A stretch of DNA of 36,357 nucleotides, from the IMG/VR virus record IMGVR_UViG_3300044954_000058, positions 1 to 36,357 of that record. One strand, written 5' to 3'. Position numbers and translations under genes: made by a program. The notes beneath the pieces are model-generated. The model had not been told where the DNA came from, made no database searches, and saw nothing but the letters and a program-made list of their open reading frames with translations. Each line of letters opens with the position of its first letter. Positions within the stretch are counted from its first letter, which is position 1. Origin of the DNA: a virus. Of this stretch, positions 1-36,357 are shown piece after piece.

Positions 1-152
1 GTAACTTTCAGTCGCTACGGCTTGATCTGGGCGTAGTAGATTCAAAGAGGCAGGGTGAGACCACAAACGATGCTATGGAGCGCGTATACGGCTTTGTAGA
101 GGCTAAGTTGGCTGAGAAGGTCAACGAGGCTAAAGCAGAAATTGCAGAATAA
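1..152 (+). CDS. C-terminal end of an unrecognised phage protein (partial)
   Basis: The frame beginning at base 3 is open up to TAA at 150-152 and gives about 49 residues ending in a helical, acidic/lysine tail (EAKLAEKVNEAKAEIAE). It overlaps the next gene by the A of TAATG, so the two are probably translationally coupled. Base composition here is visibly more G+C-rich than in the following genes. The N-terminal part lies outside the window. The motif NFQSLRLDLGV near its start resembles small proteins common in phage replication modules, but I cannot name the family. Confidence 0.6.
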   Translation, partial: NFQSLRLDLGVVDSKRQGETTNDAMERVYGFVEAKLAEKVNEAKAEIAE

Positions 153-460
153 TGGCAGAACGCAAAGACCGAATGGCTTTGCTTAGCAGATATTCTAAAC
201 ACCATGCTGCAAGATATGAAACAAAGTCTATTATTAATTTAAATGTAGAACAGTGGGCTTCTGATGCTTTGATTGAGTCTTATGGACTACCAGTCTGTTA
301 TGATTTATTAGAATACTATTTTAGAGTGGCTCAAGAACCATCCTGGAATTATTTTGCATATAATGCTGAAAAGATATTGAAGGCAAAACTTGATAAAGAG
401 CAAGACGATAGAGAACGAAAAGAGAGACGTGGTAAAGCAAGGGAATGGTTAAGTGAATAA
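152..460 (+). CDS. Conserved phage protein upstream of the helicase, function unknown
   Basis: 102 aa, starting at the ATG that overlaps the previous stop (TAATG). The sequence is mostly helical with a lysine/arginine/glutamate-rich C-terminal third (about residues 75-102). The aromatic core around residues 30-70 (NVEQWASDALIESYG, then YYFRVAQEPSWNYF) looks like a conserved fold. It ends 8 bp inside the DnaB-like helicase gene, so the two products are made together. Position just before the helicase suggests a helicase-loading or replication accessory role, but no loader motif is visible and this is inference only. Confidence 0.65.
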   Translation: MAERKDRMALLSRYSKHHAARYETKSIINLNVEQWASDALIESYGLPVCYDLLEYYFRVAQEPSWNYFAYNAEKILKAKLDKEQDDRERKERRGKAREWLSE

Positions 461-1679
461 TTCAGAAGCAAAAGTAATCAATGCTGTATTAAAAGATAAG
501 CAGATTCATGTTTTGCTTCAAGCGAACATAGACAACCTTTTGCGTACACATTCTGATATTTGGAAATTTGTAAGAAAATATTTTGAACACAATAGTTCTG
601 TGCCACCCACATATTTAGTTGTAGAAAAATTTAGAGACTTTGAATTAATTGAAGATGTTGGTGCAACAAAACATCATCTTGAAGAATTACAGCATGAGTA
701 TCTTAATGATAGTCTTAAAGATATTCTTCGTTCTGCTGCAACAGATGTACAAAATGACAAGGGTTCAGAAGCACTTAATAATTTAATTACAAAAACTTCA
801 GAGTTAAAAAAGAATACGTCTGCTATTCGTGATATTGATGTTATTGATTTAGATTCTGCAATTGCGTATTTTGATCATCTTAAAAAGATGCAAGCAGCAG
901 GCAACGTAGGAATTAAAACTGGGTTACCAGGATTTGACAATTATATGCCTTCTGGAATTATTGCTGGACAATTAGGAGTATTTCTTGCTTATCCAGGAAT
1001 TGGTAAATCATGGCTTTCACTTTACTTTGCTGTACAGGCTTGGAAGCAAGGCAAGACACCATTAGTTATTAGTCTTGAAATGTCTGAAACAGAAGTTCGT
1101 AATCGTGTATTTACAATTATGGGTGAAGGCATTTGGTCTCATCGTAAAATTAGTCAAGGAAACATTGAAATAGATACATTAAAAGAGTGGCACAAACGAC
1201 GCCTCGAAGGCAAGAATCCATTTCATATTATTTCAAATGATCAAGGTGGAGAAATTAATCCGTCTGTTTTGCGTGGAAAGATAGACCAATACAAACCAGA
1301 CTTTGTTATTGTAGACTACCTACAACTCATGACACCAAATCAAAAGTCTGAAAACGAGATTGTAAGAATGAAGAATCTATCTCGTGAACTTAAACTCATG
1401 GCTATTTCAGAAAAGGTTCCAATTATCGCTATTTCTTCTGCCACCCCAGATGATGTAAATGATCTTAACAGTGTTCCTACACTTGGTCAAACAGCCTGGT
1501 CTAGACAGATTGCCTATGATGCCGACTGGGTCATGGCTCTTGGCAGAGCAACTAACTCAGATATTATTGAGTGTGCCTTCAGAAAGAATCGTAACGGATT
1601 TATGGGAGAGTTTTTAGTACAAGCAGACTTTGATAAAGGTTACTATCGATATAAAGACTACGAAGATAAGGCGTTATAA
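453..1679 (+). CDS. DnaB-like replicative helicase
   Basis: 408 aa with a GTG start overlapping the previous gene by 8 bp. It unwinds DNA ahead of the phage polymerase as a hexameric 5'-3' helicase. Seen: a short helical N-terminal domain (about 1-120) as in DnaB, a linker, then a RecA-type ATPase core with Walker A AYPGIGKSW (179-187), the DnaB-type segment VISLEMSETE (205-214) and Walker B VIVDYLQLM (285-293), followed by basic residues near the C terminus (FRKNRNGFMGEF) typical of family SF4. Length is a little shorter than cellular DnaB (about 470 aa), as is usual for phage versions. The primase is encoded two genes downstream, consistent with a primosome pair. Confidence 0.93.
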   Translation: MNNSEAKVINAVLKDKQIHVLLQANIDNLLRTHSDIWKFVRKYFEHNSSVPPTYLVVEKFRDFELIEDVGATKHHLEELQHEYLNDSLKDILRSAATDVQNDKGSEALNNLITKTSELKKNTSAIRDIDVIDLDSAIAYFDHLKKMQAAGNVGIKTGLPGFDNYMPSGIIAGQLGVFLAYPGIGKSWLSLYFAVQAWKQGKTPLVISLEMSETEVRNRVFTIMGEGIWSHRKISQGNIEIDTLKEWHKRRLEGKNPFHIISNDQGGEINPSVLRGKIDQYKPDFVIVDYLQLMTPNQKSENEIVRMKNLSRELKLMAISEKVPIIAISSATPDDVNDLNSVPTLGQTAWSRQIAYDADWVMALGRATNSDIIECAFRKNRNGFMGEFLVQADFDKGYYRYKDYEDKAL

Positions 1680-1685
1680 TATAAT

Positions 1686-2009
1686 GTGTCACTTCATCAT
1701 AAACCTATTAAAAATTTTTACCTTGACGGGATAATCAATGATGAGTCTCACATACCTAAATTTAAAGAAGAATATCTTAGACTATTGGTCATACAAATGC
1801 GGGAAACTGGATATGCGCCAAGAATTGACATTGAGCCAGACTTTACGCTAAAATATGATAGTAACAAGAACTGCTTTGAATTTGGTCTTACAGCATATGG
1901 AATGTACGTGGGAAGAAAGAAGGTACAATGGATAATCGCGGTAGATGGGTACAGACCAATACATATACAGAAGACCAAATTAAAAGAGTCCTTATCGGGT
2001 CAGGTGTAA
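1686..2009 (+). CDS. Hypothetical protein between helicase and primase
   Basis: 107 aa with a GTG start 6 bp after the helicase stop. A TATAAT hexamer (1675-1680) lies at the end of the helicase gene, 5 nt before this start, and might be a weak promoter. The protein is a mixed alpha/beta chain with no recognised motif (RIDIEPDFTLKYD and FGLTAYGMYVGRKKVQW are strand-like). Its last 82 nt overlap the primase start in another frame. That is a long overlap even for this compact genome, so one of the two ends may be imprecise. Both frames look coding. Function unknown. Confidence 0.6.
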   Translation: MSLHHKPIKNFYLDGIINDESHIPKFKEEYLRLLVIQMRETGYAPRIDIEPDFTLKYDSNKNCFEFGLTAYGMYVGRKKVQWIIAVDGYRPIHIQKTKLKESLSGQV

Positions 2010-2872
2010 CTATAGAATCAGAAGTCGGCTCAGACTTCATTATATTTTGTCCATATCATAATAACACAAGAACTCCAGCAGGAGAAGTTTCTAAAGAAAG
2101 TGGATTGTTCTTTTGTTTTAGTTGTCAGCAAACTGTAGAACTTCAAGAACTTATTATGAAGATGACTGGCAGATCATATTTTGAATCTATCAGGTTTATC
2201 AAGAGTAAAGAAAAAGAAACAAACATTGAAGATCTTGTAAACAAAAAATTATACAAACCTAAAGAATTTATTCAATATGATGAGTTGTTGATTAAAAGAT
2301 TAAACAATCAAGCGCTAGACTCTCCTAGAGCAATGAGATATTTTGAAGGAAGGCAGATATTTAAGCGATCTGTAGAAAAGTTTAGTCTTGGATATTCTGA
2401 GAAACAAGATATGGTTACTATTCCAGTTCAATCTCCAGATGGTATGACAATTGGTTTTGTTGCAAGAACTGTAGAGGGTAAAGAATTTAAAAATACTCCA
2501 GGACTTCCAAAAAGCAAGATACTATTTAACCTACACAGAGTAAAACAATCAAACAAAGTATATGTTGTAGAATCATCATTTGATGCAATCAGAATAGATC
2601 AGGTTGGTTTGCCAGCAGTAGCAACATTGGGTGCTAATGTATCAAGTTCTCAAATAGAATTACTTAAGAAGTATTTTAATGATGTATATATTGTTTCTGA
2701 TAATGATGATGCTGGAAATACTATGGCAAATAAGTTATTGGATAAACTTGGCGGAAGATCATCAATAATTAAACTTAATTCAAAGTATAAAGACATAGGT
2801 GATATGCTAGATTTTGATATACTTGAGTCATTAAATACTAGTAAGATATCTAGTATTATTGGAGACTTATGA
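1928..2872 (+). CDS. DnaG-type primase (CHC2 zinc finger + TOPRIM)
   Basis: 314 aa. It synthesises RNA primers for lagging-strand replication and should act with the DnaB-like helicase. Seen: a CHC2 zinc finger with C41-x2-H44 and C63-x2-C66, then a TOPRIM domain with VYVVESSFDAI (E215, D219) and the metal-binding DNDDAG around residues 258-263. Length is about half of cellular DnaG and the C-terminal helicase-binding domain is missing or very short. The ATG at 1928 is preceded by AAGAAGG, supporting this start despite the 82 nt overlap with the previous gene. Its stop overlaps the next ATG (ATGA). Confidence 0.9.
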   Translation: MDNRGRWVQTNTYTEDQIKRVLIGSGVTIESEVGSDFIIFCPYHNNTRTPAGEVSKESGLFFCFSCQQTVELQELIMKMTGRSYFESIRFIKSKEKETNIEDLVNKKLYKPKEFIQYDELLIKRLNNQALDSPRAMRYFEGRQIFKRSVEKFSLGYSEKQDMVTIPVQSPDGMTIGFVARTVEGKEFKNTPGLPKSKILFNLHRVKQSNKVYVVESSFDAIRIDQVGLPAVATLGANVSSSQIELLKKYFNDVYIVSDNDDAGNTMANKLLDKLGGRSSIIKLNSKYKDIGDMLDFDILESLNTSKISSIIGDL

Positions 2873-3162
2873 AAAAACATATGCAATGGTGGTATGCAAT
2901 TCAAACAATGTTTAGTAAAAAATATTGGAATAAGCCTAATACGGTAGAGTTTTTTGCTTTTATGACTAAAATTGCAATTATTTTTCCAGGATTATTGTTT
3001 GGTAAACAATTTTGGTGGTTATATATTTTTGCTATAGTTTCAAGTCTTTCTTTAATATGGTCTTCAACAGTTAAAACTTTGCCAACAATTATTTGGTTTA
3101 ATATTTTATGGGTTGTATTAGCAAGTTTGGCAATATTAAAATATTTTGGATTAATATTATGA
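2869..3162 (+). CDS. Small membrane protein next to the halogenase
   Basis: 97 aa, rich in Trp and Phe, with about three hydrophobic segments (roughly residues 28-45, 47-63 and 70-95). It overlaps the primase stop (ATGA) and the halogenase start (ATGA), so it is translated in tight coupling with both. No family recognised. The fixed position directly before a flavin-dependent halogenase suggests that the pair was acquired together, for example to place a substrate or product at the membrane. This is inference from neighbourhood only. Confidence 0.7.
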   Translation: MKKHMQWWYAIQTMFSKKYWNKPNTVEFFAFMTKIAIIFPGLLFGKQFWWLYIFAIVSSLSLIWSSTVKTLPTIIWFNILWVVLASLAILKYFGLIL

Positions 3163-4592
3163 AGATTGTAGTAGTTGGTGGTGGAACTTCTGGATATATT
3201 GCTGCATTGACTATGCAAAAAAAGTTTCCAAATTATGATATTACTGTTATTGAAAGTTCTTCCATAGGAATAGTTGGAGTTGGTGAAGCAACTACAGGAA
3301 ACTTTATACCAATGTTAAAGGAATTTAGTATTGACATTGGATCTTTTATGAAAGAAACTAACGCAACAATTAAAATGGGATCGTTATTTCATAATTGGAA
3401 TAGTGATAATATTGATTTTTTTGTACCAATTTTACTTCAAGAAAAAATATATGACCAAAAATACTTGTCACTAATTTCCACTGGAATTAAAAATGATAAT
3501 AGGTTAATGTACTTAGATGAAATTGCAACTTATGCATTACAAAATAAAATTCCAAAATCTTTTAATAAAGATGGTGGCACTTCAGCAGCAATACACTTTG
3601 ACACATTTCTGTGTGCAAAATTTTTAAAAAATGTTGCATTAAAAAATAATATTAAAATAATTGATGATGTGGTAGTTGGATTTGAAACATTAAAAAATGA
3701 AATAACTGCTATAAAAACTACAAACAATACTATAAGTGCAGATTTTGTGTTTGATTGCTCTGGGTTTAGCAGAATAATTATTGGTAAATTTTATAAAGAA
3801 AAATGGATAAGTTTACAAGATACTCTTCCAATTAATAGTTCGGTGGTTGGTCAGGTTCCAATTAGTTTAAATATTCCATCATATATTAAGGTTAGTGCTT
3901 TAGATTATGGATGGACATTTGAAATACCAACGAGATCAAGGTATGGAATTGGACATAATTTTGATAATAATTTTATTACTGAAGAAGATGCAATTTTAGA
4001 AGTAAAGAAAAAAATTAATAAAGATTGGGAGCCACTAAGATCGCTGAAGTATAATGCTGGATTTTATGAAAATCAATTTGTAGAAAATTGTTTAGCCATA
4101 GGTTTGTCGGGAAGTTTTTTTGAACCGCTAGAGGCAAGTGCATTAATGAATGCTATATCAATTTTAAATGAGTTTTCAAAATCATTTAATGAATATTTTG
4201 ACAACAGGCAAAAATTTAGAAATAAAATTAATAAATATATTAAAAATCTTGAAGAAGATATTGTTTCAGCAATATATATTCATTATGTAACAAATAAACA
4301 AAATAATAGTTTTTGGAAAGATTTTGTTAAAAATAATAAAATGCCAACTCAAATAGCAAATTTTTTAGACGCAATGAATGAAACAGTTCCAAACCCATTG
4401 AAATCAGAATTTGCAAATAAACACGGATCATATTTAAATGATTATTTTATTAGAATATATTATGGAAACGGAATGCGTAATTTTAATGTAATAAATTCAT
4501 ATGATGAAAAGTTATATAATCAATATATTAATATTATTAAACAAAGACATAAACGCTGGATGGATCATAAAGAAATGCTAGAATTATTATAG
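3159..4592 (+). CDS. Flavin-dependent (tryptophan-type) halogenase
   Basis: 477 aa from the ATG overlapping the previous stop (ATGA); a longer reading from 3108 would lose the GxGxxG start and is less likely. Such enzymes use FADH2, O2 and halide to make hypohalous acid, which a lysine passes to an aromatic substrate. Seen: FAD-binding VVGGGTSGY (5-13), VGVGEATTGNF (39-49), the catalytic lysine at K72 in ATIKMGSLFHNW (aligns with K79 of PrnA), WTFEIP (251-256) in place of the usual WxWxIP, and FFEPLEASAL (319-328) with E324 matching the second catalytic residue (E346 of PrnA). PrnA numbering is from memory. The substrate cannot be told. A flavin reductase is not visible in the window, so the host would supply FADH2. 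A+T-rich like its neighbours, with no sign of decay. Confidence 0.88.
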   Translation: MKIVVVGGGTSGYIAALTMQKKFPNYDITVIESSSIGIVGVGEATTGNFIPMLKEFSIDIGSFMKETNATIKMGSLFHNWNSDNIDFFVPILLQEKIYDQKYLSLISTGIKNDNRLMYLDEIATYALQNKIPKSFNKDGGTSAAIHFDTFLCAKFLKNVALKNNIKIIDDVVVGFETLKNEITAIKTTNNTISADFVFDCSGFSRIIIGKFYKEKWISLQDTLPINSSVVGQVPISLNIPSYIKVSALDYGWTFEIPTRSRYGIGHNFDNNFITEEDAILEVKKKINKDWEPLRSLKYNAGFYENQFVENCLAIGLSGSFFEPLEASALMNAISILNEFSKSFNEYFDNRQKFRNKINKYIKNLEEDIVSAIYIHYVTNKQNNSFWKDFVKNNKMPTQIANFLDAMNETVPNPLKSEFANKHGSYLNDYFIRIYYGNGMRNFNVINSYDEKLYNQYINIIKQRHKRWMDHKEMLELL

Positions 4593-4596
4593 CGAG

Positions 4597-4625
4597 TTGC
4601 ACAAAACAACTATCTATGATAAAAT
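4597..4625 (+). promoter_or_regulatory. Sigma70-type promoter for SSB-polymerase-RecA operon
   Basis: TTGCAC (4597-4602), 17 bp spacer, TAAAAT (4620-4625). It lies in the only real gap of the early region (59 bp after the halogenase) and is followed by AAAGGAG at 4640 before the SSB ATG, so the replication genes from SSB on can be expressed independently of the halogenase. Confidence 0.7.
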
Positions 4626-4651
4626 AAATAAACAAACACAAAGGAGAAAAT

Positions 4652-5305
4652 ATGAGCATAGTAAAGGGATTAAAAAATATCAACGCCCTGCTCGACAAAC
4701 CAAAATATGAAGGCAGTGCAATTAAGGTAAGATGGGTTAAGTTGGCTGATGGACAGGCAGCAAAAATCCGTTTCGTAGAAGAGTTGGACGAAGACTCTGC
4801 AAGTTATAATGAATCTCGTGGTCTAGCAGTTGTAGTTGCAGAACACACAAACCCAAAGGATTACAAGCGTAAGGCTGCTTGTACAATTGACACAGAGGGT
4901 CGTTGCTTTGGATGCGAGATGGCTCGCAAAGAACCAAAGAGTGGTTGGAAGGCTCGTATGCGTTTTTATTGTAACGTGCTAGTTGATGATGGTTTAGAAG
5001 ATCCATATATCGCGGTGTGGTCACAAGGCATTAGTAAGCAATCAGCATTCAATACAATTCGTGAGTACGCACTAGAGACTGGAAGCGTATCAAACATTCA
5101 ATGGAAGTTAAAGCGTAATGGACAAGGTACAGAAACAAACTATACTTTAATTCCAAGCAAGCCAGACACAGAGCCATTTAAGTGGGATGGATTTGAATTT
5201 CATAATCTAGATAAGGTAGTACGTGAAGTCCCTTATCCAGAGCAAGAATCTTTCTTCTTTGGTTTTGATACACCTTCAGTGACCTCAACAAACATTGAAT
5301 GGTAA
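4652..5305 (+). CDS. Single-stranded DNA-binding protein, T4 gp32-like zinc type
   Basis: 217 aa. Probable ssDNA-binding protein protecting template strands and organising the replisome. Seen: a basic N-terminal segment, then a zinc site H65, C77, C85, C88 (in HTNPKD, AACTID and CFGC). T4 gp32 is known to bind zinc through His64, Cys77, Cys87 and Cys90, so spacing and position match closely. The tail is not strongly acidic (ends TNIEW), unlike gp32. Strong RBS AAAGGAG and its own promoter upstream, and it is the first gene before the DNA polymerase, as SSBs often are. The name rests on zinc ligands plus context rather than overall similarity I can compute. Confidence 0.7.
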   Translation: MSIVKGLKNINALLDKPKYEGSAIKVRWVKLADGQAAKIRFVEELDEDSASYNESRGLAVVVAEHTNPKDYKRKAACTIDTEGRCFGCEMARKEPKSGWKARMRFYCNVLVDDGLEDPYIAVWSQGISKQSAFNTIREYALETGSVSNIQWKLKRNGQGTETNYTLIPSKPDTEPFKWDGFEFHNLDKVVREVPYPEQESFFFGFDTPSVTSTNIEW

Positions 5306-5308
5306 TTT

Positions 5309-8300
5309 GTGAACTACGTAGGATTACACGTTCACACACACTATTCACTTATGGATGGTGTTGCGACACCGCAAGAATATATTGACAGAGCCGTGAGTCT
5401 GGGTATGCCAGCAATTGCTATCACAGATCACGGCACTCTGTCTGGACACCGCGAGATGTATCGTGCAGCAAAAGCAGCGGGTATCAAACCAATTCTTGGT
5501 ATTGAAGGATACATCGCTACAGATAGATTTGATCATAGAGATAAAGCAGAAAGAACTACTCCACTAGATTTAATTTATAATCATATTGTTATTCTTGCCA
5601 AGAACCAACAAGGTTTAGAAAATTTAAATAAATTAAACGAGATTGCATGGACAGAAGGCTTTTATAAAAAACCAAGAATTGATTTTGCAGTATTAGAAAA
5701 ATATAAAGATGGCTTGATTGTTTTGTCTGCTTGCCTTAGTGGTCTTATTGCAAAGGCTATTGAAGTAGGAGAGTTTGCAGTAGCAAAACAACATATTGAG
5801 TGGTTTAAAAATACATTCAAAGATGATTTTTATATTGAGGTGATGCCACATAACCCAAGCGAAATCAATCTTAACTTAATGCAGTTGGCTGATGAATTTG
5901 GGGTAAAGATTGTAGTAACTCCAGATTGTCACCATTCAGATATAGATCAAAAAGTTATTCAAGAAATGATGCTTATTCTTAATACACATGCCAAACTTGA
6001 AAAAGATGTTAAATATGATAAGTCTAAAAAATATACAGATATGATGGATAGGCTTGATTATCTTTATGGTAAAGATCGTATGATGAGTTTTAATAGGTTT
6101 GACATTCATTTATTATCATATGATGAAATGAAATCTGCAATGACAAAAGATCTTAAGTTTAGAGAAGATATGTTTGCTAACACACTTGAGATTGTAAACA
6201 AAGTTGAAGACTATGATATTAAAGAAGACCTTAATCTTTTACCAGTTCAGTATAAAAATCCAGATCAAGAATTAGCCAATTTAGCATTTGCTAGTTTAGA
6301 AGAAAAAAAACTAAACAGTAACTGGCTTGGAAATGACATATATGAACAAAGGCTTGACGAAGAACTTTATATAATTAGAGAAAAAAAGTTTGCTCCATAT
6401 TTTCTTGTAGTTAGCAATATGATTAATTGGGCAAAGAAAAAAGATATTATGGTTGGTCCAGGACGTGGATCATCTGCTGGATCTTTGCTTTGTTATCTAT
6501 TAGGCATTACAGAGATTGATCCTATTGAGCACAATCTTTTATTTTTCCGTTTTATTAATCCAGAGCGTAATGATTTTCCAGATATTGACACAGACATTCA
6601 AGATTCTAGACGAGATGAAGTTAAAGATTATCTAGTAAAACAATATAGGCATGTTGCATCTATTGCTACGTTTTTACAGTTTAAAGACAAAGGTGTTGTA
6701 CGAGATGTTTCTCGTGTTTTAAATATTCCATTGCCAGATGTAAATAAAGTATTAAAAACTGTAGATACTTGGGATGAGTTCTGCACATCTAGAGCATCTG
6801 CCTGGTTTAGAGAAAAGTATCCTGAAGTGGAGGTATATGGTGAACAACTTAGGGGTCGCATTAGAGGTACTGGCATACACGCTGCTGGCGTTGTCACTAG
6901 TAAAGATCCTATTTTTAAATACGCACCGATGGAGACACGCTCTTCTCCCGGTAGCGATGAGCGTATACCTGTCGTTGCGGTGGACATGGAAGAGGCTGCA
7001 AAGATTGGTCTCATCAAGATTGATGCATTGGGTTTAAAAACATTAAGCGTTTTAGATAGCACAATTAAAATTATTCAAAAAAGACATGGCAAGAAGATTG
7101 ATCTTGTATCAATTGATATGAATGACAAAAATGTATATCAAATGCTTTCAGACGGGTACACAAAAGGAGTGTTTCAGTGTGAAGCAACTCCATATACAAA
7201 CCTTCTTGTAAAAATGGGGGTTAAGAATTTAAACGAACTTGCAGCATCAAACGCTCTTGTTCGACCAGGTGCCATGAATACAATTGGTAAAGATTATATT
7301 GCTCGTAAACATGGTAAACAAAATATTAATTATTTACATCAGGTTATGAAACCAATTACAGAAGATACATATGGATGTATTTTGTATCAAGAGCAAGTTA
7401 TGCTTGCTTGTGTTGAACTTGGCGAAATGACAATGGCTGAGGCAGATAAAGTTCGTAAAATTATTGGTAAGAAAAAGGATGTGAGGGAGTTTGATGTTTT
7501 TAGAGATAAGTTCGTTTCTGGTGCTTCTAGGTTTGTTTCTCCTAATCAGGCGAAAGATCTCTGGCATGATTTTGAAGCGCATGCTGGATACTCGTTCAAC
7601 AAATCACACGCAGTAGCATATTCAACTTTGTCATACTGGACGGCATGGCTAAAATATCACTATCCGCTTGAGTTTATGTATTCAGTTCTTAAGAATGAAA
7701 AAGATAAAGATGCTCGCACAGAATATTTGATTGAGGCAAAGCGTATGGGTATTCCAATTAAACTACCACATATTAATGAGTCTGATCTTGATTTTAAGAT
7801 TGAAGGCAAAGGAATTCGTTTTGGTTTGACTGGCATTAAGTATATTTCAGATAATATTGCAACCAAATATATTGCTGCTAGACCATTTACTTCTTTTAAA
7901 CAAGCGGAAGAGTTTACATTTACTAAAGGTAATGGTGTAAATAGTAGAGCGCTTCAGGCCATGAAGTGCATTGGTGCATTAAACTTTACAGATAATCCAA
8001 CAGACGATAATGAAGTTCGTGCCAACTTGTATGAGTATTTAAATCTTCCTGAGTTTAACATTTCTATTCCACAACATTATTACGCATATATTAATGATGT
8101 AGAAGAATTTGAGGAAAAAGGATCGTTTATTTTGATGGGCATGGTCAAATCAATTAGACGTGGCAAAGGATGGTCTAGAGTGGAAGTGCTAGACAAAACC
8201 GGTTCGGTTGGAATATTTGATGAAGAGCAAACAGTTATTGAAAGCGGTAGGACATATTTAATTCTTGCTTCTGACAACCAAATTATTTCTTATATACCAG

Positions 8301-8596
8301 TTGATGAAATTAAAGATACTAAGAGTGCATTAGTAAAGTTTTTAAACTACAAAATTATTCCTTACAAAGAAGATCAACATTTTGTGGTAGCATTTAAACC
8401 TAGAGTAACAAAGAATGGAAAGAAGATGGCATCTCTTACAATTGCAGATTCTTCTAGAGAGTTACACTCAGTAACTGTATTTCCTACTTCTTTTGCAAAA
8501 GCATACATGAATGTTCAAGAGGGCAATGTTTATAAGTTTGAGTTTGGCAAAACCAAAGATGGAACAGTAATAATGGAGGATGTAGTAAATGTTTGA
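5309..8596 (+). CDS. DNA polymerase III alpha subunit (DnaE-type, C-family)
   Basis: 1095 aa, GTG start 3 bp after the SSB stop. Replicative polymerase of the phage. Seen: N-terminal PHP domain with GLHVHTHYSLMDG (H7, H9, H11), TDHGTLSGH and further PHP metal ligands; the polymerase signature PGRGSSAGSLLCYLLG; catalytic PDIDTDI (about 424-430); the third catalytic Asp in IKIDALGLKTL (about 571); and an OB-fold near the C terminus (FILMGMVKSIRRGKGW). Length matches DnaE1-type proteins (about 1100-1180 aa). Retained PHP histidines suggest a working proofreading or pyrophosphatase site. A full C-family polymerase with a gp32-like SSB is an unusual mix of cellular-type and T4-type parts. Confidence 0.96.
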   Translation: MNYVGLHVHTHYSLMDGVATPQEYIDRAVSLGMPAIAITDHGTLSGHREMYRAAKAAGIKPILGIEGYIATDRFDHRDKAERTTPLDLIYNHIVILAKNQQGLENLNKLNEIAWTEGFYKKPRIDFAVLEKYKDGLIVLSACLSGLIAKAIEVGEFAVAKQHIEWFKNTFKDDFYIEVMPHNPSEINLNLMQLADEFGVKIVVTPDCHHSDIDQKVIQEMMLILNTHAKLEKDVKYDKSKKYTDMMDRLDYLYGKDRMMSFNRFDIHLLSYDEMKSAMTKDLKFREDMFANTLEIVNKVEDYDIKEDLNLLPVQYKNPDQELANLAFASLEEKKLNSNWLGNDIYEQRLDEELYIIREKKFAPYFLVVSNMINWAKKKDIMVGPGRGSSAGSLLCYLLGITEIDPIEHNLLFFRFINPERNDFPDIDTDIQDSRRDEVKDYLVKQYRHVASIATFLQFKDKGVVRDVSRVLNIPLPDVNKVLKTVDTWDEFCTSRASAWFREKYPEVEVYGEQLRGRIRGTGIHAAGVVTSKDPIFKYAPMETRSSPGSDERIPVVAVDMEEAAKIGLIKIDALGLKTLSVLDSTIKIIQKRHGKKIDLVSIDMNDKNVYQMLSDGYTKGVFQCEATPYTNLLVKMGVKNLNELAASNALVRPGAMNTIGKDYIARKHGKQNINYLHQVMKPITEDTYGCILYQEQVMLACVELGEMTMAEADKVRKIIGKKKDVREFDVFRDKFVSGASRFVSPNQAKDLWHDFEAHAGYSFNKSHAVAYSTLSYWTAWLKYHYPLEFMYSVLKNEKDKDARTEYLIEAKRMGIPIKLPHINESDLDFKIEGKGIRFGLTGIKYISDNIATKYIAARPFTSFKQAEEFTFTKGNGVNSRALQAMKCIGALNFTDNPTDDNEVRANLYEYLNLPEFNISIPQHYYAYINDVEEFEEKGSFILMGMVKSIRRGKGWSRVEVLDKTGSVGIFDEEQTVIESGRTYLILASDNQIISYIPVDEIKDTKSALVKFLNYKIIPYKEDQHFVVAFKPRVTKNGKKMASLTIADSSRELHSVTVFPTSFAKAYMNVQEGNVYKFEFGKTKDGTVIMEDVVNV

Positions 8597-8621
8597 TGAT
8601 TTAGCAAGGGTAAGATTTTAA
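8589..8621 (+). CDS. Possible 10-codon coupling minigene
   Basis: ATG at 8589 inside the polymerase 3' end gives MFDDLARVRF and stops at TAA 8619-8621, whose last A is the first base of the RecA-like ATG (TAATG). The arrangement would let ribosomes leaving this mini frame restart on the RecA gene. It could equally be chance. Confidence 0.25.
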   Translation: MFDDLARVRF

Positions 8622-9637
8622 TGACAGTTACAGTAGAAGAAGTATTAGCACAACTTAATCCTAAATTACGTAAAAGCGTAATGTCTGGAGATTCAGTTCC
8701 AGCAACAGAGTATGCAGCAACTCCTAGCATAGGCCTTAATAGGGCTTTAAATGGCGGTTTGCCGTATGGTAGACAGGTGTTGATATGGGGATCTAAGTCA
8801 TCTGCAAAGTCTTCTCTATGCCTTCAGACAATCGCCTTAGCACAAAAGGAAGGTAAGGTTTGTGCTTGGATTGACGCTGAAATGTCGTATGATAAAGACT
8901 GGGCAGAAAAATTGAGCGTGGATACTGCAAAGTTAATTGTTTCAAGGGCTAGAACAATTAATGATATGGTTGAGATTGGTGTTGATTTGATGCAGGCTGG
9001 TGTTGATTTAATTGTAGTTGATTCAATTACATCCTTATTGCCAGCAATTTATTTTGAAAAAGACACTGACGAACTTAAGCAACTTGAAAATACTAAACAG
9101 ATTGGTGCAGAATCTCGTGATTTTAGCAATGCATGGAAAATGATTAACTATGCAAACAATAAGGTTAAGCCAACTTTGTTTATTCTCATTTCTCAATCAA
9201 GAAACAATATTAATGCAATGTATACTAGTCAACAACCTACAGGTGGTCAAGCAACAAAGTTTTATTCATCAACTATTGTAAAGTTGTTTTCATCAGAATC
9301 AGATAATCAAGCACTGAAAGGAAAAATACATGTTGGAGATAAATTTATTGAAGAAAAAATTGGCCGTAAAGTTAGATGGGATTTACAGTTTTCAAAAACT
9401 TCTCCATCCTTTCAATCTGGTGAGTATGATTTTTATTTTAGAGGTAACGATCTTGGTGTTGATTCCATCGCTGATTTGGTTGATACAGCAGAAAGTCTAG
9501 GGATTGTAAATAGGACTGGAGCGTGGTATCAACTTGATGACGGAACTAAAATTCAGGGCAGAGATACTTTTGTAAACAGAGTAAGAGAAGATTTAGACCT
9601 ACAAGACATGATAAAGAATAAAGTAAAGAATGTCTGA
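8621..9637 (+). CDS. RecA-like recombinase
   Basis: 338 aa. RecA/UvsX-family ATPase for strand exchange and recombination-dependent replication. Seen: PSIGLNRALNGGLPYGRQVLIWG leading into Walker A GSKSSAKSS (57-65), in which the usual glycine before the lysine is alanine; a RecA-like AWIDAEMSYD segment; Walker B LIVVDSITSLLPA; and ISQSRNNI near residues 192-199. Length is close to bacterial RecA (about 350 aa) but the C-terminal domain diverges. Start overlaps the minigene stop (TAATG). Its end overlaps the next small zinc protein by 8 bp. Confidence 0.88.
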   Translation: MTVTVEEVLAQLNPKLRKSVMSGDSVPATEYAATPSIGLNRALNGGLPYGRQVLIWGSKSSAKSSLCLQTIALAQKEGKVCAWIDAEMSYDKDWAEKLSVDTAKLIVSRARTINDMVEIGVDLMQAGVDLIVVDSITSLLPAIYFEKDTDELKQLENTKQIGAESRDFSNAWKMINYANNKVKPTLFILISQSRNNINAMYTSQQPTGGQATKFYSSTIVKLFSSESDNQALKGKIHVGDKFIEEKIGRKVRWDLQFSKTSPSFQSGEYDFYFRGNDLGVDSIADLVDTAESLGIVNRTGAWYQLDDGTKIQGRDTFVNRVREDLDLQDMIKNKVKNV

Positions 9638-9806
9638 AAAGTTTAAAACTGTTACTGGTCAATTTACATGTCAAAAATGTAATGATGTTGTTGATATTTG
9701 CAGATTTTGGTTTGAAACAAAAGACATTACTTGGGTGTGTACTAAAAAACATATGTCAAAAGTTAGCATGGTTCCTAAAACAAAAAAGGATTATGAAAAT
9801 GAGTGA
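9630..9806 (+). CDS. Small zinc-ribbon-like protein
   Basis: 58 aa, beginning 8 bp before the RecA-like stop. Cysteines in CQKC (residues 14-17), then C24 and C37, form a probable C4 zinc knuckle; the tail is lysine-rich. Ends within the start of the resolvase gene, so it belongs to the same coupled operon. No named family recognised; a DNA- or protein-binding accessory of the recombination genes is plausible. Confidence 0.7.
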   Translation: MSEKFKTVTGQFTCQKCNDVVDICRFWFETKDITWVCTKKHMSKVSMVPKTKKDYENE

Positions 9807-10089
9807 AAGGTCTGAGTCAAAAAGATTGGGTGCAAAGCAACACAAAAATTCAGGCAGAAATGCTAAAAAGGGTGATGCATCTTGGGAAGGCTTTACTATA
9901 GACTTTAAAGAAAGTGCTAAATCTTTTACTCTTAATGCTGACGTATGGACAAAAGTGGTTACGGATGCTATTAAAAATAATAGTGATCCAGCATTGGTTG
10001 TAGTTTTAGGTGAAGGAAATAAAAAAGTTAGACTTGCTATACTAGAAGTAGATGTATTAAGTCAAATTTTAGGAAAATATGATGAATGA
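9799..10089 (+). CDS. Putative Hjc-like PD-(D/E)XK Holliday junction resolvase
   Basis: 96 aa from ATG 9799, chosen because AAGGA at 9785-9789 is correctly spaced; longer readings lack a site. Seen: SKRLGAKQHKNSGRNAKKGD with D26, then GFTIDFKES with D35-x-K37, the arrangement E..SG..KGD..(D/E)xK of small archaeal/phage Hjc-type resolvases, followed by a strand LVVVLGEG. It would cut four-way junctions during recombination or before packaging. Sits next to the RecA-like gene. The catalytic acid is D rather than E in the ExK position. A separate RuvC-like protein is encoded 2 kb downstream, so the roles may differ. Confidence 0.55.
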   Translation: MSERSESKRLGAKQHKNSGRNAKKGDASWEGFTIDFKESAKSFTLNADVWTKVVTDAIKNNSDPALVVVLGEGNKKVRLAILEVDVLSQILGKYDE

Positions 10090-10720
10090 TGAATATAAAA
10101 TTGTAAAATCAAACATGACAGTTTCTAATATTTTTTCTTATAAAGAGTTAAATGATTTATACAAAGACATTTATATAGAAATTGATAAAGATTATTTTAC
10201 TCAAAGTCATCTAGGAAGGCTATATTCTATTTTGTATTGGAAAAAAAATAAAATAGAAAATAATGATAGTGTAGATTTTAAAATTAAAAGTAACCTATCT
10301 GATAAAATTTTAGAATATGCACAACAATGCTCTGATGTTTTGCTACAATTAGAAAGTATTTCTTTTACAAGATATTCTTCTGAATATGGTTTTCCTGAAT
10401 TGCCACCACATGTAGATACTAGTTTTAAGCAGCCCAGACTAACATTTGATATACAGTTAGATGGAAATATCGAATGGCCAATTATTATAGAGGGTAATAA
10501 ATATGTTTTAAAAAATAATGAGGCTCTAGTTTTTTCTGGAACTCATCAAGTTCATTGGAGAGAGAAAAAAATATTCAATAAAGGTGAGTATATTGATATG
10601 TTGTTGTGTCAATTTTCAGAAAATACTGAAAAAGACAATTCTATAAGTTTAGAGTTTACAAAACAAATAGATATAAAGCAAAAAACATTAAAGTTAAAAT
10701 ACGAAAAAGGAGTAATTTAA
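10082..10720 (+). CDS. 2OG-Fe(II) oxygenase-like protein (paralogue A)
   Basis: 212 aa; ATG 10082 has AGGA 7 nt upstream and is preferred to ATG 10079. A jelly-roll type sequence with LPPHVDT giving the H-x-D iron ligands (H110, D112) and a distal H158 in HQVHWRE, as in 2-oxoglutarate/Fe(II) hydroxylases. It shares the block YSSE(Y/F)G.P.LPPH.D ... QLD.N..W ... HWR ... EY..M with the protein at 34912-35538, so the two are paralogues. Substrate unknown. Encoded within the recombination operon, overlapping the resolvase by 8 bp. The normal 2OG-binding Arg/Lys about ten residues after the distal His is not clear, so it might be an iron-binding relative rather than a proven hydroxylase. Confidence 0.65.
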   Translation: MNDEYKIVKSNMTVSNIFSYKELNDLYKDIYIEIDKDYFTQSHLGRLYSILYWKKNKIENNDSVDFKIKSNLSDKILEYAQQCSDVLLQLESISFTRYSSEYGFPELPPHVDTSFKQPRLTFDIQLDGNIEWPIIIEGNKYVLKNNEALVFSGTHQVHWREKKIFNKGEYIDMLLCQFSENTEKDNSISLEFTKQIDIKQKTLKLKYEKGVI

Positions 10721-11019
10721 TGGAAAAAACAACACTAGAAATGATCAATGGTTTGTCTGAAATATCAGAATATATGGAAGATGAAGAGTTAACAACAGCA
10801 TTAACAATGATTGCAAAACTTATTGTTAAGCCAGATATTCCAATTCAAGTAGCAACTCTTGAAATAGTTAGGTTGCAGGCAATTGCTGCTAAACTATCTC
10901 TTAAAGCAACTTGGATGGCAAATGTAGATAAACAAAACAGAGCAAAGAAAAATATATATTATACTGCTGCAGAGTCTGTAAACAATTTAGTTTCTGCCCT
11001 GAAATATATTACGAGATAG
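10720..11019 (+). CDS. Hypothetical all-helical protein
   Basis: 99 aa. TAATG overlap with the previous gene and an AAAAGGAG site before the ATG. Wholly helical by composition, acidic at the N terminus (MEDEELTTALT) and basic in the middle (VDKQNRAKKNIYYTAAE). Resembles small helical proteins beside Cas4-like nucleases in phage genomes, but I cannot assign a family. Last gene before a promoter. Confidence 0.65.
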   Translation: MEKTTLEMINGLSEISEYMEDEELTTALTMIAKLIVKPDIPIQVATLEIVRLQAIAAKLSLKATWMANVDKQNRAKKNIYYTAAESVNNLVSALKYITR

Positions 11020-11021
11020 TG

Positions 11022-11027
11022 TATAAT
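11022..11027 (+). promoter_or_regulatory. -10 box before the Cas4-like nuclease gene
   Basis: Perfect TATAAT three bases after the previous stop, with no convincing -35. AAAGGACGTAGGG lies between it and ATG 11061, so this transcript would carry a leader with a ribosome site. Confidence 0.45.
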
Positions 11028-11060
11028 TAATATAATAACAAAGGACGTAGGGTATAAAAA

Positions 11061-11888
11061 ATGACAAAAAGTTTATTACAGCAGATAATGGTTAAATCAG
11101 CAAAATCAAAAAATAGTTTAGATGTAGATGCAGTTATTCAAAAAATAGAGTCTGGCTATATGGTTGGACAAGATCCAATTCATCAAACAAAGAAAACATT
11201 TGCTCCATCGGGACTTGTTTATGGACATGGAGAATGTCCTAGATATTGGTATCACGCATTTGATGGTGTTGTTTTTGAAAGCACTAACACTCCATTTTCA
11301 GTTGCTAATATGTCAAATGGGTCTTTTGCTCACAATAGAATTCAAGACGCTTTGCTTAAGTCTGGTATTGCTAAAAAATTTGTAAAGGTAGACAGAGAGA
11401 CAAATAAAGAAAAAGAGACAACTGAGTTTGAAGTTATTAATAGCGATCCGCCAATATATGGTTGGGCAGACGGCATGATTGAATGGAATAATGAAAAGTT
11501 TGTTATTGAAATTAAAGCAGCAAGCAATGAAGGATTTGAGTATATAAAGAAAACCAACAAGGCAAAAAGTTATCATGTTGCTCAGTTACTTATTTATATG
11601 AAAATTTTAAAGATGGCAAAAGGTTTAGTTATATATGAAAATAAAAACAATCATGAATTGTTTGTTATTCCAATTGAAGTAAATGATCATTACAGACAAT
11701 GGATTGATACGACCTTTGACTGGATGCGAACAGTAAGGCAAGCCTGGAAAGATAGGCAACTACCACAAAAAAATTATAGAGCAAACTCTAAAATTTGCAA
11801 AGGATGTCCAATACAAAAGGCATGTGCCCTATCAGAACCAGGGGTAATTAAAATTGGTTCGCTGGAGCAATTGAGTGAAGCCATGTGA
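11061..11888 (+). CDS. Cas4/AddB-like Fe-S PD-(D/E)XK exonuclease
   Basis: 275 aa. Seen: H91 (SFAHNRIQ), D137 (GWADGMIEW), E150-x-K152 (FVIEIKAAS) and Q175-x5-Y (VAQLLIYMK): the RecB-nuclease active site. Four cysteines, C59 before the core (GECPRYW) and C246, C249 and C255 at the C terminus (KICKGCPIQKAC), match the split 4Fe-4S staple of Cas4 and AddB. No cas1, cas2 or repeat array is nearby, so it is a recombination or end-processing nuclease, not a CRISPR component. It overlaps the next gene by 14 bp. Confidence 0.85.
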   Translation: MTKSLLQQIMVKSAKSKNSLDVDAVIQKIESGYMVGQDPIHQTKKTFAPSGLVYGHGECPRYWYHAFDGVVFESTNTPFSVANMSNGSFAHNRIQDALLKSGIAKKFVKVDRETNKEKETTEFEVINSDPPIYGWADGMIEWNNEKFVIEIKAASNEGFEYIKKTNKAKSYHVAQLLIYMKILKMAKGLVIYENKNNHELFVIPIEVNDHYRQWIDTTFDWMRTVRQAWKDRQLPQKNYRANSKICKGCPIQKACALSEPGVIKIGSLEQLSEAM

Positions 11889-12168
11889 GTGGTGTGAGAA
11901 CGAATTTTCTCCTGCCGTAAGTTATCAAATTTATTGTAGTCCAACATGCAGGACAGAAGCAACAAAAATTAAAATTGCAGAAAAACAAGTTATTAATAAA
12001 CGAAGAAAAAGATATGGCAAAGATCGTAAGTGTGCGAGAGGATGTGGAACAATTCTTTCAGCATACAATGACTTTAACTATTGTGACTATTGTTCAATAG
12101 ATAAGAAAAAAGTAAACAAAACCCTCAGACAACTTAAAGGATTAATAGACTATGAAGACAATCGATAG
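11875..12168 (+). CDS. Double zinc-finger protein
   Basis: 97 aa with GTG start overlapping the nuclease end. Two C4 clusters: C4, C7, C21, C25 (PCEWCENEF, YCSPTC) and C53, C57, C70, C73 (KCARGCG, NYCDYC), separated by a strongly basic helix (KQVINKRRKRYGK). Such an arrangement suggests nucleic-acid binding. It lies between two junction-processing nuclease genes, so an accessory role in recombination is likely but unproved. Confidence 0.72.
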   Translation: MKPCEWCENEFSPAVSYQIYCSPTCRTEATKIKIAEKQVINKRRKRYGKDRKCARGCGTILSAYNDFNYCDYCSIDKKKVNKTLRQLKGLIDYEDNR

Positions 12169-12724
12169 ACCAGCAAAATTTGTTGCCATTGATGCAAGTA
12201 CTAATAGTCTTGCTTTTGCCCTGTTCTTTTTTGGTAATATTGAAATGATTGGAAAGATTAATTTTGAGGGAAAAGACATATATCAAAAATGTATTGATGC
12301 TTCAAAAAAAGTAAACAGTTTTTTAAAAAACGATGCATTTATAAATACTGACTCTATTATTATTGAACATACTGTTTTTATGAATAGCCCAAAAACTGCA
12401 GCAGACTTAGCATTAGTTCAGGGGGCAATTATAGGAGCAGCAGGGGTATCTGGTATAGTTAATGTTGCAAAGGTTTCTCCTATTACATGGCAAAACTATA
12501 TTGGAAACAAAGCATTATCTAAAGAAGAAAAACTTATTATTAGATCAAAAAATCCAGGAAAATCAGATGCGTGGTATAAATCTTATGAAAGAAATATTAG
12601 AAAAGAAAGAACGATTAGGTTTATTGAAATCAATTATGATAAAATTATAGATGACAATGATATAGCAGATGCTTGTGCAATAGGCCATTGGAGTTTAAAC
12701 AACTGGGAGAAGGGGGTATCTTAA
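12152..12724 (+). CDS. RuvC-like Holliday junction resolvase
   Basis: 190 aa, overlapping the previous gene by 17 bp. RNase H-fold acidic residues in the RuvC order: D14 (FVAIDASTNS), E72 (IIIEHTVF), then D168/D170 and D173 (DDNDIADACAIG). In RuvC enzymes these bind two metal ions and cut four-way junctions. Length matches RuvC (about 170-190 aa). With the Hjc-like protein this makes two candidate resolvases in one operon. Ends with TAATG onto the next gene. Confidence 0.8.
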   Translation: MKTIDRPAKFVAIDASTNSLAFALFFFGNIEMIGKINFEGKDIYQKCIDASKKVNSFLKNDAFINTDSIIIEHTVFMNSPKTAADLALVQGAIIGAAGVSGIVNVAKVSPITWQNYIGNKALSKEEKLIIRSKNPGKSDAWYKSYERNIRKERTIRFIEINYDKIIDDNDIADACAIGHWSLNNWEKGVS

Positions 12725-13404
12725 TGCCAGAATTAAATGCTAATATACCACCAATAGAATGTTATGTTCGTGGCAACTTTTTAAGAGATCAAAAAGATTC
12801 GCATGATCAATATTTTCCTTGCATCATTTTTGGCGTTTCAAGCATACCAAACAGAAGTCCTTTATTTCATTTTATAATGGAGGATGGTGGTTTATGGTGG
12901 AGAATGCCAATAAACGCTTTTTGCACACAGCCCGGTGTTGTAGAGGAAGACATTCACAATTTAGTTTTGTGGAATTCTTTTAGTCCTTTTGTTACTGTTA
13001 CAAAATTTTCAAATCTTGCAAATCTTCGTATGTTCTATAGCGATAGAAATAAAAATAAAATTTCTGGCAAATACTTGTTTACACTTGATTGGTACAGCGG
13101 AGATGCAAACAGCCTTGATGACGGATATTCTGAAAATCCTGGACAACATAAATGTGGGCATGTTATTCAAAGAGATGACGGCAATTTTGCTATCCAACCA
13201 AACAATCGTATATTTGTTTTAGAGCCCTCTTTTACAACAAAGCCTGGCAAACAAGTTATTCATCGTTTAATTAATACTAATAAATGGGATGTAGAAGATG
13301 CTGCAAAATGGGTTACAGATGACACAGACTCTTATCATTATAATATTATAAGTAATGATGTTATTATTGAAAGATTAAAATATATGGAGGAAAACGGTAT
13401 ATGA
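12724..13404 (+). CDS. Conserved hypothetical protein
   Basis: 226 aa; the start is the ATG in TAATG with the RuvC-like stop and has GGAGAAGGGGG upstream; the reading from 12673 is an extension into the RuvC-like gene. Strand-rich, aromatic (GGLWWRMPINAF, LFTLDWYSGD), with a single CGH motif and no catalytic pattern that I know. A charged helix closes it (IIERLKYMEENG). Last gene of the recombination operon. Function unknown. Confidence 0.7.
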   Translation: MPELNANIPPIECYVRGNFLRDQKDSHDQYFPCIIFGVSSIPNRSPLFHFIMEDGGLWWRMPINAFCTQPGVVEEDIHNLVLWNSFSPFVTVTKFSNLANLRMFYSDRNKNKISGKYLFTLDWYSGDANSLDDGYSENPGQHKCGHVIQRDDGNFAIQPNNRIFVLEPSFTTKPGKQVIHRLINTNKWDVEDAAKWVTDDTDSYHYNIISNDVIIERLKYMEENGI

Positions 13405-13447
13405 GCCCTAGAGATTCGTTTAAAAGATAGGATTGACAAATAACATT

Positions 13448-13603
13448 ATGGGTGGTAAACTATATACAAACGAGGCGTGGCTTCGTAAAAGGTATGTGCT
13501 TGACAAAAAATCAGTTACTGATATTGCTAAAGAATGTCAGACAAGCGTAGAAACCATTTATGTATACCTTGCCAAATTTAAATTAAGGAAATCAAAACGA
13601 TGA
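13448..13603 (+). CDS. Small helix-turn-helix protein (paralogue 1)
   Basis: 51 aa, MGGKLYTNEAWLRKRYVLDK... with a clear HTH (SVTDIAKECQTSVETIYVYL) and basic tail. It is similar along its length to the protein at 29837-30007 (Y.N..WL..RY/KY ... DIAKE ... I...L..FK). These resemble the small DNA-binding HTH proteins scattered in actinophages. Its TGA overlaps the next ATG. A TTGACA (13433-13438) with TAAACT 17 bp on would place a promoter over its first codons, so it may be read from the upstream transcript, or the start may be further in. Confidence 0.65.
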   Translation: MGGKLYTNEAWLRKRYVLDKKSVTDIAKECQTSVETIYVYLAKFKLRKSKR

Positions 13604-13839
13604 AAGATGATCTTAGAATTATAGTTGATCAGGTAAACCATCCTGAGCATTACACATCGGACCCATCTGGTGTTGAATGTATTCAGATTACACGTCACAG
13701 AAATTTTAATATTGGAAATGCATTTAAGTATTTATGGAGAGCAGGATTAAAGGATGAGTCTAAACATATAGAAGATTTAAAGAAGGCTATTTTTTATATA
13801 CAAGATGAAATTAATAGACTTGAGAGTAGGCATGGGTAG
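13600..13839 (+). CDS. DUF3310 family protein (SaV-like, nucleotide-kinase annotated)
   Basis: 79 aa with the family signature VNHPEHYTSD, GVECIQITRHRNFNIGNAFKY, WRAGLKDE and IEDLKKAIFYIQDEI. DUF3310 proteins are frequent in phages and often labelled nucleotide kinase without direct proof of activity. Complete for the family. Starts in an ATGA overlap with the HTH gene and runs 8 bp into the next one. Confidence 0.9.
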   Translation: MKDDLRIIVDQVNHPEHYTSDPSGVECIQITRHRNFNIGNAFKYLWRAGLKDESKHIEDLKKAIFYIQDEINRLESRHG

Positions 13840-14116
13840 AAAAAAGAAAGTTCAAGTTTTTGATAACGGAAAGTACACAAAACTTCCAAGTGTTATGGTC
13901 GATGGTCACACAATTGAGCAAGGCGAAATGATAAAAATTAAAGGTGAGCATGGATCTATGTTTAAGTTTCTTAGTCTTACAACAAACAATGATAATGGAT
14001 TACAATGGGTAGATTGCGTAGAGTATGAGCGTGGATTTCCTAGAGCGATGAGGTCGTTTAATATTGATAAAGTAAAACGAATTCCTGCAAGGAGAAAAAA
14101 TGTCAAAAGATCTTGA
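13832..14116 (+). CDS. Hypothetical basic protein before the terminase
   Basis: 94 aa from ATG 13832 (MGRKKKVQVFDNGKYT), which overlaps the DUF3310 stop; the earlier ATG at 13805 would overlap far more. Strand-rich with basic ends (RIPARRKNVKRS), suggesting a small beta-barrel nucleic-acid- or protein-binding fold. Ends 17 bp inside the small terminase gene. No family recognised. Confidence 0.6.
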   Translation: MGRKKKVQVFDNGKYTKLPSVMVDGHTIEQGEMIKIKGEHGSMFKFLSLTTNNDNGLQWVDCVEYERGFPRAMRSFNIDKVKRIPARRKNVKRS

Positions 14117-14636
14117 AGTTATAGAACATCTTGATGAAATTAACAAGGTTGTTGAAGAATATTTAAAGGGTAGCGATCCAACAAAAATTTCTAAAGATTT
14201 AAACCTTCCACGTACTCGTGTTGTTGCACATTTAAATGAATGGAAAGTAATGGTATCTGCAAACGATGCCATTCGTTCGAGGGCAAAAGAGGCACTTGCA
14301 GCAGCAGACGCACACTATGGAAAACTTATTGCCAAAGCATATGAAGTTATTGATGAATCAACTATGAACAATAATCTTGGAGCAAAAACTGCTGGAATCA
14401 AACTGGTACTAGATATTGAAGCAAAAAGAATAGAAATGCTTCAAAAGGCTGGGCTTCTTGAAAACAAAGAACTTGCGGAAGAAATGATTGAAATAGAAAG
14501 ACGACAAGAGGTTCTTGTTGGAATACTAAAAGATATTGCAAAAGATCATCCACAAGTTCGTGATTTGATTATGAAAAAATTATCTGATATATCAAAATCA
14601 GATGAGGTGATTACAATTGTCCATGATGTTCAATGA
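14100..14636 (+). CDS. Terminase small subunit (putative)
   Basis: 178 aa, strong RBS AAGGAG. An N-terminal HTH (YLKGSDPTKISKDLNLPRTRVVAHLNEW) is followed by long helices (residues about 55-130) and a C-terminal helical part, the usual plan of small terminases, which recognise the packaging site and stimulate the large subunit. Lies directly upstream of, and overlaps, the large terminase gene. The name comes from architecture and place. Confidence 0.75.
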   Translation: MSKDLEVIEHLDEINKVVEEYLKGSDPTKISKDLNLPRTRVVAHLNEWKVMVSANDAIRSRAKEALAAADAHYGKLIAKAYEVIDESTMNNNLGAKTAGIKLVLDIEAKRIEMLQKAGLLENKELAEEMIEIERRQEVLVGILKDIAKDHPQVRDLIMKKLSDISKSDEVITIVHDVQ

Positions 14637-16404
14637 CTTCATTGAAGCACTACAAGATAATCCGTTTCAAGAAAATCCAGTAGACACAAAAACATTTGTT
14701 GAGTCTGCAGATTATTTAGGACAACCACCATTGTCAGATATACAATATGAAATTGTAGAGGCAATGAGTCAAATATATAAAAAAGCAGACCTTGAGTTAT
14801 TAATGGGAACTGTCGAAGGAGCAAAGTATTATGAAAAATACACCAAGAACGAAATTATTTTACAACTTGGAAAGGGTAGTGGCAAGGACTTCACCTCAAC
14901 TGTTGCTTGTGCCTATATTGTGTATAAGTTACTATGCCTTAAAGATCCCTCAAAGTATTTTGGCAAACCGTCTGGCGATGCGATTGACCTTATTAACGTT
15001 GCTATCAACGCTCAACAAGCGAAAAACGTTTTCTTCAAAGGATTCAAAACAAAAATAGAAAAATCGCCTTGGTTTGCTGGAAGATATAATGCAAAAGTAG
15101 ATTCAGTTGAGTTTGATAAATCAATTACAGTTTATTCTGGTCACTCAGAAAGAGAGTCCCATGAAGGTCTAAACTTATTGCTTGCAGTACTTGATGAAAT
15201 TTCTGGTTTTGCAAGTGAAGTTGCAACTGGTAATGAGCAGGGCAAAACAGCAGACAATATTTATAAAGCATTTAGAGGCTCTGTAGACTCTCGTTTTCCA
15301 GACTTAGGCAAGGTAGTATTGTTATCTTTTCCAAGATATCAAGGAGACTTTATTTCACAAAAATACGATAGCGTTATAGCAGATAAAGACGTTGTTTATA
15401 AATCACATAAATTTATAATTAATCCATTGCTTGATGAAACATCAGAAAACACATTAGAAATTGAGTGGGAAGAAGATCATATTATTTCATACAAGGTTCC
15501 TGGAGTGTGGGCACTTAAAAGACCAACATGGCAAGTAAATCCAACTAGAAATATTGATGATTTTAAAATTGCATTTTACACAGATTTAGGTGATGCAATG
15601 ATGCGCTTTTTATGTGTTCCAACATACGCATCTGACGCATTCTTTAAACAAAAAGATAAATTAGAAAAGTGCATGACTCTTCGTAATCCAGTAGATGAGT
15701 TTAGAAGATTTGATCCAGGATTTATTCCAGACCCCAATAAAACATATTATGTTCACGCAGATTTAGCACAAAGACACGATAAGTGTGCTGTAGCAATTGC
15801 ACACGTTGATAAATGGGTTAGCCTACAAGTTATAAAAGATTATGAGCAAGTGGCTCCAATTGTTGTTGTAGATGCAGTTGCTTGGTGGGAGCCTAAAAAA
15901 GAAGGTGCGGTAAATCTAAGTGAAGTAAAAAACTGGATTATTAATCTTAGAAGGTTAGGTTTTAATATTGGCAAGGTAACGTTTGATAGATGGCAGTCTT
16001 ATGATATTCAACAAGAACTTAAGGCTGTTAACATTAATACTGATACGGTGTCTGTTGCTAAAAAACATTATGAAGATTTGGCAATGCTTGTTTATGAGGA
16101 AAGAATTGTAATGCCTCAAATACCAATACTTTTAGAAGAATTATCTGAACTTAAGATTATGAAAAATAATCGTATAGATCATCCCAGAAAATTATCAAAA
16201 GACTTGGCTGATGCAGTTTGCGGTGCAACCTTTGGTGCGATATCATATACTAATAAAGAAAACAATCTTGAAATAGAGGTTAGAACCTGGTCAAGTGCAC
16301 ACAAGGAAATGCAAAGACAAAGAAGGCAAGAGTTAGAAAATGAAAGAAACAATGAAATGCCAAAAGATGTAAAAGAGTTTTTAGGTAAGTTGAATTTACT
16401 ATGA
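14617..16404 (+). CDS. Terminase large subunit (ATPase-nuclease)
   Basis: 595 aa. The motor that cuts and pumps phage DNA into proheads. Seen: Walker A LGKGSGKD (84-91), Walker B LLLAVLDEIS (about 187-196), and an RNase H-fold nuclease domain with acidic residues in YVHADLAQRHDKC (about 382), VTFDRWQSYD (about 456) and SKDLADAV (about 528-531). Start: TTG at 14617 is 7 nt after GAGGTG; ATG 14623 is an alternative six bases on. Overlaps the small subunit by 20 bp and the next gene by ATGA. No portal gene follows, which is unusual for the common gene order. Confidence 0.95.
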   Translation: MSMMFNDFIEALQDNPFQENPVDTKTFVESADYLGQPPLSDIQYEIVEAMSQIYKKADLELLMGTVEGAKYYEKYTKNEIILQLGKGSGKDFTSTVACAYIVYKLLCLKDPSKYFGKPSGDAIDLINVAINAQQAKNVFFKGFKTKIEKSPWFAGRYNAKVDSVEFDKSITVYSGHSERESHEGLNLLLAVLDEISGFASEVATGNEQGKTADNIYKAFRGSVDSRFPDLGKVVLLSFPRYQGDFISQKYDSVIADKDVVYKSHKFIINPLLDETSENTLEIEWEEDHIISYKVPGVWALKRPTWQVNPTRNIDDFKIAFYTDLGDAMMRFLCVPTYASDAFFKQKDKLEKCMTLRNPVDEFRRFDPGFIPDPNKTYYVHADLAQRHDKCAVAIAHVDKWVSLQVIKDYEQVAPIVVVDAVAWWEPKKEGAVNLSEVKNWIINLRRLGFNIGKVTFDRWQSYDIQQELKAVNINTDTVSVAKKHYEDLAMLVYEERIVMPQIPILLEELSELKIMKNNRIDHPRKLSKDLADAVCGATFGAISYTNKENNLEIEVRTWSSAHKEMQRQRRQELENERNNEMPKDVKEFLGKLNLL

Positions 16405-17123
16405 TTACAGTTTATTATGGAATTAAACCATTGTCAAATCCTAGTAACCCAGTTTTAATTCCTGTAATGAACATGCTAGAAGATAGTTTAGTTAATGTTT
16501 ATCAAGATTTAAAAAAAATAAGCAGTAAGGATGTTCCAAACATGTTTTCATGTAGATCTTTTTTACAATATACAAAAAATTTGTATATGATGACAAATCC
16601 AGTAGACATTAATGTAAGAGTTGAAAAATCAAAAGTTTTTAATTTAGGCGACAGGTCTTTAGATGATTTATTTTTTAATAGGGCATTGCAGGTTAATAAT
16701 GTCTATAATTTAGACTATGGGCCAGGTTATATATTTTTTTCTGAAACAAATTTAGAAATAGAAATACTAAGTCCGTTTATGCACAAAAGTGATTTTTGTA
16801 AAAACGCATACATAGTTCCCGGAAGTTATGATATTTCAAAATGGTTTAGGGCAGTAAACCCAGCATTACAGTTTTATGATAATTTAGATAAAAACATAAA
16901 ATCTGATAAAGGTGATCCATTAATGTATATTAATTTTAAAACTCATGATAAGGTTAAACTTAAAAGATTTTATATGACACAAGAACTAGAAGAAATAACA
17001 TCTGGAGCGGTATCATATAAAAAATATGATCCAAATAGGTCATTGTCATACCTATATGATAAATTTACTAATGGTGGCCTAAATAAAAGAACTCTTAAAA
17101 TAATCAAAGAAAACCTAGTTTGA
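16401..17123 (+). CDS. Hypothetical protein after the terminase
   Basis: 240 aa starting in an ATGA overlap with the terminase. Mixed alpha/beta with many aromatic residues (FLQYTKNLYMM, YGPGYIFFSETN); no transmembrane or catalytic motif recognised. Strongly A+T-rich, using ATA/AAA codons heavily. It replaces the portal gene at this position, but I see no portal features and length is about half of a portal. Function unknown. Confidence 0.65.
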   Translation: MITVYYGIKPLSNPSNPVLIPVMNMLEDSLVNVYQDLKKISSKDVPNMFSCRSFLQYTKNLYMMTNPVDINVRVEKSKVFNLGDRSLDDLFFNRALQVNNVYNLDYGPGYIFFSETNLEIEILSPFMHKSDFCKNAYIVPGSYDISKWFRAVNPALQFYDNLDKNIKSDKGDPLMYINFKTHDKVKLKRFYMTQELEEITSGAVSYKKYDPNRSLSYLYDKFTNGGLNKRTLKIIKENLV

Positions 17124-17149
17124 CAAATATTTTCTGTGTCTGCTATAAT
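17120..17149 (+). promoter_or_regulatory. Promoter P1 upstream of hsp20
   Basis: TTGACA (17120-17125), 18 bp spacer ending in TGC, TATAAT (17144-17149). A perfect two-box promoter with extended -10, overlapping the end of the previous gene. Confidence 0.8.
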
Positions 17150-17166
17150 AGAATTCTGGCTACAAC

Positions 17167-17190
17167 GGGCAGGTTGAAACATACCTGCCC
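17167..17190 (+). repeat. Inverted repeat overlapping promoter P2 (operator or attenuator candidate)
   Basis: GGGCAGGT (17167-17174), 8-nt loop, ACCTGCCC (17183-17190): eight perfect G+C-rich pairs in an A+T-rich genome. It lies just after the P1 start region and covers the -35/spacer of P2. Only TTTG follows, so it is a weak intrinsic terminator at best; a repressor operator, or an RNA hairpin in the P1 transcript, fits as well. Confidence 0.7.
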
Positions 17191-17203
17191 TTTGTGCTAT
17201 AAT
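17174..17203 (+). promoter_or_regulatory. Promoter P2 upstream of hsp20
   Basis: TTGAAA (17174-17179), 18 bp spacer ending in TGC, TATAAT (17198-17203). Same spacing and same extended -10 (TGCTATAAT) as P1, 54 bp downstream. Leads to the hsp20 gene through a leader with AAAGGAG. Confidence 0.75.
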
Positions 17204-17257
17204 AATATAGTATCTGCCTAACGGGGATACAAATTAACTCGCTGAAAAGGAGCAAAA

Positions 17258-17674
17258 ATGGTAACAACATTTGCAATGGATCTTTTCAAAGATCCTTTTT
17301 TTATTGGGTTCAACCGAGAACTAGATAGGTTGAATAGAGTACATTCAATTAATGCTGGTGGATTCCCACCATATGATCTACTTAAGGTAGATGTAGATAA
17401 CTATGTTTTAACTCTTGCAGTTGCAGGGTTTAGCAAAGATGATCTTGACATCTCGGTAGACAGTGGCACACTCATTATTAAGGGTGAACAAACAAAAGAA
17501 ACTGAAGCAGAAGTATTACATAAAGGAATCGCTGCAAGAAAGTTTACTCGTTCGTTTGCACTTGGTGAGTATATGGAAGTAACTAGCGCTCAACTTACTG
17601 ATGGAATGTTGAATATTAAAGTAACACGCAATATTCCAGAAGAAAAGAAGCCAAAATCAATTAAAATCAAGTAA
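17258..17674 (+). CDS. Small heat-shock protein (Hsp20/IbpA-like)
   Basis: 138 aa. An ATP-independent holdase chaperone. The alpha-crystallin domain runs from about residue 37 to 130 with DNYVLTLAVAGFSKDDLDISV, LIIKGEQ, FTRSFALGEYMEV and the closing GMLNIKVTRNIPEEKKPKSI; the C-terminal I-x-I is KSIKIK. Phage Hsp20 genes are best known from cyanophages, where they are thought to assist virion assembly or buffer stress. Two tandem promoters and a strong AAAGGAG suggest high expression. Confidence 0.93.
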   Translation: MVTTFAMDLFKDPFFIGFNRELDRLNRVHSINAGGFPPYDLLKVDVDNYVLTLAVAGFSKDDLDISVDSGTLIIKGEQTKETEAEVLHKGIAARKFTRSFALGEYMEVTSAQLTDGMLNIKVTRNIPEEKKPKSIKIK

Positions 17675-17721
17675 ATCCATAGACCTAAGCATGTCTTTAA
17701 ACTGCTCTTTTTTTAATATAA

Positions 17722-17730
17722 TGTTATAAT
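17722..17730 (+). promoter_or_regulatory. Extended -10 promoter before holin-like gene
   Basis: TGTTATAAT with TATAAT at 17725-17730; no clear -35. A T-run just upstream (17708-17714) may mark the hsp20 transcript end, but no stable stem precedes it. Confidence 0.5.
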
Positions 17731-17770
17731 AATCCTATCAGACTACCCAGTTTGATTGGGAGAGATAACT

Positions 17771-18064
17771 ATGACAAAATTAAAAACAGTAGTAGAAGAA
17801 CCTACTAAAGTTAGGTCGGGTGCAATTGCAAGTATCAATAATATTCTTATGCGTATTATTGCAGTATTTGCAGCGTCTGGCTTAAGTGTTATAGGTGCTG
17901 GAGCCATTGTAGGCATTAACACTTTTCATGCAGTGGTTCTTGCTGGTACACTAGGAGTAGCCACAGTAGTTGAAAAACTGGCTCGTGGATTTTTAGATGA
18001 CGGCAAACTTACCATTCAAGAAATCAATAATGCGTTTTCTACAGTGGACAAAAGGGGCAAATAG
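17771..18064 (+). CDS. Holin-like membrane protein
   Basis: 97 aa from ATG 17771, which has GGGAGAG at 17758-17764; the TTG at 17756 lies inside that ribosome site. One to two hydrophobic segments (IIAVFAASGLSVIGAGAIVG, then FHAVVLAGTLGVATVV), then a charged cytoplasmic tail. Size, topology and position two genes before the CHAP endolysin fit a class II-type holin. It does not resemble the second holin-like protein at 23123 closely, so which one times lysis is open. Confidence 0.6.
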   Translation: MTKLKTVVEEPTKVRSGAIASINNILMRIIAVFAASGLSVIGAGAIVGINTFHAVVLAGTLGVATVVEKLARGFLDDGKLTIQEINNAFSTVDKRGK

Positions 18065-18084
18065 GACATCTTAATCTGGGTTAT

Positions 18085-18113
18085 TTGACACGATACCCCT
18101 CCAATGGTACAAT
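18085..18113 (+). promoter_or_regulatory. Promoter of the HslV-like gene
   Basis: TTGACA (18085-18090), 17 bp spacer ending in TGG, TACAAT (18108-18113). It shows that the upstream in-frame TTG at 18085 is promoter DNA, not a start codon. Confidence 0.8.
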
Positions 18114-18141
18114 TAATTTAGGTGCTATTAAAGGGGTATTT

Positions 18142-18666
18142 GTGACTTGTATTGCTGTTGTTCGCAAAGAAGAAAAAATTTATATGTCTGGCGAACGTGG
18201 TGTATCGGATGATGATATCATGCTACCCTCATCAACACCAAAGGTATGGCAATTAGGTCCTTACATTATGGGGTATGCAGGAAGCATGGATGGCGAACGC
18301 ATTCGTCATAATTTCAAACCATCAATACCATCTGGAAATAATTTACAAAAGTTTATGTATACAAGATTTATTAAAGAACTAAGAGACTTTTATCAAGACT
18401 GGTGGGTAGATACAACAAAGGATTCTGATTTTGGAATGATTATTTGTGTTAAGGGTGAAATATTTGAGCATGGTGCAGCAGACATGTCACTAACACAATA
18501 CAATAATGAATATCTTGCAATGGGCTCTGGATCATCATATGCTATGGGATATTTATATGCTACAGAAAATCAAAAGGATGCACGTAAAAGATCTATTGGT
18601 GCAGTAGCATCTGCAATAAAGTTCTCAACATCCTGCATGGGTCCTATTGACACAGTGAGTATTTAA
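18142..18666 (+). CDS. Proteasome-beta/HslV-like Ntn hydrolase
   Basis: 174 aa from GTG 18142, preceded by AAGGGG. The start follows from the promoter at 18085-18113 and gives an N terminus MTCIAVVRKE in which Thr2 would become the N-terminal nucleophile once Met is removed. Counting from that Thr as residue 1, Glu17 (in MSGERG) and Lys33 (TPKVWQ) fall exactly on Asp17 and Lys33 of HslV/proteasome beta subunits; later blocks MGYAGSMDGE, AMGSGSSYAMG and CMGPIDTVSI also match the family. In cells these form self-compartmentalised proteases with an ATPase partner; no HslU-like partner is in the window. Function could be virion maturation or degradation of host proteins. Confidence 0.8.
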   Translation: MTCIAVVRKEEKIYMSGERGVSDDDIMLPSSTPKVWQLGPYIMGYAGSMDGERIRHNFKPSIPSGNNLQKFMYTRFIKELRDFYQDWWVDTTKDSDFGMIICVKGEIFEHGAADMSLTQYNNEYLAMGSGSSYAMGYLYATENQKDARKRSIGAVASAIKFSTSCMGPIDTVSI

Positions 18667-18669
18667 AGA

Positions 18670-18675
18670 TATACT
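18670..18675 (+). promoter_or_regulatory. Leaderless -10 box for 18682 gene
   Basis: TATACT followed by 6 nt and ATG, so transcription should start at or next to the A of ATG; no ribosome site is present. Confidence 0.55.
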
Positions 18676-18681
18676 ATTTAT

Positions 18682-18885
18682 ATGAATCATTTAAACGATG
18701 AAGACTTGTCAGATGATGAAAAAGAGTTTGGCATTTGGTTAGCCAACGGTATTGATCGTGGCTGGGTAAGCGATCCATACTGTCATACACACGATGGTGG
18801 GTATGAGTTTATGAGCGAAGAAGAAATAGAAGAATGGGAAGCGGGAGGAGACCCTTGTGAACACGTACTTAGAATTCTCATATGA
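18682..18885 (+). CDS. Small acidic protein
   Basis: 67 aa, strongly acidic (about a quarter Asp/Glu), with YCHTHDGGYEFMSEEEIEEWEAGGDPCEH. The spaced C-H-H-D and C-E-H residues may bind a metal. No ribosome site; TATACT lies 6 nt before the ATG, suggesting a leaderless mRNA. Similar small acidic proteins are frequent in actinophages; function unknown. The tRNA-Thr gene follows after 8 bp. Confidence 0.65.
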   Translation: MNHLNDEDLSDDEKEFGIWLANGIDRGWVSDPYCHTHDGGYEFMSEEEIEEWEAGGDPCEHVLRILI

Positions 18886-18893
18886 TAATAATT

Positions 18894-18967
18894 GCCTCTT
18901 TAGCATAGTGGTAGTGCCTCCGCCTTGTAAGCGGGTTGCGTAAGTTCGATTCTTACAAGAGGCTCCA
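18894..18967 (+). tRNA. tRNA-Thr (anticodon TGT), CCA encoded
   Basis: Full cloverleaf: acceptor GCCTCTT/AAGAGGC, short D stem GCA/TGC, anticodon stem TCCGC/GCGGG with loop CTTGTAA, T stem GTAAG/CTTAC with loop TTCGATT, discriminator T and encoded CCA. It reads ACA codons, common in this A+T-rich genome. Unlike the two minus-strand tRNAs it carries its own CCA. Confidence 0.93.
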
Positions 18968-18982
18968 TAGTTCTGCTATAAT
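18953..18982 (+). promoter_or_regulatory. Endolysin promoter overlapping the tRNA-Thr 3' end
   Basis: TGCTATAAT with TATAAT at 18977-18982; 18 bp upstream is TTACAA (18953-18958), which lies in the T stem and acceptor stem of tRNA-Thr. Same box pattern as P1/P2 before hsp20. AAAAGGAG at 19012 then serves the endolysin ATG. Confidence 0.6.
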
Positions 18983-19022
18983 TTATATAGGAGCAATCCT
19001 ATTTGCAAATAAAAGGAGAAAC

Positions 19023-19610
19023 ATGGCAGAAAAAGGTACAGTAGAGGCTCTTATTGAGGTAGCCAAAAAAGAAGTTGGCACAATTGAGGGTCCCAAAGAT
19101 AATGAAACAAAGTATGGCAAATTTACAAAAGCAAACTTTCAGCCTTGGTGTGGATCGTTTGTTATGTGGTGTGCTAATCAGGCTGGCGTAAAGGTACCAA
19201 ATACAGTTTATACTCCGGCAGGAGAAGCAGCATTTAAGAAGATGAACCGCTGGGCAGATGCTCGTAACGATGACCCAACACCTGGTGACATCATTTATTT
19301 TGATTTTCCAGAAGATGGCGTAAATAGAACATCTCATGTTGGTATTTGTATTAAGAACAATGGTGATGGAACTATTCAATGCATTGAAGGAAACACTGCT
19401 GGATCTTCAAAGGGAGATCAACGAAATGGCGGTATGGTTTGTGAAAAGACTCGTGCTTATGTAAAGGATAACAAGAAGAAACTTATCAACGGTATTGTTG
19501 GTTGGGGTCGTCCGGTTTACAAAGGTGAAGATGGTCAGCCATTAGCAGTTAAACTTGCAAAGCCCGCAGCAAAGCCTGCAAAGAGGGCAGCAAAAAAGGC
19601 TGCAAAGTAA
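19023..19610 (+). CDS. CHAP-domain endolysin (peptidoglycan amidase/endopeptidase)
   Basis: 195 aa from ATG 19023 with AAAAGGAG; a reading starting at 18936 would run through the tRNA. CHAP domain with catalytic Cys43 (PWCGSFVMW), His105 (TSHVGICI) and Glu122/Asn124 (CIEGNTAG); the middle PTPGDIIYFDF is typical. It would cut the host cell wall at lysis. The C-terminal 25 residues are Lys/Ala/Pro repeats (AKPAAKPAKRAAKKAAK), probably a wall-binding polycation rather than a folded domain. No signal peptide, so it depends on a holin. Confidence 0.92.
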   Translation: MAEKGTVEALIEVAKKEVGTIEGPKDNETKYGKFTKANFQPWCGSFVMWCANQAGVKVPNTVYTPAGEAAFKKMNRWADARNDDPTPGDIIYFDFPEDGVNRTSHVGICIKNNGDGTIQCIEGNTAGSSKGDQRNGGMVCEKTRAYVKDNKKKLINGIVGWGRPVYKGEDGQPLAVKLAKPAAKPAKRAAKKAAK

Positions 19611-19624
19611 ATGTAATTAAATAA

Positions 19625-19810
19625 GAGAAGTTTACTAAAACAATTAGTTGGCAGTTTGTCCACATTGGTTTTGTATATGGTGCTATTTATGCATTTACTC
19701 GTGAATGGGAATATGCTAGTTTAGGATCTCTTGCTTATATTGTTTGGGAATCTTGTGCATACTATGTTCACGAACGAGTTTGGGCAAGGTTTAGCAAGAA
19801 AATAAAGTAA
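19625..19810 (+). CDS. DUF2061-like small membrane protein lacking a normal start codon
   Basis: The frame ending at TAA 19808-19810 encodes about 61 residues: KFTKTISWQFVHIGFVYG, a strand/TM segment, WESCAYYVHERVWARF. The last motif (YY.HER.WA) and the K..SW start are the DUF2061 pattern. TAA at 19622-19624 closes the frame upstream, and no ATG, GTG or TTG occurs before the conserved region; AAGAGAAG at 19623-19630 could serve an ATT start at 19640. ATG 19611 is in another frame and stops at once. Either an unusual start or a small sequence change. Ends in TAATG with the next gene. Confidence 0.6.
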   Translation, partial: EKFTKTISWQFVHIGFVYGAIYAFTREWEYASLGSLAYIVWESCAYYVHERVWARFSKKIK

Positions 19811-19995
19811 TGCCAGATTATGTTTATAAGTATATTAAATGTAATATACAAACAATTAAAACTAGATCAATCATAGAATCAGAGCCACAATACAATTGTG
19901 ATATATGTAACGTGGTTCTGACTAGACAATATACACCTTTTGGTGTACAATTTAATGGTAAGGGTTTTTATTCCACCGACAATAATGGGGTATAA
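19810..19995 (+). CDS. FmdB-like zinc-ribbon protein
   Basis: 61 aa. Begins MPDYVYKYIKC, has CDIC in the middle and ends FGVQFNGKGFYSTDN, the layout of FmdB/RegB small zinc-ribbon proteins (MP.Y.Y.C..C ... GV.F.G.GFY.TD). The first CxxC has lost one cysteine (only C11 remains), so metal binding may be altered. TAATG overlap upstream. Confidence 0.72.
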   Translation: MPDYVYKYIKCNIQTIKTRSIIESEPQYNCDICNVVLTRQYTPFGVQFNGKGFYSTDNNGV

Positions 19996-19996
19996 T

Positions 19997-20257
19997 ATGT
20001 TTAAGATGGGCACTAAAAGGCAGGTAGAAGAACGCAAGTGGTTATTGACGGCAGAAGATAAATGCGATAGATGTTTTGCACAGGCTTATGTCTCAGTAAC
20101 TGGTGTTAATGGTGAGTTAATGTTTTGTGGACATCATTATAATAAAATTATGGATGATATAGAAGGTTACAGAAAAATGATGGCATATGCATATTCTGTA
20201 GTTGATGAAAGAGAAAAACTTGTAGAAAATCGTAGCAAGGAAGAGTCATACTCATGA
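19997..20257 (+). CDS. DUF7455-like zinc protein
   Basis: 86 aa from ATG 19997. Core LTAEDKCDRCFAQAYVSV (C23, C26) and LMFCGHHYNK (C44, H46, H47), which matches the small actinobacterial DUF7455 proteins (LTA.DRCDRCGAQA ... LLFCGHH). It is one of the best host indicators in the window. TATAAT directly abuts the ATG (19991-19996), so if used as a promoter it would favour the next in-frame ATG at 20006. Function unknown. Confidence 0.82.
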   Translation: MFKMGTKRQVEERKWLLTAEDKCDRCFAQAYVSVTGVNGELMFCGHHYNKIMDDIEGYRKMMAYAYSVVDEREKLVENRSKEESYS

Positions 20258-20592
20258 CACCAGATGAGGCTGCAGAAATTGCATTAATTAATTTAATTGA
20301 TAAAGGCGCGGTTGCATTTAAAGGATTAGATGAAACTGGAGAGCCTCTTTATTGTTTTACAGAAAAACTACAAGAAGTTGCTCCAGATCTTTATAATATG
20401 CATGTTTCAACGTTAAATGTTGAAATAATGGCTTTATGGGAAAAGGGTTTTGTTGATATGAATTTATTTGAAGAAAACCCTACAATTAAATTAACCGACA
20501 AAGCATTCGAAACAACATGTATTAATGAATTAAATGATAATTTACAAAAGTTTTTAAAAGAAATTAAACGTATTTATCGTGAACAACTATAA
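20254..20592 (+). CDS. Hypothetical protein, possibly winged-helix
   Basis: 112 aa in an ATGA overlap with the DUF7455-like gene, AAGGAAG upstream. Alternating helices and a pair of short strands (GEPLYCFTEKL; NPTIKLTDKAF) recall a winged helix such as MarR-like phage proteins, but the match is only by pattern. Acidic at the N terminus, charged helix at the C terminus. Confidence 0.6.
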   Translation: MTPDEAAEIALINLIDKGAVAFKGLDETGEPLYCFTEKLQEVAPDLYNMHVSTLNVEIMALWEKGFVDMNLFEENPTIKLTDKAFETTCINELNDNLQKFLKEIKRIYREQL

Positions 20593-20596
20593 CTAG

Positions 20597-20605
20597 TGCT
20601 ACAAT
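20597..20605 (+). promoter_or_regulatory. Leaderless extended -10 for 20612 gene
   Basis: TGCTACAAT, then 6 nt, then ATG. No Shine-Dalgarno sequence in the gap. Confidence 0.6.
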
Positions 20606-20611
20606 AGATAC

Positions 20612-21022
20612 ATGAATGATTTTCTTGTATCGTTCTTGACAATGATAGGTATATTTGCTATACTTTATGTAAGAAAGCCAAAAAAAAGAAAAAATATAAT
20701 TAAATATAGACAAAGCAATATGCATCAAATAATTGGTCCATTTCTTCCAGACTTGTCGCCAGTTGATGTAAAAGATACTCAGTCAACAAAACGTTTAAAA
20801 GAAAACATTATAGACGTACTTGTTACTGAGGATTTTGCATATTGGATTCACAAAAATGTATTTTATAAGGCGGATGTTGATGATGGTCATGTAGATAGAT
20901 CAACAGCGTCTCCTGTAAATACAGAAGATATGTCAGAAGAAGAATTTAAAAAAATGCTTAAGATATTAGACAAACTAACTGATAGGAGTAACAGTGAAGG
21001 TCGTGGTGCAGGGAACCAATGA
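20612..21022 (+). CDS. Membrane-anchored hypothetical protein
   Basis: 136 aa: N-terminal transmembrane helix (residues 3-19) followed by a basic stop-transfer segment (RKPKKRKNIIKYR) and a soluble, acidic C-terminal part (MSEEEFKKMLKIL). Leaderless promoter at the start. A second, very strong promoter sequence lies inside codons 9-18; a shorter product from ATG 20720 (MHQIIGPFLPD) without the membrane helix is therefore possible. Confidence 0.62.
   Translation: MNDFLVSFLTMIGIFAILYVRKPKKRKNIIKYRQSNMHQIIGPFLPDLSPVDVKDTQSTKRLKENIIDVLVTEDFAYWIHKNVFYKADVDDGHVDRSTASPVNTEDMSEEEFKKMLKILDKLTDRSNSEGRGAGNQ
20636..20664 (+). promoter_or_regulatory. Promoter inside the 20612 gene
   Basis: TTGACA (20636-20641), 17 bp spacer ending TGC, TATACT (20659-20664). 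Every element agrees with the phage's intergenic promoters although it lies in a coding transmembrane segment; could serve the downstream WhiB-containing cluster. Confidence 0.5.
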
Positions 21023-21344
21023 GTTCAATGACTACCAAGTATTTCTTCGTGCTATGGCAATTTCGTTATCATCAATGAAACAAGAAGATGGCGAGTTCAT
21101 AGTTTACTCTGTTGGTCCAAATCAAGTTCACTCTTTTGTTTCAGAGTTTTGTAATGTTTCTGAAAAGGGACTAAAAGCAAGGGGCAAAAAAGTAAGATTC
21201 TATAAAACAAATCCACATTGGGTTGAAGAAAATATAAACGATATTGACTATTTTGCGTATCTTAGTAAGCCAAAACAATACATATCCAAGTTGGCTTCAT
21301 TTGCACAATCTAACAATGTCGAACTTAATGTGTTCTCATACTAG
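20994..21344 (+). CDS. Hypothetical Rossmann-like (SLOG/DUF2493-like) protein
   Basis: 116 aa, GTG start with AGGAG at 20984-20988. Begins MKVVVQGTNEFNDYQVFLRAM and continues with alternating strands and helices (FIVYSVGPNQVHSF, KKVRFYKTN, NVELNVFSY), which looks like a small nucleotide-binding Rossmann fold of the SLOG type. No catalytic residue recognised; naming is tentative. Confidence 0.55.
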   Translation: MKVVVQGTNEFNDYQVFLRAMAISLSSMKQEDGEFIVYSVGPNQVHSFVSEFCNVSEKGLKARGKKVRFYKTNPHWVEENINDIDYFAYLSKPKQYISKLASFAQSNNVELNVFSY

Positions 21345-21352
21345 GAAAAATA

Positions 21353-21565
21353 ATGTTAATCAATGACCTAAAAACAATGGAAGATATTGTTGCTAAAAAT
21401 AATAATTTAATTTGGGATGGATGGAACGTTGTTCATCTTTTTAAATCAAACGTTGCAATGTTTAAAACAAATGGTGTTTTTATTGATGGCAACTGGTATA
21501 CTAAAACAGTTTATTCTCCAGATCAAAACGGATGGAATATAAATAAAAAACATCTGGAATCATAA
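21353..21565 (+). CDS. Hypothetical small protein
   Basis: 70 aa, AGGAAA before the ATG, aromatic and strand-rich (LIWDGWNVVHLFKSNVAMF, GNWYTKTVYSPDQNGW). No family recognised. Shares its stop with the WhiB start (TAATG). Confidence 0.6.
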   Translation: MLINDLKTMEDIVAKNNNLIWDGWNVVHLFKSNVAMFKTNGVFIDGNWYTKTVYSPDQNGWNINKKHLES

Positions 21566-21849
21566 TGAACAGACATTTATGGAAAGAAGATGCTGCCTGC
21601 TTAGATTATGACACTAATTTATTTTTTGATAAGTATGAAGATAATCCAAACATAAGACATGGTGTAGATAATGTTTGTTTGGCTTGTCCTGTAGCAAGAA
21701 TATGTTTTGCTGTTGGAATTTCTGACAAAGAATATGGTATTTGGGGTGGTGTATACTTAGAAAAGGGCAATGTATCTAGAGAGTTTAATAGTCATAAAAC
21801 TAAGGCTAGATGGGCTGAGATTTGGGAAAACTTAACGATTGAAGCATGA
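21565..21849 (+). CDS. WhiB-family Fe-S transcription factor
   Basis: 94 aa. WhiB-like (Wbl) proteins are confined to Actinobacteria and their phages; they bind a 4Fe-4S cluster and the sigma factor. Seen: C12, C38, C41 and C47 in the order C-x(n)-C-x2-C-x5-C, then GIWGG (58-62), the turn needed for sigma binding. The C-terminal DNA-binding basic patch is present but weak (HKTKARWAEIW). Phage WhiB proteins such as TM4 WhiBTM4 are known to inhibit host WhiB2; the same sort of host control is a reasonable guess. TAATG upstream and overlap with the next gene. Confidence 0.9.
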   Translation: MNRHLWKEDAACLDYDTNLFFDKYEDNPNIRHGVDNVCLACPVARICFAVGISDKEYGIWGGVYLEKGNVSREFNSHKTKARWAEIWENLTIEA

Positions 21850-22079
21850 TGTATACAGATGCAATGCAACGTGCTTTTAGATCTATAACTCCACTAAGAG
21901 GGTTTGTGGTTGACATTATTGATAACGAACATTTTTTAAGTGTTCGTGCAAATGAATCACAATTTATGAAATTGGATGAGTTTGAAAAGCGTAGAGCAAT
22001 AGAATATATGGTAAAGGTAAAAAAAGCACTAGAGGATAATGGTGCTATCGTAATACTAGTAAGGGGGGCAGTAAAGTGA
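21846..22079 (+). CDS. Hypothetical small protein after whiB
   Basis: 77 aa. Two strands and helices with a basic surface (FEKRRAIEYMVKVKKALEDNG). Overlaps WhiB by 4 bp (ATGATG), so made with it. No family recognised. Confidence 0.58.
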   Translation: MMYTDAMQRAFRSITPLRGFVVDIIDNEHFLSVRANESQFMKLDEFEKRRAIEYMVKVKKALEDNGAIVILVRGAVK

Positions 22080-22216
22080 AAAAATGGATAGGTTTGTCTG
22101 TGCTTGGTGTATTTGTTTTATTTATTAGTATTATTGTTATTATAGCATCACAGTTGACAAAAGCATTAGAGTATGATATATTTAATATAGAAGAAGTAGA
22201 TGAGGAGTTGTTTTAA
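22076..22216 (+). CDS. 46-aa single-pass membrane protein
   Basis: GTG 22076 overlaps the previous stop (GTGA) and has AGGGGGG just upstream. One transmembrane helix (IGLSVLGVFVLFISIIVIIA, residues 5-24) and a short acidic tail (NIEEVDEELF). The TAA overlaps the next ATG. Could be a small holin or antiholin-like or spanin-type accessory, but nothing decides it. Confidence 0.62.
   Translation: MKKWIGLSVLGVFVLFISIIVIIASQLTKALEYDIFNIEEVDEELF
22154..22182 (+). promoter_or_regulatory. Promoter inside the 46-aa gene, for the glycosylase
   Basis: TTGACA (22154-22159), 17 bp spacer ending TGA, TATATT (22177-22182), followed by GAGGAG before ATG 22216. All spacings agree with other promoters here. 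Confidence 0.6.
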
Positions 22217-22719
22217 TGCAAACATTTTTGCCACAAGCAGACTTGCATACTTCTGCTTATTTTTTAGATAGCAAAAGACTAAACAAACAAATATTAGAAG
22301 GCTATCAAATACTTAATGTATTATCTGGTAAGTCTAAGACTGGTGGTTGGCGTAATCATCCAGCAGTTTTAATGTGGCGTGGATTTGAGCGCGGTCTATG
22401 GGAGTATATACAATCTATGATTCAAGAAGCAAAAATGCGCGGTATTAAAACAAAAAACAATGAAGCAAATCTTAATGATTTAAAAGATCAATGTTGGGAA
22501 GAATGGGGAGATAAAACTCCCGAATTTTGGAAAGATGAAACCAAACTAATGCGTGTGATAACAACACATCGTGCTAATTTATTTCATAAGGATCCTATAT
22601 ACTATGTAGAGTATCAGTCTGCTGTATCAAGCCCATACAACATTCCATGTTGTCCAGACAAAAAACTTCCTTGCAAGTATTATTGGCCAACACATGAGGA
22701 GAAAGATGCATTGGTATAA
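22216..22719 (+). CDS. Pyrimidine-dimer DNA glycosylase-like protein (Pyr_excise / MSMEG_6728 type)
   Basis: 167 aa. N terminus MQTFLPQADLHTSAYFLDSKRLNKQILEG followed by GGWRNHPAVLMWRGFE matches the MSMEG_6728-type proteins related to T4 endonuclease V (DenV), which removes UV-induced pyrimidine dimers. Complete for that family. Light-exposed aquatic phages often carry DNA repair genes. It ends within the following membrane-protein gene. Confidence 0.75.
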   Translation: MQTFLPQADLHTSAYFLDSKRLNKQILEGYQILNVLSGKSKTGGWRNHPAVLMWRGFERGLWEYIQSMIQEAKMRGIKTKNNEANLNDLKDQCWEEWGDKTPEFWKDETKLMRVITTHRANLFHKDPIYYVEYQSAVSSPYNIPCCPDKKLPCKYYWPTHEEKDALV

Positions 22720-23101
22720 CTGGGTAATTATTGGATTATCAGCATTTAATATTTATGTTATTTATAGAGCATATCAAATACAACTTGCCCTTAATCAAAG
22801 TTTAATAGATAATCAGATTGCAGTTTCTGTAATGTCTGCAATGAAAGATCAAATTGAAAACTCATCAGCGTTTAAAGATGAAACTAATGAAGGGTTTATT
22901 AAATTTTTATCAGACTCTAGGGAGTGGGCCTTTAAGTATATTGAAAATACAATAAACATTGTAAACAATGTTATTGAAGATTGTCGTAAAGAAATGAATA
23001 AACCAAGAATAGCAGACTTAAATACCACAGCATTTTTGGCTAGTGTTATAGGAAAACTTCGTCCTATTGTTGAAGACAGCAAAAACGTAAAAGATGTATA
23101 A
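22706..23101 (+). CDS. Membrane-anchored coiled-coil-like protein
   Basis: 131 aa from ATG 22706, chosen because GAGGAG lies at 22695-22700. N-terminal signal anchor (WVIIGLSAFNIYVIYRAYQI) then a long helical part (about residues 25-125) suggestive of a periplasm- or cytoplasm-facing coiled coil. Next to a holin-like gene, so a lysis accessory such as a spanin-like or antiholin is conceivable. No lipobox seen. Confidence 0.6.
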   Translation: MHWYNWVIIGLSAFNIYVIYRAYQIQLALNQSLIDNQIAVSVMSAMKDQIENSSAFKDETNEGFIKFLSDSREWAFKYIENTINIVNNVIEDCRKEMNKPRIADLNTTAFLASVIGKLRPIVEDSKNVKDV

Positions 23102-23122
23102 TAGTAATAAGGTGGTGATTAA

Positions 23123-23407
23123 ATGAATCAAGCACAATTAAAGGCTATGGGAGCCTCCTATGGACGCTCAGTTCTTGCTGGTGTAGTTGCACTATATACC
23201 GCAGGAATTACCGACCCAAAGGACATGTGGGCTGCTCTAGTGGCTGCTCTTGTTCCAGTAGTTCTTCGTGCAGCAAATCCAAAAGATTCGGCATTTGGAA
23301 GGTTTGATGCAATCGCAAAGGATGTTGACGATGCAATGAAGAATATTAAACCAGTTAAAAATAAGTCTGCTAAAAAGGCTACTCCAGCAAAGAAGGTAGT
23401 TAAGTAA
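23123..23407 (+). CDS. Second holin-like protein
   Basis: 94 aa with a very strong ribosome site (AAGGTGGTGA). Two hydrophobic segments (SVLAGVVALYTAGI; MWAALVAALVPVVLRA) joined by a turn with PKD, and a Lys/Ala tail like that of the endolysin (KSAKKATPAKKVVK). It resembles short phage holins with a GxxYGRSVLAG start. A perfect terminator follows, so it closes the operon. Confidence 0.68.
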   Translation: MNQAQLKAMGASYGRSVLAGVVALYTAGITDPKDMWAALVAALVPVVLRAANPKDSAFGRFDAIAKDVDDAMKNIKPVKNKSAKKATPAKKVVK

Positions 23408-23411
23408 AATC

Positions 23412-23440
23412 AACAGGGCATGTAAAAGTGCCCTGTTTTT
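23412..23440 (+). terminator. Intrinsic (rho-independent) terminator
   Basis: AACAGGGCA (23412-23420), 8-nt loop, TGCCCTGTT (23429-23437) and a T tract to 23440. Nine-pair G+C-rich stem plus T-run directly after the holin-like stop; the clearest terminator in the window. Confidence 0.93.
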
Positions 23441-23446
23441 ATAATT

Positions 23447-24016
23447 ATGAATAAAGATATAGAAACCAAACACTTAAAAACAAGGTGGACATACCTATTT
23501 AATAATACCATGCATCATTTTTTTATAAACAAGAATGTATTGGATATTGGTTGTTTAGATGGATACTCGACATATCATTTTATTAAACATAATGCTAAAA
23601 ACGCTATAGGCATAGATATTGAGTCTAAGTATATAGAAAAAGCAAAACTTAAATATCCAGATATTGTTTTCAAAGTACAAGATGCAGAGAGTATTGAAGA
23701 TGATTATTTTAATAATATAGACGTTGTGTCATGTTTGGGGTTAATATATTTATTAAACAATCCTATTAAGTTTATAAATAACTTATCAGCACAAAATAAA
23801 TCAAATACAATTATTATAGAAACTGTTGATAACAACTTTGTAAGTTATTCAAAAAATAACTTTTATTTTTTAAATATTAATATAGTAAAAAAAATATTTA
23901 CTGATAATAACTGGAAGGTTTCTTTAGAAAAAAGATTTACAGTGAAAGAAATAGATCACCAAATTAATGAAAATATTAATTTTGCAAATAGAGTAATTTT
24001 GGTATTTGAAAGGTAA
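23447..24016 (+). CDS. SAM-dependent methyltransferase (class I)
   Basis: 189 aa. Motif I VLDIGCLDGYST (31-42) binds S-adenosylmethionine; IGIDIESKYIEKA gives the motif II acid and VVSCLGLIYLL follows as in small-molecule methyltransferases. Begins 7 bp after the terminator T-run with no ribosome site; TATAAT at 23440-23445 sits almost on the ATG, so expression is unclear. Adjacent to the Stealth-like and glycosyltransferase genes, so sugar methylation is the natural guess. Confidence 0.82.
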   Translation: MNKDIETKHLKTRWTYLFNNTMHHFFINKNVLDIGCLDGYSTYHFIKHNAKNAIGIDIESKYIEKAKLKYPDIVFKVQDAESIEDDYFNNIDVVSCLGLIYLLNNPIKFINNLSAQNKSNTIIIETVDNNFVSYSKNNFYFLNINIVKKIFTDNNWKVSLEKRFTVKEIDHQINENINFANRVILVFER

Positions 24017-24018
24017 TC

Positions 24019-24711
24019 ATGAATTTTGTTTACATATGCAGGGATGGAGATAATGAGGAACTTAGATATTCCATAAGGTCTATTGTAAAAAATTGTGACG
24101 TTAATGACATATGGGTTGTAGGCGGTAAGCCAGATTGGTATTTAGGAAATCATATCCCAGTAACACAAAAATATTCTAAATATAAAAATGTTTTTTTAAA
24201 TTTTAAAACAATATGTGATTCAGACGAAATATCAGAAAATTTTATTTTAATGAATGATGATTTTTTTATAATTAATTCAGTTGATAAAATTACTTCATAT
24301 TACAATGGAACGCTAGAAGAAAAAATAAATGCATATGAAACCGTACTTGGAAGAAGTTCTTATGTTAATAGATTAAAAATAACACAAGACAAACTTATTC
24401 AGATGGGTTTTGATAATCCATTGAACTATGAAATTCATGTTCCAATGGCAATGTCTAAAAAAAATTTTAATGATGTTTTAGGAATGAATCACAATCTTTT
24501 ATATAGGTCTGTTTATGGAAATAAGTTTAGTAGTAACTCAATAGAAATGAAAGACGTTAAGGTGTATAGTTCAGATAGTTTTGAACTACTTTCGTTTGAT
24601 TATAAAAATATTCAGTCTCCATTTTTATCAACAGAGTCTGGATCATTTTTAGAATTAAAAAATTTATTTTTATCAAAACATTTTTTTCAAAAAACTATTT
24701 ACGAAGTGTAA
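24019..24711 (+). CDS. Stealth-like sugar-phosphate transferase / glycosyltransferase
   Basis: 230 aa, 2 bp after the methyltransferase. N-terminal VYICRDGDNEELRYSIRSI and central FILMNDDFFI (75-84) correspond to the CR1 and CR2 blocks of Stealth proteins, which transfer hexose-1-phosphate units in capsule synthesis. Shorter than typical Stealth proteins (over 300 aa) and CR3/CR4 are not obvious. Convergent with the minus-strand glycosyltransferases, with no terminator visible between them. Confidence 0.65.
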   Translation: MNFVYICRDGDNEELRYSIRSIVKNCDVNDIWVVGGKPDWYLGNHIPVTQKYSKYKNVFLNFKTICDSDEISENFILMNDDFFIINSVDKITSYYNGTLEEKINAYETVLGRSSYVNRLKITQDKLIQMGFDNPLNYEIHVPMAMSKKNFNDVLGMNHNLLYRSVYGNKFSSNSIEMKDVKVYSSDSFELLSFDYKNIQSPFLSTESGSFLELKNLFLSKHFFQKTIYEV

Positions 24712-25755
24712 TTATTCATTTATTAATTTAAGATATTCAGGCAATAGTTTATTTGGAGAAAAGTTATCATAGCCTAAATACAAGGCTTCTTCTTTTTCAT
24801 TTAGTTTTTCTTGATCATTTAATTCAACATAATTATCAACAAGTTCTGCTAATTTTTGTAAGTTAGGCTCATAAACGTCTATCATAGTTTTTGCTCTAAA
24901 TTGATCAATTAAATAAGACTCTACTAACCATTTTTTAGGAAGAATTTTATTATTAGGTGATATATTGGTCATAAAAACTGGAAGGGAACTTAACAAAGAC
25001 TCGTTCATTGGTAAACATAGTCCAGCATATCGTCTAGGCAAGATCATCGCATCAAATCCAACATACATTGACTCTCTATCTTCATTATCATTATAATCTA
25101 ATACAATTCGATCATCTGTTATGTTTGACTCTAGTTTTGTTTGTGTTCTAATTACTAGTTCGTAATCTGCTTTTGAATATCTCATCATATCAATTACAGC
25201 ATTAGTTCCGTTTCTATCCCGAGCAGCACGTTTGCCAGCAATATGTAGAATGCGATTATGTCTTTTTGATCTATTGATTTTGCCCGCATTTTTAAAAAGA
25301 TTTGTTTGTGTAGGTGGAGGCAAATGCACAACCTTTGCTTTTTTTCCAAACTTAAAATGTACATCTTCTATTTTCCATAAACTTGGAGAAATAAGAACAT
25401 CTGGCAAAGCCATATTGTTTTTAGATAAATTGCCAAATAATTCGTAGTTATATTGCAAAATAGTTTTAATTCTTTTTTCTTTTGCTTTTAAAATAAATTC
25501 ATCATTGTTGTAAAATGTTTCACAACTTAAAACAACATCAATATTTTTTAAAAATTTGTCTATATCTCTACCTTCGGGCATTCCTAAAACATTTAAAACA
25601 TTATAATCTTTATACCATTCTGGATGTTGTTTATTATTGTTATGTGGAGAAAAATCTATCAACATAACCTTGTCTGGTTTTAACATGTCTGTTAATTGTT
25701 TTGTTTGATATCCTAATCCAGTATTGTCAGATCTTGCAATGATTCCTAATCTCAT
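24712..25755 (-). CDS. GT4-type glycosyltransferase (GT-B fold)
   Basis: 347 aa. Starts MRLGIIARSDNTGLGYQTKQL, the glycine-rich nucleotide-sugar start of GT-B enzymes; ISPSLWKIEDVHFKFG and HIAGKRAARDRNG mark the inter-domain part; the late LPRRYAGLCLPMNESLLSSLPV resembles the E-x7-E donor site of GT4 (here E and S/L rather than a full E-x7-E). Last gene of the minus sugar operon, overlapping the gene before it by ATGA. Confidence 0.75.
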   Translation of the reverse strand: MRLGIIARSDNTGLGYQTKQLTDMLKPDKVMLIDFSPHNNNKQHPEWYKDYNVLNVLGMPEGRDIDKFLKNIDVVLSCETFYNNDEFILKAKEKRIKTILQYNYELFGNLSKNNMALPDVLISPSLWKIEDVHFKFGKKAKVVHLPPPTQTNLFKNAGKINRSKRHNRILHIAGKRAARDRNGTNAVIDMMRYSKADYELVIRTQTKLESNITDDRIVLDYNDNEDRESMYVGFDAMILPRRYAGLCLPMNESLLSSLPVFMTNISPNNKILPKKWLVESYLIDQFRAKTMIDVYEPNLQKLAELVDNYVELNDQEKLNEKEEALYLGYDNFSPNKLLPEYLKLINE

Positions 25756-26513
25756 TCAGTATAACCCCACACATCATCATCTTGAGTAAACTTTCTTGTA
25801 CCCTTACGTCCGTCTAAATGATAAGATCTTTTAATATTATTTTTTGGATGGTAGATCCAAAGTTTATGTTTATCCCATCCTTCTTTATTAAAAACATTAT
25901 AAGGTAAAATGTCATCTTGAATAGAACCATGTATTATGTCTTCTATAAAAGAGTTATCTTTTAGTCTAGGCATAATTTCATTTCTATAATAAGAAACTAA
26001 AGACAAATGTGGTCTTTGACTCCATTGTGCAGTTTTCATAAAATCATCACTAAGACCAAACATTAAATGTTTATGTGATATTGGAACAGATGTTTCAAAA
26101 TGAAATCTAATTGTTTTTGCTTTATTATGTTCAAACATGTCTAAACATTTTTGCCAATCTATAGAATCTTCAGCAACAAGAGGAGCGTCTCCTTCAACAT
26201 AAAGCAACAAAGAGGTGGTTATTAAGTTTATTGTTTCCTTCATCATTGTTGTTTGATGACTATGTTTGTCAAAAATTATTGGTAAAACATTTTTCCATTC
26301 GTGTAAACATTTCCACAACACTCTGTTTTTAAACTCATCATAATCATTTTTTCTATTTAGTCTTTCTTCTCTAAGTCCATCAATTTGTAATATAATTTCA
26401 TTGTCTGAAAAATGATATCTTACAGAATTAATTGTTTCATCAAGTATTGATGTATTTGGGTGATCTGGTAAAACTGAAGTCACAACAATAATAGTTACAT
26501 CATTTTTATGCAT
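25752..26513 (-). CDS. GT2-like glycosyltransferase (GT-A fold)
   Basis: 253 aa. Begins with VTIIVVTSVLPDHPNTSILDETINSV, the nucleotide-binding start of GT2, and has LYVEGDAPLV (E107, D109) as a DxD-like metal site. Trp/His-rich second half. Overlaps both neighbours (8 bp upstream, 4 bp downstream). Which sugar it moves cannot be told. Confidence 0.68.
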   Translation of the reverse strand: MHKNDVTIIVVTSVLPDHPNTSILDETINSVRYHFSDNEIILQIDGLREERLNRKNDYDEFKNRVLWKCLHEWKNVLPIIFDKHSHQTTMMKETINLITTSLLLYVEGDAPLVAEDSIDWQKCLDMFEHNKAKTIRFHFETSVPISHKHLMFGLSDDFMKTAQWSQRPHLSLVSYYRNEIMPRLKDNSFIEDIIHGSIQDDILPYNVFNKEGWDKHKLWIYHPKNNIKRSYHLDGRKGTRKFTQDDDVWGYTE

Positions 26514-27360
26514 ATATTTCCTTCATAATTTTGATAGAAAAATCTCTTTTATATTTAATCCACCAAGAAACAACTCTGTGCATATTATTTGGATATTCTT
26601 TTAATATTGATTTTATAATATCTGGTAGTTCTGCCCAATTATTTGTTGATGGAAATATTGGCACCTCATCAAAAACATAATGATAAAAATTATTTTTATT
26701 TCCATTTGAATCCCTAAGATCTGCTATTGGCATACACAACATTTCTATCGCTTCAAAAAATCTAAATGAATCAACACTTACAACGCCAGCAGGGGCAGGA
26801 GCAATTTTAGCACTAAATAAATCTTTGTAATATTCTTTAGCAGTTAGTCCTTTTGCAAATCCATCTGTTGGTTTGTAAATAGAATTTTTAATATCGGGCA
26901 TTATGTTTGCTAACTGCTGTCTTCTTCTGTGAGTAATTTGTCCAGCAAAACAAGCGGTATAAGGTTTTTCTGAATATTCTGGCAAGTTATCTTTGATGTG
27001 TTGTGGCGCACCTATCGGTAGTTTATTATATTTTTGATGTTTTTTTGTGGGGTATTGAACCCAAATAGATATATTGCTATGCGTAATTTGATCAACATCA
27101 AATAAATTTTCTTCATCGCCAGTTATAAATAAAACAACTCTATTAATATTGTTCAATTCATTATTAATATCTTTTTCTTTGCCAGCATTCCCTTTTCCAG
27201 GAATAACAACAAAGGCTCTTTGTTCTTGCGGTAGTGTATCAACAACAACCTGATCTATTTTGTTTCTTTCAAATGTTTGTTTTAATAAACCATAATCCCA
27301 TTTTCCATTTGCAGAATCTAAAGGGTTTTTAGAGTATATATATGCTTTAAGATGGTTCAT
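26506..27360 (-). CDS. Exostosin-like (GT47-type) glycosyltransferase
   Basis: 284 aa. CFAGQITHRRRQQLANIM and the later SAKIAPAPAGVVSVDSFRFFEAIEMLCMPI are the two recognisable GT47/exostosin blocks (donor-binding region with SxRF.E). N terminus begins MNHLKAYIYSKNP. Length is near the catalytic domain of GT47 enzymes. Fourth gene counted from the bS22-like promoter, 24 nt after the previous one. Confidence 0.68.
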   Translation of the reverse strand: MNHLKAYIYSKNPLDSANGKWDYGLLKQTFERNKIDQVVVDTLPQEQRAFVVIPGKGNAGKEKDINNELNNINRVVLFITGDEENLFDVDQITHSNISIWVQYPTKKHQKYNKLPIGAPQHIKDNLPEYSEKPYTACFAGQITHRRRQQLANIMPDIKNSIYKPTDGFAKGLTAKEYYKDLFSAKIAPAPAGVVSVDSFRFFEAIEMLCMPIADLRDSNGNKNNFYHYVFDEVPIFPSTNNWAELPDIIKSILKEYPNNMHRVVSWWIKYKRDFSIKIMKEIYA

Positions 27361-27388
27361 AATATAAATGAACCTCGTGCTCTGTCAT
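27347..27388 (-). CDS. Possible 13-codon coupling minigene
   Basis: ATG at 27388 overlaps the upstream stop (ATGA) and reads MTEHEVHLYYEPS before TAA, whose end is past the start of the next gene (ATG at 27360). It bridges an otherwise untranslated 24 nt gap; comparable to the 10-codon frame at 8589. Could be chance. Confidence 0.22.
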   Translation of the reverse strand: MTEHEVHLYYEPS

Positions 27389-28341
27389 ATCTTTAACTTC
27401 TTTAATATTGATGACCATCTGTTTACATATGTATGCTCATTTTTAGTTCTTAAGTGACCCATCATTCTTATCGCTTCTCGTTCTTCTGGATGATCTAAAT
27501 AGTAATCTATTTTGTTTGTTAAATCTATAAGGTCTCCATGTTTATAAAAAACAATTTCTTTTTTGTCATAAAAATAAACATCAATACCTTTAATGTCAGG
27601 GTATATTGTAAAACCACCACGACCAGTACTCTCAAATAATCTATCACTTGTATAATACGGATAACTAAAATTAATATTTAAACTATCTCCAACCGCTATT
27701 TTACTTTTAACATAGATGCGATTTAAGTCTTTACCTCTAACAGTTCCAGTATCTCCATCCCCACCTACATGCAAAAATTTTTTGCCATATGTATTCCGCA
27801 AATGGTCTATAAGTTGTGGTCTATACGGATATTCAGGATGATATCTTTTGCTTCCCACAAATATTACATCATAGTCAAAGTTTGAATAATCATAATCTTC
27901 ATGTATGTAGCATTCTTTATCATACACGCCAGCAGGCAAGAAATGACCTTTTACATTTGTATTTTCATTAAACCAGTCTGCCATTAGTTTGTCTGTTGCA
28001 AAGAAGTGTCCTATTGTTTGATAAAAATTGTCTTCTCTAAGATCTTTTTCTCGTTCTAAGCCAAGCCAAAGATCAAGATGATAGGTCATTGTTGGTACCT
28101 TAGATGCTCTGAGTTGTTCCAATACCATGCCCATTCCAATTCTTCCTGGTGTATTCCAGCCATGCGTATGAACCCAAACGAACAAGTCTGATTTTAGTGC
28201 TTGATCTAAAATAACAGAATCTTTAATAAATCTTTCTTGTAATCTACAAACTGTATGACCTAAAAATTCTAAAGAATTGGCATGGTGGTTTTCACTACTG
28301 TACGGCACTTCAAAATTTCCTAAAAATACAATGTTTGCCAT
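27385..28341 (-). CDS. Glycosyltransferase, CgeB/GT1-like
   Basis: 318 aa. FLGNFEVPYSSENHHANSLEFLGH at the start is typical of CgeB-like (spore-maturation type) GT-B enzymes; FVGSKRYHPEYPYRPQLIDHL and DRLFESTGRGGFTIYP are the donor-binding blocks. It begins 3 bp after the bS22-like stop and shares that gene's leaderless promoter, so ribosomal-protein-like and sugar genes are co-transcribed. Confidence 0.78.
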   Translation of the reverse strand: MANIVFLGNFEVPYSSENHHANSLEFLGHTVCRLQERFIKDSVILDQALKSDLFVWVHTHGWNTPGRIGMGMVLEQLRASKVPTMTYHLDLWLGLEREKDLREDNFYQTIGHFFATDKLMADWFNENTNVKGHFLPAGVYDKECYIHEDYDYSNFDYDVIFVGSKRYHPEYPYRPQLIDHLRNTYGKKFLHVGGDGDTGTVRGKDLNRIYVKSKIAVGDSLNINFSYPYYTSDRLFESTGRGGFTIYPDIKGIDVYFYDKKEIVFYKHGDLIDLTNKIDYYLDHPEEREAIRMMGHLRTKNEHTYVNRWSSILKKLKI

Positions 28342-28344
28342 ATT

Positions 28345-28440
28345 TTATTTATTTCTTTTAGCCCAACGCTGTCTTTTAAGACGTTTTCGATGTTTCTTCT
28401 TTGCCATGCGTTTTCGGCGTTTTTTTATTACTGAACCCAT
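28345..28440 (-). CDS. bS22-like ribosomal protein (AURKAIP1/COX24 family)
   Basis: 31 aa: begins [20 protein letters not shown] and ends [11 protein letters not shown]. The first 19 residues are practically the start of the actinobacterial AURKAIP1/COX24-domain protein, the small-subunit ribosomal protein bS22 of mycobacteria ([20 protein letters not shown]...), from memory. In hosts it sits near the decoding centre. It would enter phage-period ribosomes or compete with the host copy. Leaderless: TATACT lies 6 nt before ATG. First gene of the minus-strand sugar operon. Too short for most gene callers, so easily missed. Confidence 0.82.
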   Translation of the reverse strand: [31 protein letters not shown]

Positions 28441-28446
28441 ACGTAA

Positions 28447-28471
28447 AGTATATCAGAAAACCTGATATAAT
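28447..28471. promoter_or_regulatory. Divergent leaderless promoter pair within one palindrome
   Basis: TATATCAG (28449-28456), 5-nt centre, CTGATATA (28462-28469). The right half gives plus-strand TGATATAAT (TATAAT 28466-28471), 7 nt before ATG 28479; the left half gives minus-strand TGATATACT (-10 at 28447-28452), 6 nt before the bS22-like ATG at 28440. Both promoters are built from the same inverted repeat. Confidence 0.75.
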
Positions 28472-28478
28472 GGTAGGT

Positions 28479-29186
28479 ATGCCATATAAAGTAGGTGCTA
28501 AAGGATCTTATGGGTGTTCTGGATACCCAGCCGTAAAAGATGACGGAACTGTAATGGGTTGCCATAAGACAAGAGTAGAAGCAGCAGGACAAATTTACGC
28601 TATTAATAGAAGTGAAGGTAACATAGGCAAGGCCATGTATGATCTTAAAGAAGGAGATTATGTAATGGGAACAACAAAAGAGGGTGTTGTTCACGGAATG
28701 ATTGAACATATAATGTGGGAGGGTGGAACTTTAGGAATTCCTAAAACAGAGTATGCGCTTCAATCAATGCCACCAGATAATCCAGCCATGTCTGTTAGAA
28801 TTTATAAGCAAGAAAAAAATGAATGGGAACCCACTGCTTACAGTATTGGAATGATGTATATGGATGCAATTAAACTTGAGTCATTAAAAGAACACAACAT
28901 GTCTAATGAAGATAATGAAGAAGAGTATGAAGAATACAAAGCAGATAAACCAAACTATGGAGAGTTTATTAAGCCTAGAAGTGGCGGATCAAGGCCAAGT
29001 AACCCTAAATTATATGCAAGAATAGTACAAGAGGCAAAAGACAAGTTTGACGTTTATCCTAGTGCCGTAGCAAATTCTTGGGTAGTTCAAGAGTACAAGC
29101 GTAGAGGCGGAACATATAGTTCAGAAAAGGTAACAAAATCTATTTGGGATGGTAGCATGTTAGATCCTAGAGGGTTTACAAAATAA
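28479..29186 (+). CDS. Prohead/structural-module-type protein
   Basis: 235 aa; ATG 28479 chosen because TATAAT ends 7 nt before it. N-terminal zinc-like block YGCSGYPAVKDDGTVMGCHKT, a Tudor-like central block (EGDYVMGTTKEGVVHGMIEHI to DNPAMSVRIYKQEKNEWEPTAYSI), then an acidic linker and C-terminal SAVANSWVVQEYKRRGGTYSSEK. These three blocks occur in actinophage and other prohead protease or head-associated proteins. No protease triad is seen, so a head accessory protein is more likely than an active protease. Confidence 0.6.
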   Translation: MPYKVGAKGSYGCSGYPAVKDDGTVMGCHKTRVEAAGQIYAINRSEGNIGKAMYDLKEGDYVMGTTKEGVVHGMIEHIMWEGGTLGIPKTEYALQSMPPDNPAMSVRIYKQEKNEWEPTAYSIGMMYMDAIKLESLKEHNMSNEDNEEEYEEYKADKPNYGEFIKPRSGGSRPSNPKLYARIVQEAKDKFDVYPSAVANSWVVQEYKRRGGTYSSEKVTKSIWDGSMLDPRGFTK

Positions 29187-29214
29187 TGAAAAAACAAAAT
29201 ACGCATTTAATGAC

Positions 29215-29322
29215 ATGCAAATTAAAAATGGATGGATTGTGCGTATGACAAAAGATGGTTGTATAAAGTCTCATATAGAGCCATATACGCCAGGCAAACC
29301 AAAGGAGAAAAAGAATGGCTGA
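29215..29322 (+). CDS. Small conserved basic protein
   Basis: 35 aa from ATG 29215: MQIKNGWIVRMTKDG then CIKSHIEPYTPGKPKEKKNG. Overlaps the next start by 8 bp. The motif (VRMTKDG..KS.IEPY) resembles short proteins found by phage head genes. Function unknown; too short for routine gene calling. Confidence 0.5.
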   Translation: MQIKNGWIVRMTKDGCIKSHIEPYTPGKPKEKKNG

Positions 29323-29836
29323 TACATATACCCCAACGTCTGGGATGAAGGCTGCTGCCCGTAGAGCGCTTAAGTGGAAAGAACAAGGAAAGGCCACTGG
29401 AGCGGGAACCCCTGTTGGTTGGGGAAGGGCAAGTGATATAGTTGCTGGTCGTGCTATGTCTTTAGATACAGTTAAGCGTATGTATTCTTTCTTTTCACGC
29501 CATGAAGTAGATAAAAAGGGCAAAGATTTTTATAACACTAGCAATCCATCCAATGGTCGAATAATGTGGGATGCTTGGGGTGGAGACGCTGGATTTTCTT
29601 GGTCACGAAGAATTGCTGAGCGTGAAAGAAATAAGGCTTTGTTTGCTGATGTATTTGGAATTGAAAAGGCTGCGCCATGTTGGGAAGGTTATGTACAGCG
29701 TGGTATGAAGCCAGGTAAAGATGGAAAGCCAGTTCCTAATTGTGTTCCTGCAAGCAAGTCTGCTAATCTATCGTTTGGCAAGGACTATACAACTGCATTA
29801 CAACTAGATTCTTTTAACTGTTGCTCAGGGGAATAA
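29315..29836 (+). CDS. Phage head-module protein (TPTSGM/GGDAG type)
   Basis: 173 aa, RBS AAAGGAG. TYTPTSGMKAAARRALKWKEQ, AGRAMSLDTVKRMYSFFSRHEVD, PSNGRIMWDAWGGDAGFSWSRR are recurring blocks in proteins encoded with phage prohead proteases. A C-terminal tail (PCWEGYVQRGMKPGKDGKPVPNCVP) carries the CWEGYxQRGMK motif also found at the ends of such proteins. Probably a virion assembly protein; exact role unknown. Confidence 0.72.
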   Translation: MADTYTPTSGMKAAARRALKWKEQGKATGAGTPVGWGRASDIVAGRAMSLDTVKRMYSFFSRHEVDKKGKDFYNTSNPSNGRIMWDAWGGDAGFSWSRRIAERERNKALFADVFGIEKAAPCWEGYVQRGMKPGKDGKPVPNCVPASKSANLSFGKDYTTALQLDSFNCCSGE

Positions 29837-30007
29837 TTGAAAAAAGACTATAAGAATAAAGACTGGTTGTATAAAAAATATGTTGTTGATGAAGTAGAGC
29901 CAGTAGACATTGCAAAAGAATTTAATGTTGATCGTAAAATTATTATTTATTGGCTAGACGAGTTTAAAATATATAGAGATTATAAAAGATTAATGAGAAA
30001 AAAATAA
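29837..30007 (+). CDS. Small helix-turn-helix protein (paralogue 2)
   Basis: 56 aa with TTG start immediately after the previous stop, AGGGG 5 nt upstream. KNKDWLYKKYVVDEVEPVDIAKEFNVDRKIIIYWLDEFKIY contains an HTH and mirrors the protein at 13448-13603 across its length. Basic tail (YKRLMRKK). Probably a small DNA-binding regulator or homing-type HTH. Confidence 0.68.
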   Translation: MKKDYKNKDWLYKKYVVDEVEPVDIAKEFNVDRKIIIYWLDEFKIYRDYKRLMRKK

Positions 30008-30015
30008 TTTAATCA

Positions 30016-30672
30016 TTAAACATAATATTTTCCATCATCATAAAAACCTTTATTGGAAATAAATGATGGCAAAACATATCTTAACGGTCCTTCACCAGGA
30101 GCATATACACCATGCGTAAAATCTTCGCTCCCAGGAAAAATAATTAATGATTTTGCTGAAGGCTTTATAACAAAGTCTTTTTTTGAAAAAAATAATTCTC
30201 CATCTAAATAGTCATCATTTAAATATATAATTGCTGCATAAACAATTGATGGATCAGTATACTGATCATAGTGCTCAACAAGCGGAACACCAGAATATTG
30301 TCTTTGAACTACTCCAGGACCTTTAAAATCTAATGAATCTGGTAAAAAAAAATTAATTTTTTTATTTAAAACATTACATACAGATCTTGTTTGATGGTTT
30401 GTAAGTAAGTTTGTATTTTTATCTTTCCAATTTTCTGTTATTTCAATTTTTCCTTCTTTGAGAAGTTTTTCAACATCATCAGTTCCAAATTTTTTTATAC
30501 AAAAACTTTTTAAACCTTGATAATATTCAAACTGCCAGTCTTTTTCAGATAAAGATTCTATATAGTTTAACAAAATAGTTACTTGATTATCATCTAAAAA
30601 ATTTTTAATTATAAAAAGTTGATCTATTGGCTCTTCTACTTCGTAACCAACAAAACTATTTTTTGTTAACAT
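30016..30672 (-). CDS. 2OG-Fe(II) dioxygenase (prolyl-4-hydroxylase-like)
   Basis: 218 aa. Full iron and co-substrate set: H134-x-D136 (VEHYDQY), distal H187 (FTHGVYAPG) and R198 (LRYVLPSF) for 2-oxoglutarate, with LNDDYLDGELFF between, as in P4H-type hydroxylases. Likely hydroxylates a protein side chain or a small molecule; target unknown. RBS GAGGAG and an extended -10 (TGATACAAT) upstream. Convergent with the HTH gene at 29837. Strongest of the three oxygenase calls. Confidence 0.88.
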   Translation of the reverse strand: MLTKNSFVGYEVEEPIDQLFIIKNFLDDNQVTILLNYIESLSEKDWQFEYYQGLKSFCIKKFGTDDVEKLLKEGKIEITENWKDKNTNLLTNHQTRSVCNVLNKKINFFLPDSLDFKGPGVVQRQYSGVPLVEHYDQYTDPSIVYAAIIYLNDDYLDGELFFSKKDFVIKPSAKSLIIFPGSEDFTHGVYAPGEGPLRYVLPSFISNKGFYDDGKYYV

Positions 30673-30687
30673 TTTTCTCCTCTATTA

Positions 30688-30696
30688 ATTGTATCA
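30688..30696 (-). promoter_or_regulatory. Extended -10 promoter for the 2OG dioxygenase gene
   Basis: On the minus strand TGATACAAT, with TACAAT at 30688-30693, just downstream of tRNA-Arg; a leader with GAGGAG follows before ATG 30672. Confidence 0.6.
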
Positions 30697-30702
30697 TATT
30701 TG

Positions 30703-30775
30703 TGCCCTCAACAGGATTCGAACCTGCGACCAACGGATTAGAAGTCCGTGACCCTATCCCCTGAGTTATGAGGGC
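30703..30775 (-). tRNA. tRNA-Arg (anticodon TCT)
   Basis: Cloverleaf on the minus strand: acceptor GCCCTCA/TGAGGGC, D stem ACTC/GGGT, anticodon stem ACGGA/TCCGT with loop CTTCTAA, T stem GCAGG/CCTGT with loop TTCGAAT, discriminator A. CCA is not encoded. It reads AGA, an A+T-favoured Arg codon that is scarce in G+C-rich hosts. Confidence 0.95.
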
Positions 30776-30776
30776 G

Positions 30777-30848
30777 TAGCACTAACGGGAATCGAACCCG
30801 TCTTTCCGCCGTGAAAGGGCGATGTCCTAACCGATAGACGATAGTGCC
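30777..30848 (-). tRNA. tRNA-Glu (anticodon TTC)
   Basis: Cloverleaf on the minus strand: acceptor GGCACTA/TAGTGCT (one G-U pair), anticodon stem TCGCC/GGCGG with loop CTTTCAC, T stem ACGGG/CCCGT with loop TTCGATT, discriminator A, no CCA. One base separates it from tRNA-Arg; both are probably cut from the thioredoxin operon transcript. Confidence 0.95.
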
Positions 30849-30869
30849 ACTTGGCTACTGGTGTTTGTT

Positions 30870-31121
30870 TTAGTTAAACATTGATTCTAACTGAAACAAT
30901 GTTGCCTGACCAATTTTACGCTCATAGTTCAATCCTTCAATTTGAGATATAAATGTTGGGACACCCATAACACCAAAAAACTTTGCAGCATCTGGATTTT
31001 TATCAATATCAATTTTGGTATATTGAATGTCACGGTGTTTATCTCTAAATTGAGTTATGACTGGCAGCATTGCCTTACATGGTTGACACCACTCTGCGGT
31101 AAAGTGAATAAGTTCTTTCAT
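30870..31121 (-). CDS. Thioredoxin-like protein
   Basis: 83 aa. Active site WCQPC (11-15), the central KIDIDKNPDAAKFFGV and the cis-proline GVPTF, all of the thioredoxin fold, although at 83 aa it is shorter than most thioredoxins (about 105). Starts in an ATGA overlap with the gene at 31118. Glutaredoxin/thioredoxin-like phage proteins often support ribonucleotide reductase, none of which is seen here; redox support for Fe-S or oxygenase enzymes is possible. Confidence 0.88.
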   Translation of the reverse strand: MKELIHFTAEWCQPCKAMLPVITQFRDKHRDIQYTKIDIDKNPDAAKFFGVMGVPTFISQIEGLNYERKIGQATLFQLESMFN

Positions 31122-31324
31122 GCTCTAAATCCAAACTCTGGCTTACCAGACTCTCTTCCATCAAGATTTGATGGGTTATCATCTAGCATATACGATTCTA
31201 TTTTATAACCATGACGTTTTAATTCTTCAAATATCTTACTAGTTAAATATGAAGGATCGTCTGGTAATGCATAGTCATAGTCATTCCATAACATGTTTCT
31301 AATAACTGAATAGGCTGTTTCCAT
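31118..31324 (-). CDS. Hypothetical 68-aa protein, leaderless
   Basis: METAYSVIRNMLWNDYDYAL at the start and a C-terminal GRESGKPEFGFRA; helical centre. Minus-strand TGGTACAAT lies with its -10 six nt before ATG. Translationally coupled to the thioredoxin gene. No family recognised. Confidence 0.62.
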   Translation of the reverse strand: METAYSVIRNMLWNDYDYALPDDPSYLTSKIFEELKRHGYKIESYMLDDNPSNLDGRESGKPEFGFRA

Positions 31325-31330
31325 AGTTCA

Positions 31331-31339
31331 ATTGTACCA
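31331..31339 (-). promoter_or_regulatory. Leaderless extended -10 for the 31118-31324 / thioredoxin operon
   Basis: Minus-strand TGGTACAAT; -10 at 31331-31336, 6 nt before ATG 31324. Confidence 0.65.
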
Positions 31340-31344
31340 AACAA

Positions 31345-31353
31345 TGTTATAAT
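31345..31353 (+). promoter_or_regulatory. Leaderless extended -10 for the SNase gene
   Basis: TGTTATAAT; TATAAT at 31348-31353, 7 nt before ATG 31361. Divergent with the minus-strand leaderless promoter nine bases away. Confidence 0.65.
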
Positions 31354-31360
31354 TGTCAAG

Positions 31361-31747
31361 ATGGCCATGTATACATATTACACAAAAATTGATAAGGTGG
31401 TTGATGGTGACACCTGTGATGTATTTATTGATCTTGGATTTAATGTATGGCATAAAGAAAGAATTAGGCTTGCTGGTATTGATACCGCAGAAAAAAATAC
31501 ACCATTAGGCAAAGCGCTTAAAGAGTTTTTAATTAAAAACATAGAGGGTAAACTTGTAAAACTAGAAGTTTCAAAACCTGATAAGTATGGCAGATATCTT
31601 GGTAAGGTATACCTAAAGTCAGAAGAAAGCGTAAACGATCAACTCATTAAGGCTGGTCTAGCAAAGCCGTATGGCGGAGATTCTAAAGTTGGTTTGTGGA
31701 CAGAAGACGAATTAAAAAAAACTACAATAAACATATCCTTACTCTAG
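31361..31747 (+). CDS. Staphylococcal-nuclease-like (thermonuclease) protein
   Basis: 128 aa. SNase fold with all key residues: D20, D41 and T42 for calcium, R36 and E44 (RLAGIDTAE), and R78 in KYGRYLGKV. Begins MAMYTYYTKIDKVVDGDTCDV with no signal peptide, so it is cytoplasmic or virion-bound, unlike secreted SNases. May degrade host nucleic acid. Leaderless start; its 3' end overlaps a small minus-strand gene. Confidence 0.88.
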   Translation: MAMYTYYTKIDKVVDGDTCDVFIDLGFNVWHKERIRLAGIDTAEKNTPLGKALKEFLIKNIEGKLVKLEVSKPDKYGRYLGKVYLKSEESVNDQLIKAGLAKPYGGDSKVGLWTEDELKKTTINISLL

Positions 31748-31885
31748 TTCTTCAAAATAGTCGCCATGTTTTAGAGACTGTTGAATAAAAAATGTAGCAA
31801 GACTTCCACACAAATTGCCCCAAAATCCTAAAAGTCTATTTGAATTAGCATAAAGCATATATCCCTCACTATCAGGACCACTCAT
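31739..31885 (-). CDS. 48-aa hypothetical protein
   Basis: Minus-strand ATG 31885 reads MSGPDSEGYMLYANSNRLLG then FWGNLCGSLATFFIQQSLKH and an acidic end. In-frame ATG 31900 would add five residues and overlap the gene before it. One short hydrophobic helix possible. Overlaps the SNase stop by 9 bp tail-to-tail. Function unknown. Confidence 0.5.
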   Translation of the reverse strand: MSGPDSEGYMLYANSNRLLGFWGNLCGSLATFFIQQSLKHGDYFEELE

Positions 31886-31886
31886 T

Positions 31887-32084
31887 TTATTTGTTCTCAT
31901 CAGTAGAAACTAATTCTTGGCTTGGCTTTGCTGTTTGACTTAGGTAGTTTAGAAGCATTAGTTCTCTTAGTCTTTGTTCCCGCCTTTGTTGCTTTGACAG
32001 GTTTGGTTTTGATTGCAGACGCTTTTTGTTTTTTAGGTAACGCTTTTGTTTGTTTCTTGAAACTAAGTTGTTCAATTTCTTCAT
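31887..32084 (-). CDS. Small very basic protein
   Basis: 65 aa, about one third Lys/Arg: MKKLNNLVSRNKQKRYLKNK and SKQQRREQRLRELML, then a polar tail. Composition suggests nucleic-acid binding. Ribosome site GAAGGGAAAG and a promoter at 32102-32128. The plus strand across it shows an open frame too, but that lacks a promoter or ribosome site. Confidence 0.6.
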   Translation of the reverse strand: MKKLNNLVSRNKQKRYLKNKKRLQSKPNLSKQQRREQRLRELMLLNYLSQTAKPSQELVSTDENK

Positions 32085-32101
32085 TTACTTCTTTCCCTTC
32101 T

Positions 32102-32128
32102 ATTGTAGTTTCTTCATGTATTTGTCAA
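32102..32128 (-). promoter_or_regulatory. Promoter of the small basic protein
   Basis: Minus strand TTGACA (32123-32128), 15 bp spacer, TACAAT (32102-32107). The spacer is on the short side. Confidence 0.5.
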
Positions 32129-32298
32129 TAATGTATTGCTATCCAAAAAAATCCTAAATCTAAGGTAGCATAATGTTTGCTAATCTCAAAACCTAATGCA
32201 AATCTGCGAAAAGAATAGTTCATCGTAATGTTTATTCTTAAACCACGCCTTTTGCTACTTTGGCGGGAAAGTTGAGGTCTTTTAGCATTATTTACCAT
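32125..32298 (-). CDS. 57-aa hypothetical protein
   Basis: ATG 32298 reads MVNNAKRPQLSRQSSKRRGL, then FRRFALGFEISKHYATLDLG and FFWIAIHY. A basic N-terminal part is followed by aromatic strands. It overlaps the 25-aa gene before it by 7 bp. Similar 'LDLGFFWIA' endings occur in small actinophage proteins, from memory. Function unknown. Confidence 0.55.
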   Translation of the reverse strand: MVNNAKRPQLSRQSSKRRGLRINITMNYSFRRFALGFEISKHYATLDLGFFWIAIHY

Positions 32299-32369
32299 AA
32301 CTTAAACATCATTCCAACGAAAATACCAATGTCAAGACCATATCCTATGAATAACAATAAATCATCCAT
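32292..32369 (-). CDS. 25-aa membrane peptide
   Basis: MDDLLLFIGYGLDIGIFVGM then MFKLW: one hydrophobic helix with an acidic start. Lies 1 nt after the stop of the zinc protein at 32371 and overlaps the following gene, as a middle member of a three-gene unit. Confidence 0.45.
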   Translation of the reverse strand: MDDLLLFIGYGLDIGIFVGMMFKLW

Positions 32370-32370
32370 T

Positions 32371-32508
32371 TTATGGTGCGTATGTTTTTAGATGGCATTT
32401 ACATACATCCAATACAGCAAACATACCCTTATCATTTAATCCTAGATCAGTATAGAGGGCAGGCTGATTGCAATAAGCACAAATGTCCTTTTTGTCTATA
32501 GTGTCCAT
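32371..32508 (-). CDS. 45-aa zinc-finger protein, leaderless
   Basis: MDTIDKKDICAYCNQPALYT then DLGLNDKGMFAVLDVCKCHL and KTYAP. CAYC and CKCH give a C-x2-C ... C-x-C-H zinc site. TATAAT lies 6 nt before ATG (minus strand), followed by TGTAGC, exactly as before the gene at 33732-33908. First gene of a minus-strand mini-operon. Confidence 0.65.
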   Translation of the reverse strand: MDTIDKKDICAYCNQPALYTDLGLNDKGMFAVLDVCKCHLKTYAP

Positions 32509-32520
32509 GCTACAATTATA
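32508..32520. promoter_or_regulatory. Overlapping divergent leaderless promoters
   Basis: Plus strand: TGCTACAAT (32508-32516), 8 nt before ATG 32525. Minus strand: TATAAT (32515-32520), 6 nt before ATG 32508. The two -10 boxes share two base pairs, so they can hardly fire together. Confidence 0.6.
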
Positions 32521-32524
32521 CACT

Positions 32525-32602
32525 ATGAAGTATTTTATATGGTCAATTCCTTTTATTGTTTTTATAGTATTAAATTACTTTGCCTACAAACAAGGACGTT
32601 GA
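32525..32602 (+). CDS. 25-aa membrane peptide, leaderless
   Basis: MKYFIWSIPFIVFIVLNYFA then YKQGR: a single hydrophobic helix with a basic end. Leaderless promoter upstream; its stop overlaps the -35 of the next promoter (TTGACA). Confidence 0.45.
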   Translation: MKYFIWSIPFIVFIVLNYFAYKQGR

Positions 32603-32627
32603 CAAACTTTTTATTACTTGATATACT
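32599..32627 (+). promoter_or_regulatory. Promoter of the secreted protein gene
   Basis: TTGACA (32599-32604), 17 bp spacer ending TGA, TATACT (32622-32627). Leader with AAAGGA before ATG 32657. Confidence 0.8.
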
Positions 32628-32656
32628 GTATGTATAACTACTACCAAAGGATATAA

Positions 32657-33694
32657 ATGTTTAAGTTGAAGTTTATTCTAGCATCAGCACTAATTGCTCT
32701 TTTGTCTGCCCTGCCAGTCCAGGCTCATTGGAGTGTTGTAGAACGCCCAGGACAAATTAATGCTTTCGTAATGTCTATTGATGAAGCAGTTGAGGCGCCA
32801 CAAGATAATAAAACATATGCCTATATTGAGTATGGGGTTGTGGCAAAGATTGTGCTATGGAACTCAAACTCTAATAATTCTTATATTACACAATATGTTC
32901 CAGCATCTTCTTTATCTATTTACACATTTAAAGATGTAGCATTTTTAGCAGAAGTTCCACAATCTTTAAAGGTAAACTATACATCCGTAACTGGTGATGT
33001 AAAAGCGGAAGCAATTAATCAGGGGGATGTTGTAGCAGTAGTTCAAACACTTGATCTAAATCCGCTTGCCAATCAAGATATTGCTATTCCAGTAACCACT
33101 CAAGTAGTTTCAACTTCTGTAAATGCAGATTACTCTACCTCAATTACATTGGCTCCTCCAACAAACAACAATCCAAACCAAACAGTTGAAGTTCAGGTAA
33201 TTACAAATGGCATTTCTTTTACAAGTATTGCTACAGACAACACATCTAATTCTATTACAATTAATAACCTTCCTTCTAACGAGTATGTGACCGTTCAAAC
33301 TATTTTTAGGGATACAATGACTGCTATTGCCCAACCATATCAAGAGGTTCCATTAATTACTCCAGATTCTGATATTCCAGTATTGGTTAATGCAAGGGAT
33401 ATTATAGAAGATAAGGCTACTATTTCAGCACCTACAAGCGAAGTTGCGGTAAATGGTGATACTAAGTCTGCAACCATATCTTTTGCACCAATAGCAAACT
33501 TTGATTCTTCTAAAACGCTTGCATCAGTAATGGTGGTTGGTCCAAAAGGTGAGACAACCTCTATTGGAATTGATGGAAATGGTGGTACAGTAAGCGTGTC
33601 TGATCTTTTGGCAACGGCAAACTACACAATAAGGGTAGTAATCCGAGATATTAATTCGGGTGAAGAAACTATTATTAATGGCGCTGGGCTTTAA
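32657..33694 (+). CDS. Secreted protein with Fn3-like beta domains
   Basis: 345 aa. Clear Sec signal peptide: KLK, then hydrophobic FILASALIALLSALP and cleavage after VQA (residue 23), leaving His24 as the mature N terminus. The mature chain is nearly all beta strand: a first domain to about residue 150, then at least two repeats with Fn3-like pattern (ITLAPPTNN.., ITINNLPSNEYVTVQTI; SATISFAPI.., SVSDLLATANYTIRVVIRD). Phage-encoded exported proteins are rare; binding to cell wall or superinfection exclusion are options. Its 3' end carries a 38-bp sequence repeated at 34153. Confidence 0.75.
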   Translation: MFKLKFILASALIALLSALPVQAHWSVVERPGQINAFVMSIDEAVEAPQDNKTYAYIEYGVVAKIVLWNSNSNNSYITQYVPASSLSIYTFKDVAFLAEVPQSLKVNYTSVTGDVKAEAINQGDVVAVVQTLDLNPLANQDIAIPVTTQVVSTSVNADYSTSITLAPPTNNNPNQTVEVQVITNGISFTSIATDNTSNSITINNLPSNEYVTVQTIFRDTMTAIAQPYQEVPLITPDSDIPVLVNARDIIEDKATISAPTSEVAVNGDTKSATISFAPIANFDSSKTLASVMVVGPKGETTSIGIDGNGGTVSVSDLLATANYTIRVVIRDINSGEETIINGAGL

Positions 33695-33724
33695 AGTTCG
33701 GCGCAAAATAGATACTTAAACACC
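33687..33724 (+). repeat. 38-bp direct repeat, copy 1
   Basis: From GGCTTTAAAG through ATAGATACTTAAACACC. Differs from copy 2 (34153-34189) by a one-base insertion and three substitutions. It covers the last codons of the secreted-protein gene and 30 bp beyond. Confidence 0.85.
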
Positions 33725-33731
33725 ATAAAAA

Positions 33732-33908
33732 CTATTTTGGGGTTATTTTATACCCAGATTGTGCCAGGCATTTTAGAATAGTTTTCGTAATCTTTTCATA
33801 ATTCATTTCTATAATAGAGTTACTATCGTCTATCTTATGAAATATAACATTTTCTGAAAATGAATCTTGCAAAGCCTTAAAGATAATGTTTTTTATAGGA
33901 TTAGACAT
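33732..33908 (-). CDS. 58-aa hypothetical protein, leaderless
   Basis: MSNPIKNIIFKALQDSFSEN, then VIFHKIDDSNSIIEMNYEKI and TKTILKCLAQSGYKITPK. Helical. Minus-strand TATAAT ends 6 nt before ATG, with the same TGTAGC spacer as the gene at 32371. Function unknown. Confidence 0.55.
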   Translation of the reverse strand: MSNPIKNIIFKALQDSFSENVIFHKIDDSNSIIEMNYEKITKTILKCLAQSGYKITPK

Positions 33909-33910
33909 GC

Positions 33911-33924
33911 TACAATTATATAAT
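33911..33924. promoter_or_regulatory. Divergent -10 boxes
   Basis: Minus strand TATAAT (33915-33920) serves ATG 33908. On the plus strand TGCTACAAT (TACAAT 33911-33916) and TATAAT (33919-33924) face the frameshifted gene at 33947. Confidence 0.5.
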
Positions 33925-33946
33925 ATAGATATTTAAAATAAAAGAA

Positions 33947-34174
33947 ATGTTGGGAAAAAATCATATTTTTTTTAAAAAAATCTTAATAATGACTTAGATA
34001 AACTTTCACAATTTTTATTAACAAAATATAATGAAATAAATGTGCAATCTTTAGAAGGTGCTAATATAACACCTTTAAATGAAAATACTGATAGTTTTGT
34101 TGACACCAAGAGCATTTCAACAATTAAATATAAAAAATATAGACAAGACAGAGGTTTTAAATTCGGCTCGAAAT
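33947..34174 (+). pseudogene. Small gene split by a -1 frameshift at an A7 run
   Basis: ATG 33947 opens MLGKNHIFFKK, reaches the seven-A run (33974-33980) after eight T, and soon stops (TAG 33995-33997) in that frame. In the -1 frame the sequence continues as NLNNDLDKLSQFLLTKYNEI, ... SLEGANITPLNENTDSF ... YRQDRGFKFGSK and TAG at 34172-34174. Joined, this is one 76-residue protein. Programmed or transcriptional slippage on A7 or a simple indel or base-calling error are the choices. Ends in the 38-bp repeat. Confidence 0.5.
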
Positions 34175-34189
34175 AGATACTTAAACACC
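34153..34189 (+). repeat. 38-bp direct repeat, copy 2
   Basis: GGTTTTAAA, then TTCGGCTCGAAATAGATAC and TTAAACACC. Covers the end of the frameshifted gene (FKFGSK stop) and the following non-coding bases, as copy 1 does for the secreted-protein gene. Confidence 0.85.
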
Positions 34190-34193
34190 TCTA

Positions 34194-34208
34194 TGCTCGA
34201 CACGAGCA
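34194..34208. repeat. Short perfect hairpin
   Basis: TGCTCG, ACA, CGAGCA. Lies 5 bp after repeat copy 2; no T-run follows on either strand, so not a standard terminator. Confidence 0.5.
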
Positions 34209-34244
34209 CTATCTGTTAGTATTCTCACTTTGCCAAATATCTCC

Positions 34245-34301
34245 TCAACCTATACATTTAATACCTTCATCTCGCATATAATATCTATGGTCGCATGTCA
34301 T
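34245..34301 (-). CDS. Possible 18-aa peptide, leaderless
   Basis: MTCDHRYYMRDEGIKCIG with Cys-x-His...Cys. Minus-strand TGATATGAT has its -10 (TATGAT) 6 nt before ATG, the same spacing as the better genes around it. Very short, so uncertain. Confidence 0.3.
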   Translation of the reverse strand: MTCDHRYYMRDEGIKCIG

Positions 34302-34332
34302 CAAACAATCATATCAAAAAATCGGGGGAAAA

Positions 34333-34416
34333 TCAAGAAGCAATAATTACCATAATAGCGATAAGTCCTAATCCCACACATATTACAATAAACTCAAAAG
34401 ACTTATAATCAAACAT
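34333..34416 (-). CDS. 27-aa membrane peptide
   Basis: MFDYKSFEFIVICVGLGLIA then IMVIIAS: one hydrophobic helix. Its ATG overlaps the stop of the zinc-ribbon gene (TAATG), so the two are coupled. Confidence 0.45.
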   Translation of the reverse strand: MFDYKSFEFIVICVGLGLIAIMVIIAS

Positions 34417-34535
34417 TAAGCATGAATTTCTTCTGATAGTACTTCGTCTATATAGCAAATACCACAATATGCTGCCTTTGGTGTTATATATTTGGCCAAA
34501 GAGCGATCACAAATATCACATAGAAGGTCGGACAT
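34416..34535 (-). CDS. 39-aa zinc-ribbon protein, leaderless
   Basis: MSDLLCDICDRSLAKYITPK then AAYCGICYIDEVLSEEIHA: CDIC and CGIC form a C4 zinc ribbon. TATAAT lies 7 nt before ATG on the minus strand. Function unknown; may bind nucleic acid or a host factor. Confidence 0.62.
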   Translation of the reverse strand: MSDLLCDICDRSLAKYITPKAAYCGICYIDEVLSEEIHA

Positions 34536-34542
34536 AGAAATA

Positions 34543-34548
34543 ATTATA
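34543..34548 (-). promoter_or_regulatory. Leaderless -10 for the zinc-ribbon gene
   Basis: Minus-strand TATAAT, 7 nt before ATG 34535. Confidence 0.55.
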
Positions 34549-34558
34549 TAACTATTTA

Positions 34559-34888
34559 TTAATGAAAACTGTCTCCACAGGCACAAGATCCAACTGCACT
34601 TGGATTATCAATAGTAAAGCCCTGTTTTTCAATAGTGTCTACAAAATCTAGGGTAGAGTCCAAAAGATAAGGCACACTCATCTTATCTATATATACATCA
34701 AAATGTTCGTATGAGATAATATAGTCTCCCTCTTTTTCTTCATAGTCAAAATATGTTTGATATCGTAATCCAGAACATCCTCCAGGAGATACTCCTATTC
34801 GTAAAAATAAATCATGATCTGGTATAGCAATTTGAGAATCTTTGATAAGTGTCGTAATCTTTTTTATGGCGTTATCTGTTAAGTTCAT
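34559..34888 (-). CDS. A-type iron-sulfur carrier (IscA/ErpA/HesB-like)
   Basis: 109 aa from ATG 34888, chosen because TATAAT ends 6 nt before it; ATG 34906 would precede that promoter's start point. Three conserved cysteines: C38 in GGCSGLRYQ and C102/C104 in SCACGDSFH, the full A-type signature. Such proteins pass Fe-S clusters or iron to client enzymes. The phage clients may be WhiB, the Cas4-like nuclease or the iron oxygenases. Complete and intact. Confidence 0.92.
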   Translation of the reverse strand: MNLTDNAIKKITTLIKDSQIAIPDHDLFLRIGVSPGGCSGLRYQTYFDYEEKEGDYIISYEHFDVYIDKMSVPYLLDSTLDFVDTIEKQGFTIDNPSAVGSCACGDSFH

Positions 34889-34894
34889 ATGATA

Positions 34895-34900
34895 ATTATA
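34895..34900 (-). promoter_or_regulatory. Leaderless -10 for the A-type Fe-S carrier gene
   Basis: Minus-strand TATAAT, 6 nt before ATG 34888, lying in the 23 bp after the upstream gene's stop. Confidence 0.6.
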
Positions 34901-34911
34901 TCGCATATTGG

Positions 34912-35538
34912 TTATACATTATATCGTTCTCTATAAACTTGATCAATTATTTCATTTGGGGTTTTAGTTTGATATGGTTTGCAGCCAGCACAGTTAGGTC
35001 CATGTCCATTAGAATCTGGACGATGAAATGGTATAGGATTGGCTTGAACTGCATTGGCACTTTTTTTATTAACTTCTTTAAATCTAAAAAATATCATTGT
35101 GACATACTCGTTATCATTAAATGTTTTGTATGGTCTCCAATGGGCCATCTCATTGGCATTGAACAAAAGAGCAGAATTATCCTCCATAGGATATAAGTCT
35201 AAATTTAGGCCAATATCCCAACTGGTGTTTGAATCTAATTGGAAGTTAATTATATATCCGTGTTCAGCGTTATCAAAATGCGGGGGGAGATTAGGAGTAC
35301 CAAACTCACTACTATATGTACAACTCATAATAGAAGAAAGAACTAACTCAGTCTCAAACATTGTATTTGCTATAGAAGAAACCTTGTTTGGGACAATGCC
35401 TATATTTGTCAATGTTTTGCCAAGTTCTCTACCATATTCTGGATCATGGTGTTTTGGGGAATTATCTACACCTGATGACAATAATTTTAATTCATGATCT
35501 AAAAATACGTTGTTTATCTTAAAAGTTTTATTGTCCAT
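34912..35538 (-). CDS. 2OG-Fe(II) oxygenase-like protein (paralogue B)
   Basis: 208 aa from ATG 35538, supported by TATAAT 7 nt upstream; an upstream ATG at 35568 would precede the promoter. Iron ligands H87-x-D89 (LPPHFDN) and H133 (MAHWRPY). The block YSSEFGTPNLPPHFD, QLDSNTSWDI, NSALLF and HWR is shared with the protein at 10082-10720. Extra C-terminal tail with C183-x2-C186 (GHGPNCAGCKP), absent from the paralogue, which may bind metal. Substrate unknown. Confidence 0.68.
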   Translation of the reverse strand: MDNKTFKINNVFLDHELKLLSSGVDNSPKHHDPEYGRELGKTLTNIGIVPNKVSSIANTMFETELVLSSIMSCTYSSEFGTPNLPPHFDNAEHGYIINFQLDSNTSWDIGLNLDLYPMEDNSALLFNANEMAHWRPYKTFNDNEYVTMIFFRFKEVNKKSANAVQANPIPFHRPDSNGHGPNCAGCKPYQTKTPNEIIDQVYRERYNV

Positions 35539-35545
35539 GATATAA

Positions 35546-35551
35546 ATTATA
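35546..35551 (-). promoter_or_regulatory. Leaderless -10 for 2OG oxygenase paralogue B
   Basis: Minus-strand TATAAT, 7 nt before ATG 35538. Confidence 0.55.
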
Positions 35552-35978
35552 TAGCATATTGTGGCCAATAAGGACCAAGTAAGTGCTTGATATCCCCTCG
35601 CAAATAGGCGTATAAGGGCTTATATGAGTATCGTAAAGGGAGTGTTTGGATGTTTTATATCTTACTAAAATATTATTGTTTGGTGTATAGTGGAGGAAAG
35701 TGGAGAATAGTGGAGAATTGAACATTTTTTATAGAGGGTTCGTAATGTCCAAACACCAAACACTTATATCTTCAAACACCATATATCCCTATACCACATA
35801 TATCTATGTTTGTCAAATCACCAAACAAACATAACAATTTGATAACTTTATTTGCCAAACATGGCTATAATATTCTGGGATTTTTTGACAAATTTCGTAA
35901 TAAAATAATATAAATGTTTGATAATGTTTTATAATCAGGGAAAAAGTTTTATATTTCGTAATGTTTTATATAGGGGTA
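35552..35978. other. Repeat-rich non-coding stretch
   Basis: About 430 bp with no credible gene. It holds AGTGGAG three times (about 35689-35718), TGTTTGGTGT and its complement ACACCAAACA in several near copies (35677-35686, 35753-35762, and around 35773-35780 and 35817-35830), three TTCGTAAT motifs (35739, 35894, 35955) and TTGACA (35885-35890) with TATAAA 18 bp on. Pattern suggests protein-binding iterons, an origin or a regulatory hub; nothing decides which. Confidence 0.6.
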
Positions 35979-36221
35979 TTATTGATCAGATTGTTTGGCT
36001 GCCCGCCGCTGTTCCCGCAGCGCTCGTAGATCGATCTCTGCTTCTGGCACCTCTGGCCTGGTCTGATAAGGTAGATGTTCAAACTCCATTTTGGCGGGGG
36101 TACGAAAAAGATTAATAAACTTACGTATACGACTAACCTTCTTAGGTAGATTATTTTTATAATGTGAATCAGTAAGGAAATAAGGACATATCATATGTTT
36201 GGCATTATGTCTAGGGCTCAT
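35979..36221 (-). CDS. 80-aa basic hypothetical protein, leaderless
   Basis: Starts MSPRHNAKHMICPYFLTDSH; basic middle KKVSRIRKFINLFR; C-terminal helix IDLRALREQRRAAKQSDQ. TGATATAAT on the minus strand ends 6 nt before ATG, which favours this reading over the open frame on the plus strand. The 3' third is much richer in G+C than the surroundings, hinting at a separate origin. Function unknown. Confidence 0.6.
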   Translation of the reverse strand: MSPRHNAKHMICPYFLTDSHYKNNLPKKVSRIRKFINLFRTPAKMEFEHLPYQTRPEVPEAEIDLRALREQRRAAKQSDQ

Positions 36222-36227
36222 AAAACA

Positions 36228-36233
36228 ATTATA
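36228..36233 (-). promoter_or_regulatory. Leaderless extended -10 for 36221 gene
   Basis: Minus-strand TGATATAAT, with TATAAT 6 nt before ATG 36221. Confidence 0.6.
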
Positions 36234-36357
36234 TCATCAAAGTTCAGCGATTTTTTTTGAGTCGTTCGTAATGTCTATAAATCTGGAAAAAAAACACTCC
36301 TTCGTAATATGAATTTAAAAAAAATGTCTGATATATACTGTTTGTGGTGTTTGTTAT
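36234..36357. other. Non-coding end of the window with repeat motifs
   Basis: Contains two more TTCGTAAT motifs (36265 and 36301), long T and A runs and, at the edge, TTTGTGGTGTTTGTT, which is like the repeats of 35552-35978. No gene seen; the region continues outside. Confidence 0.5.

Follow-up and report, generated by a model that had tools for sequence, protein, structure and literature searches.

Why a virus should carry a gene for a flavin-dependent halogenase (FDH) and one for a small membrane protein (TM) between two replication genes, and whether the two genes belong together, is the question raised by this locus. The window, the whole stretch of 36,357 nucleotides that was analysed, contained both as intact ORFs on the plus strand. 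TM (2869..3162) encodes a membrane protein of 97 aa, and FDH (3159..4592, start ATG at 3159) an enzyme of 477 aa in the Trp_halogenase superfamily. This variable junction was flanked on the left by the DNA primase gene (1928..2872, phrog_47) and on the right by the SSB gene (4652..5305, phrog_9721), both on the plus strand as well. ATGA stop/start overlaps were found at the primase/TM and TM/FDH junctions. The earlier note had described such overlaps on both sides of FDH, which is correct towards TM but not towards SSB, where the genes are separated by a plus-strand spacer of 59 nt (4593..4651) containing an RBS, AAGGAGA, and a sigma70-like site that matches weakly, in 9 of 12 positions. The two cassette genes have a lower G+C content (25.5 and 26.3%) than the window (32.9%); the value of 26.3% belongs to FDH, which had a GC3 of 14.9%. 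Because a WhiB gene was present at 21565-21849 and the nearest relatives of SSB and primase were found in Streptomyces, Rhodococcus and Mycobacterium phages, the host group is probably the actinobacteria, in agreement with the actinobacterial phage proposed before. Further genes of the window encode an HslV/proteasome-like peptidase (18085-18666, phrog_1040, 64.5 bits) and three 2OG-Fe(II)-oxygenase-like proteins (10079-10720, 30016-30672 and 34912-35568), only the second of which had a Pfam match, PF13640.

The assignment of FDH to its family was borne out. It matched Pfam PF04820 Trp_halogenase with 253.6 bits (cut-off 21) over profile positions 1-445 of 458, PHROG_2928 'tryptophan halogenase' with 310 bits and 30 PDB halogenase sequences with E values from 1e-28 to 2e-44, headed by Th-Hal (5lv9). 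An open frame of 477 codons with a family match of E 5e-75 is far beyond chance. Judged by these matches, FDH belongs to the flavin-dependent halogenase superfamily. The FAD-binding motif of the GxGxxG type was located as GGGTSG at residue 7, and G7, G9 and G12 were invariant in an alignment of 26 phage FDHs. The same applied to K72 within NATIKMG, the catalytic lysine that guides hypohalous acid. The claim that all catalytic positions are kept held for GxGxxG, K72 and EPLE, but residue 324, previously named as the glutamate, is Leu. The catalytic Glu is E325 of E322-P-L-E325-A-S-A (PrnA E346), which in the alignment to 5lv9 and 6nsd falls opposite the second Glu of their EPLEST. It is followed by Ala-Ser-Ala in the window FDH, compared to Ser-Thr-Gly in Trp halogenases, the halide site in PrnA. 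Ala-Thr-Ser/Ala at this position was common in phage and bacterial relatives. The strict WxWxIP of PrnA/RebH-type Trp halogenases is replaced by WTFEIP (W252-T-F-E-I-P257), and WxFxIP occurred in 15 of the 159 FDHs compared (TM-linked, other IMG/VR-phage and bacterial). WTFEIP was thus discarded as a sign of special chemistry or of a different substrate or halide. As WxWxIP or its variants are also missing from some FDHs (PMC8407142), the membership claim was limited to the superfamily.

The surroundings of SSB were compared across 80 relatives with 78-99% identity from an SSB scan of IMG/VR. The gap between primase and SSB measured about 30 nt, without an insert, in nearly all SSB-selected loci. 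FDH occupied this slot in only four non-duplicate contigs of the SSB panel, namely L004, L003, L005 and L027 (L004 and L002 are the same contig, and the FDH of L027 is cut by the contig end). L006, with no insert in the junction, had DnaB and SSB 92-94% identical to those of the window. Identities between the window and L085, a relative recovered through the TM scan, were 94% for DnaB, 93% for primase, 99% for SSB, 96% for DnaE, 84% for TM and 32% for FDH. For L003, they were 95-99% for DnaB, SSB and DnaE, 86% for primase and 56% for FDH. By these comparisons, TM-FDH is an optional cassette, with FDH exchanged between near-identical phages. When 98 different 150-nt sequences preceding SSB were compared, 78 had a site resembling TTGACA/TATAAT in at least 10 of 12 positions, in contrast to 6 of 95 control stretches, suggesting that SSB as a rule has its own promoter. 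L006 carried a perfect TTGACA-N17-TATAAT ahead of SSB; the window site, with 9 of 12, is at chance level taken alone. Since the junction is mostly empty and SSB appears to be separately promoted, the proposal that the halogenase belongs permanently to the replication programme was rejected. TM in the junction was located upstream of the SSB promoter site in some loci and downstream in others, suggesting that it probably entered the junction, or moved within it, at least twice. In another relative, L064, further moron genes (5993-6754 and 8666-9400) had been inserted between dnaB and primase and between SSB and dnaE, so that the replication block offers several insertion points.

TM was predicted to consist of an N-terminal amphipathic segment and three membrane helices (22-44, 51-64 and 72-92). 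An AlphaFold model built with 40 diverse relatives showed the same plan, with pLDDT 79.9 and pTM 0.60. W20, N24, E27, P40, G41, W49, W50, S59, K69, P72, T73, N78, W81 and K91 were invariant in 40 relatives, and residue 34 was K or R in all of them. E27, K/R34, S59 and N78 fall inside predicted helices. Eight of the 97 residues are Trp, with W64 nearly invariant. No match to TM was obtained among Pfam, NCBIfam and PHROG profiles, and Foldseek returned no significant fold match for the first or the deeper model. The first model gave repeated weak, insignificant rows with SemiSWEET, PnuC and the mitochondrial pyruvate carrier. With the deeper model, these rows sank into the noise, and ion channels, MIT domains and others scored equally. 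Alignment with PnuC by hhalign reached a probability of 0.3%, and the other profile tests were empty. TM shares size and three-helix plan with these proteins, but the likeness has no sequence support and is not favoured by the better model. Two scans confirmed 384 and 532 stretches related to TM, which came from hundreds of viral contigs; no relatives were found in named phages or, at the sensitivity of the contig scan, in 84,980 prokaryote genomes. The 80 bacterial and 13 named-phage FDH loci contained no TM near FDH. The cyanophages Syn1, S-PM2 and S-H38 have small genes immediately preceding their FDHs; these were considered as TM relatives and dismissed, their translations being unrelated. 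Three arrangements were observed: TM alone in the primase-SSB junction, TM-FDH in this junction and FDH-TM elsewhere.

Whether TM is tied to FDH was examined in the whole records behind the loci, which were searched for both genes. The SSB-selected (n = 32) and terminase-selected (n = 20) records had been picked without regard to either gene. These 52 records comprised three with FDH and TM, two with FDH only, none with TM only and 47 with neither (Fisher p 4.5e-4, to be read as a guide, since the records are related and mostly fragments, with G028 and G041 as close kin, so that Fisher values overstate independence). FDH was present in 13 of 18 TM-selected records, and the five records without it were fragments of 26-40 kb. 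All ten TM-positive records of at least 40 kb in the SSB-, terminase- and TM-selected panels contained FDH (G028, G031, G034, G036, G037, G038, G041, G043, G045 and G141), compared to one of 25 TM-negative SSB-panel records of this size. In five records, TM and FDH lay apart (G028, G034, G038, G041 and G141), with separations of up to 38 kb among G034, G041 and G028. Among FDH-selected records, 17 of 50 had TM and 33 had none, suggesting that many phage FDHs manage without TM. In these panels, TM would therefore imply FDH, while FDH does not imply TM. Adjacent pairs with less than 200 nt between the genes were in the order FDH>TM in 59 cases and TM>FDH in 14, overlapping loci being counted more than once. 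The tied membrane partner of the earlier note was thus upheld. As to its question whether the 97-aa gene invariably adjoins FDH, it does not, but a genome with this gene almost always has an FDH.

The partners differed greatly in how far they had diverged. TM pairs with 84-90% identity accompanied FDH pairs with only 27-30%, and over 68 adjacent pairs the identities of TM correlated with those of FDH by rank at only 0.19. In a tree of 172 FDH rows, TM-linked FDHs were spread over no fewer than four deep clades, including one on the VirX1 side, with the deep forks tentative as the tree was calculated with FastTree only. The window FDH grouped with those of L005 and L003 (support 100), then with the other junction FDHs (97) and outside the VirX1 clade. 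TM and FDH are, as far as the compared genomes indicate, genetically linked across several arrangements and deeply separated FDH clades. Because TM does not vary along with its FDH partner, its role more likely concerns a component shared by FDH reactions, such as halide, product, by-product or reductant, than a specific FDH surface.

Two FDH-positive, TM-negative phages occurred in the unbiased panels, L003 and L450/G130, with FDHs of the window's clade. In both L003 and G130, a CMD/AhpD-like gene was located between primase and FDH, in the place of TM. These genes (L003:5980-6507, with a PF02627 match, and L450:2579-3118) carry the motif CxxCxxxH and lie directly upstream of FDH. AhpC and AhpD homologues were also close to FDH in L170 (2787-3838), as were AhpC/AhpD-like ORFs in L156, suggesting peroxide as a side product of FDH in vivo. 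Other neighbours were observed repeatedly. A phrog_3704-like gene of the window (12673-13404; phrog_3704 is labelled 'ferredoxin') had no Pfam match, and of 30 loci examined, 13 encoded proteins of similar appearance close to FDH, including L176:6562-7350 and L200:2455-3246. A similar gene sits after VirX1 in Syn10. Its product is a candidate second FDH partner. In 7 of 30 loci, FDH was preceded, immediately or at a short distance, by a gene for a DUF2061 membrane protein (for example L168:1416-1667 and L169:2475-2723, with PF09834 in L169). Phage contigs L253, L255, L256 and L259 contained three or four tandem FDH genes, for which multi-step halogenation or diverging paralogues are possible.

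The locus is best explained as an optional, exchanged TM-FDH cassette in which TM would be a membrane helper of phage halogenation in general, a reading to which we give an even chance. Recombination would have placed the cassette at the helicase-primase/SSB junction of an aquatic actinobacteriophage and exchanged it repeatedly. FDH would be made during genome replication, translationally coupled to primase and TM. It would use O2, a halide and FADH2 supplied by a reductase of the host, forming hypohalous acid near the flavin, and K72 and E325 would guide the halogenation of an electron-rich aromatic small molecule. TM would serve halogenation generally and no one FDH in particular, most likely by moving a common factor (halide, product or by-product) across the membrane and, as a second choice, by localising the reaction at the membrane. 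A helper against general by-products such as peroxide fits the AhpD-like gene replacing TM in two phages. More specifically, TM might be a phage-specific transporter or channel for small molecules or halide, or another membrane factor, in a two-component system with interchangeable FDHs; this version is put forward tentatively, as less likely than not.

Among the alternatives, TM might be a physical partner of FDH, an anchor or assembly factor that binds the enzyme and recruits it to the membrane, places it near its substrate or links it to an electron source located in the membrane. The ATGA coupling of the two genes, their adjacency in two gene orders and their co-occurrence are consistent with this. 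The alternative is nevertheless rather doubtful, given the near-constant TM beside strongly diverged FDHs with little co-variation, the genomes in which the genes are far apart and the FDHs of the same clade without TM (L003 and G130).

FDH could also act in vivo as a flavin monooxygenase or oxidase of the same fold. Phe254 in place of Trp, Ala-Ser-Ala for Ser-Thr-Gly and a clade with no member of known activity agree with such a role. It is unlikely, as the catalytic Lys and Glu were conserved despite divergence of the clade to 56-69% identity, and the WxFxIP form is found elsewhere in the family.

That TM and FDH are unrelated morons of a shared mobile neighbourhood or of shared phage lineages, with linkage by hitch-hiking, is decidedly improbable. 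Consistent with it, a mosaic genome structure is typical of phages, each of the two genes can be missing within one and the same clade and many contigs have TM alone in the primase-SSB slot. However, such contigs of at least 40 kb have FDH elsewhere (G028, G034, G038 and G041), none of the 52 unbiased records had TM but no FDH, and the FDHs joined to TM belong to several deep clades, with the gene order varying among them and with TM inserted at two different points with respect to the SSB promoter site. Very improbable is that the Trp-rich TM is itself the halogenated substrate: W20, W49, W50 and W81 are invariant and W64 nearly so across all FDH partners and indole halogenation is known for the family, but Trp enrichment at the membrane interface is common, a near-identical TM would need to fit very different active sites and no precedent in the family was found in the literature examined.

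Cyanophages have for years been a known source of phage halogenases, to our knowledge with no role assigned to them. A phage-only TM tied to deeply separated FDH clades provides a genetic handle on this role. In the two-component reading, a constant membrane part combined with an enzyme swapped among co-circulating phages is expected if different phages make different halogenated products. An FDH exchanged as a cassette between near-identical phages suggests that selection acts on the target of halogenation. The gene comparisons suggest an undescribed two-part phage system of an enzyme and a constant membrane protein; searches of the open literature returned no description of the TM membrane partner.

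Compared to known systems, the best PDB matches of the window FDH were the bacterial Trp halogenases Th-Hal (5lv9), PrnA and RebH, which have Ser-Thr-Gly and the second Trp of WxWxIP, both replaced in the window FDH. Bacterial FDHs had no TM relative nearby in the 80 bacterial loci. The cyanophage halogenase VirX1, cited beforehand as a precedent, was confirmed as Cyanophage Syn10 CPUG_00131 (PDB 6QGM), a viral FDH that prefers iodide. Gkotsi et al. 2019 reportedly described an Fx.Px.Sx.G motif in their work on VirX1. Like the window FDH, VirX1 is a PF04820 FDH of an aquatic phage with Lys and Glu kept, and the whole core could be aligned. It differs in being only 27% identical, in its clade of the FDH tree and in its motifs WVWNIP and EPLESTG. 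Its neighbours are a second FDH and a phrog_3704-like gene, with no TM in the stretch examined. FDHs are common in cyanophages, with 20 of 153 (PMC10452541). The top-scoring named-phage FDH was the 'tryptophan halogenase' of Pelagibacter phage HTVC008M, with 35% identity over 83% of the protein; it adjoins phytanoyl-CoA dioxygenase and terminase genes and has no TM. A further known case is Actinomycetia phage DSL-LC01, a WhiB-bearing lake actinophage with an FDH-family gene, ORF137 (tryptophan 7-halogenase homologue). Its product is 23% identical to the window FDH, with no TM in the stretch examined. This halogenase (L178:4977-6548) carries WVSKIP and EPLDFSS, with Asp replacing the catalytic Glu, and is possibly inactive or altered. 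As an annotated halogenase in an actinophage was already on record with DSL-LC01 (PMC10611076), the enzyme alone does not make the new setting that had been claimed for it, and the new part of the locus is the membrane partner TM.
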